This document shows, in pieces, positions 1-64,000 of a DNA stretch of 64,000 nt. The notes under the pieces are model-generated. The model searched no databases, had not been told where the DNA came from, and saw only the letters and a program-made list of their open reading frames with translations. The position numbers and the translations under genes are program-made. Each line of letters begins with the position of its first letter. Within the stretch, counting starts at the first letter, position 1. The stretch is from Pseudaquidulcibacter saccharophilus. Lineage in GTDB: Bacteria > Pseudomonadota > Alphaproteobacteria > Caulobacterales > Aquidulcibacteraceae. The stretch lies in the NCBI RefSeq assembly GCF_019455445.1, contig NZ_JAHWUS010000001.1, positions 558,001 through 622,000 on the forward strand, written 5' to 3'.

Positions 1-238
1 CCGTTCGTTGTTTTACGATTTGTGACAATTCCTGAAGGTTATCTAATGCCTCAAGCCGTAATTCTTCAAGAACACCGGCGCCAAGTGCCGACACCAATGA
101 ATTATCTGCCGAATTAATCACGCACATTATAACTAATGCTGAACCATTGCGCATTGCCCGTTCTGCCCCAAAGAGAACAGCGGTTCGGCATTCATGCGAA
201 CCATCGGCAATACACAGAATTTTTCTTTGTTCACCCAT
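1..238 (-). CDS. universal stress protein family, 3' part missing
   Basis: The ATG at 238 opens a frame that runs off the left edge of the window, so only the first 79 residues are visible. They begin MGEQRKILCIADGSHECRTA and continue through an alpha helix and a second strand (ALVIMCVI), the beta-alpha-beta start of the UspA Rossmann-like fold. The nucleotide-binding G-2X-G-9X-G signature would lie in the missing C-terminal part, so ATP binding cannot be judged. The DUF2333 gene ends 14 bp upstream on the same strand, so the two may be cotranscribed. The family call is by pattern only. Confidence 0.65.
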   Translation of the reverse strand, partial: MGEQRKILCIADGSHECRTAVLFGAERAMRNGSALVIMCVINSADNSLVSALGAGVLEELRLEALDNLQELSQIVKQRT

Positions 239-252
239 TTTTCACCTGTTTA

Positions 253-1302
253 TTAATTTTGCAAAACAGCGGTGATTTCGCGCAATTTTGCCCGCGCCCG
301 AAGGATATAAAACCCTTCCATTGCAAGGTGGTTTGGTATCAATAGTGCATCAGGTGCAGCGTTTTGCACGATTGGCGGACGCATTTGTGCCGCCATCGCA
401 AGCTCGGTAAGCATTTCTGAATATAATTTATCAACGCCGCGTTGTTGCAGAACGCTGCCATAATCTTCACGTAGGGCGCGTAATACAATGAAATAACCAT
501 ATGCCTCACCTTTGGCATAATAGAATAATTTATCGGCGCGGCGATCGATGAAAACCTTTCTGCCATCGTCCATTTGTTTATCAAGGGAATCAGAAACCCC
601 GCCTAAATCAAGCGCGATATGGTCAAGCACGCCTTGAAGGTTATCGGCGCGAACTTCAAAAACTGCCTGCCCTGATGCAAGGCGGTTATTGTACCTTATC
701 AATGCTTCACGTGCTTTGCGATACTCATGGTCGGCAGATGAAGTTGGTAGAGGGTCAAGAATCCAAGTTTCAGGAGAGCGCGATAAACCTTGACGTGCCG
801 CCGCCATATCAACGTCTGCCTGTGAGGTGCCGCGTGTCCGTGCAAGGCGGTTTTCCATTTCATAAACAGTGGTTGAAAGCGCACGAATAAGACCAGATTG
901 GAAATTCACCATATTGCCACCAAAACGCAGCATCGCCGCAGGTTCAAAAGGTTGAACATTTGGGGCCCATTTGGTTTTGTTAACTTCGCGGTCAATTAGC
1001 CCTGCAATAACCTCAACCGTGGTTGATTTGCCATTTGATGGTGCAGGAACCTTGTAATTTAATTGGTCATTAATGCGATGTGTAAATACCGCACCAAGGA
1101 AATAATATGCCGGAATGATGCCAAGCACCAAGACAAGAACCAAAATAGTTTTCCAAGATTTCTTTTTCTTTTTAGGTTCGGCATCGGGTGCTAATTGCGC
1201 GGGCGGAACATCCGAACCAGAAAAAGGGTCGGTTTTTGGTTTAGCTGTAAATAAACCGCGAACTTTGGCACCCAAAAGGCGCATACTTTGACCAATATCC
1301 AT
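253..1302 (-). CDS. DUF2333 family inner-membrane protein
   Basis: A 349-residue protein with a cytoplasmic N-terminus of about 50 residues ending in a lysine run (44-48), one membrane segment at about 52-72, and a soluble, mostly helical periplasmic domain to the C-terminus. Phrases such as FGGNMVNFQ, ALIRYNNRLASGQAVF and DNLQGVLDHIALDLG match what I know of the DUF2333 family, which is common in alphaproteobacteria and has no assigned function. The start ATG follows a GGGG stretch about 5 nt upstream. The partial stress-protein gene lies downstream on the same strand. Confidence 0.8.
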   Translation of the reverse strand: MDIGQSMRLLGAKVRGLFTAKPKTDPFSGSDVPPAQLAPDAEPKKKKKSWKTILVLVLVLGIIPAYYFLGAVFTHRINDQLNYKVPAPSNGKSTTVEVIAGLIDREVNKTKWAPNVQPFEPAAMLRFGGNMVNFQSGLIRALSTTVYEMENRLARTRGTSQADVDMAAARQGLSRSPETWILDPLPTSSADHEYRKAREALIRYNNRLASGQAVFEVRADNLQGVLDHIALDLGGVSDSLDKQMDDGRKVFIDRRADKLFYYAKGEAYGYFIVLRALREDYGSVLQQRGVDKLYSEMLTELAMAAQMRPPIVQNAAPDALLIPNHLAMEGFYILRARAKLREITAVLQN

Positions 1303-1449
1303 AAAAACCCCATATTTACCGAATTGCCCATAATGGGTAATTATTTCGGTGAAATTACACTGTATATTTCTTTGATTATAGTTTTACATTTTTTTTGAAT
1401 TGCGACAAGCTGTATTTGTCTTTTCAAATCTTTATTTAGGTTTCTTAAA

Positions 1450-1866
1450 ATGCAAATTATTATACCTGCCATTGTATTGGGTTTTTGGACGTTTTGCGTG
1501 CTTTTAATGATACCAATAACAAGATTTTGGGCGGTGGGGCATAAAAGCGCAACTGCCAAAGACTTCAAATTGGGTGAAACAGATAGACTGCCTGATTATG
1601 TGAAGTTGCCCAATCGCAATTATATGAATTTAACCGAGCTTCCGACGTTATTTTATTTCATAACAATTGTTATCCAGATGACTGGTGTCACAAACAATTT
1701 ATTAGTTGGTTTGGCATGGGTTTATGTTGGAATGCGTATTGTGCATTCCATTGTGCATATATTTTTCAATCACGTTATTTTGCGGTTTCTTGTTTTCGCA
1801 ATTGGGAATGTTGTCTTGCTCGCAATTTGGGGAATTGCCGCAATAAAGATTTTATTCCACGCCTGA
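1450..1866 (+). CDS. MAPEG family membrane protein
   Basis: A 138-residue protein with about four hydrophobic helices. It carries features of the MAPEG superfamily (membrane-associated proteins in eicosanoid and glutathione metabolism): the polar stretch NRNYMNLTELPTLFYF followed by the RIVHSIVHIFFNHVILRF helix, which matches the family's N-x-x-E-x-P / R-x-x-H-x-x-x-H pattern. Bacterial members are usually uncharacterised and may have glutathione-dependent transferase or peroxidase activity. Its 3' end overlaps the convergent hisN-type gene by 15 bp. Substrate unknown. Confidence 0.82.
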   Translation: MQIIIPAIVLGFWTFCVLLMIPITRFWAVGHKSATAKDFKLGETDRLPDYVKLPNRNYMNLTELPTLFYFITIVIQMTGVTNNLLVGLAWVYVGMRIVHSIVHIFFNHVILRFLVFAIGNVVLLAIWGIAAIKILFHA

Positions 1867-2637
1867 TAGGATTGCCACGGCTTCATCAAGTATAGTTTTG
1901 TTTGCCGCCGCAATAACCCGACCGCCACTTATGTTACGATTGCCCTTCCAATCGGTAAAGTGACCACCGGCGCATTCAATGATTGGCACAATTGCGGCAA
2001 TATCAAATAATTTCAAACCGTTTTCAACCACAAGCCCAATATTACCCTGGGCCAATAAACCATATGCAGTGCAATCAAGACCGTAGCGGGTGATTGGTGC
2101 GCGGGCACGTAATTTACCAAATGCGTCTACCTCATCGCCTGTAAATAAAAACGGGTCAGTGGTTGCAAGCACACAAGTATCAAGTGTTACGCTCGGCTCA
2201 GTTTTGATAATTTTGCTTTTTGATTTTTGTTGCCATTTTGCTTTGCCGCCATCGCTTACAAACCTTTCACCAGTAAAGGGTTGGGCGATAATGCCAATTT
2301 TAGGCTCACCATTAAAATATGCACCAATTAACACGCCCCAAGTTGAGGTGCCGGCAACAAATGCGCGCGTGCCATCAATTGGGTCAAGAATCCATTGCCA
2401 GCCTGATGTGCCTTCTTTTTCGCCAAATTCTTCGCCAAAAATTGCATCATTTGGGCGGTATTTTTCAATCATTTCACGCATGATGGTTTCAGCGGCTTTA
2501 TCAGCAAGTGTGACTGGATCATAACCACTTGTAGCCTTGTTATCGACACTTAATCTTGTGCGAAAATAAGGTAGGATTGCAGCACTAGCAGAGTCTGCAA
2601 GTTTGTGGGCAAAAGCAATTATTGTATCATTCGTCAT
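1852..2637 (-). CDS. hisN: histidinol-phosphatase, inositol monophosphatase family
   Basis: A 261-residue Mg-dependent phosphatase of the FIG superfamily. The metal site is visible: GEEFGEKEG near 68-76, WILDPIDGT near 82-90, and the late motif KLFDIAAIVPIIECAGG that supplies the third aspartate. The DPIDGTRAFVAG variant is typical of alphaproteobacterial HisN (histidinol-phosphate to histidinol) rather than SuhB. Activity on other sugar phosphates cannot be excluded. I place the start at ATG 2637, which overlaps the end of the upstream RmlD-like gene by 11 bp and implies translational coupling. An upstream in-frame start adds only nine unlikely residues. No other his genes are in the window. 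Confidence 0.83.
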   Translation of the reverse strand: MTNDTIIAFAHKLADSASAAILPYFRTRLSVDNKATSGYDPVTLADKAAETIMREMIEKYRPNDAIFGEEFGEKEGTSGWQWILDPIDGTRAFVAGTSTWGVLIGAYFNGEPKIGIIAQPFTGERFVSDGGKAKWQQKSKSKIIKTEPSVTLDTCVLATTDPFLFTGDEVDAFGKLRARAPITRYGLDCTAYGLLAQGNIGLVVENGLKLFDIAAIVPIIECAGGHFTDWKGNRNISGGRVIAAANKTILDEAVAILSGVE

Positions 2638-3538
2638 TGTTATTATTTTCCAAAACTGTCCCAAAACTTTCGTTTAGGATATCCCTAAGTGCATTTCGCC
2701 AATCATCCAATTCAACACCATGTGAGAATAGCAATTTATCACAATTCAATGCGGCATTCTGAGTTATTATATTATTTGCATCGGATTCGTAATTCTGATT
2801 CCTGATTTCATCGCTGTGTTTTTGCGAAATTTCCTGACAATATGCTAAAATGTAACGCGCGAAGCGCAATTGTGAAGCAGTTCCCGAATTAGCAATATGA
2901 AAAGTCCCCCGCAAGTCACGATTGTCTTTCATACTATGCAAATTTGCAGCAACTTCAAATATGCCTTCAGCAAGGGAATGTACCGATGTCGGTGAGCCCA
3001 TGCGCTTTCTAGCAACATAGGTCAGATCATTTTCCAATTCGGCAATCTTTACCATTTTTGTAAAGAAACTTTTTGAATCGGGGCCATATAGCCATGAAGT
3101 TCGCAAAATAACATGGTTTGGATTGAATTGCGCAATTGCATCCTCTGCCATAATGCCAATTCGTCCTATTTCACGTTCTGCTGAAGGTGCAGTGCTTTCT
3201 AGGTATCCATCTTCTGATTTGCCATCAAATACTTGATGGCCAGAAAGGTGAATGATTGGAATATTGGATGCCGCACTGGCCTTTGCCATATTTTGCACAA
3301 GGTCAATTAGTTCCAGCCTGTCACTACTAGTGATATTTTCGCTATAAAAATCAGGGTGTGAAATACCAATAAGGTTTATAAATAAATCAGCGTTGGTATT
3401 ATTTATTTGGTCTTGCAAATCGGCAACGGAAAAGTCGCTATCTTCATGGGTTGATATAATTTCCGCGCCAAAAACCGAAGCCCTTTTTAAAAGGGACTCC
3501 GCTAACTGACCGGTATTACCAGCCACCAAAAAGCGCAT
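2627..3538 (-). CDS. RmlD-like NAD(P)-binding protein lacking the catalytic Tyr/Lys
   Basis: A 303-residue extended-SDR protein of the dTDP-4-dehydrorhamnose reductase (RmlD) group. The N-terminal dinucleotide loop GNTGQLA (7-13) and the C-terminal RTSWLYGP and RMGSPTSV segments match RmlD. At the catalytic positions, however, the Thr of the STDYVF motif is Gly (SGHQVF, 99-104), and the Tyr and Lys of YxxxK are replaced by Ile124 and Gly128 (IGRIG). The usual reductase chemistry therefore looks lost, and a binding or regulatory role, as in MAT2B-type relatives, is possible. No other rml or polysaccharide genes flank it. It is coupled to the hisN-type gene and sits downstream of atpC. Confidence 0.7.
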   Translation of the reverse strand: MRFLVAGNTGQLAESLLKRASVFGAEIISTHEDSDFSVADLQDQINNTNADLFINLIGISHPDFYSENITSSDRLELIDLVQNMAKASAASNIPIIHLSGHQVFDGKSEDGYLESTAPSAEREIGRIGIMAEDAIAQFNPNHVILRTSWLYGPDSKSFFTKMVKIAELENDLTYVARKRMGSPTSVHSLAEGIFEVAANLHSMKDNRDLRGTFHIANSGTASQLRFARYILAYCQEISQKHSDEIRNQNYESDANNIITQNAALNCDKLLFSHGVELDDWRNALRDILNESFGTVLENNNNDE

Positions 3539-3580
3539 TATTTTTCACCACTTAAATTCCCAATATGGGAGAGTAAGATA

Positions 3581-3988
3581 TTAGGCGTTTGCAAGAATGG
3601 TTTCAAGACGCTCTAATTTTTCAGAGGTTGAAGCTTTATCTGCATCAGTTTTTGCATCGCGCAAATCTTCTTGTGCATTTTTAATTTCAGCTGCAACAGC
3701 GTCTTTATCAATTGATTTTAAATCAACTGCATCTTCGGCAAGGATAGTAACGCCATCTGGGGTTACATCGGCAATGCCACCACCAATATACATTTTTGAT
3801 TCTGTGTTGCCTTCAAAAATTTTAATGATGCCTTTTTTAATCACGCTCATGGTTGCGGCATGCAATTTCAATGCGCCGAATTCACCGCTTTCCGCAGGAA
3901 CAACAACCTGATCAACATCGCCTGAAAACAACTCACGCTCAGGAGAGACGAGAGAGAAGTGCATTTTATCGGTATCTACATTTGCCAT
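3581..3988 (-). CDS. atpC: F1Fo ATP synthase epsilon subunit
   Basis: A 135-residue protein with the epsilon beta-sandwich (FSLVSPERELFSG, QVVVPAESGEFGAL, YIGGGIADVTPDGVTILAEDA) followed by the two-helix C-terminal domain (about 92-135). It forms part of the central stalk, couples rotation and can inhibit ATP hydrolysis. The start is ATG 3988, preceded by AGGA at good spacing. An in-frame TTG at 4012 lies upstream of that ribosome site and is unlikely. The other F1 genes (atpHAGD), which normally lie directly upstream, are absent here: upstream lies a DUF4340 gene. Confidence 0.93.
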   Translation of the reverse strand: MANVDTDKMHFSLVSPERELFSGDVDQVVVPAESGEFGALKLHAATMSVIKKGIIKIFEGNTESKMYIGGGIADVTPDGVTILAEDAVDLKSIDKDAVAAEIKNAQEDLRDAKTDADKASTSEKLERLETILANA

Positions 3989-4081
3989 ATCAATATTTTC
4001 CTGTCGCCCCAATAAACAATAATTTTTTTGAGTTCAAGACCTTTTGCAACTAATAAGCACAAAAACAATAGTATATTAGTA

Positions 4082-5050
4082 TTATTTCACCACAAAATCA
4101 TCAGCAATTGATTTATCAATTTCAAAAGCCCATCCATCGGCATTTTTATTGATTTCATTTGCAAATTCGCTATTCGAAAGTGCTTTTATTTTAACCCAAT
4201 AAAGGTGGTATTGTTCAATAAGCCTGATTTCAATTTTTTCACCATTCTTAAGCGTGACAATTTCACTGGCTTTTGGCGGTGAAGAAATCCTTGTGGCTGG
4301 CGCAACGTCTTTGAATTTGATTTTGCTAATTAATATTGCCGCGCGTGTGATATTGATTCCCGACTTTTCACTGGTTCTTTCATTAGCTTTAAAGTCACCC
4401 GTTGCATTGCGGATTATATCGAACTTATGCCCCATGGGTGTGGTTAATGAGGTTGCAACAATGTTTTCCGGTGAAACATTTAAAAAATCCAACTCAAGCC
4501 ACTGTGAAATATCAGTCATATCAATTGAAATCGGTGACGCATTATAAACCTGATTTTCGCCCAGCACGCGGACATATGCGGCATCACCAACTTGACCAAT
4601 ATGGCTTCCGGCAATTAGCTGGTCTTGGGCATCAAAAAATTCAACAATATTTCCCCGGCCGAATTCAACGGGTTCTCCGACCTGAAGTGAATCAAATTTT
4701 GCGGGGTCAGAAGTCACCAAATCACCTTGTCGCAAATTTAACATCGCGTTGGTGAAGCTCTCTAAATAAGACTTTGAAACTTTGAAGCCTGACCGTTCCG
4801 GCATAATCCATTCATTACCTTGACGTATAAGCTGTATCGCACCTTTTGTGTGTGTTATCTTTATTCTGCGGACATCGCCTAATTGGTTTTCTAATTGTGG
4901 AAAAACCTTGATGGTTAGTGGTTTTTCACCATAAACCGTTTCGACGCTTTTGCGATTATGGTAAACATAAAAGACAATTGACGCAATTAATAAAGCGCCA
5001 ATAAAAATCTTTAAATAATTAAGGAAAACATCAGTTTTTTTATTTGTCAT
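4082..5050 (-). CDS. DUF4340 domain membrane-anchored protein
   Basis: A 322-residue protein with a signal-anchor helix at about 10-30 and a long extracytoplasmic region rich in beta strands. The pattern IKITHTKGAIQLIRQGNEWIM, then SKSYLESFTNAMLNLRQGDLV, then a repeat of the same module, fits the DUF4340 family. Elsewhere that family usually sits in an operon with GldG-type ABC transporter components. No such partners are visible here, so the gene is an orphan of that arrangement. It is divergent from dapE, with an 81-bp shared upstream region. Confidence 0.75.
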   Translation of the reverse strand: MTNKKTDVFLNYLKIFIGALLIASIVFYVYHNRKSVETVYGEKPLTIKVFPQLENQLGDVRRIKITHTKGAIQLIRQGNEWIMPERSGFKVSKSYLESFTNAMLNLRQGDLVTSDPAKFDSLQVGEPVEFGRGNIVEFFDAQDQLIAGSHIGQVGDAAYVRVLGENQVYNASPISIDMTDISQWLELDFLNVSPENIVATSLTTPMGHKFDIIRNATGDFKANERTSEKSGINITRAAILISKIKFKDVAPATRISSPPKASEIVTLKNGEKIEIRLIEQYHLYWVKIKALSNSEFANEINKNADGWAFEIDKSIADDFVVK

Positions 5051-5131
5051 GGTTTTTTTGTTATACTCATAGTTTTAATCTATGCAATTTCATTATATAG
5101 CGGGCAGATTATAACAAAAGAATTAGACTTA

Positions 5132-6289
5132 ATGACAATGGCACCAAATAATATCGACCCCGTTAATTTCACAATTGATTTAATCAACTGCCCATCGGTA
5201 ACACCAATCGAAGGCGGCGCACTTAATCTTTTAGAAGACGTTTTAAAGGATTTGGGTTTCAAAACCAAACGCTATGTTTTTGAAGATGTCGATAATCTTT
5301 ATGCCCGCCTTGGTGATGCTTCACCAAATTTATGCTTTGCGGGGCATACCGATGTTGTGCCGACTGGTGATTTGAATAAATGGAATAATCCGCCTTTTGA
5401 AGCCAAAATAATTGATGGTGATTTATTTGGTCGCGGTGCGTGCGATATGAAAAGCGCAATTGCGGCATGGGTTGCGGCGGTTCAAAAATATTTAACAGAA
5501 ATTGGCGCGCCCAAAGGCTCTATTTCTCTGCTAATAACTGGTGATGAAGAAGGGGCGGCAATTAATGGCACGCGCAAACTATTGCCGGCAATTGCCCAAG
5601 ACGGTGAAAAAATAGATCATTGCATAGTTGGTGAGCCAACCTGCCCAGAGGTGTTGGGCGATATGATTAAAAATGGTCGCCGTGGGTCAATTAATTGCAC
5701 CATTAATTCGCATGGCGTTCAAGGGCACGTTGCCTATCCAACACTGGCCAAAAACCCAATCCCGCCATTGGTTGAGGTTTTGCATCTTCTGCAAAGCAAT
5801 AAATTAGACGATGGCGCAGAGGGTTTTCAACCTAGCAATCTTGAAATTGTAACGATTGATGTTGGCAATCCGGCAAGCAACGTTATCCCAGAGAATGCCA
5901 CTGCGCGGTTTAATATTCGCTTTAACACTAATCATAGTGGCAATTCATTAAAACAATGGATTGAAAAGTCTTGTGACGATGTAAATGCCCGTATGAGTGC
6001 GGAATTAAAACCCGATATTGCCATTTCTGGTGAGCCATTTTTTACCAAGCCATGCCATTTTACCGATATAATTCAGGATGCCGCAAAGGAAATTACCGGA
6101 TTAACCCCAGAATTATCGACCACTGGCGGCACATCTGATGCCCGCTTTATCAAGGATTATTGCCCAGTTGTTGAATTTGGTATTGTTGGTAAAACCTTGC
6201 ATAAAATAAACGAAAATGTTGCGACCAAAGATATTTATGCTTTGCGCGATATTTATTATAAAATAATCGAAAAATATTTTAACTTATAA
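5132..6289 (+). CDS. dapE: succinyl-diaminopimelate desuccinylase
   Basis: A 385-residue M20 metallopeptidase-family enzyme that hydrolyses N-succinyl-LL-diaminopimelate in lysine and meso-DAP synthesis. Visible zinc-site motifs are GHTDVVPTGD (His near 70), GRGACDMKSA (bridging Asp), TGDEEGAA (catalytic Glu pair) and the C-terminal TTGGTSDARFI and EFGIVGKTLHKINE stretches. Length matches the family. The next pathway enzyme, dapB, starts 11 bp after the stop, so the two form an operon. Confidence 0.95.
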   Translation: MTMAPNNIDPVNFTIDLINCPSVTPIEGGALNLLEDVLKDLGFKTKRYVFEDVDNLYARLGDASPNLCFAGHTDVVPTGDLNKWNNPPFEAKIIDGDLFGRGACDMKSAIAAWVAAVQKYLTEIGAPKGSISLLITGDEEGAAINGTRKLLPAIAQDGEKIDHCIVGEPTCPEVLGDMIKNGRRGSINCTINSHGVQGHVAYPTLAKNPIPPLVEVLHLLQSNKLDDGAEGFQPSNLEIVTIDVGNPASNVIPENATARFNIRFNTNHSGNSLKQWIEKSCDDVNARMSAELKPDIAISGEPFFTKPCHFTDIIQDAAKEITGLTPELSTTGGTSDARFIKDYCPVVEFGIVGKTLHKINENVATKDIYALRDIYYKIIEKYFNL

Positions 6290-6300
6290 TGGAGGTCACA

Positions 6301-7107
6301 ATGCCAAAACCAATCGCAATCGCCGGGATTATGGGTGCAATGGGGCGCAATCTTGCTGCAATGGCTGCGGCGGATGGTCGTTTTATGTTGGTTGGCGGGA
6401 CCGAGGCCCCGAATAGTGCCGCATTAAACAAGCACATTTCAGATGCTCTAAACCTCTTGAATGTAAGTGGTGAAATCTCTTCGGACATTACTGTTGCCGC
6501 AAAAAATGCAAAAGTCTTTATTGATTTTACGCGTCCCGCTGCGACCCTTGCCACTTTGGAGGCATTAAAAGCCACAGAATGTAAGGCCGTTGTTATCGGC
6601 ACAACGGGTTTCAGCGAAGAAGAAAACAAAAAAATCAAAGCCTATGCCAAACATTTTGCCATTGTGAAAACAGGAAATTTTTCGCTGGGCGTAAATTTAC
6701 TATCTGGCTTTGTTAAAAAAGCGGCGGCAGTTCTTGGTGAAGATTGGGACATTGAAATTATTGAGGCGCACCACCGCCGCAAGGTTGATGCACCGTCAGG
6801 CACAGCGATTCTTTTAGGTGAATCTGCGGCAGAGGGGCGTGGCAAACCATTATCAGAAATTCGCACCCCTGCCCGTGAAGGCATAACAGGCGCACGCGTT
6901 AAAGGCTCGATTGGATTTTCGGCAATTCGCGGTGGTGGCATTGTTGGCGAACACGATGTTCGGTTTGAATCAGAAACTGAAAGCCTGGTTTTATCGCACA
7001 AGGCATGGGACAGAAGCACTTTTGCAAAAGGTGCGCTAGAAGCCGCACTTTGGGTCGTCGATAAACCGCATGGATTATACGACATGCACGATGTGCTTGG
7101 ATTATAG
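6301..7107 (+). CDS. dapB: 4-hydroxy-tetrahydrodipicolinate reductase
   Basis: A 268-residue NAD(P)H-dependent enzyme of the DAP/lysine pathway. N-terminal Rossmann loop GIMGAMGRN, the VIGTTGFSEE and NFSLGVNLL segments, and the catalytic substrate loop EIIEAHHRRKVDAPSGTA are all present. I choose ATG 6301 because a strong GGAGG (6291-6295) lies six bases upstream. An in-frame ATG at 6289 overlaps the dapE stop and would place the ribosome site inside the gene. A terminator hairpin follows at 7146. Confidence 0.95.
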   Translation: MPKPIAIAGIMGAMGRNLAAMAAADGRFMLVGGTEAPNSAALNKHISDALNLLNVSGEISSDITVAAKNAKVFIDFTRPAATLATLEALKATECKAVVIGTTGFSEEENKKIKAYAKHFAIVKTGNFSLGVNLLSGFVKKAAAVLGEDWDIEIIEAHHRRKVDAPSGTAILLGESAAEGRGKPLSEIRTPAREGITGARVKGSIGFSAIRGGGIVGEHDVRFESETESLVLSHKAWDRSTFAKGALEAALWVVDKPHGLYDMHDVLGL

Positions 7108-7145
7108 TATTCGCCGCACAAGTTTTTGTGCCTTTGCTTAAATTT

Positions 7146-7182
7146 AACGGCTTTTGCATGAAGTGTGCAGAAGCCGTTGTTT
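7146..7182 (+). terminator. dapEB terminator candidate
   Basis: Eight-base arms AACGGCTT (7146-7153) and AAGCCGTT (7171-7178) enclose an inner TGCA/TGCA pairing, followed by GTTTAAT. It lies between dapB and rpoH. The U-tract is weak. Confidence 0.6.
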
Positions 7183-7287
7183 AATCGCCCACTGCACAAA
7201 CATAATCATATCTTTATTTTTACCCCTTTTTTTTGCCTCATTTAATTCCTAAGTTGAATACTCATGAATTAAAGTTGCGGGAATAAA

Positions 7288-8187
7288 ATGGCTAATAATA
7301 CAACCTCTTTGACTCTTACCTTAGGTCCTGAACAGGGTTTGCAGCGTTATTTATCTGAAATCCGCAAGTTTCCAATGCTTGCCAAGGATGAGGAATACAT
7401 GCTTGCAAGACGTTGGCGTGAACACGAAGATCCACAAGCTGCGGAACGCCTTGTGACATCGCATTTGCGTTTGGTGGCCAAAATGGCGATGGGTTATCGT
7501 GGTTATGGTTTACCAATGGCAGAGGTTATTTCCGAAGGTAATATCGGCCTTATGCAAGCGGTCAAGAAGTTTGACCCCGAAAAAGGTTTCCGCCTTGCAA
7601 CCTATGCAATGTGGTGGATTCGCGCCTCTATTCAGGAATATGTATTGCGTACTTGGTCCCTTGTAAAAATGGGTACAACCGCCGCACAGAAAAAGCTGTT
7701 CTTTAATCTACGCCGTTTAAAAAATAAAATGCAGGCGGTTGAAGACGGTGATCTTCGTCCAGAACAACTTGAAGATATTTCAACTAAATTAGGCGTTTCT
7801 GAAGAAGAAGTTGTGAATATGAACCGCCGTATGTCTGGCCCAGATGCATCTTTGAACGTGCAAATTGGTGGCGAAGAGGGTGGCGCAGAATGGCAAGATT
7901 GGTTGGCATCAGATGAAGATTCACAAGAAACCGTCTTGGCACGCAATGAAGAATATGACGCACGCATGGAGCTTTTGACCACTGCAATGGCAAAACTTAA
8001 TGAGCGTGAACAGAAAATTATTCGTGAACGCCGCCTAAAAGATAATCCAACAACTTTGGAAGATTTGGCCGAAGAGTTTCAGGTTTCACGTGAACGCATT
8101 CGCCAAATTGAGGTTCGCGCATTTGAAAAGCTACAAGATGCAATGCGCGAAATGGCGGCAGAGCGCGGATTAATAGAAACCGCATAA
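7288..8187 (+). CDS. rpoH: RNA polymerase heat-shock sigma factor RpoH (sigma-32)
   Basis: A 299-residue group 3-like sigma-70 family member. Region 2 is intact (LVTSHLRLVAKMA, EGNIGLMQAVKKFDPEKGFR, YAMWWIRASIQEYVLR), followed by the RpoH box QKKLFFNLRRLK (about 133-144) that marks sigma-32. Region 4 ends with the helix-turn-helix TLEDLAEEFQVSRERIRQIE. It directs transcription of chaperone and protease genes on heat or envelope stress. The gene has its own upstream region after the dapB terminator. The last 44 bp are tandemly repeated downstream (see the repeat entry). Confidence 0.96.
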   Translation: MANNTTSLTLTLGPEQGLQRYLSEIRKFPMLAKDEEYMLARRWREHEDPQAAERLVTSHLRLVAKMAMGYRGYGLPMAEVISEGNIGLMQAVKKFDPEKGFRLATYAMWWIRASIQEYVLRTWSLVKMGTTAAQKKLFFNLRRLKNKMQAVEDGDLRPEQLEDISTKLGVSEEEVVNMNRRMSGPDASLNVQIGGEEGGAEWQDWLASDEDSQETVLARNEEYDARMELLTTAMAKLNEREQKIIRERRLKDNPTTLEDLAEEFQVSRERIRQIEVRAFEKLQDAMREMAAERGLIETA

Positions 8188-8405
8188 CTCGCGCATTTAT
8201 TTTATTTGCTCTTCGGTTTACGGAAAAGTCTGCAACTTTTCCTACCTCATCGTGCGCGAAATGGCGGCAGAGCGCGGATTAATAGAGACCGCATAATTCG
8301 CGCATTTATTTTATTTGCTCTTCGGTTTACGGAAAAGTCTGCAACTTTTCCTACCTCATCGTGCGCGAAATGGCGGCAGAACGCGGGCTGATAGAGACGG
8401 CTTAA
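8144..8405 (+). repeat. 109-bp tandem repeat containing the rpoH 3' end
   Basis: Copy 1 (8144-8252) holds the last 44 bp of rpoH plus 65 bp of spacer. Copy 2 (8253-8361) differs from it at only two bases. A third, partial copy (8362-8405) contains only the 44-bp coding tail and stops at its TAA. Copy 3 differs from copy 2 at six positions, all synonymous when read in the rpoH frame, and still encodes RGLIETA-stop. Each full unit contains a hairpin (arms GGAAAAGT and ACTTTTCC, 8222-8242 and 8331-8351). An 11-bp stretch of spacer copy 2 (8297-8307) is identical to rpoH coding bases 8114-8124. Confidence 0.95.
8206..8227 (+). repeat. 22-bp dispersed element, copies 1 and 2
   Basis: The 22 bases at 8206-8227 recur exactly at 8315-8336 (as part of the tandem unit) and, reverse-complemented, at 19207-19228. 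The core is CTCTTCGGTTTACGG. No function is assigned. Confidence 0.85.
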
Positions 8406-8459
8406 TCAAAACCATTAAGCCCTCTTATCAAAACCAATAAAATCCTCTATTTAAGCCAG

Positions 8460-9425
8460 ATGAAAATTCTTGTAACCGGTGCGGCGGGTTTTATTGGTTC
8501 TTATGTTTCCCATTCATTGCTTGGCATGGGGCATGAGGTGACGGGTATTGATAATTTAAATGATTATTATGACCCGGCTTTAAAGGTTTCTCGCCTCGAT
8601 AGTTTGCGCCCGCTTCAGGGTTTTGAATTTATCGAAATGGATCTGAATGAGATTAATTCCCGCAAGCCCGAACTTGGCGAATTTGAGATAATCATTCACC
8701 TTGCGGCACAAGCAGGCGTAAGATATTCCATTCAAAACCCATTTGCTTATGCTGATTCCAACCTTTCTGGGCATTTGCAGGTTTTGGAATTTGCGCGTGG
8801 TCATGCCCGCTCCCCGTTGGTGATTTATGCATCATCATCATCGGTTTACGGCAATAATTCTACCCCGCCATACAAAGAAACTGAATTTGTGAACAAGCCG
8901 GTTTCGCTTTATGCCGCCACCAAAATCGCGGGTGAGGCAATGTCTTATTCATATGCAAGTCTTTATGGCTTGCGGCAAATCGGCTTGCGGTTTTTTACCG
9001 TCTATGGCCCGTGGGGGCGCCCCGATATGGCGTATTGGGGCTTTAGTGATGCGATATTATCTGGCAAGCCAATAAAGGTTTTCAACAACGGCAAACTTCG
9101 CCGTGATTTTACCTATATTGACGATATTGTTGATGGCATAACCCGCATTGCAACACGCGGTGCGCATTTCGAAAATGTGCCGCACAAGGTCTATAATATC
9201 GGCAATAACAAGCCCGTCGAATTAATGACATTCATTGAAACCTTGGAAAGCGCATTGGGTAAAAAGGCAATCAAGGAATTTTTACCAATGCAAAAAGGCG
9301 ATGTTTTTGAGACCTGTGCTGATATTGCGGCGATTTCCGATGATTACGGCTTTAAACCGACCACAGACATCAAGACAGGCCTGCAAAATTTCGCCGATTG
9401 GTTCTTGGGCTGGCGTGAACTATAA
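8460..9425 (+). CDS. NAD-dependent epimerase, UDP-glucuronate 4-epimerase-like
   Basis: A 321-residue extended-SDR protein. It shows the NAD loop GAAGFIGSYV (7-16), YASSSSVYG (catalytic Ser/Thr region) and YAATK (about 151-155, catalytic Tyr and Lys intact). The segments NLNDYYDPALK, RFFTVYGPWGRPDMA and RDFTYIDDIVDGI are typical of the UDP-glucuronate/UDP-galacturonate 4-epimerase branch used in surface polysaccharide synthesis. The exact sugar cannot be read from sequence. It starts 55 bp after the rpoH repeat and stands alone, with no glycosyltransferase neighbours. Confidence 0.87.
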   Translation: MKILVTGAAGFIGSYVSHSLLGMGHEVTGIDNLNDYYDPALKVSRLDSLRPLQGFEFIEMDLNEINSRKPELGEFEIIIHLAAQAGVRYSIQNPFAYADSNLSGHLQVLEFARGHARSPLVIYASSSSVYGNNSTPPYKETEFVNKPVSLYAATKIAGEAMSYSYASLYGLRQIGLRFFTVYGPWGRPDMAYWGFSDAILSGKPIKVFNNGKLRRDFTYIDDIVDGITRIATRGAHFENVPHKVYNIGNNKPVELMTFIETLESALGKKAIKEFLPMQKGDVFETCADIAAISDDYGFKPTTDIKTGLQNFADWFLGWREL

Positions 9426-9526
9426 TTCGTGCTTGTGTAAAAACTTGCATGCCTATTTAAAATAGTGTTGCGGTAAGGTGATTGCTGTGGCATCCATTGG
9501 TTGTATAACCAGTATGGAGGCGTGGC

Positions 9527-10168
9527 GTGGATTTTATTTTTCTTCCTTTTATTACAATGATGGTTCTTAATCCTGCGCCTGAAGCAAAGGTAACAGTTAA
9601 TCAGGCTTCGAATCCTAAAGCTAATTCAATTAGTATTAAGCAGGATCTTAGCGAGCAGGAGAAAATGATTAGTGTTTACCGTAATGGTGAAGTAGTGGAT
9701 TTTACAAAATCTGCGGGTCTTAACGCAAAAGAAATGGCTATGGTTGAAGAAGTGGCCGATGATGCAGTTGCTGCTTCACTTGGTTTGAAAAATCAGCACG
9801 ATAAAGCATATTATAATAAATATGGTGACGCCTTAGCCGCGCTAACATTCTCAAGCAATGAAAAATTTCTTGATGGCGATTTAATTTCATTTAGATTATT
9901 CAATTGCGCTGATCCAAAAATAGAGGTTAGCAATATGGAAGGGCTTCCTTCTTTGGGTGGCGATTTTAAAATTCCGACAAAGGCAAATGGTGCATCAAAA
10001 GCCCTAGTTTCAGTGTTATATGAAGTTAAAAATACCAAGAACGATAATGGGCTATGTTGGCAGGCAAGTGTGAAACGCGATCTTGTTACAATTGGCAAGC
10101 TTAAAGAGCCTGTAAAATTTGACCCAAAAAAAGAGATGACGGAATTGGTTCTTTTACCAGTAAAATAA
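9527..10168 (+). CDS. protein of unknown function
   Basis: A 213-residue protein I do not recognise. The GTG start at 9527 is supported by TGGAGG ending about seven bases upstream; the next ATGs are ten codons further in. The first 20 residues are hydrophobic (FIFLPFITMMVLN) and then turn polar, so it may be exported, though the N-terminus lacks a basic n-region. The rest is a mixed alpha/beta sequence with two cysteines (about 126 and 178) that could pair outside the cytoplasm. It lies between the epimerase and purL on the same strand. Confidence 0.6.
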   Translation: MDFIFLPFITMMVLNPAPEAKVTVNQASNPKANSISIKQDLSEQEKMISVYRNGEVVDFTKSAGLNAKEMAMVEEVADDAVAASLGLKNQHDKAYYNKYGDALAALTFSSNEKFLDGDLISFRLFNCADPKIEVSNMEGLPSLGGDFKIPTKANGASKALVSVLYEVKNTKNDNGLCWQASVKRDLVTIGKLKEPVKFDPKKEMTELVLLPVK

Positions 10169-10238
10169 TTCTGCGTTTATTTAATAAATTTCACGGCGAT
10201 ATGCTGACATTATTTCATAAATCCGCTATGGGCTGATT

Positions 10239-12440
10239 ATGACAAATAACACCGAAATCACCCCCGAAATTATCGCTGAACACGGCATCAAGCCGGATGA
10301 GTATCAAATCATCCTCGACCGTCTTGGTCGTGCGCCGAATTTATTGGAACTTGGCATTTTCTCTGTCATGTGGTCGGAGCATTGTTCCTATAAATCATCA
10401 CGCCGCCATTTGTCGAAATTTCCGGTTTCTGGACCATTGGTTATTCAGGGCCCTGGTGAGAATGCGGGTGTTATTGATATTGGTGATAATCAGGCCGCGA
10501 TTTTCAAAATGGAATCGCATAACCACCCATCATTCATTGAACCATACCAGGGTGCGGCAACCGGTGTTGGCGGCATCATGCGCGATGTGTTTACAATGGG
10601 TGCGCGCCCTGTGGCGCTTGCCAATGCTTTGCGCTTTGGCGAAATGGAAAACCAGCACACAAAACGCCTTTTGAATGGCGTGGTTGCGGGTATTGGCGGT
10701 TATGGCAATTGTGTTGGGGTGCCAACTGTTTGCGGTGAAACCAATTTCCACGCATCTTATAACGGCAATATCCTTGTGAATGCGATGTGCGTTGGTTTAG
10801 CCGAGCAAGACAAGATTTTCTATTCACGCGGTGCCAAAGTTGGTTCGCCAATCGTTTATTTTGGTTCAAAAACTGGTCGTGATGGTATTCATGGTGCAAC
10901 TATGGCATCGGCTGAATTTGATGTGGATTCGGATGAAAAGCGCCCAACTGTTCAGGTTGGTGACCCGTTCATGGAAAAATTGCTTATTGAGGCCACCCTT
11001 GAATTGATGCAAACCGATTGTATTGAGGCAATTCAGGATATGGGTGCTGCGGGCCTTACCTCTAGTTCTGTTGAAATGGCGGGCAAAGAAGGCCTTGGCA
11101 TTGTTTTGAAAATGAATGATGTTCCGGTTCGCGAAACCCATATGACGCCATATGAAATGATGCTTTCCGAATCACAAGAACGTATGCTTGCCATCATTAA
11201 ACCAGGGCAAGAACATATTGCCGAAGCAATCATGCAAAAATGGGATTTGGATTATGCGGTTATTGGCTATACCACCGATACCGGACGCATGGTTCTTGAG
11301 TTTGATGGTGAGGTTGTTTGCGACATTCCTGTTGGCCCATTGTCATCAGATGCACCAAACTATGATCGCCCTTGGGTTAAGCCCGAAGTTGAAAAACCAG
11401 TAACTGCGCGTGAAATCGGCGAATTGGGCGATTTGGGTGATGCGCTTTTAAAAATCCTTGCAAGCCCTGATATTTGTTCAAAACGTTGGATTTGGGAACA
11501 ATATGACCGTCACGTTATGGCGGATACTTTGGCGGATTCTTCGCATGCTTCTGATGCTGCGCTTGTTCGCGTTCATGGCACAGACAAGGCATTGGCAATT
11601 ACATGTGATTGCACCCCGCTTTATGTCAAAAACGACCCTTATGAAGGCGGTAAACAGGTTGTTGCCGAAAGCTATCGCAACATTATCGCAACTGGTGCAA
11701 CCCCGATTGCAATTACCGATAATCTTAACTTTGGCTCACCAGAGCGCCCTGAAATCATGGGGCAGATTGTTATGGCAATCGAAGGCATGGCAGAAGCGTG
11801 TAAGGTTTTGGAATATCCGGTGGTTTCGGGCAACGTATCACTTTACAATGAGACAATGGGCACACCAATTTTGCCAACCCCTGTGGTCGGCGGTGTAGGC
11901 CTGATTAAAAATTATAATGATGCCATTGGGTATGGCGGCATTAATGAGGGTGACACCATTATCCTTATTGGCAATACCACTGATAATATGGGTGCGACCA
12001 CTGCCATGAAAGTATTGGTTGGTCGTGAAGATGGTGCGCCGCCAAAAGTTGATTTGGTTTTGGAAAAACAGACTGGCGAAACCATTCTTGAGCTAAATGA
12101 AAAAGGTTTAATCGAAGCATGTCACGATTTGTCAAATGGTGGCTTGGCACTTGGCCTTGCGAAAATGACAATGGGCTCTGATATTGGTATTGTTGGTCAG
12201 GTGCAGGAAGATATTCCACTTAATGCCGCATTGTTTGCCGAAGATCAGGCGCGCTTCTTAATTGCCGTTGCCCCTGAAAATGAAGGTGCGGTGAACCAAA
12301 TCCTATTTGATAAAGGACTTGCGTCACGCAAAATTGGGGTTGCCGCCGGCAATAGTCTTGAAATTGCTAAGGCATTCAAAATTCATAAAGACGATTTATG
12401 GAAAGCGTTTGAAGGCACATTAAAGGAATTTGTTGCTTAA
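10239..12440 (+). CDS. purL: phosphoribosylformylglycinamidine synthase, large subunit
   Basis: A 733-residue small-type PurL, the synthetase subunit that works with PurQ and PurS to convert FGAR to FGAM in purine synthesis. Recognisable segments are [17 protein letters not shown] (N-terminal active site), [20 protein letters not shown] (nucleotide site), [16 protein letters not shown], and the second-half duplicate SGNVSLYNE / [10 protein letters not shown]. Length fits the PurS-dependent class, and purS is present at 46151 in this window. purQ is not seen. A strong terminator follows. Confidence 0.96.
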
Positions 12441-12443
12441 CAA

Positions 12444-12476
12444 AAAAAGCCCCCGAAAATATCGGGGGCTTTTTTA
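12444..12476. terminator. bidirectional terminator between purL and clpP-like gene
   Basis: Nine-base arms AGCCCCCGA (12448-12456) and TCGGGGGCT (12462-12470), loop AAATA, flanked by an A-run on the left and a T-run on the right, so it can serve both convergent genes. Confidence 0.92.
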
Positions 12477-12493
12477 ATTTAATGCTGTTTAGA

Positions 12494-13081
12494 TTATTTG
12501 ATTTCGTCTTTTGTTGAAACAATTTTTCCAACGAAATTATAATCGATTGCTTCTTGCGCGCTCATCCAATAGTCGCGGTCTGTATCGGCAACAATTCTTT
12601 CATAGGGTTGTCCGGTTGCTGCCGCGAAAATACGGTTTAGGCGTTCACGCATACGAATGATTTCGCGTGCCTGAATTTCCACATCAGATGCCATACCACC
12701 AACGCCGCCGCGTGGTTCATGCAAAAGGAAGCGGGTGTTTGGGGTGCAGAAACGGCGTTCAACCGGTGCCGCAGCAAAAATTAATGCGCCCGCAGATGCC
12801 GCCCAACCAGTTGCAAGAATATTCACAGGGGCAGATACGAATTTAATCATATCGTGAATCATATCACCGCTTTCAACGTGACCACCAGGTGAAGACAAAA
12901 TAAGCAAAATTGGATCAGATGAAATTGCCGAAAGCGCAATCAAACGCTCGGTAACGCGGCGTGCCTGCGTATCATCAATTGCGCCCGTTAAAAGAATGGT
13001 ACGGGAATCGAGTAATGCCTTTTCAAGCAAAGCAAGCGATGATTCCGGTGCTTTTGGGGTTTCTTCTTCATCAAGACGCAT
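12494..13081 (-). CDS. clpP: ClpP-family serine protease subunit
   Basis: A 195-residue ClpP-type peptidase. The triad is visible: Ser in GWAASAGALIF, His in FLLHEPRGG and Asp in DTDRDYWMSAQEA, each in the expected context. It would form a tetradecameric chamber for ATP-dependent proteolysis with ClpX or ClpA. No clpX or lon lies beside it, and the wording differs from the canonical GMAASMG / HQPLGG motifs. It is therefore more likely a ClpP paralog than the main tig-clpP-clpX copy. That distinction is inference. Confidence 0.87.
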   Translation of the reverse strand: MRLDEEETPKAPESSLALLEKALLDSRTILLTGAIDDTQARRVTERLIALSAISSDPILLILSSPGGHVESGDMIHDMIKFVSAPVNILATGWAASAGALIFAAAPVERRFCTPNTRFLLHEPRGGVGGMASDVEIQAREIIRMRERLNRIFAAATGQPYERIVADTDRDYWMSAQEAIDYNFVGKIVSTKDEIK

Positions 13082-13345
13082 AAAAATTCTCCGAAAAACT
13101 CAAATATCTCTTTATTTAAGCCTTAAAGCTGTTGTTACAAGGTGTTCATACACGCCAATTCTTAACAAATGCAAATTTCACCTGCAAATTATGTGGATAA
13201 AGTTCTGTCACCAAGTGCGCAAAAATATTTATAAAATTTAAAACAGCGTTTAAAAGACAAAAAAATTTATTGGAAAAGGTCTGCAAATCTAAAAAGATTG
13301 CAATAAAGACTTGCTGAAACCTATTTTCCCGCTTAGTGAGGTTGC

Positions 13346-14314
13346 ATGGTAAATACTGCAAATTTTCTGGATTTTGAAAAGCCACTTGTTGAGCTTGAAA
13401 AGAAAATCGATGAATTGACGGCTGCTGCGGCTGCTGGAACCGGCGCGAATGTGCGCGATGAAATCTCCAAACTTCGGGCGAAATCTAATAAAGCGCTCGC
13501 AGATTTATATGCCAACCTTGACCCTTGGAAAAAAACCAAGGTTGCCCGCCATCCTGATCGCCCGCATTATGTTGATTATGTGCGTTCTTTGGTAAAAGAT
13601 TTTGTGCCGCTTGCGGGTGACAGAAATTTTGCCGACGATGAGGCAATTATGGGCGGTCTTGGCCGCTTTAAAGGTCGCAATTGTGTGATTATCGGCCATG
13701 AAAAAGGCAAAACCACTGACGAACGCCTAAAGCATAATTTTGGCATGGCGCGCCCCGAAGGTTATCGTAAGGCCATCCGCCTTATGGATATGGCGGAAAA
13801 ATTTGGTCTTCCTGTAATTTCATTGGTTGATACCGCTGGTGCTTATCCCGGTCTTGATGCCGAAGAGCGCGGACAAGCTGAGGCAATTGCACGTTCAACT
13901 GAACGCTGTCTAACCCTTGGTGTGCCAATGGTTGCGGTTATTACCGGTGAAGGTGGTTCTGGTGGTGCGGTGGCGATTGCGTCTGCAAACTCTGTGCTAA
14001 TGCTTGAAAACTCTATTTATTCGGTAATTTCACCCGAAGGTGCGGCATCAATCCTTTATCGTAGCAATGATAAAGCCAAAGATGCGGCAATTGGTATGAA
14101 AATCACTGCCCAAGATTTAAAAGGCCTTGGCGTTATTGATGAAATTATCCCTGAGCCATTGGGCGGCGCACATCGCCATTCTGATGCGGTTATTAAATCA
14201 GTTGGTGAAGCGGTTGATAAGGCATTAAAAGCTTTTGATGGAATGGATGCGGCGGCAATTAAGGCACATCGCCGTGAGCGATTCCTTAAAATCGGGCGTA
14301 GCTTACAGGCGTAA
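13346..14314 (+). CDS. accA: acetyl-CoA carboxylase carboxyltransferase alpha subunit
   Basis: A 322-residue AccA. It has the N-terminal coiled segment ([12 protein letters not shown]...[12 protein letters not shown]), the [21 protein letters not shown] block, and the crotonase-fold carboxyltransferase core with [23 protein letters not shown] and [14 protein letters not shown]. With AccD it transfers carboxyl from carboxybiotin to acetyl-CoA to make malonyl-CoA for fatty acid synthesis. It is divergent from the clpP-like gene with a 264-bp AT-rich gap containing no recognised element, and is followed by a terminator. Confidence 0.96.
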
Positions 14315-14340
14315 GAAATTCAAATCGTTACCTATATAAA

Positions 14341-14366
14341 AAGCCCTGCAATGCAGGGCTTTTTTA
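14341..14366 (+). terminator. accA terminator
   Basis: Arms AGCCCTGCA and TGCAGGGCT (14342-14360) followed directly by a T-run. Confidence 0.9.
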
Positions 14367-14386
14367 TTATGATTTTGAAAATAAAG

Positions 14387-14501
14387 ATGCCGCAACAAGT
14401 GCGGCATGACAAAATTCTTAATTCTTAATTCTTAATTCTTAATCGCTTCGCCCCCTCCGATTTGCTTTGCAAATCACCTCCCCCGCTTAGGGCAGGGGAG
14501 G
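14387..14501. repeat. cluster of REP-like intergenic palindromes
   Basis: Three hairpins follow one another: ATGCCGCA/TGCGGCAT (14387-14407, loop ACAAG), GATTTGC/GCAAATC (14459-14475, loop TTT) and CCTCCCC/GGGGAGG (14477-14501). The first resembles the ATGCCGGA...TCCGGCAT type of intergenic palindrome seen across alphaproteobacteria. The last recurs in diverged form at 19274-19296. The cluster lies between the accA terminator and the end of the DUF885 gene. Confidence 0.75.
14413..14440. repeat. heptanucleotide microsatellite, four copies
   Basis: AATTCTT repeated four times without interruption, followed by AAT. Intergenic, inside the palindrome cluster. Copy number could vary between strains. 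Confidence 0.95.
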
Positions 14502-14509
14502 AGATGGTT

Positions 14510-16264
14510 TTACCCCAACAAACTTGCCTTTGCATATTTCATTGGTGGTGAGCCAAATGCCAAAATACCATCATGGTATTTTTTAAGGTCGAAGTTTTTA
14601 CCCATTTTCTTTTCATAAGCGGCGCGGGCGTCCAAATGCTCCATGAAGCCGACAAAATAGGTTGATAATTGGGTGTATGATAATTGTGCGCGCCGCCATT
14701 TGCCACGTGCCTCACTTTCTTCTTGGAAGGCGGTTTCGGTCAGAAGTTTCATCATTTCATCCTCTGTCATGCCCTCGCAATGGATTTTTTGATCAATAAG
14801 CGCGTTGGTGATGGTACGAAGTTGCACTTTTAACTGCACCAGTTTGTAAAGCGGGTCGTCGGCCTTAAAGCCCTGTTCAACCATCATGTTTTCGGCATAA
14901 ACCGCCCAACCTTCTACAAATGAACCACTTGAAAGAATGGCGCGCAAAATTGATGGATAAGTATTGGCGTGGAAAATTTGCACATAATGCCCGGGCATTG
15001 CCTCATGCACGGCAATATCTTGAATACCGCGCAAACTATATTCTTTTAGGAATGAATCCGCTTGTTCTTTGCTCCAATCATCGGGAATTGGTGAAACCGC
15101 ATAGAATGTTGGAAGGTTTTTGTCCAAAGGCCCGGGGCTGTCACAATATGCCACCGCATAGCCACGTTGGAACTCTGGCATTAAAATTACCTTCACGGGT
15201 CCATCAGGTAGGGTGATAAGGTCTTTCTCAATCACGAATTTACGCGCAACCTCGGTCATTGCGGTTGCAGTTTCAACTAGTGCGTTGCGCTCTGGCCGTG
15301 CTTCGGCTGCTTTGTTTATTGCGTTTTGAATTACTTTTTGAATTGTGTCTTCATCGGGTGTGGCAGGGATTGCACCCTCATAATAATTTTTTGCAATTTC
15401 AAACATTTGACCGCGCACGTATTTAATCCGATCAAGCGCTTTTTGTTTTATGTCTTCACGGGTTAAGTTTGATTGCAATACAAATTTAAGCTGTTTGTCA
15501 AAAACCTTTGCTCCAACCCTAAAATCACCCTTTGCAACGGGGACAAGGGTTTCATCAATCCATTTTTGGTGGGCATCAACTTCTTGATTATATTTGGCAA
15601 TGATCGCCTTTAATTCTTCTTGTTCAGATGGCGCAAGGTTTTTTAATTCAGGAATAATCATTTCATCAATGATTGATTTTAAACCTTTGTTTTGTGCGGA
15701 ATAGGTTATTGCATAAGGGGTTGGAACTTTCGCGGGTTTAATATTTGCGCGAACGGCGGCAAATAATGCGGGGGATTTTTTCATTCTTTCGCCGGCGGCA
15801 AGTAGGCGAAGGCGAATTGGCGCAAAATCACGCGCCATCAGGTTATAAATCGCGCTTCCAATCACGTTTTGGTAATAAAGTGGGTTCCATTCCCATTCTT
15901 TAAGGGTTTCAATATTCCAAATTTGTGATTTCAAAGAATTGACCAATAAATTATAATCAATTGCCACTGGTTTCGATAATGCCTTGCGGTTTATTTTCTC
16001 AAGCTTGGCAAGGAAGGTCTTTGCCTTTTGTGCGCTGCCTTGAATTGCTTGAATACCAAGGTCATCAACCATTTCATCATAATCATGTTTGCCAATTTGG
16101 GTCGCAGAAACGGGGGAGGATTTCAACATATCCTCAAGCCAATCCTTGGCAGTTTCGCCGAATAAATTATCAATTACATTGTCACTTTCTGCGGCATTGG
16201 CAAATAGTGGCAATGCCAGAATTGAACCAAGACCAAAATTTAATGCGCGGCGTGAAATTATCAT
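14510..16264 (-). CDS. DUF885 family exported protein, putative metallopeptidase
   Basis: A 584-residue DUF885 protein. The zinc-type motif HEAMPGHYVQ (HExxPGH) and the downstream EGWAVYAENMMVEQGF helix with its glutamate are present, as in the M32/DUF885-like clan of probable carboxypeptidases. The N-terminus (SRRALNFGLGSILALPLFANA, in part) has twin arginines, a hydrophobic stretch and an ANA|AE cleavage site near residue 24, so export through Tat or Sec is likely. Substrate unknown. The REP-like cluster follows directly at its 3' end. Confidence 0.85.
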   Translation of the reverse strand: MIISRRALNFGLGSILALPLFANAAESDNVIDNLFGETAKDWLEDMLKSSPVSATQIGKHDYDEMVDDLGIQAIQGSAQKAKTFLAKLEKINRKALSKPVAIDYNLLVNSLKSQIWNIETLKEWEWNPLYYQNVIGSAIYNLMARDFAPIRLRLLAAGERMKKSPALFAAVRANIKPAKVPTPYAITYSAQNKGLKSIIDEMIIPELKNLAPSEQEELKAIIAKYNQEVDAHQKWIDETLVPVAKGDFRVGAKVFDKQLKFVLQSNLTREDIKQKALDRIKYVRGQMFEIAKNYYEGAIPATPDEDTIQKVIQNAINKAAEARPERNALVETATAMTEVARKFVIEKDLITLPDGPVKVILMPEFQRGYAVAYCDSPGPLDKNLPTFYAVSPIPDDWSKEQADSFLKEYSLRGIQDIAVHEAMPGHYVQIFHANTYPSILRAILSSGSFVEGWAVYAENMMVEQGFKADDPLYKLVQLKVQLRTITNALIDQKIHCEGMTEDEMMKLLTETAFQEESEARGKWRRAQLSYTQLSTYFVGFMEHLDARAAYEKKMGKNFDLKKYHDGILAFGSPPMKYAKASLLG

Positions 16265-16442
16265 TTGGAAACCTCTTTTATATTTCCCTTTGAAGCTGTT
16301 AATATTATCATATGGCTTTCAAGGGGCGGCTTGTTGTAATTGCAGATTATCGCAAAAACCTTTCCTGACAATAGCTTAAAATCATATTTGCGTTTATTCA
16401 AAAAAACTTCTAAACAGACCTCGCAAATTAAAGAGAAATCAA

Positions 16443-17471
16443 ATGTCTGAAGAACAAGAAAAACCAAAACGCCCGCAACGTATTTTTTCCGGTGTGCAAC
16501 CAACTGCAAACATTCACCTTGGTAATTATCTGGGCGCGATTAAGCGTTTCGTGCCTTTACAATATGAAATGGAATCAATTTTCTGTGTGGTTGATATGCA
16601 CGCGATTACCGTGCCACAAGATCCAAAAAAACTTGTGCTACAAACCCGCGAAGTGGCGGCGGCGTATTTGGCGGCGGGTATTGACCCTGAAAAAAGTATC
16701 GTATTTGTCCAATCAAATGTTTCTGCCCATGCCGAACTTGCATGGATTTTAAATTGCGTGGCGCGTATGGGTTGGATGGAACGCATGACCCAATTTAAAG
16801 ACAAGGCGGGCGAAAATTCAGAACGCGTGTCATTGGGTTTATTTGCGTATCCTGCGCTTATGGCGGCGGATATTTTGGCATATCATGCGACCCATGTTCC
16901 AGTTGGCGAAGATCAAAAACAGCATTTGGAATTGGCGCGCGACGTTGCGGCAAAATTCAATAATGATTTTAAAGCAAAGGGCTTTTTCCCGCTTCCTGAA
17001 CCATTGATTGGTAAAGAGGCGGCACGCGTAATGAACCTTCAAGATGGTTCAAAGAAAATGTCAAAATCGGACCCTGCGGAACTTTCACGCATCAATCTTA
17101 CCGATGATGCCGATACAATTTCCAAGAAATTCAAAAAGGCGCGCACCGACCAATTCCCAATGCCTGAAACAATGGATGAATTAAAAGCCCGCCCTGAGGT
17201 TGACAATTTGGTGGGGATTTATGCCGCCCTTGCAGAGACTACAAAAGAGGCTGTGGTGGCCGAATTTGCGGGCGCTGGCTTTGGATTGTTCAAACCAAAA
17301 CTTGCGGATTTGGCGGTGGAAAAACTTGCACCTGTAAACGCCAAAATGCGCGATTATATGGATAACCATGACCATATCGACAAAATCCTTAGAGAAGGTG
17401 CGGAGCGTGCAAATGCAATCGCCGCTCCAATCTTGAAAAAGACTAAGGAATTAGTTGGTTTCTTTAGCTAA
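16443..17471 (+). CDS. trpS: tryptophanyl-tRNA synthetase
   Basis: A 342-residue class Ic synthetase. The HIGH-type motif appears as [12 protein letters not shown] (about 18-29) and the KMSKS loop as KKMSKSDP (near 202). The [16 protein letters not shown] and [15 protein letters not shown] segments are characteristic of TrpRS. It charges tRNA-Trp. Length fits the bacterial enzyme. Monocistronic by spacing; the next gene starts 70 bp on. Confidence 0.96.
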
Positions 17472-17541
17472 TTTTTATTTTTTCTTCACAATCTTGCCCT
17501 AAATTCCCGATATCTTTAGTCAACAATAAAGGAGACTAAAG

Positions 17542-18291
17542 ATGTCACAAGATTTTGAAGGCAAAGTTGCAATTGTAACCGGTGGTGGCTCGGGCATTGG
17601 GGCGGCGGTTGTTCGCGAATTACATTCGCGCGGTGCAAAGATTGTCATTGGTGATTACAAGATCGAAGGCGCAAACCATATTGCTGCCGAACTTGGTGAC
17701 AAAGTCAAAGTTTTCAAAGTTGATGTTTCGGATGCCGCACAAGTTAAGGCAATGGTTGATTTTGCCGTTAAAGAATTTGGACACCTTAATTTAGCGGTTA
17801 ATAACGCCGGTATCGGTGGTGAAGCAAACCCCATTGCAGACCTAAGTGTGGATGGTTGGTTACAAGTTATCAATACTAATTTGAATGGCGTATTTTACGG
17901 AACCAAATACGAAATTGCCGAAATGTTAAAACATGGCGGTGGTGCGATTGTTAATATGGCGTCGATTTTAGGTTCGGTTGGTTTTGCCAATTCTGCGGCA
18001 TATGTTGCCGCAAAACATGGCGTTGTAGGTTTAACCAAAAATGCGGCACTTGAATATTCGCACAAGGGCGTGCGTATTAATGCGATTGGGCCAGGGTTCA
18101 TTAAAACCCCACTTCTTGACGGCATTGGCAATGATGAGGTTTTGAACGCTGCACTTGTGCCACTTCATCCAATCGGCAGATTGGGGACACCTGAAGAAGT
18201 ATCGGCACTTGTGTGTTTCTTACTATCTGATGCCGCAAGTTTCATCACAGGTTCTTATCACCTCGTGGATGGGGCATATACAGCAAAATAA
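17542..18291 (+). CDS. SDR family oxidoreductase
   Basis: A 249-residue classical short-chain dehydrogenase/reductase. The cofactor loop TGGGSGIG, the NNAGIGG motif, catalytic Ser in NMASILGSVG and YVAAK (Tyr about 154, Lys about 158) are intact, and the C-terminus has the usual CFLLSDAASFITGSYHLVDGA. Asp after the second strand (VIGDYK) suggests preference for NAD(H). Substrate cannot be inferred. GGAG precedes the ATG, and a terminator follows at 18301. Confidence 0.92.
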   Translation: MSQDFEGKVAIVTGGGSGIGAAVVRELHSRGAKIVIGDYKIEGANHIAAELGDKVKVFKVDVSDAAQVKAMVDFAVKEFGHLNLAVNNAGIGGEANPIADLSVDGWLQVINTNLNGVFYGTKYEIAEMLKHGGGAIVNMASILGSVGFANSAAYVAAKHGVVGLTKNAALEYSHKGVRINAIGPGFIKTPLLDGIGNDEVLNAALVPLHPIGRLGTPEEVSALVCFLLSDAASFITGSYHLVDGAYTAK

Positions 18292-18300
18292 TCTCCACTT

Positions 18301-18335
18301 AACCCCGCCATTAATTAATATGACGGGGTTTTCAT
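18301..18335 (+). terminator. terminator after SDR gene
   Basis: Arms AACCCCG (18301-18307) and CGGGGTT (18324-18330) with an AT-rich 16-base loop, then TTTCATTTT. Confidence 0.7.
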
Positions 18336-18405
18336 TTTGAACCAATGTCTTTGCGATTGGCTTCTAGCCTTGCAGTGGAAAATTCTTTTAGGATAAATAT
18401 TAGGT

Positions 18406-19152
18406 ATGATAATGAGAAACAATATAAAACTATTTTCGACCAGTATCTTGGCAATTGCGACCGTTTTCTTAATTCCGGTTTGTGCTAATGCGCAGCAGAA
18501 TAATGCTCCCAAGGCAATTGATGCACCAATGAGCGCCTTTACATTGGCGCCATTGCCATATGCTTATGACGCGCTTGAACCCGCTATTGATACACAAACT
18601 ATGACAATTCACCATGATAAACACCACCAAGCCTATGTTGATAATCTTAATAAGGCAATTGCTGCCAATCCTGCGCTTGGTGGGCAAAGCCTTGATCAAT
18701 TAATTGTCAAAGCAGGAACTTTACCGCCAGCAGTTCGCAATAATGCGGGCGGTCATTGGAACCATACTTTTTTCTGGGACAGTATGGCACCAGTCGCAAA
18801 ATCTGGCACACCTTCACCGGCGCTGAATGCGGCAATTATCAGCAGCTTTGGAAGTATGGATAACTTTAAAGCAGAATTTAAAAAAGCTGGACTTGGTCGT
18901 TTCGGTTCTGGTTGGGTTTGGTTGATTGTCGGCGCTGATGGCAAACTTGCAATTACTTCGACCCCAAATCAGGATAACCCATTGATGGACATTGCCGAGG
19001 TAAAAGGCACACCTCTGCTTGGCAATGATATGTGGGAACATGCCTATTATCTGAAATATCAAAACAAACGTGGTGATTATATTGATGCTTGGTGGCAAGT
19101 GGTAAATTGGGACGCCGTTTCAAAACGTTATGCGAGCGTAACGAAAAAATAA
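18406..19152 (+). CDS. exported superoxide dismutase, Mn/Fe family (Mn-type signature)
   Basis: A 248-residue SOD with a signal peptide: basic start, hydrophobic core and AxA-type cleavage (VCANA|QQNN) near residue 29. The mature enzyme is therefore periplasmic or secreted. Metal ligands are in place: His in [12 protein letters not shown], His in [10 protein letters not shown], and Asp and His in [21 protein letters not shown] and [10 protein letters not shown] favour the Mn or cambialistic form over Fe. The start could equally be ATG 18412, which sits better behind AGG 18402-18404. It dismutates superoxide. Confidence 0.92.
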
Positions 19153-19206
19153 AGCAATTTGCGGGTGGGCAAACGCCCACCATATCGCATGTTTTTATTT
19201 TTTGCT

Positions 19207-19228
19207 TTTTCCGTAAACCGAAGAGCAA
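19207..19228 (-). repeat. 22-bp dispersed element, inverted third copy
   Basis: Exact reverse complement of 8206-8227 from the rpoH tandem repeat, here between the convergent ends of the SOD gene and secA. Confidence 0.85.
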
Positions 19229-19273
19229 GTAAAGTTCGTGCGGGAAGTGCCCCATCCGTCAGCTTCGATGACA

Positions 19274-19296
19274 CCTCCCTCGCTGCGCAAGGGAGG
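19274..19296. repeat. REP-like palindrome at secA 3' end
   Basis: Arms CCTCCCT (19274-19280) and AGGGAGG (19290-19296). Flanking bases (CA before, AGA after) match the palindrome at 14477-14501, so the two are probably copies of one dispersed family. Both lie just beyond the stop of a minus-strand gene. Confidence 0.7.
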
Positions 19297-19306
19297 AGAA
19301 GTGGGT

Positions 19307-22063
19307 TTAGGCTATTTTACCGTGGCAATGTTTGAATTTTTTACCACTTCCGCAAGGACAGTCGGCATTCCGCGGGGTATTAAGCCAGCTTCTTGGCATA
19401 TCGCCCATTGGTGATGGCACAAGGTCATCTGCATCATCGCCCATTTCATCAAGATCGGTATCTGGGCGTGGGTGTGACGCTTTAATATCTGATGGATTGA
19501 TGAAACCTTCACCAAACTGGGAAATATCCGCACCTTCGATTAAGCCAGGGCTAACTTCTTGTGGTGGGCGTTGCATTATTTGTAGGTTTTGCAGGATTGA
19601 AACCACGTCATTGCGCAATTCTTCGCGCATGGTTTCAAACAATGTAAAGCCTTCGGTTTTGTATTCAATCAACGGGTCGCGCTGTCCATAACCACGAAGG
19701 TGAATAACTGAACGTAGGTGATCAACAGTTACAAGGTGTTCACGCCATTTTGCATCAATGGTTTGTAGCAATACTTGCTTTTCAACATCGCGTGCTTGAT
19801 CCGCGCCAATAACCGCAACTTTTTCGGCCCAAAGCTTTTCTGCGGCTTCGATAATGCGTTTTTTAATATCATTATCGTCAACACCTTCTTCGGAAATCCA
19901 TTCTTTAAGCGGTAAGTCAACACCAAGGCCAGATTTAACCGCCTCATGAAGGCCATCACCGTTCCATTGTTCTGGCAATAGTTTTGGCGGCATAAAGCGG
20001 GCGCACAAATCTTCGATAACTTCTTCACGCATAAAGGCGATGGTTTCTTCAACATCATCATCACGCATGAATTCTTTGCGTTCTTCAAAAATTTGCTTAC
20101 GTTGATCGTTGATAACGTCATCATATTTCAAAAGATTTTTACGAATGTCAAAGTTACGGGCCTCAACGCGTTTTTGCGCGATTTCCATCGCTTTGTTCAT
20201 CATACGCTCTTCAATTGGTTCATCTTCTGGGATGTTCATTGAAGACATAAGGTTTTTAAATTTATCGCCACCGAAAATACGCAATAAATCGTCTTCGGTT
20301 GACAAATAGAAACGTGAACGACCAGGGTCACCTTGGCGACCGGTACGACCACGAAGCTGGTTATCAATACGGCGGCTTTCGTGACGCTCTGTACCCAAAA
20401 CATAAAGGCCACCTAAATCAAGTGCTTTTTGTTTTGCCTTTTCAATTTCAGGAACGATTTCAGATTTTAATTTTTCGATTTCTTCATGGGTCATTTCACG
20501 ACCCCACGCAGCCTCACGTTCGCGTTGCTTTTTGGCAAGGCGCATTTCAAAGTTACCGCCAAGCTGAATATCCGTACCGCGACCCGCCATGTTGGTTGCG
20601 ATTGTTACCGCACCCGGAACACCGGCATCTGCGATAATTTCCGCCTCTTGTTCGTGATAACGGGCGTTAAGAACGTTGTGTGGAATTTTTTTCTTTTTCA
20701 AAAGTTCAGAAATAACTTCTGATTTTTCAATTGATGCCGTACCAACCAATATTGGTTGACCTTTTGCATGGGTTTCCTCGATGTCGCGAACAATTGCGCG
20801 GTGTTTTGCATCTTCGGTTTGGAATACTAGGTCGTTATCATCAATACGTTGTACTGGGCGATTGGTTGGAATTTCAACAACCGAAAGCCCGTAAATAGAT
20901 TCAAATTCTGCCGCCTCAGTCTGTGCGGTACCGGTCATGCCGGCAAGTTTTGAATAAAGACGGAAATAGTTTTGGAATGTAATCGATGCAAGGGTTTGGT
21001 TTTCCGGTTGAATGTCGGCACCTTCTTTGGCTTCGATTGCTTGGTGTAAGCCTTCCGAAAGACGACGGCCGGTCATCATACGACCGGTAAATTCGTCGAT
21101 AAGAATTACTTCACCATCTTTAACGATATAGTCTTTATCACGTTGGAATAATACGTGGGCCTTAAGCGCCTGATTCACGTGGTGAACGGTTGACGTATTG
21201 GCAACTTCATACAATGAACCTTGGAGTAGGCCATGTTGAACCAACAATTCTTCAATATGTTCGGAACCTTGTTCAGTGAATACAGCAGTACGCTGTTTTT
21301 CGTCATGCTCATAATCAGATTTATCGAGAAGATAGATTAATTCATCAACTTTGCGATAAAAATCAGAACGGTCATCGGTTGGACCAGAAATAATTAGCGG
21401 GGTACGTGCCTCGTCAACAAGGATAGAGTCAACCTCATCGACAATTGCGAAATGGTGTCCGCGCTGTGCCATTTCATCAAGGCTATATTTCAAATTATCA
21501 CGCAGATAATCAAAACCTAATTCATTATTGGTTGCATAGGTAATATCGCAATTATATGCCGCACGGCGTTCGCTATCACGTAAATCAGGGACGATGATGC
21601 CAGTTGAAAGACCCAAGAAGCCATAAACTTGACCCATCCATGATGCGTCACGTCTTGCAAGGTAATCGTTTACGGTTACGACATGCGCGCCTTTACCTTC
21701 TAGTGCATTCAAATAAACAGGTGCAGTCGCCACAAGGGTTTTACCCTCACCAGTACGCATTTCAGCAATTGAGCCAGAGTTCAAAACCATGCCGCCAACA
21801 AGCTGCACATCATAGTGGCGTTGACCAAGCGCACGTTTCGAAGCTTCGCGAACAACTGCAAATGCCTCATCAAGGATATCGTCTAACTTTGCGCCGTTTT
21901 CCAATTTTTGCTTGAATTCAGCAGTCTTGGCGGCAAGTGCGGCATCAGAAAGTTTGGAAATTTCTGCCTCTAGCGGGTTAATGCGTTGTTGAACGCGTTG
22001 CATAAGGGATTTTACTTTGCGATCGTTAGAAGATCCAAAAATTTTAGTAATGGCATTAAGCAT
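19307..22063 (-). CDS. secA: preprotein translocase ATPase SecA
   Basis: A 918-residue SecA motor for post-translational protein export through SecYEG. Visible features are Walker A in [26 protein letters not shown], the preprotein cross-linking region, [25 protein letters not shown], and the C-terminal zinc-binding tail [14 protein letters not shown] that binds SecB and phospholipid. Length is normal. Monocistronic on the minus strand. The 153 bp upstream hold no recognised signal. Confidence 0.98.
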
Positions 22064-22216
22064 GATGTTTTCTTTGCTATATGAATTTTGCGCTTAAATG
22101 GCGTATTTATTGTTAATTTGCAAGTTTAAGCATAAGTTTGTTGCCCGAAACTCGTAACATAAAGCAGTTAATTACCTTTTCCCCGAGTTCAATGGGGTTT
22201 TTAAAGAATATGCAGT

Positions 22217-23167
22217 TTAATTGCTTTTCATAAATTCATCGAAATATTGCCAGAATTTTTGCCGATATTCTTCTTTTTCGACCATTATTTCGTGCATCGC
22301 GCCATCAATTCGGACTAGGCGGGCGTCAGGAAGATCTGTGGCAATTCGATTTTGGGCATCGTTATCGACAATTAATTCTTCACCGGCCTGATAAATCAAA
22401 ACTGGCATTTTGACCTTTTCCAATTTTTCTTTGGTAAAACCTGCCATCATTTGAAAAGATTTATTTATCCACTGATTGGTTGGGCCACCCAATTGCAAAC
22501 GAGGCTCGGAAAGCATTAATGACGAATTGCGCCGAAAATTATGCGGTGAGTGAGTTACGTCAGAGGTTGAAAAAGGTTGCGGTGACCAAATATGGCGTGT
22601 TCCCATTGCGGTCTTTTTACGCATTCCAAGGGCGCATACTGCCGCCGATAATTGGCGGGCAAATGGAAGTGGTTTTAACCACCACATAGGCGCATTAAAA
22701 ATAGCGGCCTTTAACGTTGGGATATAATCTTGCAACAAAATATGCATTGCAATCATGCCGCCCATTGAATGGCTTAGCATGTATAAAGGCTCTGGAAGGC
22801 GATCACGAAGTTTTAAAAATGCTGCTTGAATATGTATTGCCGCATTATCAAAACTATCAATATGACCAAGCATTTTGTCATCTAATAACCTATCAGACAT
22901 TGCTTGCCCGCGATTATCAACAATTAGAACATTAAAACCGCGGTCATTTAATTCTGTGATGGTTTTTGCATATTTTTCAATATATTCGGTACGACCAGGG
23001 ATAACAATGAATGAACCTTTAGGGATTTGCCTAGTTGGGACAAAGGCAACCCGCATTTTAACTATTTGCCCGTTTTCATTATTTGGCGGTCCATCGACCC
23101 AATAAATTTCTGGGTTGTTTAATTGTGCCGTAAGTTCATCAATCAGAAAATCTTGCATTTTTATCAC
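22217..23167 (-). CDS. alpha/beta hydrolase, lysophospholipase-like (S33)
   Basis: A 316-residue alpha/beta-hydrolase. The nucleophile elbow is LSHSMGGMIAMHIL (GxSxG variant SHSMG), with the NDRGFNVLIVDNRGQAMSD strand typical of monoglyceride lipase or PldB-like proteins. The acid and His are likely in LIYQAGEELIVDND and DGAMHEIMVEKEE. No signal peptide. It overlaps the upstream SCP2-domain gene by 4 bp, so the pair is translationally coupled, suggesting lipid substrates. Confidence 0.87.
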   Translation of the reverse strand: MIKMQDFLIDELTAQLNNPEIYWVDGPPNNENGQIVKMRVAFVPTRQIPKGSFIVIPGRTEYIEKYAKTITELNDRGFNVLIVDNRGQAMSDRLLDDKMLGHIDSFDNAAIHIQAAFLKLRDRLPEPLYMLSHSMGGMIAMHILLQDYIPTLKAAIFNAPMWWLKPLPFARQLSAAVCALGMRKKTAMGTRHIWSPQPFSTSDVTHSPHNFRRNSSLMLSEPRLQLGGPTNQWINKSFQMMAGFTKEKLEKVKMPVLIYQAGEELIVDNDAQNRIATDLPDARLVRIDGAMHEIMVEKEEYRQKFWQYFDEFMKSN

Positions 23168-23460
23168 GATAAGAAGGATTGCAATTTCATGGCTGCGCCA
23201 ATGTCACCATCAATTTTTAATTTCCCGCCCATAAATGCCGCCATTGGGTTTAGATTACCTTTTGCAAGGTCAAGGAAATCAGGAATGCTTATGCTAAGGG
23301 TGCAATCAGCCTCTTTATCATCGTTGGAAACTTTGTTTCCATCTGTTCCATCGATAAAAATAATGCCGGCATCAACAAGATTAAGTTTGAATTTTACACC
23401 AATTGGGGCATGTGCTTTTGCCTTGGTATCTATTTTTGCTGTTAATTCCTGTAAATTCAT
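23164..23460 (-). CDS. SCP2 sterol/lipid-binding domain protein
   Basis: A 98-residue stand-alone SCP2 domain. It ends with the family pattern DCTLSISIPDFLDLAKGNLNP... AFMGGKLKIDGDIGAAMKL (in two segments). Such proteins hold acyl chains or other hydrophobic ligands in a tunnel; the bacterial ligand is unknown. It begins the two-gene operon with the lysophospholipase-like hydrolase. Confidence 0.92.
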   Translation of the reverse strand: MNLQELTAKIDTKAKAHAPIGVKFKLNLVDAGIIFIDGTDGNKVSNDDKEADCTLSISIPDFLDLAKGNLNPMAAFMGGKLKIDGDIGAAMKLQSFLS

Positions 23461-23556
23461 GCTTTCATCTCGTACCAGAAAAGAATATTCTAAAGTAAAG
23501 AATAATCTATGAATATGAATAATCTTATATTCAATATAAAATCAACTTAATCAGAT

Positions 23557-24372
23557 GTGAAAATGCAAAATTTCGGATATTTCGCTCCCACAAAATTTCA
23601 ATTATCTCTCATAAATTGGTCACGTGACAATGATGCGAAGGGTGGGGCAAAAATCGTGGCATCAATTGCCCGTCGCCTTACAATGCGTTTAAAGCAACCG
23701 CCATATGATTTGGAAACTTTTGGCGTTAAAATGCGCCTCGACCCCAGCCGCAATATTGCGGAGAAACGCCTTGTGTTTTCGCCCAATCGTTTTGACTTTA
23801 AAGAGCGTGAGATTTTGTCAGAAACGCTTGTCGATGGTGACGTGTTTGTTGATATTGGCGCAAATATTGGTGGCTATTCGATGTGGGCGGCAAAGTTTGT
23901 TGGCTCTGGCAAAGTTATTGCCCTTGAGCCACAGCCAAAAGTTTTTGCCCGCCTTAAGACCAATGCAGACTTAAACCCTGAATTTAATATAATTCCATTG
24001 CAAATTGCCGCCGGTGCCGATGATTCGAAAATGATGATGTCGATTTCCGCCGCCAATGATGGTGAGGCTTCTTTGCAGCGCTTGGGACAAGGCGGTGGTT
24101 TTGTTGAGGTTGATGTTAAACCATTGCTCGACATATTACGTTCGCAAAACATTACTAAGGTAAAAGCGTTTAAAATTGACGTTGAAGGTTTTGAGGAAAG
24201 TGTATTGCTACCATTTTTCAAAACTGCACCCAAAAGCATGTTCCCACAATTAATCATTCTTGAGCGTGGTGACGGTGATTGGGAAACCGATTTGAAACAA
24301 AGCTTGATTGGTTTTGGCTATAAAGTCGCCCAAACCCTGCGTATGAATTATGTGATGGAACTTGTTAAATGA
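23557..24372 (+). CDS. FkbM family methyltransferase
   Basis: A 271-residue SAM-dependent methyltransferase of the FkbM type. The SAM-binding motif I is VFVDIGANIGGYSMWAA, followed by VIALEPQPKVFARL (acidic residue for the ribose) and KAFKIDVEGFEESVL, the FkbM hallmark. These enzymes usually O-methylate sugars or polyketide-like acceptors; the acceptor here is unknown. Start GTG 23557 or ATG 23563; no clear ribosome site separates them. It overlaps the following GST gene by 4 bp. Confidence 0.88.
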   Translation: MKMQNFGYFAPTKFQLSLINWSRDNDAKGGAKIVASIARRLTMRLKQPPYDLETFGVKMRLDPSRNIAEKRLVFSPNRFDFKEREILSETLVDGDVFVDIGANIGGYSMWAAKFVGSGKVIALEPQPKVFARLKTNADLNPEFNIIPLQIAAGADDSKMMMSISAANDGEASLQRLGQGGGFVEVDVKPLLDILRSQNITKVKAFKIDVEGFEESVLLPFFKTAPKSMFPQLIILERGDGDWETDLKQSLIGFGYKVAQTLRMNYVMELVK

Positions 24373-24956
24373 AATTATTCTATGCCCCTGCATCGCCCTT
24401 TGCCCGTAAATGCAGAATAGTTGCTTTTGAAACCGGACTTTCCGATAAATTAGAGCTTGTGAATGCGCCGCCATCAGAAAACCCGCCTGAATTAATCGCT
24501 GTAAACCCAATTGTACAAATTCCAACATTGATTTTAGAAGATGGGCGTTCGGTTATTGGTTCGGATATGATTTGCTCTTATTTAATTGCAATGTCGGGTA
24601 ATAAATCGCTTTATTCTGATGATTTGGGTCTTGAAGAACGCCGACTTGAAGTTTTTGCCGATGGCGCGTCCGAGGTTGCGGTTAAGTTACGCTATGAATT
24701 AATCCGCCCAATTGAAAAGCAATTTACCGATAATATTACCCGCCTACAAAACCATGTTAAACGTGCGTTGGAATTTCTTGATAGTGAAGTAAATCCAGAT
24801 GCTTATAATCTTGGAACAATTGCCACACTTTGCGCGATTGATTACAATGATTTGCGTCACCCTGATTTAACCGCAACCATCAATATTCCCAATCTCCGGT
24901 CATTACAGAAAAATATGGCGGCAAAAGAAATTGTAAAAACCACCGCCCCGCAATAG
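24369..24956 (+). CDS. glutathione S-transferase family protein
   Basis: A 195-residue GST-fold protein. The N-terminal thioredoxin-like domain has FYAPASPFARKCRIVAFE, with Ser/Cys at the catalytic-turn region, then NPIVQIPTLILEDGRSVIGSDMIC (the cis-Pro and substrate Ser/Asp motifs). The C-terminal helical domain is shorter than usual. It starts within the last codons of the FkbM gene (ATGA overlap), so the two are coupled. Function beyond the fold is not readable. Confidence 0.88.
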   Translation: MKLFYAPASPFARKCRIVAFETGLSDKLELVNAPPSENPPELIAVNPIVQIPTLILEDGRSVIGSDMICSYLIAMSGNKSLYSDDLGLEERRLEVFADGASEVAVKLRYELIRPIEKQFTDNITRLQNHVKRALEFLDSEVNPDAYNLGTIATLCAIDYNDLRHPDLTATINIPNLRSLQKNMAAKEIVKTTAPQ

Positions 24957-24968
24957 GTGTTTTTTGCC

Positions 24969-25011
24969 CTCTCCCCTGCGACAAAGTACTACGACCAAAG
25001 TCGTAGATTTG
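24969..25011. repeat. REP-like palindrome before pta
   Basis: Arms CTACGAC (24989-24995) and GTCGTAG (25000-25006) around CAAA, with outer ACAAA...TTTGT pairing (24981-24985 with 25008-25012). It is preceded by CCTCTCCCCTGCG, a phrase that in other alphaproteobacteria forms one side of a longer intergenic palindrome. The other side is missing here. Confidence 0.65.
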
Positions 25012-25068
25012 TTAACTAAATTGCATTAATGGGTCTGTTTTATAAATAGTCTTGAGTAGGGGAAAATA

Positions 25069-26013
25069 ATGCATAAAATCGGCGCAAAATATGCCAAAAT
25101 GATTGATGCTGCAAACGGTCTTGAACCTTTAAGAACCGCGGTTGTGCATCCGGTTGATGTTGCCTCAATCGGCGGCGCAATGGAGGCCAAGGAGGCAGGC
25201 TTTATCACGCCAATCTTGGTCGGACCAGAAGCGAAAATCAAACGTGCCGCAGATGAAGCGGGTGTTGATATTTCTGATGTCGAACTTGTGCCAACCAATC
25301 ACAGCCATGCCGCTGCTGCTGAAGGTGTTAAAATTGTTAGATCGGGGCAGGCCGCAGCATTAATGAAAGGCGCATTGCATACTGATGAACTTATGAGTGC
25401 GGTAATGTCATCTACCGAAGGTTTGCGCACTGCGCGCCGTATCACCCATGTGTTTGCGCTTGATGTTCCAAACTATCACAAGCCATTATTCATTACCGAT
25501 GCCGCAATTAATATTTATCCAACTTTGGAAGATAAACGCGACATCATTCAAAACGCGATTGATCTTTGCCATGCGCTTGATATCAAAGAGCCAAAAGTTG
25601 CAATACTTTCGGCGGTTGAAACCATTAACCCGCGCATCAATTCTACTATTGAGGCAGCAGCATTATGCAAAATGGCAGAACGTGGACAAATTACCGGCGG
25701 TATTCTTGATGGCCCGCTTGCATTTGATAACGCAATCTCGCGTGAGGCGGCGGACACTAAACACATTGTTTCAGTGGTTGCGGGTGATGCCGATATTTTG
25801 GTTGCCCCAGATTTAGAAGCCGGAAACATGCTTGCCAAACAATTGATTTATCTTGCGGGTGCCGATGCCGCAGGGATTGTTTTGGGGGCACGGGTTCCAA
25901 TCATGCTTACCTCGCGTTCGGATTCGCTTTTTGCCCGTCGTGCCTCTGCGGCTTTGGGTGTGCTTTTGGCACGCTTTAAGGCATTGAATGAAAAAAATGT
26001 TGCTGCTGAATAG
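25069..26013 (+). CDS. pta: phosphate acetyltransferase (short Pta/Ptb family)
   Basis: A 314-residue catalytic-domain-only phosphotransacylase that interconverts acetyl-CoA and acetyl phosphate. Segments SGQAAALMKGALHTDELM, THVFALDVPNYHKPLFITD and GADAAGIVLGARVPIMLTSR match the PTA/PTB family. It lacks the N-terminal regulatory domains of long Pta, and a phosphate butyryltransferase-like substrate range is possible. ackA follows after 9 bp, which supports the acetate role. Confidence 0.92.
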   Translation: MHKIGAKYAKMIDAANGLEPLRTAVVHPVDVASIGGAMEAKEAGFITPILVGPEAKIKRAADEAGVDISDVELVPTNHSHAAAAEGVKIVRSGQAAALMKGALHTDELMSAVMSSTEGLRTARRITHVFALDVPNYHKPLFITDAAINIYPTLEDKRDIIQNAIDLCHALDIKEPKVAILSAVETINPRINSTIEAAALCKMAERGQITGGILDGPLAFDNAISREAADTKHIVSVVAGDADILVAPDLEAGNMLAKQLIYLAGADAAGIVLGARVPIMLTSRSDSLFARRASAALGVLLARFKALNEKNVAAE

Positions 26014-26022
26014 GGGTGAATG

Positions 26023-27189
26023 ATGAAAGATGTTAAAGGGATAATTGTATTTAACACCGGCTCATCATCCGTTAAATTTGCGCTTTATGGCATGGATTGC
26101 CTAAATCAATATTTGCACGGCACGATTGATGAAAAACCTGATGGCGCGGTTTGCAGTTTTGTTGGCGACAAGGCGGATGAATTTATCGATTTTGTGCCGC
26201 CAAAAACTGGCGGCCATGCGGTGATGATTGAGGCATTATTGGATGGTTTTAAAACCTATCTCCCAGAAGTAAATACCGTTGCCGCCGGTCATAGGGTGGT
26301 TCATGGCGGTGATTATTTTGATGGCCCCGTGATGGTAAATGATGACAGCATGGCAAAAATGGAAGATTTAATCCGTTATGCCTTTGTGCATCAACCCCAT
26401 AATATTCAGGCAATCAAGGCGGTGAAGGACCATTTCCCCGATTTGCCACAAGTTGCGTGCTTTGACACTGCCTTCCACCGGACGCAGCCACAATTGGCAA
26501 CCATGATGACGATCCCCAAGGAATTTTATGCTCGTGGAATTAAACGTTATGGTTTTCACGGCTTATCGTATCAAAATGTCGCTGATGTATTGGCAAATGA
26601 AGAGGATAAAGGGGGTCGTGTTGTTGCGGCGCACCTTGGCAATGGTGCAAGTATGTGTGCCATTAAAAATGGAAAAAGCGTTGCCACCACAATGGGCATG
26701 ACCGTTCTTGATGGTTTAATGATGGGGACACGTTCGGGTTCGGTTGACCCTGGTCTTTTACTTTATTTGATAAATCAAGAAGGTTATAGCCCCAAAGATA
26801 TCGAAGCCATGTTGACCAAAAAATCAGGGCTTTTGGGGGTTTCGGGTATTTCCAATGATATTCGTGATTTAATTGCCGCCAATTGTGATGATGCAAATAT
26901 TGCAATTGATTTGTTTGCCTATCGTGCGGCGCGTGAAATCGGCTCTTTGTCGGTGGCATTGGGCGGGCTTGACCGCGTTGTCTTCACAGGTGGTATTGGT
27001 GAAAATGCGGCATTGGTACGCGAGAAAATTATCGAATATCTTGGGTTTTTGAACGTAAAACTCGATAATGATAAGAATAATTCCAAAGCGGAATATATTC
27101 ATTCCGAAAACTCCGCCGTAAGGATTCAGATTATCAAGGCCGATGAAGAATTGGTAATCGCCAAGGCTGTAAAGGCACTTTTAGGATAA
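26023..27189 (+). CDS. ackA: acetate kinase
   Basis: A 388-residue ASKHA-family kinase making acetate and ATP from acetyl phosphate (reversible). Motifs are FNTGSSSVKFALYG (phosphate-1), HRVVHGGDYF, FDTAFHRTQP, KRYGFHGLSYQNV, GNGASMCAI and FTGGIGENAALVRE (adenosine motif). Two adjacent ATGs (26020, 26023) exist; AGGGG at 26012-26016 fits the second better. Second gene of the pta-ackA operon, closed by a hairpin terminator. Confidence 0.95.
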   Translation: MKDVKGIIVFNTGSSSVKFALYGMDCLNQYLHGTIDEKPDGAVCSFVGDKADEFIDFVPPKTGGHAVMIEALLDGFKTYLPEVNTVAAGHRVVHGGDYFDGPVMVNDDSMAKMEDLIRYAFVHQPHNIQAIKAVKDHFPDLPQVACFDTAFHRTQPQLATMMTIPKEFYARGIKRYGFHGLSYQNVADVLANEEDKGGRVVAAHLGNGASMCAIKNGKSVATTMGMTVLDGLMMGTRSGSVDPGLLLYLINQEGYSPKDIEAMLTKKSGLLGVSGISNDIRDLIAANCDDANIAIDLFAYRAAREIGSLSVALGGLDRVVFTGGIGENAALVREKIIEYLGFLNVKLDNDKNNSKAEYIHSENSAVRIQIIKADEELVIAKAVKALLG

Positions 27190-27190
27190 G

Positions 27191-27220
27191 AAAAAAAGGG
27201 CGAAAAAATCGCCCTTTTTT
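27191..27220. terminator. bidirectional terminator, ackA and acyl-CoA dehydrogenase
   Basis: A-run, AAAGGGCGA, loop of four to five A, TCGCCCTTT, T-run. Serves both convergent genes. Confidence 0.92.
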
Positions 27221-27245
27221 AATTCTTGAATAATAGCCAGATTGA

Positions 27246-29018
27246 CTAAAACTCATCAACGCCCATTTCCATCATGGTTTTTGAACCAGCCTTGATTTTG
27301 CCAAGGTGGGCATCAACCATTGGAACGATACGTTCCATGAAATATGTGCCAGTTTTGATTTTGGTTTTTGCAAATTCGCTATTGTCATTGCCAAGTGCCA
27401 GACCTTGTTTACACCAGCTAAAGGCAAGGGCCGTAATGCCAAACAAATGCATATAATCATATGAAGAGCCAGCGGCATTGTTGAAATTGGTTAGACCATT
27501 TTTCATCATCCAAAGGCTTGCATCAAATAATGCATTTTTTGCGGTTTTTAGACCTTCTTTGAATTTTTTCAATTCGCCTCTTTTGCCAACTTCATTCGCC
27601 AATTTATCGCATTCACCAAAGAAGCGTTGAATTGCGCGACCATTATTAGCACCAATTTTACGCCCCACAAGGTCAAGTGCCTGCACGCCATTTGCACCTT
27701 CATAAATCATGGCAATACGCGCATCACGCACAAATTGGCTCATGCCCCATTCTTCGATAAAGCCATGGCCGCCATAAACTTGTTGCGCCATAACCGCATT
27801 ATCAAAGCCTTTATCGGTGAAATAGCCTTTCATAACTGGCGTCATAAGTGCCATATAGTCTTCGGCAATTTCTTTTTGCTTTTTGTCATCAGATAGATGC
27901 GCAATATCAGACCATAATGCCACCCAATATAAAAGGCCGCGCGCACCTTCATTGAATGATTTAATATCCATCAACATGCGGCGTACGTCGGGGTGAACAA
28001 TGATTGGATCCGCCGGACCATCTTTATTAACCGCACCAGTTAATGCACGACCTTGAATACGATCTTTGGCATAGGTAAGCGCATTTTGATACGCGATTTC
28101 AGATTGGGCAAGACCTTGAAGGGCAACGCCAAGGCGCGCCTCATTCATCATAACAAACATGGCTTTTAGGCCTTTGTTTGCTTCACCGACTAAATAACCT
28201 TTTGCGCCATCATAATTCATGACACAGGTTGCGTTGCCGTGGATGCCCATTTTTTCTTCAAGCTTGCCGCATTTAACTGGGTTACGCGCGCCGAGAGAAC
28301 CATCTTCATTGACCATGAATTTTGGAACGATGAAAAGAGAAATCCCTTTTGTGCCTTCTGGTGCGCCTTCGATACGGGCAAGAACAAGGTGGATAATGTT
28401 TTCCGCCATGTCATGTTCACCCGCCGAGATGAAAATCTTTTGACCAGTAATATCATATGAACCATCAGCATTTGGTACGGCTTTGGTACGAAGTAAGCCC
28501 AAATCGGTTCCGCAGTGTGGCTCGGTAAGGTTCATGGTGCCAGTCCAGGTGCCATCAACCATTTTTGGAAGATATTTTTGCTTTAATTCATCATTAGCAT
28601 GAACCAAAATCGCCGCATATGCACCACGGCTTAGACCCGGATACATTGCCCAAGACATATTCGCAGATGATACCATCTCGCTTAAGGCAACAGAAAGATA
28701 ATATGGAAGGCCTTGCCCACCAAATTCCGGCAATGCGCCAATGGTTGACCAACCGCCTTCGATATATTGATTATATGCATCTTTGAAACCATCTGGTGTG
28801 GTTACATTACCATCGGCATCTAATTTACAACCCTGATGATCACCAACTTTGTTAAGCGGCGTAAGAACCTCAGAGCAGAATTTTGCCATTTCTTCCAAAA
28901 TTGCCGAACGTGTATCTTGGTCGGCATCGGCAAAACCGGCAAGATTTTGATATGCATCTACATTGAGTGTTTGATTAAGCAAAAATTCAATGTCTTTTAC
29001 TGGTGCTTTATAATCCAT
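27246..29018 (-). CDS. acyl-CoA dehydrogenase, long DmdC/AidB-like class
   Basis: A 590-residue FAD-dependent acyl-CoA dehydrogenase of the extended class with an additional C-terminal domain (as in 3-methylmercaptopropionyl-CoA dehydrogenase and related long enzymes). Seen are MNLTEPHCGTDLG and TGQKIFISAGEHDM (flavin site), QVYGGHGFIEEWG, and the catalytic glutamate in MIYEGANGVQ. Natural substrate unclear: medium or long acyl-CoA is likely, a DMSP breakdown role is possible but unsupported. The ATG shares a base with the MerR stop (TAATG), so the two are coupled and under the LiuR-type operator. Confidence 0.92.
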   Translation of the reverse strand: MDYKAPVKDIEFLLNQTLNVDAYQNLAGFADADQDTRSAILEEMAKFCSEVLTPLNKVGDHQGCKLDADGNVTTPDGFKDAYNQYIEGGWSTIGALPEFGGQGLPYYLSVALSEMVSSANMSWAMYPGLSRGAYAAILVHANDELKQKYLPKMVDGTWTGTMNLTEPHCGTDLGLLRTKAVPNADGSYDITGQKIFISAGEHDMAENIIHLVLARIEGAPEGTKGISLFIVPKFMVNEDGSLGARNPVKCGKLEEKMGIHGNATCVMNYDGAKGYLVGEANKGLKAMFVMMNEARLGVALQGLAQSEIAYQNALTYAKDRIQGRALTGAVNKDGPADPIIVHPDVRRMLMDIKSFNEGARGLLYWVALWSDIAHLSDDKKQKEIAEDYMALMTPVMKGYFTDKGFDNAVMAQQVYGGHGFIEEWGMSQFVRDARIAMIYEGANGVQALDLVGRKIGANNGRAIQRFFGECDKLANEVGKRGELKKFKEGLKTAKNALFDASLWMMKNGLTNFNNAAGSSYDYMHLFGITALAFSWCKQGLALGNDNSEFAKTKIKTGTYFMERIVPMVDAHLGKIKAGSKTMMEMGVDEF

Positions 29019-29458
29019 TACTTTACCTCACCTTTTGTATTAGTTTCCGTTTGACGGATAATTTCAAGTTCATCTTCAACCCGTTTTGTATGGGTAATTA
29101 GGTCGTTGATGGTTTCTTCGAGATCGATTTTTTGTTGTTCAAGAGCTTTTATTTGCGCCTTGAAAATAAGAATTGCTTCTTCGATTTGCTTTATTTTGCC
29201 GCCTTTAAGGTCATAAAGATTTAAAAGCTCGGCAATCTTTTCTAGCCTCAAGCCAATGCGTTTCCCCTGAAGTGCCAACGAAAGACGTGCGCGGTCGCGC
29301 GGGGAATAAATTCGGCTGGTGCCACGGCGTGTCGGGAATAAAATGCCCTTGTCTTCATAAAAGCGCAAAGTCCGCGTAGTCGTGCCAAATTCCTTGCACA
29401 ACTCACGGATGGAATAGGTTTTTCGCTCCCTGTCATTATCGGATATTTTTTTGTCCAT
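29018..29458 (-). CDS. MerR-family regulator, LiuR-like
   Basis: A 146-residue MerR protein: N-terminal winged helix (YSIRELCKEFGTTTRTLRFYEDKGILFPTR, in part) followed by a dimerisation coiled coil (about 85-140). It has no C-terminal cysteines, so it is not a metal sensor. The RRGTSRIYSPRDRARL wing and the coupled acyl-CoA dehydrogenase match the LiuR group, which represses branched-chain amino acid and fatty acid breakdown genes. Start ATG 29458 is chosen because an upstream in-frame start would lie inside the operator at 29477-29500. Confidence 0.88.
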   Translation of the reverse strand: MDKKISDNDRERKTYSIRELCKEFGTTTRTLRFYEDKGILFPTRRGTSRIYSPRDRARLSLALQGKRIGLRLEKIAELLNLYDLKGGKIKQIEEAILIFKAQIKALEQQKIDLEETINDLITHTKRVEDELEIIRQTETNTKGEVK

Positions 29459-29476
29459 GTGACAGCCATAAAATAT

Positions 29477-29500
29477 ATTTACGTTTACGTCAACGTAAAT
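29477..29500. promoter_or_regulatory. LiuR-type operator
   Basis: Perfect inverted repeat ATTTACGTT - TACGTC - AACGTAAAT, 19 bp before the regulator's ATG. The core agrees with the LiuR consensus of the TTTACGTnnACGTAAA kind. Implies autoregulation of the regulator/dehydrogenase operon. Confidence 0.8.
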
Positions 29501-29603
29501 TTTATAACACTTCAACAATTATTACGCGCAAAATGTGGTCAAATTTTGAAATCGCACACCAATGAAGGGAAAAGGGGTGATTAAAATAATTTTTCTTTTA
29601 TGG

Positions 29604-29618
29604 TTAATAAAAAGTTAA
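29604..29618. promoter_or_regulatory. CtrA-like box TTAA-N7-TTAA
   Basis: TTAA at 29604 and 29615 separated by seven bases, followed by TTAAC, 21 bp before the start of the small secreted protein. In AT-rich DNA such a match can occur by chance. Confidence 0.35.
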
Positions 29619-29638
29619 TTAACAATCGGTGTGTGGTT

Positions 29639-30016
29639 ATGAAAAAAGTAGTTTTGTTTGCATTTGGTGGCTTAAGTTTAATTGCATCTGCATCATTGGC
29701 GCAAAGCTATCAACGTGTATCGCAGGCAATGAATGTTTCTGCGCCGCGTAATCAAATGCGAGAAACCGTAATTGCATCAAATGGCTATGAGGCCGCACCA
29801 TATGCCTATGGTTATGTTACCAATTTACCAGAAGATGGAAAATGGCGTTATATTGAGGCACGTTGTTATCAATCACAAAATGGCCAAACTTGTGTTGATG
29901 GGCATTGGGCACGCAAAGAACGTGGCAAATGTGAACAGGTTACACAACATAGTGTAAAACAAGGTCAATACATACGTATTGTTTCCGGCGGTAAAGTTTC
30001 TACTTGCCGTGACTAG
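29639..30016 (+). CDS. small secreted protein of unknown function
   Basis: A 125-residue protein starting at ATG 29639 with a clear signal peptide (MKKVVLFAFGGLSLIASASL, cleavage at SLA|QS). The mature part of about 100 residues has four cysteines in its C-terminal half (RCYQ, TCVD, KCEQ, TCRD), suited to two disulphides outside the cytoplasm. I do not recognise the family. An in-frame ATG at 29600 would add a hydrophilic stretch before the signal peptide and overlap the CtrA-like box, so I reject it. It stands alone upstream of the PodJ-like gene. Confidence 0.75.
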   Translation: MKKVVLFAFGGLSLIASASLAQSYQRVSQAMNVSAPRNQMRETVIASNGYEAAPYAYGYVTNLPEDGKWRYIEARCYQSQNGQTCVDGHWARKERGKCEQVTQHSVKQGQYIRIVSGGKVSTCRD

Positions 30017-30246
30017 TTTTTAATATATTTTTATTTGTCCTTTAATGTTGAAAACTATTTAGTCTTTACATTTCAACATAATAAAACTTGGCGAATATAT
30101 TATGTTTAATATCTATTAACCATATTTTTACCAACTCATTTCATTTCTCAATGAATCGAAGAAGTCGAACTATATCCGAATTGTGTCTGTGAAGCAGATT
30201 TTGTTGGTTTGGCGCTTTGATAACGATGTAAAGTTATTTTTGAGCA

Positions 30247-33200
30247 ATGAGTATGAATCAAACAAAAGAAAATACGGAACCGCTTAAAAACCCCTGGAGT
30301 ATAAAGGGGATAAAACCAAATAACCGCGAGGCTGCAAAGCAAATCGCCGGTGAAAATGGTCTTACCATCGGTGAATGGATTAATAATTTAATTGAAGAAG
30401 CCGATAGTAAAAGTGATTCGGAAAAAGCTCTTTTGCAAGCTCTCGATAACCAACCCATTAGTCGCAACGAAGCAGAAATTCAAAAGCCCAAGGCTGAATC
30501 TTTGCGCGATATTTATAAGCAATATAGCTCTAATCAAAATGAAGCCCAAGATATAGGTGAAAAACCCCAAAATATAGGGGAAAATCCTTTGTCGGGTAAT
30601 GCTATTAAAGACGTAAGCACGTCACCTTTTTTCAGCAAAGCAGACGATATGAACCAGCCAGAAAACCTTGGCATCAATTATGATGACATGCCAAAAGCCA
30701 ATTCCGTTCAAAATGAAACTTCAAGACTAGCACTTGCTATGGAGATGTTGAACCGAAAGCTTGAGACAGTGGCACAACCGGTTGCGTTTGCTCAACCTGC
30801 GGCGGTTCCTTTTGTACAACCTGCACCAATTGCCAATAATAATGCTTATGCCCCAATCCCGTTGGTTGGCGGTGACAGAAATGTTGAAAGCCTTGCCCGC
30901 CGCCTTGAAGATGGCGAAGCGCGCATCGAAAGAAAAAACGAAAGAATTGCCAATACTCTTGAAGATTTAAAAGAAGCGCAAAATACAATTAATGAAAAAT
31001 TGCGCCGTATTGAAAGCAATGACAATAATCAGCGCACTATTCATTCATTACAAGCGCTTGAAACTTCGCTTGATTCAATTATGCGCCAATTAAGTGATAC
31101 CAATTTGCGCACCACTCGCATCGAGCAGGATTTGGTAAGCGAAAAAAGCAATCGCTTGACGCCAGCGGATGTTGAAAAAATCCTCGAAAAATCTGTGAAT
31201 GAGATTAATTCGAGCGTGGCAACAGAATTTAGCAAATTCAACACGCGCCTTGCAAATGTTGAGGATTTCAACAATAAAACTCTTGAACATACTGAAAAAA
31301 CCAATGCTTCTATGCGTGATGCATTGGTTGAATTGTCTGCTCGTCTTGCCAATCTTGAAGGCGATGACAATGAGCGTATTCGCCAAGATATTGAAAGTCG
31401 TATTTCATCACTTATTGGCAGAATTTCCGATATTGAAGACAATATTGAAAGCATTGTTGCCAAAACCCAGGCCGAGGCGCAGGAGAAATACTCTGGCATC
31501 ATTCGTGAATTAAACGACCGTATCGAAGCCAATGAAAGAGGCACTGTTAGTGCGATTGAAAATATTGGCAATAAATTAGTCAGTACCGCGGAATCTATGG
31601 ACAGAAGAATTCGCGAAATTGAAGATATTAATGCCAATGCCAAAGATTCACACCTCGCGATGCAAATGGAAATTGGCAAACTTAGCAGCGCAATTGATGA
31701 ACGTCTTAACGATCTTGAAAGCGGCTCTTCGACAGTAGTCAATCAAGCTAATGCACATTTGAACACAATTGCCGAGCAGTTGAATACACGCTTAAGCGTT
31801 TTTGAAAGCCGTAGCCGCGAATTAGAAGACCGAATTAAAAAGCAAGAAAATGTAATCGAACAACGCTTTGAAAGCGCGCACGAAGATATTTCTGAGCTTA
31901 TTGGTAAAAACACTGCCGTTTCAAATAAGCTTATTGATGATAAACTAAGCATTTTTGAAACCCGCCTAAGTGCGGCACAAGATATGGCGCAATCGATAAC
32001 TAAGCCATTGCATGAAACCTTGGTTGATTTGGTGGAACGCCTAGAAAATATGGAATTGGGCAATAAAAATAATGTTTATTCCGAAGCCATTAAGCCATCA
32101 AATTATTCATACCAACTAAGTCCATCAAAAGATGCGCCATCTGATATCAAGCTTGCAATGATTGATGAGGCAGAAGAACCTTCTCAAGACTTGGTAATTG
32201 CGCATGAAGAAGAGAAAATACCTGACGCGCATATCGATGCGGTTAGCATGCCGTTGGAAATGGAAACCATAACCCAAGAAGAGGTCGATCCATTTGGCAT
32301 GGGCGGTTTTGCTTCTGCTGATGGTCATGATGCATTGGCATCTGAACTCGATAGTATTTTCGGACATGATAAATCTGAAAAATCAGAGCCACATTCAGAA
32401 ATTCAAGAATTTGAAGTGCCTGAATATTCGGTTCCAGAATATGAAGTACCTTTAAGTGATGCACTAAATGATAGTGAAAATGCGGCACTTGAAGAAGCTT
32501 TAAAAGCGCCAAAAGATTTTAAAATCCCGTCTGAGGGTCGCCTTTTTGCGAGTGAAGAAAAGGCGGATGATACCTTTATTACGGATAATGAAGATAGTGA
32601 TGACTTCAATTTCTTTAACGAAACCACCGTTGATGAAAATGACTTTATCCGTCACGAAGATGGCGACTTTGACGAAGATGTCTTAGGCAAAATTACCGAA
32701 GGTAAAAATAACGACGATCTTACTCTATTGTCTGAATTTGAAGGTGATTATAACCCTAATACACAAGAGTTATTGCAAAACAAAACCTATGAATTCGATA
32801 ACGAGTTGCACGATACACAAAATAAGTTGCAACAAGAACGTAAACCTTTCGGGCAAGAATATTTAGAAAAGGCCCGTAATGCAGCTATGTCTGCTGCTGA
32901 TGAGAAAGGTAAAAAGCAAGGTAATGTAAAAAAAAAGCCTATGGCAGCTTCTTCCAAACCTGGTTCGGAAAAGACAAACAAGTCAAAACAGGCAAATCCA
33001 AAGGAAACCAAACTAGCAAAGCTGTATGATCTAGATGCAAAACATGCGGATCACAAACCGGTGGTTTCACCATTAGGCGTGGCGTTGGCCGGGGTTCTGG
33101 TGGCATCTGGTGCATATGCTGGTTACAATTATCTGCAACAGCAAAAAGTGGTTAAAACTAGTTCTGAATTGCCTGCGGCAATCAAGAACCATGAGCCGGT

Positions 33201-34026
33201 AACAAATGGTCAAATTGCTGCGCCAGCTTCAACTGAGGCTCTGCCGGTTGCGGCGACTGATGCTCAGTCTCCAACAAATCAGGCACCAACAAATCAGGCT
33301 GCAGTACAAACGCCGGCAAATACAGAAGCAAAGCCGCAAGTGGCGATAAAACCTGAAACAAGTGTAACAAAAGCACAAGAAGTTAAACCGACTACACCAG
33401 AGGCAAAGAAAACTGACGCAAGAAAAGTTGAGGCCAAAAAGGTTTCTTCCAACGCTATGCCGGCGATTGCGACTGCTACAAACCAACCTGCTGCAAAAAC
33501 CGTTTACGGGCAGGCATTGGCACTTGAACAAGCGGGAAACTTTAAAGGTGCCGCTGAAATTTATGTTAAGGCAGCGTCCGCAGGTGATACGCGCGCCATG
33601 AATAAATTGTCAAAAATGTTTGAACGTGGGCAGGGTGTGCCAAAAGACATTAAAAAGGCCAAAGCACTCACTGAACAGGCGGCTCTTGCTGGTTCAAGAC
33701 AAGCGCAACACAATCTTGGCGTCTATTATGCCGATGGTGAGGGCGGTGAGAAAAATTACGCAAAGGCGGCCGATAATTTCCGTAAAGCAGCAAAGCGTGG
33801 CATGACTGATAGCCAATTTAACCTTGGCGCCATGGCGGAGCGCGGTATTGGAACCGATAAAAACCCGAAAGAGGCTTATTATTGGTATTCGCTTGCCGCA
33901 AAAAGTGGTGATGCCGATGCCAAGTCACACGCACAAGATCTTGCAAGCAAGCTTAGCGCAGCCGATAAAACTGAAACTGATCGCCGCATAAATACCTTCC
34001 GACCAGAACAAGGCGGGTATGAATAA
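30247..34026 (+). CDS. PodJ-like polar organiser with Sel1 repeats
   Basis: A 1259-residue single-span protein. Order: an N-terminal PWSIKGIKPNNREAAK / GLTIGEWIN module typical of PodJ relatives (about 13-45); a long coiled coil (about 210-620); an acidic, disordered linker (about 640-880); a basic stretch; one membrane helix (about 941-961); a Pro/Ala/Gln-rich periplasmic linker; and about four Sel1-type repeats (about 1088-1235). This is the architecture of Caulobacter and rhizobial PodJ, which positions polar machinery. Unlike many family members it has no recognisable C-terminal peptidoglycan-binding domain. Expression may be cell-cycle controlled, but no operator is convincing. Confidence 0.85.
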   Translation: MSMNQTKENTEPLKNPWSIKGIKPNNREAAKQIAGENGLTIGEWINNLIEEADSKSDSEKALLQALDNQPISRNEAEIQKPKAESLRDIYKQYSSNQNEAQDIGEKPQNIGENPLSGNAIKDVSTSPFFSKADDMNQPENLGINYDDMPKANSVQNETSRLALAMEMLNRKLETVAQPVAFAQPAAVPFVQPAPIANNNAYAPIPLVGGDRNVESLARRLEDGEARIERKNERIANTLEDLKEAQNTINEKLRRIESNDNNQRTIHSLQALETSLDSIMRQLSDTNLRTTRIEQDLVSEKSNRLTPADVEKILEKSVNEINSSVATEFSKFNTRLANVEDFNNKTLEHTEKTNASMRDALVELSARLANLEGDDNERIRQDIESRISSLIGRISDIEDNIESIVAKTQAEAQEKYSGIIRELNDRIEANERGTVSAIENIGNKLVSTAESMDRRIREIEDINANAKDSHLAMQMEIGKLSSAIDERLNDLESGSSTVVNQANAHLNTIAEQLNTRLSVFESRSRELEDRIKKQENVIEQRFESAHEDISELIGKNTAVSNKLIDDKLSIFETRLSAAQDMAQSITKPLHETLVDLVERLENMELGNKNNVYSEAIKPSNYSYQLSPSKDAPSDIKLAMIDEAEEPSQDLVIAHEEEKIPDAHIDAVSMPLEMETITQEEVDPFGMGGFASADGHDALASELDSIFGHDKSEKSEPHSEIQEFEVPEYSVPEYEVPLSDALNDSENAALEEALKAPKDFKIPSEGRLFASEEKADDTFITDNEDSDDFNFFNETTVDENDFIRHEDGDFDEDVLGKITEGKNNDDLTLLSEFEGDYNPNTQELLQNKTYEFDNELHDTQNKLQQERKPFGQEYLEKARNAAMSAADEKGKKQGNVKKKPMAASSKPGSEKTNKSKQANPKETKLAKLYDLDAKHADHKPVVSPLGVALAGVLVASGAYAGYNYLQQQKVVKTSSELPAAIKNHEPVTNGQIAAPASTEALPVAATDAQSPTNQAPTNQAAVQTPANTEAKPQVAIKPETSVTKAQEVKPTTPEAKKTDARKVEAKKVSSNAMPAIATATNQPAAKTVYGQALALEQAGNFKGAAEIYVKAASAGDTRAMNKLSKMFERGQGVPKDIKKAKALTEQAALAGSRQAQHNLGVYYADGEGGEKNYAKAADNFRKAAKRGMTDSQFNLGAMAERGIGTDKNPKEAYYWYSLAAKSGDADAKSHAQDLASKLSAADKTETDRRINTFRPEQGGYE

Positions 34027-34045
34027 ATCATAACCCACTTTGTGA

Positions 34046-35158
34046 TTATTTCATTTCTTCGGCGCGTTTTTCGACCATTTCAACAATGCGGTCTATCATT
34101 TCTTCATTTTCCGCTTTGGCAATGGTTTTTCCATTAAGATAAATCATGCCAGAGCCTTTACCGCCACCGGTAAAGCCAACATCTGTAAACAATGCTTCAC
34201 CTGGTCCATTAACAACACAGCCAATCACTGAAAGCGAAATTGGCTTGGTGATATGTGCCAGACGCTCTTCGAGTTTTTCAACGGTTCTAATGACATCAAA
34301 TCCTTGGCGGGCGCATGAAGGGCATGAAATAATATTGACGCCACGCGTCCGTAGGCCAAGTGATTTTAGAATATCAAAACCAACCCGAACCTCTTCTTCG
34401 GGTTCTGCTGATAATGAAACGCGGATTGTATCGCCGATACCCGCCCATAATAAATTGCCAAGACCAATTGATGATTTAACAGTGCCAATTCTTTTGCCGC
34501 CCGCCTCGGTAACACCAAGGTGTAGAGGGCAATCAATCGCATCGGCAAGCGCCATATATGCAGCAACCGTTAAAAATGCATCTGATGCTTTGACCGAAAT
34601 TTTAAACTCGTGAAAATCATGATCTTGCAAAATTTTGGCATGGCTTAGGGCGCTTTCAACCATGGCTTCTGGGCATGGCTCACCATATTTTTCCAATAAA
34701 TCAGGTTCTAAGGAACCAGCATTAACGCCAATGCGTATCGCGCAACCATAATCTTTTGCTGCCTTGATAACTTCTTTTACACGGGATTCATTGCCAATAT
34801 TGCCAGGGTTAATCCTAAGGCATGCAGCACCCGCCTGTGCGGATTCAATGGCGCGCTTATAGTGGAAATGAATGTCGGCAATGATTGGAACTTGTGCCGC
34901 CTTTACAATTTCTTTCAATGCATTTGATGAATCAACATCGGGAACCGATACACGCACTAAATCTGCGCCCGCATCTTCACATCGTCTAATTTGGTCAATG
35001 GTCGCTTTGGCATCTGCGGTCAAAGTGTTGGTCATGGTTTGCACTGAAATCGGTGCATCGCCACCAATTTCAACATTACCTATTTTGATTTTACGAGACT
35101 TACGACGCTCGATATGGCGCCAAGGGCGAATTGTATCAATATTATTATGATTGCTCAT
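34046..35158 (-). CDS. ispG: 4-hydroxy-3-methylbut-2-enyl diphosphate synthase
   Basis: A 370-residue [4Fe-4S] enzyme of the MEP isoprenoid pathway, converting MEcPP to HMBPP. It shows the N-terminal TIM barrel ([38 protein letters not shown]) and cluster ligands in [12 protein letters not shown] and [10 protein letters not shown]. Length matches the non-plant class. rodZ lies upstream on the same strand 108 bp away, a common bacterial pairing. Confidence 0.96.
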
Positions 35159-35266
35159 GTGGTGCGTTTTCTTTTAATTGCCGCTTTGAAAGTGGTGACG
35201 CTCTATAAACCAATTGAAATAAATTTCACAGAAGTTTTTGAATATAAAATTATTGTACGATTAAAA

Positions 35267-36280
35267 TTATTGAACGGGCGCATTTGCCGGTTGTTGCGGG
35301 GCAGGTTGCGCGGCATTAGGTGCTGTTGGTGTGGTTACAACAGGTGTAGTTGCAGCCGGTGCAGAACCAGATTTTGCATTAGCTTGAGCCGGTGCTTGTT
35401 TAGCGGCCTTTGCAGCTTCTGCTTGTTGTTGCGCGGCAATGGCTGCTTCTTCCTCTTTGGCACGGGCATCGGCCATAGTTTTTAAATCTGGCACGCGCCA
35501 CATTGAAATTGGGGTATGTCCTGCGCCAACTGGTATAGAGAAGCCATAACCATTTACAACAAACGCACCTGCGTCATCGGCAGAAATTAGGAAACGACCA
35601 AGTCCATCGGTTGAAACATTTTCGCCAGGGTTAATATATCTGTCCATAACCAATGCGCCATCTTCGGAACGCAAAACAAGGCGCGCCTTACGTGACGCTT
35701 GGATGCCAATAATCGGGTCGATTGCAACGATTGGGCGTGATGCGGTCTTAACATCCTTGTCGGACCATTCTTTAATGGCCTCATCAGGGGCTTTTATAAC
35801 TTCATCGGTTTTTGGCGCGGCAATATTATTAATCACAGATGTGGCAACCAACCACACAATAAGACCAAAACCTATGAAAATACCAAATGGCAATGCAAAC
35901 TGATTTTTTAAAACCTTACGATTTTCTTCTGCACGTTTTTGCTCTGGCGACCATGCTTCTTTATAATCATCAACAATTGCTTTGATGTCGGCAAAATCTA
36001 GCAACTCGGCATAGGCTTTTACATAGCCCAATGCATAGCCAAGGCCGGGAAGGCGCGAAAACTGCATGGATTCTATGGCTGCTATCTGGTCGGGTCTAAG
36101 TTTTAGAGCCTGTGCAACCTGAACTACGGATAATCCCATTTCGCGGCGTCTTTGTTGTAGTTTTGCACCGGCACCATCTGCTTCAGGATTGTCGATTGAA
36201 CTTACTACGCGCAAACGTACCTGCGAGGGCGACTTCGTCCTTGCAAAATCAACTAATTTTTGCGCTTCTTCGGGAGTCAT
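35267..36280 (-). CDS. rodZ: RodZ-like cytoskeletal HTH protein
   Basis: A 337-residue protein. It contains a Cro/C1-type helix-turn-helix (about 38-105, LQQRRREMGLSVVQVAQALK, then SRLPGLGYALGYVKAYAE), a positively charged stretch, one membrane helix (about 128-150), a periplasmic beta domain (DUF4115: RLVLRSEDGALVMDRYINPGE), and an Ala/Pro/Gln-rich tail. RodZ links MreB filaments to the wall elongation machinery. The tail is longer and more repetitive than in the E. coli protein. Neighbouring ispG supports the call. A CtrA-like box lies 34 bp before the start. Confidence 0.85.
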   Translation of the reverse strand: MTPEEAQKLVDFARTKSPSQVRLRVVSSIDNPEADGAGAKLQQRRREMGLSVVQVAQALKLRPDQIAAIESMQFSRLPGLGYALGYVKAYAELLDFADIKAIVDDYKEAWSPEQKRAEENRKVLKNQFALPFGIFIGFGLIVWLVATSVINNIAAPKTDEVIKAPDEAIKEWSDKDVKTASRPIVAIDPIIGIQASRKARLVLRSEDGALVMDRYINPGENVSTDGLGRFLISADDAGAFVVNGYGFSIPVGAGHTPISMWRVPDLKTMADARAKEEEAAIAAQQQAEAAKAAKQAPAQANAKSGSAPAATTPVVTTPTAPNAAQPAPQQPANAPVQ

Positions 36281-36584
36281 TCGAATTCCGTACTGTTTTA
36301 CTTAAGTATTAAATTAATTAATCGTTAAAGTTTAAATTAGGGTTAAGCACAAATTTACACCAAAACCGCACTGCGTGTGGCGATTTAAAGTTATAATTTG
36401 TACGTTTACTGTCCTTAAATACACAATAACATAGATTTATTATTAATTTATGTCACTAAATATGATTTTTGCACTGCAAACAAGCTCTATTTGATGTGAT
36501 TTGAATGAAATGTCACATATTTATGCAGAAAACCCATAGTGGTTGCACAAGTGTTACAAGTAATATTACAATATTGAAACCTTA
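36281..36584. other. 304-bp intergenic region, rodZ to ptsP
   Basis: AT-rich stretch upstream of rodZ and downstream of ptsP (both minus strand). It contains the CtrA-like box at 36314-36328 and two ATGTCAC words, but no terminator with a convincing T-run, no RNA gene and no open reading frame I would support. Confidence 0.6.
36314..36328. promoter_or_regulatory. CtrA-like box TTAA-N7-TTAA upstream of rodZ
   Basis: TTAA at 36314 and 36325 with seven bases between. The spacer itself begins TTAA, so the match is partly low-complexity. Confidence 0.3.
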
Positions 36585-38852
36585 TTAAGCAATATAGCCT
36601 TGTTCGATTGCAAATTCTTTTAAGGCATTGCGAAGGTCAAAGTTCTCAATTTTGCTTTCATCGGCAAGATATTGACAAACAAAACTATGCACTTTTTGGG
36701 TGTCTAGTTTAAGAATTAGCTCTTTGATTGCACCAATCGCAGTGGGGGCCATTGAGAAATTGCGATAGCCAATTCCGATAAGTGCCAAAACCTCAATCAG
36801 TCTTCCGGCATGTTCGCCGCAAACCGATAATGTGGTGTTATTTGCATTGTCTTTAATGAATTTTAAAAACCCTAAAGCAGGGCGCGATAAAATATCGTAC
36901 CTATCATTAACGTGATTAGAGCCGCGATCAGCGGCAAAAAAGAACTGCATCAAGTCATTAGTGCCGATTGATAAAAAATCACAATATTTGGCAATTCGTG
37001 CGACATCCCAAGCAATCGATGGCGCTTCTATCATGGCGCCAATTTCAAATTTGGACGGCGGGGTGCGACCTTGTTTTTTTGCCCATTGCATTTCATCAAG
37101 CAACATGTTGCGGGCATCAAGGAATTCATCAACTGTTGAAACAAGTGGGAACATGATGCGCAAATGTTTGTCTTCTGTGGCGCGCAAAATTGCCCGTAAT
37201 TGGTATGCAAGCACGGCCTTTCTATCAAGGCCAAGGCGAAGTGCGCGCCAACCCATTGCCGGATTTTCTTCCTTAAAACCTTTCATGAAACGTGCGATTT
37301 TATCGCCGCCTAAATCAAGCGTTCTAAAAGTAACCGGAAGGTCGCGTGAATTATCAATTATGTTTTTATAAAAGCGGGTTTGCGCATCAACGCGTGGCAA
37401 TGAATTGGCGACCATAAACTGAAATTCAGTACGGAAAAGGCCAACCCCATCGGCACCAGTTTTGCCAAGTTGATCCATGTCATGGGTCAATCCGGCATTA
37501 ATATAAAGCCCGATTTTTTCACCATCCAAAGTAATGTTTGGAACGTCCTTTAATGCCCCAATACGTTGCTTTTCAATTGTATCAGCTTCTAGACGGCTTT
37601 CAAACGCCTCGGCAACCATTGGATCATAGCGCAAATAAACACTTGCCGCCTGACCATCAACAATTATTGGGTCGTTATTGGCAACCAATGATACAAGACC
37701 ATTTATTTGCCCAATCATCGGCAAGCCCATTGCGCGCGCAATAATTGCAGAGTGGGACGAATTTGACCCCTCTTCGAGCAAGACGGCCTTTAAATCTGAA
37801 TTGGCGTATTCAAGCAATTCAGCAGGGCCAATATCACGCGCTACAAGAATTGCATCCGGTCCAAGGCTTTGCGTAATATTTGTGCCTGCAAGGTGGCGTA
37901 GAAGGCGGTTATCAAGCTCTTCTAAATCGTGGAGGCGATCGCGAATATAGCTATCTTTGGCGGTTGCCATTCTTGCCCTGTGTTCAGAGCGAACTTGTTC
38001 AACTGCGGCCTCTGCCGTAAGACCTGCGCGAACCCCCTCAAGCAAGCGATGTTCCCAACCGCGATCGCGCGACAATAATGAAAACATCTCCAATACTTCG
38101 AGTGGAACCGCCCCAAGAGAGGTTGTTTGCCCAGTCAAAAGATTTTCAAGGCCACTTCTTAATTCACGTAAGGCGTTATTAAGGCGCGCTTCTTCTTCTT
38201 CCAAATTGTCGGCAAGTAGGCGTGTCGCGGCAACTTCGGGCGCATGCAAAACCGCATAACCTTTGACAAGACCGCTTGAAAAAGTCTTGCCCATAAGGTT
38301 CAACGCCTGACGTGGTTTAATGTCAAAATCATCAAGTGAGTCGGACAAATCATTGGTGGTAACAATTTCTGCAAATACTGTGGCGATGGTCTGCAGTGTC
38401 TCAACATCATCTTCTGGATAAGTTTTTGCGGCGCGATTCTGAACCACCAAAACCCCGATTAAACGGCCACCTTTAAGCATCGGAACGCCTAGGAAGCTTT
38501 GATATGGGTCTTCACCAGTTTCCGGTCTATAAGAGAAACGTTTATGGTTTGGTGCATCTGAAAGGCTAATTGGTTCTGCACCTTCGGCAACCAAACCAAC
38601 CAGACCTTCACCTTGTTTCATGCGGGTGTTGTGAACTGCTTGTCTGCTCAAACCTTCGGTGGCGCACAATTCCATTGTGCCGTCATTGCGGCGTAGGTAA
38701 ATGGAGCAAACATCCGCCACCATTTCATTGGCAATTTGCGTCACCATATGGTCAAGACGGGTTTGGGTATCAGTTTCTTCAACCATGAGTTCGCGCAGGC
38801 TTTTTAAAAGTCTGCGTGAAGAACCAAATGTTGTTGACCCCGATTGTGCCAT
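36585..38852 (-). CDS. ptsP: PTS-Ntr enzyme I (phosphoenolpyruvate-protein phosphotransferase)
   Basis: A 755-residue EI-Ntr. An N-terminal GAF domain (about 15-160: MVADVCSIYLRRNDGTMELC, VPMLKGGRLIGVLVVQN) precedes the EI body: N-terminal phosphohistidine in SNSSHSAIIARAMGLP, GADGVGLFRTEFQFM, and the PEP-binding barrel with FRTLDLGGDKIARF, SIGTNDLMQFFFAADRGS and the C-terminal CGEHAGR. It phosphorylates NPr, which passes phosphate to EIIA-Ntr, linking nitrogen, potassium and carbon status. The usual alphaproteobacterial neighbours lysC or prfA are not seen here. Confidence 0.95.
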   Translation of the reverse strand: MAQSGSTTFGSSRRLLKSLRELMVEETDTQTRLDHMVTQIANEMVADVCSIYLRRNDGTMELCATEGLSRQAVHNTRMKQGEGLVGLVAEGAEPISLSDAPNHKRFSYRPETGEDPYQSFLGVPMLKGGRLIGVLVVQNRAAKTYPEDDVETLQTIATVFAEIVTTNDLSDSLDDFDIKPRQALNLMGKTFSSGLVKGYAVLHAPEVAATRLLADNLEEEEARLNNALRELRSGLENLLTGQTTSLGAVPLEVLEMFSLLSRDRGWEHRLLEGVRAGLTAEAAVEQVRSEHRARMATAKDSYIRDRLHDLEELDNRLLRHLAGTNITQSLGPDAILVARDIGPAELLEYANSDLKAVLLEEGSNSSHSAIIARAMGLPMIGQINGLVSLVANNDPIIVDGQAASVYLRYDPMVAEAFESRLEADTIEKQRIGALKDVPNITLDGEKIGLYINAGLTHDMDQLGKTGADGVGLFRTEFQFMVANSLPRVDAQTRFYKNIIDNSRDLPVTFRTLDLGGDKIARFMKGFKEENPAMGWRALRLGLDRKAVLAYQLRAILRATEDKHLRIMFPLVSTVDEFLDARNMLLDEMQWAKKQGRTPPSKFEIGAMIEAPSIAWDVARIAKYCDFLSIGTNDLMQFFFAADRGSNHVNDRYDILSRPALGFLKFIKDNANNTTLSVCGEHAGRLIEVLALIGIGYRNFSMAPTAIGAIKELILKLDTQKVHSFVCQYLADESKIENFDLRNALKEFAIEQGYIA

Positions 38853-38958
38853 TTAAAACAAATCCACCCTGTAATTCCCAATTAGGGTAATTATTGTAAA
38901 TTCGCTAGTGTAAAATATGAATTTTAATTCTGAAATTCCTGCAATGAACAAAAATAAG

Positions 38959-39381
38959 CTATTTTGCCCCATTTCCGAAAATTGTTGAAAGATTTTCGCT
39001 GGAATCAATAATATCTTGCAAACTATATTGATTTAACTCCTTAACAAAAGCAGCAAGTGCCTTGTGCAAAGGTAATGGTAACGAACACGACCCCGCAATT
39101 TTACAACCAATACAGTCAATAAGCCTCATGTCAGGTTCAAAACGTTTTACAAATTCACCAAGATTGATTTTATCTGGCGCTTTTGAAAGCCGCATTCCGC
39201 CACCGCGCCCTTTGAAACTTTCAATATATTCATATTTAACCAAGTCTTGGACGATTTTTACCAAATGGTTTTGTGAGATTTTATAGAAATCGGCAATTTC
39301 ACCAACAGTTGTTAGTTCTGTACGTGGTGCCAAGAATAGCAAAACCCTTATTGCATAGTCAGTGTAACGTGTAAGCCTCAT
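38959..39381 (-). CDS. nsrR: Rrf2-family nitric-oxide-sensing repressor NsrR
   Basis: A 140-residue Rrf2 protein. The winged helix contains YTDYAIRVLLFLAP, QNHLVKIVQDLVKYEY and RGRGGGMRLSKAPD. Three cysteines (90, 93, 99 in DCIGCKIAGSC) are in the NsrR pattern for an Fe-S cluster that is destroyed by NO. It is divergent from the quinol NO reductase gene, and two 23-bp palindromes lie in the 158-bp shared region, so it almost certainly represses that gene and possibly itself. Confidence 0.9.
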   Translation of the reverse strand: MRLTRYTDYAIRVLLFLAPRTELTTVGEIADFYKISQNHLVKIVQDLVKYEYIESFKGRGGGMRLSKAPDKINLGEFVKRFEPDMRLIDCIGCKIAGSCSLPLPLHKALAAFVKELNQYSLQDIIDSSENLSTIFGNGAK

Positions 39382-39444
39382 ATAATTCCTTTAGATGTAA
39401 ATCCCAACAAAATAATGCGACATAAACGCGCAATATGCAAATCA

Positions 39445-39467
39445 AATATGTATTTAAAATAAATATT
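39445..39467. promoter_or_regulatory. NsrR-type operator 1
   Basis: Left arm AATATGTATTT, centre A, right arm AAATAAATATT: an 11-1-11 inverted repeat with one mismatched pair, in the NsrR consensus format. Confidence 0.75.
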
Positions 39468-39482
39468 ATAGTATTGCATAAA

Positions 39483-39505
39483 AATATGTAGAGAAAATAC
39501 ATATT
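39483..39505. promoter_or_regulatory. NsrR-type operator 2
   Basis: Left arm AATATGTAGAG, centre A, right arm AAATACATATT. The outer eight bases of each arm pair perfectly. It starts 38 bp after operator 1 and lies 35 bp before the NO reductase ATG. Confidence 0.75.
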
Positions 39506-39539
39506 AAGTCATTGTGGTGACTTATTACAGGAGGCAAAA

Positions 39540-41786
39540 ATGACAACAACTAAAAAATTGTGGCTGGGGCTGATAAGTCTTTTAATAGTCACTTTTGCAA
39601 TTATGTTGGGGCTTGGGGGCGATCTTTTCCGTACCAAGCCGCCAATTCCCGAAAAAATCGTCACTCAAAGTGGGCAGTTGCTATATAGCAAAGATGACAT
39701 CCAAAATGGTCAAAAAGTTTGGCAGTCTATGGGTGGTATGGAGCTTGGCTCAATTTGGGGGCATGGCGCATTGGTTGCGCCTGATTGGTCAGCAGATTGG
39801 TTGCACCGTGAAATCGTAAATATTCTTGATGAACGGGCGCAAAAGCAATTCGGCAAAAATTTTGCGGCACTTGATGAGGGGCAACAAGCGCTTTTAAGCA
39901 CAAATTTAAAAATTGAATTCCGTAAAAATACTTATAACCCAAATAGTGGGGTTTTGATTGTTTCAGATGAACGCGCCGATGCAATCAAAAAAACTGCGGC
40001 TTATTATGACAGCTTATTTTCTTCTGATGTGAAAACCCATCAAGATAGAGAAACCTTTGCCATGAAAGAAGGCACAGTTCCCGATGCGGCGCGCCGTCAT
40101 GAAATGACCGCCTTTTACTTTTGGACCGCATGGGCCGCGGGGACAGATCGCCCTGAAAAAGTGGGTGTAAGCTATACTAATAACTGGCCTTATGAACCAT
40201 TGATTGGCAATAAGGTTACTTCTGGCGCTTATGTTTGGTCATTATTCTCAGTTCTTTTCTTGATTGCAGGTATCGGCCTTTTGGGTTGGCATTATGCCGG
40301 ATGGCATGCCAAAGAAGAGCATTTGGTTCCGCCAAAAACTGATCCGTTAAAAGGGATTCAACTAACCCCATCAATGAAGGCAACCGCCAAATATTTTTGG
40401 GTCGTGATTGCATTGATGTTGGTGCAAATCTTATTGGGTGCAACCACCGCGCATTATCAGGTTGAGGGACAAGAGGCTTATGGTCTTAAAATCGCGGAAT
40501 TTTTGCCATATAGTTTGACACGTTCTTGGCATACACAATTGGCAGTATTATGGATTGCAACCGCGTGGCTTGGCACCGGATTATACATTGCGCCGGCAAT
40601 TTCCGGTCATGAACCAAAGTTTCAGGCATTGGGCGTAAACTTCTTATTTTTATGTTTATTGATTATCGTTGTGGGCGCATTTGCCGGCCAATGGTTCTCA
40701 GTGATGCAAAAAATGGGTCTTGCCCAAAGTTTCTGGTTTGGTCACCAAGGTTGGGAATATGTTGATATTGGTCGCTTTTGGCAGATGTTCTTATTTATCG
40801 GGCTTATCTTGTGGTTGTTCTTGGTTGGTCGTGCATTATTGCCAGCCCTAAAACGTAAAGACGAGCTAAAATCAATCGTCAGCCTTTTATTCCTTTCAAC
40901 AATCGCCATTGGTTTGATGTATGGTGCGGGTCTTATGTATGGATCAAACAGCCATATTTCAGTTGTCGAATACTGGCGCTGGTGGGTTGTTCATTTGTGG
41001 GTTGAAGGCTTCTTTGAGGTTTTTGCCGTAGCCGTTATTAGCTTCTTATTTGTTAAATTGGGCTTGGTACGTGGCGAATCCGCAACCAAAAACGTTTTAT
41101 TCGCAACCATAGTGTTTATGGCGGGCGGCGTGATTGGTATGTTCCACCATCTATATTTTGTGGGAACTACAACTGCGGGTGTTGCATTTGGTGCGGCGTT
41201 CTCTGCGCTTGAAGTTGTACCATTGGCATTGATTGGTTTTGAGGCCTATGAGACTGTGCAACAATCAAAATCAACCGAATGGATGAAAAGATATAAATTC
41301 CCAATCCTTTTCTTCCTTGCAGTTTCATTCTGGAATTTGGTTGGCGCTGGTCTATTTGGTTTCTTAATCAATACCCCAATCGCGCTTTATTATATGCAGG
41401 GGCTAAACCTTACTCCGCTTCATGGTCATACCGCATTATTTGGGGTTTATGGCATGTTGGGAATTGGCTTGATGTTATTCTGTTTGCGTGGTTTGCGCGA
41501 TGAATATCAATGGTCAGAAAAACTTTTGAACGCATCATTCTGGGCATTTAATATTGGTCTTTCCTTGATGGCATTATGTACATTATTGCCGATGGGCTTG
41601 TTGCAGCTAAGTGCAGCTTTTGACCACGGATATTGGTATGCCCGCTCTGCTGAATTTATGTCTAAACCAATTTTTGACTTATTGGTTTGGATGCGCATGC
41701 CTGGTGATTTAATTTTTGCCAGTGGCTCTGTCCTTTTGGCGCTATTCGTACTTAGCCAATGGACAATTGCAAAAAAAGATAAATAA
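39540..41786 (+). CDS. norZ: quinol-dependent nitric oxide reductase (single-subunit qNor)
   Basis: A 748-residue haem-copper-superfamily membrane enzyme reducing 2 NO to N2O with quinol electrons. The N-terminal extracytoplasmic cytochrome-like domain lacks the haem c CxxCH motif, as expected for qNor. The catalytic part has about 12 helices with histidines in SLTRSWHTQLAVLWIA, WWVVHLWVEGFFEVF and MFHHLYFVGTT, plus PLHGHTALFGVYG. A strong ribosome site (AGGAGG) precedes the ATG. With no nitrite reductase nearby, NO detoxification is more likely than denitrification. Confidence 0.95.
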   Translation: MTTTKKLWLGLISLLIVTFAIMLGLGGDLFRTKPPIPEKIVTQSGQLLYSKDDIQNGQKVWQSMGGMELGSIWGHGALVAPDWSADWLHREIVNILDERAQKQFGKNFAALDEGQQALLSTNLKIEFRKNTYNPNSGVLIVSDERADAIKKTAAYYDSLFSSDVKTHQDRETFAMKEGTVPDAARRHEMTAFYFWTAWAAGTDRPEKVGVSYTNNWPYEPLIGNKVTSGAYVWSLFSVLFLIAGIGLLGWHYAGWHAKEEHLVPPKTDPLKGIQLTPSMKATAKYFWVVIALMLVQILLGATTAHYQVEGQEAYGLKIAEFLPYSLTRSWHTQLAVLWIATAWLGTGLYIAPAISGHEPKFQALGVNFLFLCLLIIVVGAFAGQWFSVMQKMGLAQSFWFGHQGWEYVDIGRFWQMFLFIGLILWLFLVGRALLPALKRKDELKSIVSLLFLSTIAIGLMYGAGLMYGSNSHISVVEYWRWWVVHLWVEGFFEVFAVAVISFLFVKLGLVRGESATKNVLFATIVFMAGGVIGMFHHLYFVGTTTAGVAFGAAFSALEVVPLALIGFEAYETVQQSKSTEWMKRYKFPILFFLAVSFWNLVGAGLFGFLINTPIALYYMQGLNLTPLHGHTALFGVYGMLGIGLMLFCLRGLRDEYQWSEKLLNASFWAFNIGLSLMALCTLLPMGLLQLSAAFDHGYWYARSAEFMSKPIFDLLVWMRMPGDLIFASGSVLLALFVLSQWTIAKKDK

Positions 41787-41801
41787 CACACTCCAAAGAA
41801 C

Positions 41802-41834
41802 TCGGGGGTGCAGATTTTGTACCCCCGATTTTTG
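41802..41834 (+). terminator. terminator between norZ and sirB2
   Basis: Arms TCGGGGGT (41802-41809) and ACCCCCGA (41821-41828), then TTTTTGTG. It is only 13 bp before the SirB2 ribosome site, so read-through may still occur. Confidence 0.85.
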
Positions 41835-41849
41835 TGTTAAGAGGAAATG

Positions 41850-42242
41850 ATGATTGAATTTTATCCGCAGATTTTATTGGTGCACATTTGGGCGATTTCT
41901 TTGTCGGGTGCATTGTTTTTTACACGCGCATTGGCGTCATTATTTGGTGCAAAATGGTGCCATTTGCTTGGGGTAAGAATTCTAAGCTATTTGATTGATA
42001 CAACCCTTTTGACTGCGGCGGCGATTCTTTACACAATTTTACCCAAAGAGATTTTTGCCAATGGTTGGCTTCATTTAAAATTATTATTGGTGGTTTTATA
42101 TATCGTCTTTGGCTTTGTCGCGATGCGTAAAAGCAACCCAAAAAACATTCGGGTTATATTACTTTTGCTGTCCGCAATTTGTTATGTACTAATCATTGGG
42201 ATTGCGATTAATCACCACCCATTAGGTTGGTTTTATTCGTAA
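41850..42242 (+). CDS. SirB2-family membrane protein
   Basis: A 130-residue protein with four membrane helices. The wording LVHIWAISLSGALFFTRALA, RILSYLIDTTLLTAAAILY, GWLHLKLLLVVLYIVFGFVA fits the SirB2 (DUF, PF04247-type) family, whose function is unclear; some members sit beside respiratory or haem-copper oxidase genes. GAGG at 41841 favours ATG 41850 over 41847. It follows norZ on the same strand and overlaps the convergent GST gene by 10 bp. Confidence 0.82.
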   Translation: MIEFYPQILLVHIWAISLSGALFFTRALASLFGAKWCHLLGVRILSYLIDTTLLTAAAILYTILPKEIFANGWLHLKLLLVVLYIVFGFVAMRKSNPKNIRVILLLLSAICYVLIIGIAINHHPLGWFYS

Positions 42243-42910
42243 ATCGTGTCCCACGGGCCAGCATTAAATGGCTTCCACCCCTCTAGTGCAGATTGTTCCC
42301 ATTCCAGCCAATCAGCATGTGATAAAAGGGTTTCGCAATATTCACGTGCCGCATCAGAAATTGTAACATTATAGGTGCGAAGGCGTGACGCAATTGGCGT
42401 ATAAAAGGCATCAACAATCCCTGGTGTGTCGCCAAACAAGAATTTACCACCAAAATCGCTGCGGGTTATGGTGAAAATATCTTCGACACGCTTTATTTCA
42501 AATCTTGTGTCTTCATCCCAATCTTGTTCTTTGACACGGCGTTTTAAATTATGCGCCATATTATTTCTTAATGACGAAAAGCCTGAATGCATTTCACAAG
42601 TTAGTGCGCGGGCAAAGGCACGTGCCTTGGCATCTTTGGGATAAAGATTGGCATTGGGTGCAATCTCGTTAATATATTCGGCGATTGCCAATGAATCCCA
42701 AATTAAAAGGTCCTTATGCTGTAAAATTGGGACGCAGCCAGTTGGTGATAATTCAAGAACATCTCTTATTTGTCTTTTGCCATAGCCAGCTTGGTCAAGG
42801 TCAATATCAATAATATTAAAATTCAACCCCGAATATTTCATAACTAAATAGCCGCGAATTGACCATGATGAATAAACGCGGTTGCCAACATAAAGGGTTA
42901 AATCAGACAT
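42233..42910 (-). CDS. glutathione S-transferase family protein
   Basis: A 225-residue two-domain GST. Thioredoxin-like N-terminus: LYVGNRVYSSWSIRGYLVMK with catalytic Ser, then SPTGCVPILQHKDLLIWDSLAIAEYI carrying cis-Pro and the Asp-Ser pair. The helical C-terminus includes FLFGDTPGIVDAFYTPIA. It starts inside the end of the DUF3445 gene (8-bp overlap) and so is coupled to it. Substrate unknown. Confidence 0.9.
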   Translation of the reverse strand: MSDLTLYVGNRVYSSWSIRGYLVMKYSGLNFNIIDIDLDQAGYGKRQIRDVLELSPTGCVPILQHKDLLIWDSLAIAEYINEIAPNANLYPKDAKARAFARALTCEMHSGFSSLRNNMAHNLKRRVKEQDWDEDTRFEIKRVEDIFTITRSDFGGKFLFGDTPGIVDAFYTPIASRLRTYNVTISDAAREYCETLLSHADWLEWEQSALEGWKPFNAGPWDTIYE

Positions 42911-43724
42911 GGTTTTCCTTTTTATAAGTTTGTAATAAATGATTTACGTGACGTTCAAGATGTGACCATTTTTTATAGGTTCGGACATTTTGCGGTGCAT
43001 TTTCCCACGCATTGGCGAAATATTGGCGCGCCACATCATCCTTTAAAATATCGCTCACTTTGGTAAGGCGTATACGGATTGTGAATAATAAAGCGCCAGT
43101 TTCAGGAAGTAATCTTATGGTCTGTCGCTCGACACGTTCAAACAACATTTCACCGGCATTATTAACATCGCCATCATCAGCCAATTTTCGCAAAATTGCG
43201 CCATCGGGCGTATAGCGTTGGTTTGACCATTGCACTGTCCAATTAAAGCGCTCAAGAATGCTTTCTGGTTTTAAATTATCAAAAATTCGCGCAATCCTGT
43301 CGGAAAGTTTGAAATCACCGGTCGGGATTGGTTCATGTAATAAATGAAGTGATTTACCAAGTGCATATTCGGCATTAAAAAACGTTGGTGAACACAATGA
43401 CAATGCAATTAATTGCCATTCACCACCCCGTTTTGCCATAATGATTGTATCATCAGAAATATGGCGTGATATTGCCTTTAGGGGTGGTTCATCACTCCTA
43501 TAATCTTTGCCAATATTCTTCGCGATAATTTTTGCGGCCTCAATTTGTTCGGGCATTGAATCGTCAAAGGCGGCAAATACGGGCTCATTATCAAGAAGGG
43601 CTTGCTTTTCCGCCAAAAAATATGCGCCATCATCGGGCAAAAGCCATTCACTTTCCAAAATTGGTTTTAAACCAACTTGAAACTGCGGTGGTGTTTTTAA
43701 ATTCTCACTTACATGATAGCGCAA
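42903..43724 (-). CDS. DUF3445 haem-dependent oxidative N-demethylase-like protein
   Basis: A 273-residue DUF3445 protein, the family of the alpha subunit of haem-dependent oxidative N-demethylase (dimethylamine breakdown). Family phrases are LLHEPIPTGDF, LERFNWTVQWSNQR and FERVERQTIRLLPETGALLFTIR. The other subunits are absent, so the reaction here is unproven. The frame has a stop directly before TTG 43724 and no in-frame ATG or GTG in the family-conserved N-terminus, so a TTG start is required. Operon with the GST. Confidence 0.83.
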   Translation of the reverse strand: MRYHVSENLKTPPQFQVGLKPILESEWLLPDDGAYFLAEKQALLDNEPVFAAFDDSMPEQIEAAKIIAKNIGKDYRSDEPPLKAISRHISDDTIIMAKRGGEWQLIALSLCSPTFFNAEYALGKSLHLLHEPIPTGDFKLSDRIARIFDNLKPESILERFNWTVQWSNQRYTPDGAILRKLADDGDVNNAGEMLFERVERQTIRLLPETGALLFTIRIRLTKVSDILKDDVARQYFANAWENAPQNVRTYKKWSHLERHVNHLLQTYKKENHV

Positions 43725-43740
43725 TTAGCCCAAACCCTAT

Positions 43741-44196
43741 CTATAATTCAACTTCGACAGGGCAGTTAAGCGTATTGGCAATGAAGCATGCCTCATGTGC
43801 CTTGTGATGAATTTCGTGCAATTGTTCGCTTGATGGTTCTTCGCCCACAAAAACCATTTTTGGGTGAAGTGTGACAAGGGTTATACCAACTTTGCCATCC
43901 TCACGTTTGGTCATTTTGCCTTCGGGATTGTCTTCGTATGAATCAACCACAAACCCTGCCTTGCGCGTGAAATCGAGGGCAAACAACATATGGCACGATG
44001 CAACCGCTGCCACCAATAATTCTTCGGGGTCGGCGGCATCAACCTTGGACAAGGGGGGGCGAACTGATTCCGGCGCAGATGAACCCGCAATCGAAACCCC
44101 GCCGTCAAATGAAATTAAATGCCCGCGTGAATATTTGGCGTCTGAAAATACGGCATCGCCCCGTTCCCAATTAATTTTTGCGGTATGTAAAGACAT
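43741..44196 (-). CDS. OsmC/Ohr family peroxide-reducing protein
   Basis: A 151-residue OsmC-fold protein. The two redox cysteines expected for the family are in ELLVAAVASCHMLFALDF and HEACFIANTLNCPVEVEL (the relevant Cys pair spans the two motifs). HLISFDGG near the start matches the OsmC rather than Ohr wording. It probably reduces organic hydroperoxides. Separated by 16 bp from the DUF3445 gene on the same strand, so possibly cotranscribed. Confidence 0.9.
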   Translation of the reverse strand: MSLHTAKINWERGDAVFSDAKYSRGHLISFDGGVSIAGSSAPESVRPPLSKVDAADPEELLVAAVASCHMLFALDFTRKAGFVVDSYEDNPEGKMTKREDGKVGITLVTLHPKMVFVGEEPSSEQLHEIHHKAHEACFIANTLNCPVEVEL

Positions 44197-44200
44197 TTGG

Positions 44201-44253
44201 TTCCCTTTTATTTAAAATAATGCCGAATATTTATTTCATAAATATCCGGCATT
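44201..44253 (-). terminator. hairpin after the von Willebrand lipoprotein gene
   Basis: AATGCCG-A-ATATTTA (44219-44233) pairs with TAAATAT-C-CGGCATT (44239-44253), one mismatch, loop TTTCA. On the minus strand it is followed by ATTTTAAATAAAA. It separates this gene from osmC. Confidence 0.7.
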
Positions 44254-44261
44254 ACAAGTCA

Positions 44262-46058
44262 TTATTTATCTTTATCCCCATTAAGATGTGACAAAGATTT
44301 TGCCTTTTCAACTAGTTTTACAAATTCTGCTTTATAACCAAATTGGTCGTTTGCCTTTGCACCATTAGCAAGTGTTGCAATGTCATCATAAGAATAATTA
44401 CCAATCCACGGGTCGCCGCGTAGCTTTTGACCAAAGGCAGCAACCGCAAGGGCAAAGCGGGTTTTATCAGGCGCATCACTTAAATTATCATAGACATCTT
44501 TTCGTGTAATCGCGCGCTCAGTTAGCTTTGAAGTGGTTTCACCAGGTAATTTATAACGTAACCTTAAAAATGCGATTTCACCGTTTTTATTTGGTTTGGT
44601 TGCACTTTCTTTTTGATAACGCAGTGGGTCAACCGATTCTTTACCGCCAACCGGGGTGATTTCATAAATTGCGGTTACTTGGTGGCCTTTACCAATTTCA
44701 CCAGCATCAACCTTATCATTATTGAAGTCTTCGCGGTTCAATTTGCGGGTTTCATAACCAATCAAGCGCCATTCAGAAACATAGGCGGGATTAAATTCAA
44801 TCTGTGCCTTCACGTCATTGGCAATTGGGAACATATTACCTTGGAAATCATCGCGTAATACGCGGCGCGCCTCGGAAAGGCTATCAAGATAGGCGGCAAT
44901 ACCATTTCCATTTTGCGCCAATTCTTGCATCATATCGTCATTATAATTGCCGCGTCCGAATCCAAATACTGAAAGATAAATGCCTTTGTCTTTTTTCTCG
45001 GTAACAAAGTCTTTTAATTTACGCGGGTCGGTGATGCCCACGTTGAAATCACCGTCGGTCATAAGTACGACACGATTAACCGCATCCTTTTTGAAGTTCT
45101 TTTCAGCAAGTTTATAGGCAAGCTCGATACCCTCTGCCCCTGCCGTAGAGCCGCCGGCCTCAAGCCCCTCTAATGCGCAGACAATAGTTCTTGTATCGCT
45201 GCCTTTGGTGGGTTCAAGTAATGTACCACTTGCACCCGCATAAACCACAACTGAAACCCGATCATCGGCGGTCAATTGTGGAAGCATGGTATAAATCGCC
45301 TTTTTGGCAAGCGGCAATTTATCTTCTGAATACATTGATCCCGAAACATCAAGCAATAGCACAAGGTTTAACGGTGGTCGTTTATCGCTTGGTGCTTCAT
45401 AGCCATTAACACCGATATGGATAATTTGCTTGTCTTTATTCCAAGGTGAGGGGGCAATTGCAACATCGGTTGCAAATGGCACGCTTTTGTCATGGGTTTT
45501 TGAGTAATCGTATTTGAAATAGTTCAAAAACTCTTCAACCCGCACCGCATCAGATGGCGGTAGACGCTCATCTTCATTAATAAATCTTCTGGCGTTGGTA
45601 TAAGATGCAGTATCAACCTCCATTGCAAAGGTTGAGGTTGCCTCCTCGGCAACACGTTTTACGCTATTGATGGCGGCATTAGGGTATTTTTCAGTGTCTT
45701 GTACTTTTTGCGGCGCTATTTGCCCATTCGCTATTTTGCTTCCGGTAACAATAATACTATTTGACGGGAGCGCCCTTCTTTCAGCAATAGGTGCCGGTGG
45801 TGGTGGCGGTGGGGCCATTACCGCAACAGAAGGCTGCGGCATTGGTGAAGGCATCCCAACCATCGGCGGATGTTTGCTATATGGATATGAATTGTCGGCT
45901 TCTTTTACTTTCGGACACTCAAATTTAGAAACATCAATTTCTTTTGCGGTGTCTTCTTTAATATCAGCACTTTTTGCTTCATGCGCGCAAGCAACTACTT
46001 GCGACGCCAAAAGCGAAACAATTGCAATATTGCTTATGATTCTATGACTTCTGCCCAT
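44262..46058 (-). CDS. YfbK-like von Willebrand factor A lipoprotein
   Basis: A 598-residue surface or periplasmic protein. The N-terminal signal peptide ends LLASQVVAC (lipobox-like, Cys 24), followed by a proline run (about 83-90) and an IIVTGSKI stretch. Then comes the family N-domain (FAMEVDTASYTNARRFI, RVEEFLNYFKYDY), a VWA domain with the MIDAS residues in LLLDVSGSMYSEDKL and VVLMTDGDFNVG, and a C-terminal DUF3520 region (RLRYKLPGE, ARFAL-like). Homologs are annotated YfbK and bind divalent metal through the MIDAS. Partner unknown. Monocistronic. Confidence 0.88.
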   Translation of the reverse strand: MGRSHRIISNIAIVSLLASQVVACAHEAKSADIKEDTAKEIDVSKFECPKVKEADNSYPYSKHPPMVGMPSPMPQPSVAVMAPPPPPPAPIAERRALPSNSIIVTGSKIANGQIAPQKVQDTEKYPNAAINSVKRVAEEATSTFAMEVDTASYTNARRFINEDERLPPSDAVRVEEFLNYFKYDYSKTHDKSVPFATDVAIAPSPWNKDKQIIHIGVNGYEAPSDKRPPLNLVLLLDVSGSMYSEDKLPLAKKAIYTMLPQLTADDRVSVVVYAGASGTLLEPTKGSDTRTIVCALEGLEAGGSTAGAEGIELAYKLAEKNFKKDAVNRVVLMTDGDFNVGITDPRKLKDFVTEKKDKGIYLSVFGFGRGNYNDDMMQELAQNGNGIAAYLDSLSEARRVLRDDFQGNMFPIANDVKAQIEFNPAYVSEWRLIGYETRKLNREDFNNDKVDAGEIGKGHQVTAIYEITPVGGKESVDPLRYQKESATKPNKNGEIAFLRLRYKLPGETTSKLTERAITRKDVYDNLSDAPDKTRFALAVAAFGQKLRGDPWIGNYSYDDIATLANGAKANDQFGYKAEFVKLVEKAKSLSHLNGDKDK

Positions 46059-46150
46059 TTTTTCGACCTTCCTTAATTCCCATATTAATTAAGGTTAATA
46101 TGCCATAAAATTTGACACTTAAAAGGCTTAAATGGGGCGAAAAAAAGAAT

Positions 46151-46393
46151 TTAACCTAAAACTTCAACCGTATATGATTCGATTACAAGATTGGCCAAAA
46201 GCTTTTGCGCCATTTCAACGGCGCGGGCCTTGGCCTTTTCTTTATCGGTTTCGTTAACTTCAAGCTCAATAGCCTTGCCGATGCGCACATCCGCAACTTC
46301 ATCAAAGCCCAGTGTGTGAAGTGCATGCGCAACCGCGCGGCCTTGTGGATCTAGCACACCGTTTTTAAGTTTTACATCAACACGAATTTTCAT
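46151..46393 (-). CDS. purS: phosphoribosylformylglycinamidine synthase subunit PurS
   Basis: An 80-residue PurS: VDVKLKNGVLDPQGRAVAHA, then FDEVADVRIGKAIELEV and MAQKLLANLVIESYTVEVL. It bridges PurL and PurQ in the FGAM synthase complex. It follows purC by 4 bp in the same operon. purQ, normally next, is not here: the DNA after purS leads to the von Willebrand gene. purL lies 36 kb away at 10239. Confidence 0.95.
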   Translation of the reverse strand: MKIRVDVKLKNGVLDPQGRAVAHALHTLGFDEVADVRIGKAIELEVNETDKEKAKARAVEMAQKLLANLVIESYTVEVLG

Positions 46394-46397
46394 AAAT

Positions 46398-47147
46398 CTA
46401 ACCTTCTACGAATGCACCATTTGGATCTTTGAATATGCCAAGGCGGGTGGCAACTTCGGTATAGGCTTCTGAAAGCCCGCCCAAATCCTGACGGAAACGA
46501 TCTTTATCAAGTTTATTGCCATCACGCGCGTCCCAAAGGCGGCATGAATCTGGGCTGATTTCATCGGCAAGAACTGTTCTTACCATTTCACCTTCAAACA
46601 GACGACCAAACTCAAGTTTGAAGTCGACAAGGCGAATACCAACACCGGCAAATAAGCCAGACAAATAATCATTAATTCTAAGTGCAAGCGCCATAATGTC
46701 ATCAAGCTCTTGGGTTGCAGCCCAATTGAATGCAGTAATATGTTCTTCGCTTACAAGTGGGTCACCTAATGCGTCATGTTTATAATAAAACTCAACGATT
46801 GAACGTGGTAAAACCTCGCCCTCTGGGATGCCAAGGCGTTTAGAAATAGAGCCAGCGGCGACGTTACGCACAACCACCTCAAGCGGGATGATTTCCACTT
46901 CACGAATAAGCTGCTCACGCATATTTAGGCGACGAATAAAGTGGGTTGGAATCCCAATTGAATTAAGCTGGGTCATAATGAATTCGGAAATGCGATTATT
47001 TAAAACGCCTTTTCCTTCGATTATGGCATGCTTTTGCGCATTGAATGCGGTCGCATCATCCTTGAAATATTGGATATAAGTACCCGGTTCAGGGCCCTCA
47101 TAAAGAATTTTTGCTTTACCTTCATAAATTTTCTTGCGCCGTGACAT
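46398..47147 (-). CDS. purC: phosphoribosylaminoimidazole-succinocarboxamide synthase
   Basis: A 249-residue SAICAR synthetase joining CAIR and aspartate with ATP. Seen are [15 protein letters not shown] (ATP loop), [40 protein letters not shown] and [14 protein letters not shown]. Length is normal for the single-domain type. First gene of purC-purS. Its leader contains an unusually long hairpin at 47185-47235. Confidence 0.96.
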
Positions 47148-47477
47148 CCGAAGCCCTCAACAGGTTAAATTTTAATAATAGTGCAACCGGTACATTGCGT
47201 ATTTTGATTTCGCCAAAATACAAAATGTACCGGTTTCCTTTATTTGTCGCATTATTTAATGCAAAAAATCGCACACACCTTTTTCGCAAAATGCTCTATC
47301 ACATTGACTATATGTGAAGCAATCTGGCTTATACGCTTTTTATACTGTTTTGTGCAAGCAAAGGCGGTAAAAATACATAAATATTCACATTTATACTCTA
47401 GTCTGCCTTGATTATGAAACAGACCTTGAATATTGGCATCACTGCGATATATTTAAAGTATAAACCGGGGATAAATT
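47148..47477. other. 330-bp intergenic region, purC to zeta inhibitor gene
   Basis: Shared upstream region of two divergent transcription units. It holds the long inverted repeat at 47185-47235 near purC. Toward the zeta gene I see AT-rich promoter-like sequence including TTGACT near 47303, but no second element I can name and no gene. Confidence 0.6.
47185..47235. promoter_or_regulatory. long inverted repeat in the purC leader
   Basis: Outer arms AACCGGTACATT (47185-47196) and AATGTACCGGTT (47224-47235) pair perfectly over 12 bp. Inner arms GTATTTT (47199-47205) and AAAATAC (47215-47221) add 7 bp, with a small internal loop and a 9-nt apex. It begins 38 bp upstream of the purC ATG. No T-run follows on either strand, so it is not a usual terminator. 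Operator or RNA element. Confidence 0.8.
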
Positions 47478-47789
47478 ATGAGCAATTTCGAAGATCGTGA
47501 AAGAGCTGAAGAAAGAAAATATGCATCTGAAGAAGAAAAACTCTTCAAGGCAACTGCGCGCCGTAACAAAGCATTGGGTCTTTGGGTCGCCGGTCTTTTA
47601 GGTTTAGACGGTGCTGCCGCTGAAGAATATGCAGAACATGTTGCACTTGTGGATCTTAAAGAAAAAGGCGAAGAAGATGTATTCGCTAAAGTATTTGGCG
47701 ATCTTCAAGCAAAAAACATCGATATCACCGAGCATGTGGTTCGCCGCGAAATGAGCGCCCTTCTTGAGGCTGCTAAAGCGGAAATTTGA
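47478..47789 (+). CDS. DUF1476 protein, F1Fo-ATPase zeta inhibitor subunit
   Basis: A 103-residue alpha-helical protein of the DUF1476 family. In Paracoccus and other alphaproteobacteria this family is the zeta subunit, which blocks ATP hydrolysis by F1Fo-ATPase through its N-terminal inhibitory region. The N-terminus is charged and helix-forming (DRERAEERKYASEEEKLFKA), followed by the four-helix core (RNKALGLWVAGLLGL, EYAEHVALVDLKEKG). Inhibitory potency varies by lineage and cannot be read here. The following lipoprotein ATG overlaps its stop (TGATG). Confidence 0.93.
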   Translation: MSNFEDRERAEERKYASEEEKLFKATARRNKALGLWVAGLLGLDGAAAEEYAEHVALVDLKEKGEEDVFAKVFGDLQAKNIDITEHVVRREMSALLEAAKAEI

Positions 47790-48028
47790 TGATGAAACAA
47801 ACAGCCAGTAATGCAACTTTATTAATTTTATTTAGTTTGCTTTGTGGCTGTGTTTCTGGTTCTCCTAATCATGATGCAAATAATGTGAAGCGCATAAATG
47901 CCTGCAATGATGCCGGCGGAAAATGGGTTTCTGAATACAATTATTGTGAGCCAAGCAAAAGCGCGCAAAAGGATCAGGAGAAATGGATAAATATAGAATT
48001 AGACAAAATCCGAAAACAAAAACATTAG
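47789..48028 (+). CDS. small lipoprotein with C-x-GG-W-C motif, copy 1
   Basis: A 79-residue protein starting at ATG 47789 or 47792, overlapping the zeta stop. The signal peptide LLILFSLLCGC ends in a lipobox-like LCGC. The mature part is short and contains INACNDAGGKWVSEYNYC, then a charged tail. Not a family I recognise. The same Cys-x(3)-GG-x-W-x(n)-Cys pattern occurs in the next gene, so the two are probably distant paralogs. Confidence 0.7.
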   Translation: MMKQTASNATLLILFSLLCGCVSGSPNHDANNVKRINACNDAGGKWVSEYNYCEPSKSAQKDQEKWINIELDKIRKQKH

Positions 48029-48207
48029 CTTTCTTGCTTTTGCTAATTGGGGTTTCACAAACTGCTTGTGCGCTTGGTCCGGTCGAAACCGACCCTGAAA
48101 AAGCTGCTGAACGCAACGCAATGATGCGTGATGATTGCTATAAGCGCGGTGGCGTTTGGTATGATGACAAGGCAGTTTGTGTTGGTGCGGATGGGCCGCG
48201 AAGATAA
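47983..48207 (+). CDS. small lipoprotein with C-x-GG-W-C motif, copy 2
   Basis: A 74-residue protein. Basic n-region, hydrophobic LAFLLLLIGVSQTAC ending in a lipobox-like TAC, then RDDCYKRGGVWYDDKAVC and a basic end. The ATG at 47983 has GGAG four bases upstream and lies 46 bp inside the preceding gene in another frame. No later ATG could preserve the signal peptide, so the long overlap seems real. A strong terminator follows. Confidence 0.7.
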   Translation: MDKYRIRQNPKTKTLAFLLLLIGVSQTACALGPVETDPEKAAERNAMMRDDCYKRGGVWYDDKAVCVGADGPRR

Positions 48208-48221
48208 TCAAATCCAAATTT

Positions 48222-48250
48222 AAAAAGGCTTGCCAATGGCAAGCCTTTTA
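48222..48250. terminator. bidirectional terminator, lipoprotein pair and nrdB
   Basis: Thirteen-base arms AAAAGGCTTGCCA (48223-48235) and TGGCAAGCCTTTT (48237-48249) with A- and T-runs at the ends. Confidence 0.9.
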
Positions 48251-48273
48251 AGTTTCTATTGTGGTGAAATAGA

Positions 48274-49341
48274 TTAAACGCCGACGTAAATCGTATCAGG
48301 ATTATAATCAGGGTCTTTTTTACGGTTTTCCTGAAGTTGGTCAAACATATCCCAAACACCGCCTTGACCGCCCCATTCGCCTTTGGTTGCGCCTTTTGAA
48401 TATTCAGTTGCGCGCGCTTCAAAGAAGTTGGCATGTTCAACACCGTTCAAAAGTGGCACTAGCCAAGGAATTGGGTGCTCTTTTACGCCGTAATAGGTTG
48501 GCAAGCCAAGCTGATCAAGGCGCCAATCGGCAATATAGCGAATATATTGTTTGATGTCCTGGGCTTCCATCCCTTGAACAGGGCCCATTTCAAATGCAAG
48601 GTCGATAAATTTATCTTCAAGGCCAACCGTGGTTTTGCACATATCCATAATGTCATCTTTGATGGATTGATTAAGCTTTCCGGTTTCGCGCGCGAACTGG
48701 TGGAACATTTTAATCATGCCTTCGCAGTGAAGTGATTCATCACGTACTGACCAAGAAACAATTTGTCCCATGCCTTTCATTTTGTTGAAACGTGGGAAGT
48801 TCATCAACATTGCGAATGATGCAAACAATTGAAGACCTTCGGTAAACGCGCCAAACATTGCCACGGTGCGAAGAATATCTTCATCAGTGCCAACGCCGAA
48901 TGTTTGCATATAATCGTGTTTGTCGCGCATTTCTTTATATTCAAGGAATGCGGTGAATTCAGTGTCTGGCATACCAACGGTTTCAAGCAAAAGCGCATAA
49001 GCGGCAATGTGAATGGTTTCCATATTGGAAAATGCCGAAAGCATCATTTTAATTTCGGTTGGGCGGAACACATGGGCGTATCTGTCCATGTAATTATCGT
49101 TCACCTCAACATCTGATTGGGTAAAGAAACGGAAGATTTGCGTTAGCAAATTACGTTCTTGATCCGAAAGGCGGGTTGCCCAATCTTTACAATCTTCGCC
49201 CAATGGCACTTCTTCTGGCAGCCAGTGAACCTGCTGCTGCTTCTTCCAAAAATCATACGCCCAAGGATAACGGAACGGCTTATAGGCATAAGAAGGTGTT
49301 AAGAGACCGACTTTGCTTAATTTTGGATTTATAATAGACAT
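48274..49341 (-). CDS. nrdB: class Ia ribonucleotide reductase beta subunit
   Basis: A 355-residue diiron radical subunit. Metal and radical residues are visible: NMETIHIAAYALLLE carries a ligand Glu, His and the radical Tyr; FTEGLQLFASFA and SVRDESLHCEGM supply the other ligands. The C-terminal tail (DYNPDTIYVGV) would dock on the alpha subunit. Unusually it is not beside nrdA, which lies 3.1 kb away on the same strand with other genes between. Two NrdR boxes 32 bp apart precede it. Confidence 0.96.
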   Translation of the reverse strand: MSIINPKLSKVGLLTPSYAYKPFRYPWAYDFWKKQQQVHWLPEEVPLGEDCKDWATRLSDQERNLLTQIFRFFTQSDVEVNDNYMDRYAHVFRPTEIKMMLSAFSNMETIHIAAYALLLETVGMPDTEFTAFLEYKEMRDKHDYMQTFGVGTDEDILRTVAMFGAFTEGLQLFASFAMLMNFPRFNKMKGMGQIVSWSVRDESLHCEGMIKMFHQFARETGKLNQSIKDDIMDMCKTTVGLEDKFIDLAFEMGPVQGMEAQDIKQYIRYIADWRLDQLGLPTYYGVKEHPIPWLVPLLNGVEHANFFEARATEYSKGATKGEWGGQGGVWDMFDQLQENRKKDPDYNPDTIYVGV

Positions 49342-49346
49342 GACAG

Positions 49347-49362
49347 CACCTACATATTGTGG
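49347..49362. promoter_or_regulatory. NrdR box 1 upstream of nrdB (weak)
   Basis: CACCTACATATTGTGG, 11 of 16 bases in agreement with the palindromic NrdR box ACACTATATATTGTGT, 5 bp before the nrdB start. Its phase with box 2 is exactly 32 bp. Confidence 0.6.
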
Positions 49363-49378
49363 AGAGGTTAAACACTAA

Positions 49379-49394
49379 CCACTAAATATTGTGA
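49379..49394. promoter_or_regulatory. NrdR box 2 upstream of nrdB
   Basis: CCACTAAATATTGTGA, 13 of 16 bases matching the NrdR box. Confidence 0.8.
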
Positions 49395-49499
49395 TTTGTA
49401 TTTAAGAAAAAGTTAAGATTGACACTTTGTTCACAGATTCTTGCTTTAAGGAAATAGCCAAACCTAAATTTAGCCACAAAGATTTGCAGAAGTTAAAAC

Positions 49500-50285
49500 A
49501 TGCTCAAAATAAACGTAAATCGTCGTGTTATTGCGACTTCAATTTTTGCCTCCAGCCCGCTTTTCATGGGGTCGAATTCATTTGCCCGCGACAAAATGCA
49601 ACAGGATAAAATCATCCTTGGGGCAGGAACCCCAACAATAGTTTTAATTCATGGTTTGGGTAGTGATATTTCATCATTCAAGAAAATCATCAAACCGCTT
49701 TCCGAGCTTTCGCAAGTAGTTGCTTTTAACCGCAAAGGTTATGGTGGTGTAAAATTTGATGGGCAACCGCGTGGCGCAAGCAATATAGTGCGCGAATTGC
49801 ACGAACAATTATCAGCAAATGGAATTAAACCGCCATATATTTTGGTTGGTCACTCATTGGGTGGCAGTTTTGCCCGACATTTTGCCTTAAGCTATCGTGA
49901 TGAAGTGGCGGGAATGGTTTTGATTGATCCATCGATTCCTTATCAATCAAAAACCCTTAGTGAAATTGCGCCCAAAGATTTTGCAGTCTTTAAAAAAATA
50001 ATCAAACTAGGATCTCCTGCGGTGCGTGATGAGTTTTATCATAGCGATTTTAACGATGACCCCGTGATGAAGTATGAACCATTCCATTTGGATAAAACCA
50101 TAATCCTTGCCGCCGATAATGTTGGTAAAATGCAAAATGCCGATGAATATCTTGCCATAAGGCATTCCGCGATGCGGCAGATGGTGAATGATTTTGGCGG
50201 TAAGGTGGAAATCGTGCATTCAGGGCATTTCATTCAGAACGAACATCCTGAAATAGTGGTTAATGCGGTTAAATCGCTCTTGTAA
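49500..50285 (+). CDS. exported alpha/beta hydrolase
   Basis: A 261-residue hydrolase with an N-terminal export signal (NRRVIATSIFASSPLFMGSN, cleavage near SFA|RD at about 31). Core features are TIVLIHGLGSD (oxyanion region), VVAFNRKGYGG, the nucleophile elbow LVGHSLGGSFARH, acid in ILAADNVG or nearby and His in IVHSGHFIQNEHP. Substrate unknown. A hairpin after the stop (50313) separates it from the following tandem genes. Confidence 0.88.
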   Translation: MLKINVNRRVIATSIFASSPLFMGSNSFARDKMQQDKIILGAGTPTIVLIHGLGSDISSFKKIIKPLSELSQVVAFNRKGYGGVKFDGQPRGASNIVRELHEQLSANGIKPPYILVGHSLGGSFARHFALSYRDEVAGMVLIDPSIPYQSKTLSEIAPKDFAVFKKIIKLGSPAVRDEFYHSDFNDDPVMKYEPFHLDKTIILAADNVGKMQNADEYLAIRHSAMRQMVNDFGGKVEIVHSGHFIQNEHPEIVVNAVKSLL

Positions 50286-50312
50286 TTAAAGTTTCAAATT
50301 TTCTTTAAATCC

Positions 50313-50338
50313 GTGTTGCACTGCGGCACTATTTTTTG
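50313..50338 (+). terminator. probable terminator after exported hydrolase
   Basis: GTGTTGC (50313-50319) pairs with GCGGCAC (50323-50329) using two G-U pairs, loop ACT, followed by TATTTTTTG. Confidence 0.55.
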
Positions 50339-50393
50339 ATTCCGATAGATGGGGTGGCAATTTGCAATGCCTGTCCAATTACCGGGATTTGAT

Positions 50394-51113
50394 ATGAAAA
50401 AATCGCAAATATTCGTAAAGCGCGTCTGGCAAGGCGTTTTTGCCCTTATAACGATTTGCTTTCTGTGGTGCTTTATAAATCTTTCAATTCTCGCATTTTC
50501 TTGGCTAAAGTCATATTCGATGACGGTTGATAACACGCCGCAAACTTATTATGCCGATATACGTCATGATAAAGGCCAAGTTGGCAAAACCCTTATTATT
50601 TCAGCAATAAAGGCGCAACCAGATAAAAAAGTTTGGTTTGGGCATATTTGGGTGGTGTGGGATAAAGCCCCGCCACATGCCCATGGTGAAAAAGAGGCCG
50701 GTTTTTATGCGGCATCAAAATCACAAGCGGCACGCGCCTTAATCCTATCCATTATATCGCCATCAGCACTTATTACAGGGCAAAAGCCAATTGCCGGCGT
50801 TATGCGCAATGATGAAGGGCTTTATCGCCATTGGCAGTTGGTCTTGCGGGTCGATAATGCCCAATATGCCCGCGCGCTTTTGGTGGATGATAAATGGAGA
50901 AACCAAAATCAATATTTATTGCGCCCATCAATAAGTGGTAAAACCATAACTTGCCGCGATTATGTTTTTGAGGTTGCACAGGCGGTTGGCCTAAAAGTAA
51001 AGCAAAATGATTGGGATAAATTCCCACCCGAATCATTTGCCGAATTGGTAAAGTTAAACAATATCGAAACCCCAAATCGGGTTTATTCTTACCTTGCAAT
51101 GCGTAATCCATAG
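50394..51113 (+). CDS. membrane-anchored protein, tandem paralog 1, possible thiol hydrolase
   Basis: About 239 residues from ATG 50394 (GGGA upstream; in-frame ATGs at 50349 and 50367 are possible but add residues before the anchor). A basic n-region and one membrane helix (about 12-36) are followed by an extracytoplasmic domain. Blocks shared with the next gene are TYYADIRHDKG, KVWFGHIWVVWD, ITCRDYVFEVAQAVGLK and DKFPPESFAELVKLN. A conserved His before a conserved Cys at a helix start resembles circularly permuted NlpC/P60 (LRAT/YiiX-like) enzymes. I do not recognise the family, and this fold idea is inference. Confidence 0.72.
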   Translation: MKKSQIFVKRVWQGVFALITICFLWCFINLSILAFSWLKSYSMTVDNTPQTYYADIRHDKGQVGKTLIISAIKAQPDKKVWFGHIWVVWDKAPPHAHGEKEAGFYAASKSQAARALILSIISPSALITGQKPIAGVMRNDEGLYRHWQLVLRVDNAQYARALLVDDKWRNQNQYLLRPSISGKTITCRDYVFEVAQAVGLKVKQNDWDKFPPESFAELVKLNNIETPNRVYSYLAMRNP

Positions 51114-51185
51114 TTGGTATTATTTGGAGGGTGGGATTTATTTTTAAATCCAATATGCTAATCATTGCGCCAAAAGGGGCAAGAT

Positions 51186-51884
51186 TTGGCAAAAGCAAAA
51201 GCAAGTATTTTAACAAAACTTATATTTGTTTGTGGCCTTTGGGTTTTGATAAATATATTTGCCATTATTTTTATTTGGTCAAAATCATATTTTGTTGATT
51301 ATGGCGCAATTCCCGCCACTTATTATCTTGATAAAAGAAGCGACCATTCAAAGCCTGGGCATATAATTACCATTGTCGCCACCCATGCTGAGCCTTCAAA
51401 ATATTGGTTTTTTGGGCATATGTGGGTGGCCTTTGACACCACGCCCCCTAATGAACCAATGGGAACCCATCAATATGGCTATTATTCCCAAAATAAGGAA
51501 AAGGCCGCTATCGAATTGGTGAAATCTATATTTAACCCAGTGGGATTTTATTTTGGTCAAACCCCGGTTAAAGGGCAGATTCAGATTGACGACCCGTGGC
51601 GCCACCATCTTGAATTAAAAATACAGGTTAATGATGATGTCTATCAATCGGCAATTGCCGAACATGAAAAATGGCGCACACAAGAGGTTTATATTAACCG
51701 CCCCAAATGGGGTGGTAAATCCTATGCTTGTCAGGATTATGTTTATGGGATTGCAGGCGCAATTGGATTAAAAACCCCAAAAACAAGTTTTGGCGAATTT
51801 CCCCCCGAAAGCTTCGTAAAATTTGCCGCGCTTAATGGTGTTGATGTTGTGCATCGCCCAAGCATTAAAAACCTATTGAAATAA
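51186..51884 (+). CDS. membrane-anchored protein, tandem paralog 2, possible thiol hydrolase
   Basis: About 232 residues. No ATG lies before the membrane helix, so it must start at TTG; TTG 51186 has AAGGGG six bases upstream, while TTG 51165 does not. The layout repeats paralog 1: helix (about 9-32), TYYLDKRSDHS, YWFFGHMWVAFD, YACQDYVYGIAGAIGLK and GEFPPESFVKFAALN. The candidate His and Cys are retained in both copies. A small hairpin (arms GGATTTA and TAAATCC, 51134-51151) lies just upstream and may affect translation. Function unknown. Confidence 0.72.
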   Translation: MAKAKASILTKLIFVCGLWVLINIFAIIFIWSKSYFVDYGAIPATYYLDKRSDHSKPGHIITIVATHAEPSKYWFFGHMWVAFDTTPPNEPMGTHQYGYYSQNKEKAAIELVKSIFNPVGFYFGQTPVKGQIQIDDPWRHHLELKIQVNDDVYQSAIAEHEKWRTQEVYINRPKWGGKSYACQDYVYGIAGAIGLKTPKTSFGEFPPESFVKFAALNGVDVVHRPSIKNLLK

Positions 51885-52313
51885 TTATTCCCATTTAAGG
51901 AATTTGTGCCAACTTGGATATGGATCCCAAATACGCTCCAATAGTTCGCGTGCCTTTGCTTCTTCCCAACCTAAGACGTCGCGGTGATAACGGTAAAGAA
52001 ATGCACTAGACCTAAAATTAAACCTGTCATGAATGTGGATTTTTTCGCCCTTAAGGGTTTCAAGAACGCCGCAGAATTCTTCGAAATTTTCTTCTGTTGG
52101 ATTATCATATTTAACAAAAATATGGATATAATCCATGCCATGGCCCATGATGGTTGCAACTTTTTCTGCTAAATCATCACTCATACTAAGGTCAACAATA
52201 TGACCAATACCCATGTCCGCCAGACGTTTAATATTATCATTTTTTAGCATTCCGGACGTGGTTATATAATCATCAATCCGTAGCCAGTTATAAATTTCAA
52301 TTGGCTCAGCCAT
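51885..52313 (-). CDS. tyrosine-phosphatase-like protein (DUF442 type) with Asp for catalytic Cys
   Basis: A 142-residue protein resembling the small cysteine-phosphatase-like family with the pattern IYNWLRIDDYITTSG, ADMGIGHIVDLSM, MDYIHIFVKYDNPTEENFEEF. At the signature loop, where relatives read HC-x4-R (for example HCAANxRVSAF), this protein has HDRFNFRSSAFLYRY: the Arg is kept but the nucleophilic Cys is Asp. It is therefore probably not a phosphatase by the usual mechanism and may act as a phospho-binding or scaffold protein. It is convergent with the tandem paralogs. Confidence 0.72.
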   Translation of the reverse strand: MAEPIEIYNWLRIDDYITTSGMLKNDNIKRLADMGIGHIVDLSMSDDLAEKVATIMGHGMDYIHIFVKYDNPTEENFEEFCGVLETLKGEKIHIHDRFNFRSSAFLYRYHRDVLGWEEAKARELLERIWDPYPSWHKFLKWE

Positions 52314-52380
52314 TTAACCAATTCCCTGATTTTTTAGTCCCCAGAATCAATTAATATAAAAAGGTTATTTTTTACTTATC

Positions 52381-52410
52381 AAAAACAAAAGGGCGGAAAA
52401 TTATCCGCCC
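52381..52410 (-). terminator. nrdA terminator
   Basis: GGGCGGA (52391-52397) and TCCGCCC (52404-52410). Reading the minus strand, the stem is followed by TTTTGTTTTT. Confidence 0.85.
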
Positions 52411-52444
52411 ATCTATTTGTTTATATAGACATTTTTTAGATAAA

Positions 52445-54355
52445 CTATTGGCAAGCCAAACATTCATCATAATCGGTTTTTGCCGCCGATTTCATGTCAA
52501 CAACATCGGGGTTTTCACCTTTGTCATAGCCATCACGACCCGCAACAGCAGCACGTTGCACAGATTTTGAACGACAATAATAAAGCGATTTAATGCCTTT
52601 TTCCCACGCTGACCAATGCAGCATATGAAGATCCCATTTATCTGCATCACCAGGAATAAATAGGTTTAATGACTGACCTTGGCAGATATATGGCGTGCGG
52701 TCTGCGGCAAGTTCGATAATCCAACGTTGATCAAGTTCGAAAGCAGTTTTGAAAACAGCTTTTTCATGTTCATCAAGACATTCAAGATGTTGAACCGAAC
52801 CTTCATGCTCAAGGATAGAGGTCCAAGTTGCAACATCATCCTTACCTTTTTCGGCAAGAAGTTTTTGCAATGCGCGATTTTTTACCGAGAATGAACCCGA
52901 CAAGGTTTTGTGGGTATAAATATTGGCAGGGATTGGCTCGATACCAGCAGAGGTGCCGCCGGCGATGATTGAAATCGATGCGGTTGGTGCGATTGCCATT
53001 TTATGGCTAAAGCGTGCCATAACACCGCTTTCTGCCGCATCAGGGCAAGGTCCACGTTCTTGTGCAAGTTTTACAGATGCCGCATCGGCGCCCTTACGGA
53101 TGTGTTGGAACATGCGGTTATTCCATGATTTCGCCATTGCTGATTCAAACGGGATACCCATATTTTGGAAGAAGCTGTGAAGACCCATAATGCCCATGCC
53201 AACCGAACGTTCACGGAAAGCGGAATATTTGGCATTATCCATTTCACTTGGTGCGCGGGCAATGAAATCCTCAAGCACGTTGTCAAGGAAGCGCATTACG
53301 TCTTCGATAAATCTTTCATCATCTTTCCATTCAAGGAATTTTTCGGCATTCAATGATGACAAGCAGCAAACCGCAGTACGATCATTATCCAAATGGTCCT
53401 TACCAGTATGCAGCATGATTTCCGCACATAGGTTTGATTGGCGTACTTTAAAGCCAAGGTTACGTTGGTGCATTGGCATTGCACGATTTACGTTATCAAC
53501 GAAAAGCAAATACGGCTCACCGGTTGCCATGCGAACGTCAAGAATTTTTTGCCATAAATCGCGTGCTTTGATTGTGCGAACTTGTTCACCAGTTTTCGGG
53601 CTGATTAATGCAAAATCGTCACCATTACGAACGGCTTCCATAAATTCATCGGTGATGTTAATGCCGTGATGTAGGTTCAATGACTTACGGTTAAAGTCAC
53701 CAGCAGGTTTACGAATTTCCAAGAATTCAACGATTTCTGGGTGGTGAACATCAAGATAAACCGCCGCCGAGCCACGACGTAGTGAACCTTGTGAAATTGC
53801 AAGCGTCAATGAATCCATAACGCGGATAAACGGAATAATACCAGAAGTATGGCCATTGGTTGAAATCTTTTCACCAATTGAACGAACCCCACCCCAATAT
53901 GTGCCGATACCGCCACCATTTGATGCCAGCCAAACATTTTCATTCCAAGTTTGCACAATGCCATCAAGCGAATCGTCAACCGAATTCAAAAAGCAAGAAA
54001 TTGGCAAACCGCGCGCCGCACCACCATTTGAAAGAACAGGGGTCGCGGGCATAAACCAAAGGCGCGAAATATAATCATAAATTCTTTGGGCATGGTCGGC
54101 GTCATCGGCATAGGTGGTTGCAACGCGCGCAAACATATCTTGGAAAGATTCGCCTGGTAAAAGATAGCGATCTTCCAAAGTGGTTTTGCCGAAATCGGTC
54201 AAAAGATCATCGCGTGAACGATCAATTTCAACCTTTTGCACTAGGCTAAGTTTGAATGGCTTGGGCTTTCCACGGCGTATTTCGCTTTGTGAAACAGGTG
54301 ACAAATTATCTTTATCTTCACTTGCTTGTGCCGTTGCATTGTCGTGCTGCGCCAT
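52445..54355 (-). CDS. nrdA: class Ia ribonucleotide reductase alpha subunit
   Basis: A 636-residue catalytic subunit. Active-site cysteines are in GLPISCFLNSVDDS and TAVCCLSSLN, the thiyl-radical Cys in RQSNLCAEIML, and the redox tail is DECLACQ. The N-terminus (about 50 residues before DLLTDFGKTTLEDRYLL) is too short for an ATP-cone, so the dATP overall-activity switch appears absent. Transcription looks to be under NrdR (boxes at 54454 and 54486). nrdB is displaced to 48274. Confidence 0.96.
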   Translation of the reverse strand: MAQHDNATAQASEDKDNLSPVSQSEIRRGKPKPFKLSLVQKVEIDRSRDDLLTDFGKTTLEDRYLLPGESFQDMFARVATTYADDADHAQRIYDYISRLWFMPATPVLSNGGAARGLPISCFLNSVDDSLDGIVQTWNENVWLASNGGGIGTYWGGVRSIGEKISTNGHTSGIIPFIRVMDSLTLAISQGSLRRGSAAVYLDVHHPEIVEFLEIRKPAGDFNRKSLNLHHGINITDEFMEAVRNGDDFALISPKTGEQVRTIKARDLWQKILDVRMATGEPYLLFVDNVNRAMPMHQRNLGFKVRQSNLCAEIMLHTGKDHLDNDRTAVCCLSSLNAEKFLEWKDDERFIEDVMRFLDNVLEDFIARAPSEMDNAKYSAFRERSVGMGIMGLHSFFQNMGIPFESAMAKSWNNRMFQHIRKGADAASVKLAQERGPCPDAAESGVMARFSHKMAIAPTASISIIAGGTSAGIEPIPANIYTHKTLSGSFSVKNRALQKLLAEKGKDDVATWTSILEHEGSVQHLECLDEHEKAVFKTAFELDQRWIIELAADRTPYICQGQSLNLFIPGDADKWDLHMLHWSAWEKGIKSLYYCRSKSVQRAAVAGRDGYDKGENPDVVDMKSAAKTDYDECLACQ

Positions 54356-54453
54356 CGTTATTTATTCCTTCGCCCAAACCTAAATATTGTTTCAAAATCC
54401 CGTGAAATACGTGTAATTTAAAAAATGTTTAAATTACAAATATTTGTCACAAT

Positions 54454-54469
54454 TCCCATATAGTGTGTA
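54454..54469. promoter_or_regulatory. NrdR box 2 upstream of nrdA (degenerate)
   Basis: TTCCCATATAGTGTGT, 10 of 16 bases agreeing with ACACAATATATAGTGT, 32 bp from the strong box. Confidence 0.5.
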
Positions 54470-54485
54470 TGTCTTTAGCCCCAAG

Positions 54486-54501
54486 ACACAATATATAGTG
54501 T
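54486..54501. promoter_or_regulatory. NrdR box 1 upstream of nrdA
   Basis: ACACAATATATAGTGT, a full match to the NrdR consensus acaCwAtATaTwGtgt. Confidence 0.88.
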
Positions 54502-54797
54502 GTCCTAATCGCCCTTTTGGTCAATATGCAATTTCATGTGAAAATCATTTTTTTTATGAAATTGATTAACGACCCCTTAACAATAGGCTTTCTTGGTAAG
54601 AATTTATTCACAATTTTTGCAGTTGGAAATAGTGGCACAAGTTAGAATCTGTGCACAAGTCGGGACCTGTCTGCTTTGGGGAAATTTGCAACTGAAAAGA
54701 TACACAAATTGCAGATTCGTCCACAGCTTTTTTAGCGCATGTGAAATTCATGCGACATTCATTTAATGGTGCGTAAAATAGTAAAATATTTTTTATT

Positions 54798-54809
54798 CGA
54801 CATATGTCG
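54798..54809. promoter_or_regulatory. 12-bp perfect palindrome upstream of lipoprotein gene
   Basis: CGACATATGTCG, ending 22 bp before the ATG at 54832. The regulator is not identified. An operator is possible, but there is only one copy. Confidence 0.45.
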
Positions 54810-54831
54810 TTTTTTGTGGCGTAATAATCAT

Positions 54832-55272
54832 ATGAAAAAGCTTGTATTAATTCCCACCCTTATTGCTGTCCTTGGCTTAGCAGCGTGTGAAACCGTTCCA
54901 TACAAAGATCGGGCTGCGTTGTACCAAAAACAGGTTTCGGACAAATATGTCGGTCAATCGGTTGATAATGTTGTGCTTGACCTTGGGCCACCATCTTCAA
55001 CTTATCCATTGACCGATGGTCGTGAAATGCTTCAGTTTGAAACCAAAAAAGATGGCTATTACCCGCGTACTTCTGGTTATGTAAGTGTTGGAACCGGTTG
55101 GGGCGGTGGTTGGCACCGTGGCAATTATGGTGGTATCGGTATTGGCATACCTTTCCCAATGGAATATCCAGATGGTTATAATTCCAACGAGGCCAAATGC
55201 GTTAAACGCTTTATCGTCAATAAACAGAAATTGGTCGAAAGCTTTGCCTTTGAAGGTAAAGGCTGTTTCTAG
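54832..55272 (+). CDS. lipoprotein of unknown function, glycine-rich
   Basis: A 146-residue lipoprotein with a textbook signal: MKKLVLIPTLIAVLGLAAC, lipobox LAAC. The mature start DKYVGQSVDNVVLDLGPPSS resembles the first helix and strand of SmpA/OmlA-like outer-membrane lipoproteins. A Gly/Trp/His-rich loop (GTGWGGGWHRGNYGGIGIG) follows, and the end has KCVKRFIVN...GKGCF with two cysteines. The upstream in-frame ATG 54766 would bury the signal peptide, so 54832 is chosen. Outer-membrane or periplasmic location is likely. Confidence 0.8.
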   Translation: MKKLVLIPTLIAVLGLAACETVPYKDRAALYQKQVSDKYVGQSVDNVVLDLGPPSSTYPLTDGREMLQFETKKDGYYPRTSGYVSVGTGWGGGWHRGNYGGIGIGIPFPMEYPDGYNSNEAKCVKRFIVNKQKLVESFAFEGKGCF

Positions 55273-55281
55273 GCACTTCTT

Positions 55282-55863
55282 TTAATAAGAATATTCAACA
55301 TACATCTCAGATATAAGTGGGTTGTTGCGCTTAACCGCTTTGTCATTAGAGCTTATGGAAATGTCACCGATTATATTATCAAAATCAGTGGCATTTTCCG
55401 GAAGTTCAAAGCGCAAACCATATTGGCAGGTTTTTGTCCCCGATAATTTACCCTTATGAAAATCACCGGTATAACCGCCATAATCCCAATCAAAGCCAGA
55501 CATTGAAATTGGCGCCCCATTGATTGCCACGGCTTTGTTAAGGCGATCTGAATTAGTTAGACCTTTTAATTTCCAATCGCTTTTGTCGGTGCGCACGGTA
55601 ACGCTGCCAACGCGGGTCATTTCTTCATCATCAAAAAGAATTTCGATACGTTTTAATTTGTTTTTGGGATAAAGGACGATGCCCTTTGTGGTTTCTCCTT
55701 CGGGCAAATAGATTGTATCGATTACGGCATTTTTGCCAAAACGTGCCTTTATTGATTTTGCGCTATCACCATGTTTAACAGGGTAGTTGCAGCTTAAATC
55801 CTCAGCAAAGCAATTGGTGGCAAATGCGGTGCTAATGGCGATAATGAAGACACGTTTTAACAA
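55282..55863 (-). CDS. exported protein of unknown function
   Basis: A 193-residue protein. The frame extends far upstream into fba, but a signal peptide starting at TTG 55863 (LLKRVFIIAISTAFATNCFA, cleavage CFA|ED) with AAAGGGG just upstream marks the real start; no ATG or GTG is available. The mature protein (YPVKHGDSAKSIKARFGKNA, RIEILFDDEEMTRVGSV, SMSGFDWDYGGYTGDFHKG) looks like a compact periplasmic beta protein with two to three cysteines. Family not recognised. Confidence 0.65.
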   Translation of the reverse strand: MLKRVFIIAISTAFATNCFAEDLSCNYPVKHGDSAKSIKARFGKNAVIDTIYLPEGETTKGIVLYPKNKLKRIEILFDDEEMTRVGSVTVRTDKSDWKLKGLTNSDRLNKAVAINGAPISMSGFDWDYGGYTGDFHKGKLSGTKTCQYGLRFELPENATDFDNIIGDISISSNDKAVKRNNPLISEMYVEYSY

Positions 55864-55911
55864 ATGAAACCCCTTTAATATTTCAATATAAAATATAATG
55901 GTTTGCAAAAT

Positions 55912-55938
55912 AAAAAAGGGTGCAAAATGCACCCTTTT
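55912..55938 (-). terminator. fba terminator
   Basis: Eleven-base arms AAAAGGGTGCA (55914-55924) and TGCACCCTTTT (55928-55938), loop AAA. On the minus strand a T-run follows. Confidence 0.9.
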
Positions 55939-55960
55939 GAATTCTTTTATAATCAATTGA

Positions 55961-57001
55961 TTATTTATAAATCGAAACCATTTTTTCCAATGGAATTGGT
56001 TTGATTTTTGAAGCCTGACCAGCAGTGCCAAATTCTTCAAAGCGTGCAAGACAAACTTTTTTCGCAGCTTCTTTCGCAGGGCCCAAATATTTGCGCGGGT
56101 CAAATTCAGATGGGTTGGTTGCGAATACTTTGCGGATCGCACCAGTCATTGCAAGGCGGATATCGGTATCGATATTGATCTTACGAACGCCGTGTTTGAT
56201 GCCTTCTTGGATTTCTTCAACCGGAACGCCATAGGTTTCTTTCATGTCGCCGCCGAATTCACGAATAATCGCCAATAATTCTTGTGGTACAGAGCTTGAA
56301 CCATGCATAACAAGGTGAGTATTTGGAATTACCGCGTGGATTTCTTTGATGCGTTGGATTGAAAGAATGTCACCAGTTGGTTTTTTGGTGAATTTATATG
56401 CGCCGTGTGATGTACCAATTGCAATTGCAAGGGCGTCAACGCCGGTTTTTTCAACGAAATCTTTTGCTTCGGCTGGGTCGGTTAGAAGTTGTGAATGATC
56501 CAATTTGCCTTCTGCGCCAACGCCGTCTTCGGCTTCGCCCATACCGGTTTCAAGTGAACCAAGGCAGCCCAACTCACCCTCAACAGAAACGCCAATCGCG
56601 TGTGAGAATTTAACAACTTCGCGCGTTACTTCAACGTTGTATTCGTATGATGATGGGGTTTTGCCGTCGCTCATTAAAGAGCCGTCCATCATTACCGAAG
56701 TAAAGCCAGAACGAATTGATGCTTGGCAAACCGCAGGTGAAGTACCGTGGTCTTGGTGAAGAACAACAGGAACATCTGGATAAAGTTCAACGGCAGCAAG
56801 CATAAGATGGCGTAGCATTGGTTCAGAGGCATATTTACGTGCACCGGCAGATGCTTGTAAAATTACCGGAGAATTGGTTTCCGCCGCAGCCTCCATAATC
56901 GCAACGGTTTGTTCCATATTATTTACGTTAAATGCGGGAACACCGTAATTATTTTCTGCTGCGTGGTCTAAAAGTTGGCGTAGTGATACGAAAGCCATCA
57001 A
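55961..57001 (-). CDS. fba: class II fructose-bisphosphate aldolase
   Basis: A 346-residue zinc-dependent aldolase splitting or forming fructose-1,6-bisphosphate. Zinc ligands lie in [12 protein letters not shown], in [23 protein letters not shown] and [13 protein letters not shown]; the [15 protein letters not shown] phosphate site is present. The HQDHGTSP and GEAEDGVG wording is that of the CbbA/Calvin-type class IIA found in alphaproteobacteria. It is followed by its own terminator and lies 25 bp downstream of tkt, so the two form an operon. Confidence 0.95.
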
Positions 57002-57026
57002 TAACTCCCTAGGTTTAAAATTAAAG

Positions 57027-59027
57027 CTACAAAACTACTTTGACTTCTTGCACCAAATTGTCAACCGTCAGACCAAAGTGTTTGTATAAATCTTTAGCAG
57101 GTGCCGATTCCCCAAAGGTTGGAATGCCCAAAACTTTACCAGAACGGCCAACATATTTATGCCAAAGGTCTGGTTGAGATGCCTCAATCGCGACCACAGG
57201 AAGTGCATTTGGCAATACGCTTTCTTGATATTCTTTTGATTGTTTATCAAATACATTGGTCGACGGCATTGAAACGACATTGATCGCAATTCCTTGATCT
57301 GCAAGGGCATTTTGCGCACCGATTGCAATCTCAACTTCGGAACCAGTTGCAAGGATAATTGCCTTGGCACCATCTTTTGCGCTTAGGACATAGCCACCTT
57401 TTTTAATGCCTTCGACATGTTCGGCATTTGCCACAACCGCAAGATTTTGGCGTGAAAGGCAAAGTGCGCTTGGACCATCCTTGCGCGAAATAGCCGCACC
57501 CCAAGCAACAGCAGTTTCCAAGCTGTCGGCTGGGCGCCAAACCTCAAGATTAGGGATGATGCGAAGTGAAGGAATATGCTCGATTGATTGGTGGGTTGGG
57601 CCGTCTTCACCAAGACCAATGGAATCGTGGGTAAAGACATGAACCACACGAATTTTCATCAATGCAGCCATGCGAATTGCATTGCGTGAATAATCACTAA
57701 AGGTCAAGAACGTGCCGCCAAACGGCAAATAACCACCATAAAGTGCCATGCCATTCATCATTGCCGCCATGCCGAATTCGCGCACGCCATATGACAAATG
57801 ATTGCCCCATTTATCGCGACCTGCAACCACGCAACCTTTGAAATTTGTAAGGTTTGAACCGGTTAAATCCGCAGAGCCACCAAAGAATTCTGGTGCATGT
57901 GGTGCAAAGGCAGAAAGCGCATTTTGGCTTGCTTTGCGGGTTGCAACAACTTGCGGGTTTGCCGCGATTTCGGCATAGATTTTATCCGCAACAGCATCAA
58001 AATCAGGAATTAAATCACCATTGATACGGCGTTCAAATTCAGCAGCCTCTTTTGGATATGCAGCCTTATAAGCGGTAAATTTTTCATTCCATTCCGCCTC
58101 AAGTTTTGCACCTTTTTGCGATGCATCCCATGCCGCATAAATTTCTTGCGGGATTTCAAACGGCGCATTTTCCCAGCCCAAGGCCGCGCGGGTTGCCGCG
58201 ATTTCATCGCCACCCAAAGCCGCACCGTGAACATCGTGGGTTCCCGCCTTGTTTGGTGAACCTTTTCCGATTACGGTTTTGCAAATAATAAGGGTTGGTT
58301 TGCCGTCTTCTTTAACAGCTTGTGCTTTTGCGGCCTCAATTGCGCTTGAAACAGCGGCAACATCATGACCATCAACGGCGCGAATTACGTTCCAGCCATA
58401 GGCTTCAAAACGTTTTGCTGTGTCATCATTAAACCAGCCTTCGACATGGCCATCAATTGAAATGCCATTATCATCATAAAATGCCACAAGTTTAGAAAGG
58501 CGCAAAGTTCCGGCAAGACCACAAACTTCGTGGGAGATGCCCTCCATCATGCAGCCATCACCAAGGAAAGCATAGGTAAAGTTATCGACGATTTTGTGAT
58601 TGTCTTTGTTAAACTCGGCGGCCAATAATTTTTCAGACAGCGCCATCCCAACCGCATTGGCAATACCTTGACCAAGTGGACCGGTGGTCGTCTCAACACC
58701 TGGTGTAATACCATATTCAGGGTGCCCCGCAGTTTTTGAATGTAGTTTGCGGAAGTTTTTAATCTCATCCATTGGCAAATCATAGCCAGTGAAATGTAGT
58801 AATGAATATATAAGCATAGAACCGTGACCATTTGACAATACAAATCTGTCGCGACCCGCCCATTTAGGGTTTTTTGGGTTGTGGTTAAGGTATTTGCCCC
58901 ACAATGCCACCGAAATTTCCGCCATACCCATTGGTGCACCTGGGTGGCCTGATTTTGCCGCCTCAACTGCATCGACGCTTAAAATACGAATGGCATTTGC
59001 CATTTTGGTTTCAATTTCGCTATTCAT
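57027..59027 (-). CDS. tkt: transketolase
   Basis: A 666-residue thiamine-diphosphate enzyme of the pentose phosphate pathway. N-terminal [45 protein letters not shown] and LGDGCMMEG (ThDP-Mg site), the catalytic [16 protein letters not shown], and [12 protein letters not shown] are all seen. I use ATG 59027 (MNSEIETK); an upstream in-frame start adds 20 unlikely residues. It lies upstream of fba and downstream of rpe on the same strand, a central-carbon cluster. Confidence 0.95.
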
Positions 59028-59132
59028 GAAATACCCCGATAAAAACGCTAAAACCTTTGCGGGGACGCATGACGGTTTACGACCCATTTTTCAAGGAAAA
59101 ATGTGAGTCTGCTGCAATTTTTTATGGTTTGG

Positions 59133-59816
59133 CTAAATTCCGGCGTTTGTCTTTAGGGTTGAAATGATGTTTTTATAGCCGCCATCCGGATCTTTTGCGC
59201 CAAAAACCGCAGAACCCGCAACAAAAGTATCCGCACCCGCCGCCGCGATTTGGGCGATATTATCGGCCTTTACGCCGCCATCAACTTCAAGCCAAATATC
59301 GTGCCCACCGTTTGCCTTGTGGGCATCGATAAGGGCGCGCACTTTTTTAAGTTTGGTAAGGGTTGACGGAATGAATGATTGCCCACCAAAGCCAGGGTTA
59401 ACCGACATCAAAAGAATCATGTCCAGCTTGTCCATAACATATTCAAGGCATTCGACAGGTGTTGCCGGATTTAAAACCAAACCTGATTTGCAACCATTAT
59501 CACGAATAAGTTGCAATGAACGGTCAATATGATCCGATGCCTCGGGGTGGAAAGTGATGATATTTGCACCGGCCTTGGCAAACATTGGGATAATGGCATC
59601 AACCGGTTTTACCATCAAATGGACGTCAATTGGAATTGAAACATGGGGGCGGATTGCCTCGCACACCAATGGGCCAATGGTAAGATTGGGGACATAATGA
59701 TTATCCATCACGTCAAAATGCACCAAATCCGCGCCCGCAGCCTCAATGGCACGAACTTCCGCGCCTAAATTGGCGAAATCGGCAGAAAGTATTGATGGCG
59801 CAATGCGTGCAGTCAT
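59133..59816 (-). CDS. rpe: ribulose-phosphate 3-epimerase
   Basis: A 227-residue TIM-barrel epimerase interconverting ribulose-5-P and xylulose-5-P. Motifs are [60 protein letters not shown] and [11 protein letters not shown], carrying the metal His/Asp pairs and catalytic aspartates. It precedes tkt, so product and substrate genes are adjacent. Confidence 0.96.
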
Positions 59817-59827
59817 TTAATTAACCC

Positions 59828-60445
59828 CTAAAGTTTTTCTAATGCGAAAACCACTTTTTGCGCAAATAGATTTACAAAAAAATCAACATGCGGCTTTTTT
59901 TGCCCTTTGCGGTCGTTGGTGGTTGGCGTGACGGAAATAATTTTAAACCCGCATTCAAGCGCAAGTTTTTCAAAATCTCGTGCGGTACAAAAGTGAATAT
60001 TCTTGCTGTCATACCATGTGTCGGGAAGTTCTTTGGTAACAGGCATTTCACCTTTTATGAAAAGGTATGAGCGCACTTTCCAATATGCGAAATTGGGAAC
60101 TGAAACAATTGCGCGATTACCAATTCTTTTAATCTGTTCAAGAATGTCTTTGGGTCTTTTTGTTGCCTGTATAGTGTTTGACAAAATCACCATATCAAAG
60201 GTATCGGCGGGAAAAATGCCAAGATCTTTATCGGCATCACCCTGAATAACCGATAATCCGCGGGCAACCGCACTTGCAACACCTTCGTCAGAGATTTCAA
60301 GCCCACGCACATCGGCGTTTTTATGGGTTTGCAAAAGTTCAAGCAATTCGCCATCACCACAACCCACGTCAAGAACTTTTGCGCCTTGTGGTACATTTTC
60401 AATAATTGCATCAAAATCTGGTCTGGTTTTTAGGGTCATTAACAT
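59828..60445 (-). CDS. metW: methionine biosynthesis protein MetW
   Basis: A 205-residue class I SAM-methyltransferase-fold protein: VLDVGCGDGELLELL (motif I), DMVILSNTIQATKRP, VSVPNFAYWKVRSYLF and LPDTWYDSKNIHFCTARDF, all MetW wording. MetW associates with MetX in bacteria that use acetylated or succinylated homoserine; its own chemistry is unclear. The ATG follows the metX stop by 1 bp, with AGGGG inside the metX end. Confidence 0.95.
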   Translation of the reverse strand: MLMTLKTRPDFDAIIENVPQGAKVLDVGCGDGELLELLQTHKNADVRGLEISDEGVASAVARGLSVIQGDADKDLGIFPADTFDMVILSNTIQATKRPKDILEQIKRIGNRAIVSVPNFAYWKVRSYLFIKGEMPVTKELPDTWYDSKNIHFCTARDFEKLALECGFKIISVTPTTNDRKGQKKPHVDFFVNLFAQKVVFALEKL

Positions 60446-60446
60446 C

Positions 60447-61571
60447 TTAATTCCCCTCTATACCAAAAATGCGTGCCGATGAATCGATAAATCCACCAAG
60501 TGCGCGGTGAAAAATCGGCTCATCAAGTAAGAATGCGTCATGCCCTTTGTCGGTTTCAACTTCTAAGGCAGAAACTTTAACGCCGGCCCCCATCATTGCG
60601 CGAACAATCGTGCGGCTTTCAGATGGTGGATAGTGCCAGTCAGAAGAGAATGAAACCACACAGGCACGACCTTTGAATTTGTCAAATGCCTTTATCAAAT
60701 TATTATCAAAGCCAGAGGCAAGGTCAAAATAATCCATTGCCCTTGTGATATATAAATATGAATTGGCATCAAAACGGTCAACAAAACTTGTGCCTTGGTG
60801 GCGCAAATAGGATTCAATCTGAAAATCGGCATCAAAACCAAATGTAACCGCATCACGGTTTTGCAGATTGCGCCCAAATTTACGGTGCAAAGCCACGTCG
60901 GACATATAGGTAATATGCGCCGCCATGCGTGCCACAGAAAGCCCTTTTGACGGGAATGTGCCGTTTTTATTGTAATGCCCATCTTTCCATTCTGGGTCTG
61001 CCATAATTGCCTGACGACCAACCTCGTGGAAGGCGATGTTTTGTGCGGAATGGCGTGCCGCCGTGGCAATTGGTACGGCGCAATTTAACATGTCGGGATA
61101 ATCGGCAATCCAGCGTAAAACCTGCATTCCGCCCATTGAGCCGCCAATTACGGCAAATAATTTTTCAATACCCAATGATTGCACCAAAAGATATTGGGCA
61201 TGAACCATATCGCCAATGGTGATAATCGGAAAATCAATCGCGATTTGGTTGTTGTCTGCATCCAAATCAGTTGGCCCAGATGATCCCATGCAGCCACCAA
61301 TAACGTTTGAGCAAATCACGAAATATTTATCGGTATCAATAAGTTTGCCTTTGCCAACAACATCAGACCACCAACCATTTCTTTTAGTTACAGGGTTGGT
61401 TCCAGTTACATATTGGTCGCCGGTCAAGGCGTGGCAGATTAAAATCGCATTATTCTTGGCATCATTTAGCTTTCCCCACGTTTCATAGGCAACGTGCAGG
61501 GTTGGGATTTCACTTCCACCCTCTAGCTTGAAAACTTCTGATGATTGAAAAATACGATGCTCGTTTGTCAT
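60447..61571 (-). CDS. metX: homoserine O-acyltransferase
   Basis: A 374-residue alpha/beta-hydrolase-fold enzyme making O-acetyl- (or O-succinyl-) homoserine for methionine. Nucleophile elbow IGGSMGGMQVLRW, oxyanion region HALTGDQYVTGTNP and the late Asp and His (SFSSDWHYPPSE, DKGHDAFLLDE) are present. Choice of acyl donor cannot be told reliably from sequence. Start MTNEHRIF at 61571 is the usual family start; an upstream ATG adds 13 residues. Coupled to metW. Confidence 0.93.
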   Translation of the reverse strand: MTNEHRIFQSSEVFKLEGGSEIPTLHVAYETWGKLNDAKNNAILICHALTGDQYVTGTNPVTKRNGWWSDVVGKGKLIDTDKYFVICSNVIGGCMGSSGPTDLDADNNQIAIDFPIITIGDMVHAQYLLVQSLGIEKLFAVIGGSMGGMQVLRWIADYPDMLNCAVPIATAARHSAQNIAFHEVGRQAIMADPEWKDGHYNKNGTFPSKGLSVARMAAHITYMSDVALHRKFGRNLQNRDAVTFGFDADFQIESYLRHQGTSFVDRFDANSYLYITRAMDYFDLASGFDNNLIKAFDKFKGRACVVSFSSDWHYPPSESRTIVRAMMGAGVKVSALEVETDKGHDAFLLDEPIFHRALGGFIDSSARIFGIEGN

Positions 61572-61738
61572 TGGTTGTTCCGTTTGCTGCAAATATCTCA
61601 AATGCAACAAAAGTCAATCATAAAGCCCGTATTATAAAGAAGAATAGGGGGATACAAAAAAATATTTGTATTTTAATCAGTTTGGTAATCTAAAATTAAT
61701 GATGTTGGCATTATCTATAGTGGTGATAGGAGCGCATT

Positions 61739-62644
61739 TTGACAGTAATTAGTCGAAAAGGCAGAAGTGTAAAGTATAATCAGCTTTCGGTGTTAGTGGT
61801 TGATGATCAGCCATTTTACCGCAATCTGATGAACGAAATCATGCGCGTTCTTGGTGTGCCTATTGTGTCGTTTGCGGTTGATGGATTCGATGCGCTTGAT
61901 GCAATGGAAAATGCGATTCCTGATGTAATTTTCCTTGATTGGGTTATGCCTGATATGGATGGTATTGAGTTTACCACCAAGGTCAGAAGTATGCGGAACG
62001 AAGTTGCCCGCATGACGCCAATTATCATGGTGACATCCAACAATAAAAAAAGCCAAATCGAACAGGCGGTTAATTGCGGCGTTGATACCTTTATCCTTAA
62101 ACCGCTTGCGATACAGTCAATCATCGCCAGAATTAAAGAAGTTATTGAAAGACCGCGCGATTTCGTGGTTACTGATACATATATTGGCCCGTGCCGCCGC
62201 CGTAACAAGGCCGCCGCAGGACAATATTTTGGCAAGTATCGCCGCTATGATGATCCATTGGAATTGACCCAAGGCGGTGTTGCCGAAAAACGTGCAAAAC
62301 AATATCTAAAAGGCCTTACAACTGGTCTTAATGCATCGCTTGCATCATTATATACTAACGATCCATCGGCGATTGAAGAATTACATAAGACTGCACAGAA
62401 AATTTTGGGCATCGCTGGTCAGATTGGTGACACACACCTTAGCAAGGTTTGTTGGAGTGTTATCACATATATGGAAAAATTTGGCAGAACCCCAAGAATG
62501 CGTCCTGATATTGTTGCCACGCACTTCCAGTCTATGGAGGCACTTATTAACACACCATCATCTGAAGTATTGGTTCGTGATGAAGTTGTTAAAGGCTTGA
62601 ACAAAGTTGTTATGCAGGCGATACAATCAATCAAAGTTGCGTAA
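61739..62644 (+). CDS. response regulator with C-terminal helical domain
   Basis: A 301-residue protein with an N-terminal REC domain (about 16-137): acidic pair in VLVVDDQPFYRN, phospho-acceptor in VIFLDWVMPDMDG, VTSN and FILKPL. The C-terminal half has YIGPCRRR, then a helical region of unknown type without a DNA-binding or enzyme signature. It probably works through protein contacts. TTG 61739 is preceded by AGGAG at 61729-61733 and no ATG precedes the REC domain, so a TTG start is proposed. The SH3 gene follows by 1 bp. Confidence 0.85.
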   Translation: MTVISRKGRSVKYNQLSVLVVDDQPFYRNLMNEIMRVLGVPIVSFAVDGFDALDAMENAIPDVIFLDWVMPDMDGIEFTTKVRSMRNEVARMTPIIMVTSNNKKSQIEQAVNCGVDTFILKPLAIQSIIARIKEVIERPRDFVVTDTYIGPCRRRNKAAAGQYFGKYRRYDDPLELTQGGVAEKRAKQYLKGLTTGLNASLASLYTNDPSAIEELHKTAQKILGIAGQIGDTHLSKVCWSVITYMEKFGRTPRMRPDIVATHFQSMEALINTPSSEVLVRDEVVKGLNKVVMQAIQSIKVA

Positions 62645-62645
62645 T

Positions 62646-63179
62646 ATGATTGGCAAAACCATTACATCAAAACTATTTATTGGCATTTTTGCGTGTTCAT
62701 TAATGTTTAATGGCGCAAACGCACAACAAATCATTGACGGTAAGCGTTTTTATGACCGCGCCAAAGGCGAAACCCCATCTCACCTTCCGGTTCCGCGCTT
62801 TGTTTCTTTGAAATTCAATAAAATTAATGGACGCGCCGGCCCAGATGAGGATTATCCGGTTAAGTTTATTTATCATCGCCAAGGTCTTCCGGTAAAAGTA
62901 ATTGCCGAGACCGAGGAGTGGCGTAAAATCCAAGATCCAGATGGCACCACTGTTTGGGTGCATAAGCGTATGCTTGACGCGCGGCGGACGTTAATGATCC
63001 GTCCAAATGGCGCAAATTCGGTGGTTTTGCGTGATAAGCCCCGCGATGACAGCAAGGCAATAGCAAACCTTGCCAATGGTGTTGTTGGTGAAATTATTGA
63101 ACAAACCCCCGGTTGGTGCCGCATAAAAGTTGGCGGCTACAAGGGGTGGATACGTGCTGTCGATGCGTATGGCGCATAA
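62646..63179 (+). CDS. exported protein with two bacterial SH3 domains
   Basis: A 177-residue protein with a signal peptide (LFIGIFACSLMFNGANA|QQ) and two SH3_3-like domains: FNKINGRAGPDEDYPVKF (about 50-100) and NSVVLRDKPRDDSKAIANLA (about 115-175), each with the WRKI / WCRIKV strand. Such proteins bind or monitor peptidoglycan in the periplasm. It starts 1 bp after the response-regulator stop and is likely in its operon. In-frame ATG 62607 lies inside that gene and is rejected. Confidence 0.88.
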   Translation: MIGKTITSKLFIGIFACSLMFNGANAQQIIDGKRFYDRAKGETPSHLPVPRFVSLKFNKINGRAGPDEDYPVKFIYHRQGLPVKVIAETEEWRKIQDPDGTTVWVHKRMLDARRTLMIRPNGANSVVLRDKPRDDSKAIANLANGVVGEIIEQTPGWCRIKVGGYKGWIRAVDAYGA

Positions 63180-63305
63180 ATAAATACGAATTTCATTGTA
63201 TGCTACTAATCGATGATGCAAAATTTACATCAAAATATTTGGCAATTTGTTACAATTGGTGCTAAGCGGTGCAGGTTTATAATTTGAATCGCTTACGGAG
63301 CAACT

Positions 63306-63833
63306 ATGGAAAGACCATCATCGTTTTCTTATGAAGATTTAATCGCCTGTGGCGAAGGTAAAATGTTTGGCGAAGGTAATGCGCAATTGCCACTGCCTAA
63401 TATGCTTATGATGGATAGGATTACATCTATTGCAGAGACAGGCGGCGCATATGACAAGGGTCATATTTCTGCTGAATTAGATATCAAAGACGATTTATGG
63501 TTCTTTGGCTGCCATTTCCAAGGTGATCCAGTAATGCCTGGCTGTCTTGGTCTGGATGCAATGTGGCAATTGGTTGGCTTCTTTTTGGGCTGGTCTGGTT
63601 TGCCAGGCAAAGGCCGTGCATTGGGTGCAGGCGAAATTAAATTCACCGGTCAGGTTACGCCTGATGTTAAACTTTGCCGTTATGAAATTGATCTTAAGCG
63701 CGTGTTCAAATCCAAACTTATTTTGGGCATCGCCGACGGTGCATTATACGCCGACGATAAATTAATTTACGTCGCAAAAGATTTGCGTGTTGGTCTTTTT
63801 GACCCGCAAAATCTAAAGAGCCAATTAGGTTAA
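63306..63833 (+). CDS. fabA: 3-hydroxydecanoyl-ACP dehydratase/isomerase
   Basis: A 175-residue hot-dog-fold enzyme that dehydrates 3-hydroxydecanoyl-ACP and isomerises the product to cis-3-decenoyl-ACP for unsaturated fatty acid synthesis. The catalytic His and Asp are in [22 protein letters not shown]. Length and the IKFTGQVTP segment match FabA rather than FabZ. GGAG precedes the ATG. fabB begins 43 bp downstream, the usual fabAB pair. Confidence 0.97.
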
Positions 63834-63876
63834 TCGGCCAAATAGCTTAACGAGATTAGGGGCAGGACGAATAAAA

Positions 63877-64000
63877 ATGAGACGTGTTGTTGTTACAGGT
63901 TTAGGTATCGTTTCTTCGATTGGTAATTCAATTGAAGAAGTGAAAAATTCGCTATTTGAAGCAAAATCAGGCATTATTAAAGCCGATGAGTATGAAGAAC
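63877..64000 (+). CDS. fabB: 3-oxoacyl-ACP synthase I, 5' part only
   Basis: The first 41 codons before the window ends. MRRVVVTGLGIVSSIGNSIE is the standard ketoacyl synthase N-terminus, and SIGNSIEEVKNSL is FabB-like rather than FabF. It follows fabA on the same strand, so FabB, the condensing enzyme for unsaturated acyl chains, is the best reading. The catalytic Cys-His-His lie outside the window. Confidence 0.88.
   Translation, partial: MRRVVVTGLGIVSSIGNSIEEVKNSLFEAKSGIIKADEYEE

Follow-up and report, generated by a model that had tools for sequence, protein, structure and literature searches.

Circularly permuted enzymes of the NlpC/P60 type have a published core of five strands and, after these, two helices and one short helix, and they use a catalytic set consisting of a His, a third polar residue, a Tyr, and a Cys (His49, Glu64, Tyr115, and Cys128 in YiiX); the S1 pocket of the permuted members is hydrophobic, and a fatty acid is bound in YiiX (PMC3142127). 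Phospholipase activity has been shown for Tox-Act1, which cleaves PG and PE, and for TseH, and lipoproteins are N-acylated by DUF4105/Lnb (PMC12994826). The tandem genes analyzed here, located in a 64,000-nucleotide stretch of the Pseudaquidulcibacter saccharophilus genome (the window), on balance probably represent an undescribed, lineage-restricted family of this permuted papain-like (NlpC/P60) superfamily, the members of which would be membrane-tethered, acyl-Cys enzymes acting on lipids or acylated molecules. The assignment of the two proteins to the permuted fold is strong, while the substrate, by analogy with the characterized relatives, is probably a lipid or lipid-modified molecule as opposed to a wall peptide.

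Paralog A (50394-51113, forward strand) is an ORF for 239 amino acids, a membrane helix followed by the permuted papain-like domain, and paralog B (51186-51884, forward strand) encodes 232 amino acids from a TTG at 51186, within an ORF that is open from 51165. The TTG at 51186 is most likely the start codon of B, as opposed to the TTG at 51165 in the ORF list, because AAAGGGG occurs just upstream and the orthologs in L005 and L006 begin at the matching residue. The two proteins are 38% identical across 213 amino acids (E = 1e-55), which agrees with the tandem paralogs at 50394-51884 proposed in an earlier, sequence-only reading of this DNA, and no third copy was found in the genome. The ordered motif blocks listed in that reading are present in both A and B, but the block around the Cys reads C-x-DYV-x(3)-A-x-A-x-GLK and several parts vary in the wider family, where D-x-R, GH-x-W, C-x-DY, and FP are invariant and TYY, the D after FGHxWVx, and the second P/ESF are variable.

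An alignment of 15 family members (A1, with residues numbered as in B counted from 51165) contains a single invariant His (H85) and a single invariant Cys (C189), along with an invariant Tyr (Y176) and a Glu or Gln at position 103 in all 15 rows. The retention of His and Cys by the duplicated copies, noted previously, extends to both paralogs and all 15 members, and the third, polar residue and the Tyr, which the earlier reading had not named, are conserved as well. Based on the alignment, the four positions are His84, Glu101, Tyr174, and Cys187 in A and His85, Gln103, Tyr176, and Cys189 in B, with the latter numbered from 51165. The codons of the putative catalytic His are at 50643-50645 in A (FGHIW) and 51417-51419 in B (FGHMW), each an invariant column at the start of a strand, and those of the putative nucleophile are at 50952-50954 in A (C-R-DYV) and 51729-51731 in B (C-Q-DYV), each an invariant column at the first residue of a helix; all four are on the forward strand. 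These four conserved positions are the active-site positions of the permuted NlpC/P60 enzymes, in the same order, and the spacing of 13 between Y176 and C189 is the same as that between Tyr115 and Cys128 of YiiX (PMC3142127).

Both proteins contain one strong membrane segment, located at the N-terminus (Kyte-Doolittle 2.5 and 2.9 for A and B, respectively), and hydropathy identified no second segment in either, consistent with the one membrane helix per protein described from the sequence. Three to four Lys/Arg and zero acidic residues occur ahead of this segment and, because only basic charges precede it, the positive-inside rule makes an N-in/C-out orientation likely, with the domain on the periplasmic side.

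AlphaFold models constructed from a six-sequence alignment (pLDDT 85.7 and pTM 0.83 for A; pLDDT 86.8 and pTM 0.83 for B) place the His in an early strand and the Cys at the start of a helix, as had been anticipated: strand 84-89 begins at His84 and helix 187-197 at Cys187 in A, and strand 85-90 begins at His85 and helix 189-199 at Cys189 in B. Secondary structure assigned with DSSP follows one order in both models, with a first half composed of the membrane helix, an extra strand, a strand, the strand with the His, the strand with the Glu/Gln, and a helical insert, and a second half composed of two strands, a helix, a short strand with the Tyr, the Cys-helix, and a short helix. Once the membrane helix, extra strand, and helical insert are set aside, the remaining elements follow the order of the published permuted core (PMC3142127), in a comparison of order and not of superposition. 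A and B thus have the same four kinds of catalytic residue, in the same order, as YaeF/YiiX (Peptidase_C92) and the LRAT-like enzymes, as well as the same order of core elements, and differ from them in an extra helical segment (111-130), the N-terminal membrane helix, and the lack of a Pfam or significant Foldseek match. The proposed structural comparison with YiiX, LRAT, and NlpC/P60 showed agreement in core element order, and in a Foldseek search neither model had a match at E 0.001 or better against the PDB and viral structures. The top PDB match for B was CLN5, described in the literature as a Cys-based depalmitoylase and also as a BMP synthase, though the match is weak (E 0.12, TM 0.27) and ranks 34 for A. 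CLN5, a picornavirus polyprotein, and A0A7G8AMR8 (Foldseek probabilities of 0.33, 0.85, and 0.96, respectively) are suggestive at most, and the fold assignment does not rest on them.

Searched against Pfam at E values up to 10, A, B, and the 15 members returned at most two weak transmembrane models, and the families that remained unmatched include YiiX (Peptidase_C92), LRAT, PPPDE (C97), NLPC_P60, Lnb_N, TseH, and DUF3750. A and B had no match in NCBIfam, PHROGs, or PADLOC, the two proteins and the family profile A1 had none among PDB sequences, and no relatives were found on viral contigs. The absence of relevant Pfam, NCBIfam, and PHROGs matches is in line with the earlier description of the family as undescribed. 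The A1 profile did match a secreted NCVHFV-motif protein that belongs to a different family within the class (E = 1.3e-6), and the relatives of this protein (alignments A3 and A6; L082-L085, L090-L092, and L094) constitute a bridge family of apparently secreted, signal-peptide-bearing NC-x-x-F proteins with the pattern FPHAF ... YxLxxRNCIxFV, in which His, Tyr, and Cys are invariant. Comparison of A1 and A3 with hhalign resulted in a probability of 93, an E value of 3e-7, and a score of 52.2 over 130 columns, where 200 column shuffles reached 27.5 at most. In reverse, a search of the genome that carries A with the A3 profile recovered A (E = 8.8e-5), and a local search with this profile scored A, and B more weakly. 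In the PDB, the bridge profile has a single significant match, the cysteine hydrolase 6v98 (E = 3.2e-5), with the Tyr and Cys aligned. We take 6v98 to be the T6SS effector TseH (Pfam TseH). Seeding a profile search with the family, as the sequence-only reading had suggested, has thus provided a two-way link to the NC-x-x-F proteins and onward to 6v98. It should be noted that the link to a known permuted member takes two steps, from A1 to the bridge family (E = 3e-7) and from there to 6v98 (E = 3.2e-5), and that the homology reaches significance chiefly in the C-terminal half, which contains the Tyr and Cys, with the His half assigned from invariance, residue spacing, and the order of the strands.

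The bridge family shares with A and B the 130 homologous columns, the invariant His, Tyr, and Cys, a P-x-x-L segment, and a VDD/ISD-x-x-Y...W helix, but is apparently secreted through a signal peptide instead of anchored, has NC-x-x-F in place of C-x-DY, has N, S, or A at the third position, and has a shorter loop between strands 3 and 4. One of its members matches PPPDE (E = 5e-5), below the Pfam cut-off. The bridge proteins, which occur in several families of the class and match no Pfam model above cut-off, are interpreted as a second undescribed permuted NlpC/P60-like family. Two further proteins with the pattern GH-x-F-I ... NC-x-x-F (L086 and L087) have a weak match to a bridge protein (E about 3e-4) and are probably additional permuted NlpC/P60 enzymes. 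The late position of the Cys in the chain of 6v98 is that of a permuted NlpC/P60 enzyme; A and B differ from 6v98 in being anchored to the membrane and in lacking a secretion-system context, and are linked to it through the bridge family alone, with no direct match. A merged profile (A5), in which MAFFT had misaligned the His of the bridge rows, returned only chance matches in the PDB and was discarded. DUF3750 (PF12570), a papain-like family (PMC10318531), was considered as a parent family, as its N-terminus is hydrophobic and its HTWI and PGPNSNTF blocks align by eye with the motifs of A and B and are ordered as these are. This was rejected, as the hhalign comparison was not significant (P 0.13) and no copy occurred in the 61 relatives searched, and DUF3750, which has a Ser in place of the Cys, is a possible distant cousin of the family.

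Several other explanations of the same observations were weighed. Conserved His and Cys residues could be structural elements of an unrelated alpha+beta fold, and the lack of a significant Foldseek match would be compatible with this, but the two-way profile homology to the NC-x-x-F proteins and onward to 6v98, together with an element order that fits the permuted core in two models, makes this highly improbable. Those profile links, the element order, and the four conserved positions all back the permuted papain-fold reading made from the sequence. It is very unlikely that A and B have this fold as catalytically dead relatives serving as membrane-bound binding or scaffold proteins; pseudoenzymes such as DUF1175 are known in the superfamily (PMC10318531), yet every catalytic position is kept in all members and both paralogs, and dN/dS is 0.04-0.13.

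Among the catalytic alternatives, the Cys could belong to a cell-wall peptidase or amidase that cuts the stem peptides of peptidoglycan, or some other peptide bond in the periplasm, and is kept near the wall by its anchor. Canonical NlpC/P60 enzymes do cut wall peptides (PMC10318531) and the predicted periplasmic location would suit such a role, but this activity is a property of the unpermuted enzymes, while the permuted ones that have been characterized target lipids or acyl groups or, in the case of PPPDE, ubiquitin/SUMO. Further, Pfam identified no peptidoglycan-binding domain in A, B, or the members, and no cell-wall genes adjoin the pair, leaving a wall peptidase as an unlikely assignment, though the least improbable of the alternatives. 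A lipoprotein-modifying acyltransferase, which would add or move an acyl chain on lipoproteins, has a precedent in Lnb (DUF4105), a permuted relative that does so (PMC12994826), and one bridge member has a weak match to Lnb_N, but at E 0.048 this match is not significant. The genome also encodes a full apolipoprotein N-acyltransferase, Lnt (238 bits against a cut-off of 132.9, E = 1.1e-70), which therefore covers standard N-acylation, makes a standard Lnb role for A and B unlikely, and rules out A and B as replacements for Lnt; overall, an Lnb-like acyltransferase is a doubtful assignment.

Acyl-enzyme chemistry of the Cys on lipids or acylated molecules is favored over cleavage of wall peptides because of the hydrophobic S1 pocket and lipid activity of the permuted relatives and the membrane anchor. 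Under the preferred assignment to membrane-tethered permuted enzymes, the N-terminal helix would anchor A and B in the inner membrane with the domain facing the periplasm, and the fold would start with the beta-sheet, with the His on the second core strand, the Glu/Gln on the third, and the Tyr preceding the helix opened by the Cys. The His, oriented by the Glu/Gln, would activate the Cys, which would attack an acyl ester, thioester, or amide at the surface of the membrane, with the Tyr helping to hold the carbonyl oxygen, and the resulting acyl-enzyme would be hydrolyzed or its acyl group transferred to an acceptor. The substrate is probably a phospholipid or other acylated molecule, as for other permuted members. 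DUF4105/Lnb and Tox-Act1 are comparable to this proposal as permuted NlpC/P60 enzymes that have extracytoplasmic acyl chains as their targets (PMC12994826), though A and B have no significant sequence match to either.

The family is lineage-restricted. Homologs occur in 15 of the 60 genomes searched from the same taxonomic family, representing 4 of 14 genera, and the 15 homolog-bearing genomes in an order-level sample (n = 299) are all inside that taxonomic family. In the class sample (n = 385), the A1 profile had a match in its own genome only, and no full-length homolog was found outside the taxonomic family in the order, class, or phylum samples. Among close orthologs, dN/dS values of 0.04-0.13 (0.044 for A and its G097 ortholog) point to strong purifying selection on the A and B genes. 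This selection and the retention of the tandem pair with its upstream hydrolase in two other, congeneric MAGs argue that the pair is not a product of chance. On a phylogenetic tree, the B copies of three species cluster together (support 99/99) and the A copies cluster with the single copy of G038 with weaker support (93/96), and since the two sets of copies cluster separately, the duplication appears to predate the species compared. The locus in G097 is without a B copy.

The secreted hydrolase that A and B had been said to follow is directly upstream of A, as an alpha/beta hydrolase (49500-50285, forward strand; Abhydrolase_1, E = 1.5e-16) with a GHSLGG nucleophile elbow and a signal-peptide-like N-terminus. 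Four genomes of the genus have this hydrolase ahead of A, with orthologs in L005, L006, and L058. A terminator-like hairpin on the forward strand (50313-50329), just past the hydrolase stop codon and ahead of A, may separate the two transcriptionally; the region contains 13 such hairpins compared to 3.6 in shuffled sequences. Between positions 48274 and 54355 of the window, the family genes are flanked by nrdB and nrdA, the genes of a class I ribonucleotide reductase (identified with Pfam), and lie on the strand opposite to both, and this position is kept across two genera (g1 and g2) in the surroundings that were read (L057, L058, L061, L063, and L066). The companion genes beside the family gene differ, and include the alpha/beta hydrolase, MsrA, a GNAT acetyltransferase, and a phosphatase-like protein. 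A functional tie to ribonucleotide reductase was rejected, as the family genes are on the opposite strand and their products are membrane or periplasmic proteins, and a conserved locus of shared ancestry is the simpler account. Immediately after B, on the reverse strand (51885-52313, and also at L058 6489-6914), is a gene for a 142 amino acid protein with no Pfam match at 0.001 that by eye looks like a dual-specificity phosphatase with HDRFNFRSS in place of HC-x5-R, and is possibly a degenerate phosphatase. Two tandem secreted proteins with the look, by eye, of ricin-type lectin repeats are beside nrdB in the congeneric MAGs (L005 445-2167 and L006 210-1716).

A and B are probably not an entirely new kind of protein, since their conserved parts fit an established group of cysteine enzymes, most of which act on fats, and the pair would form a new branch of this group. 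The analysis adds two unclassified families, that of A and B and the bridge family, to a superfamily with roles in bacterial lipid and lipoprotein biology that are only now emerging. The family is stably maintained (dN/dS about 0.05) in few genera, its orthologs are easy to find due to their location, mostly between the ribonucleotide reductase genes, and the tetrad defines the exact residues to test. More tentatively, A and B could belong to a class of inner-membrane-anchored permuted NlpC/P60 enzymes that remodel the acyl chains of periplasm-facing lipids or lipoproteins, in which the two paralogs differ in substrate and partner with the secreted hydrolase. If true, this would be an undescribed class of phospholipase or acyltransferase in the Alphaproteobacteria, with A and B duplicated for different substrates.
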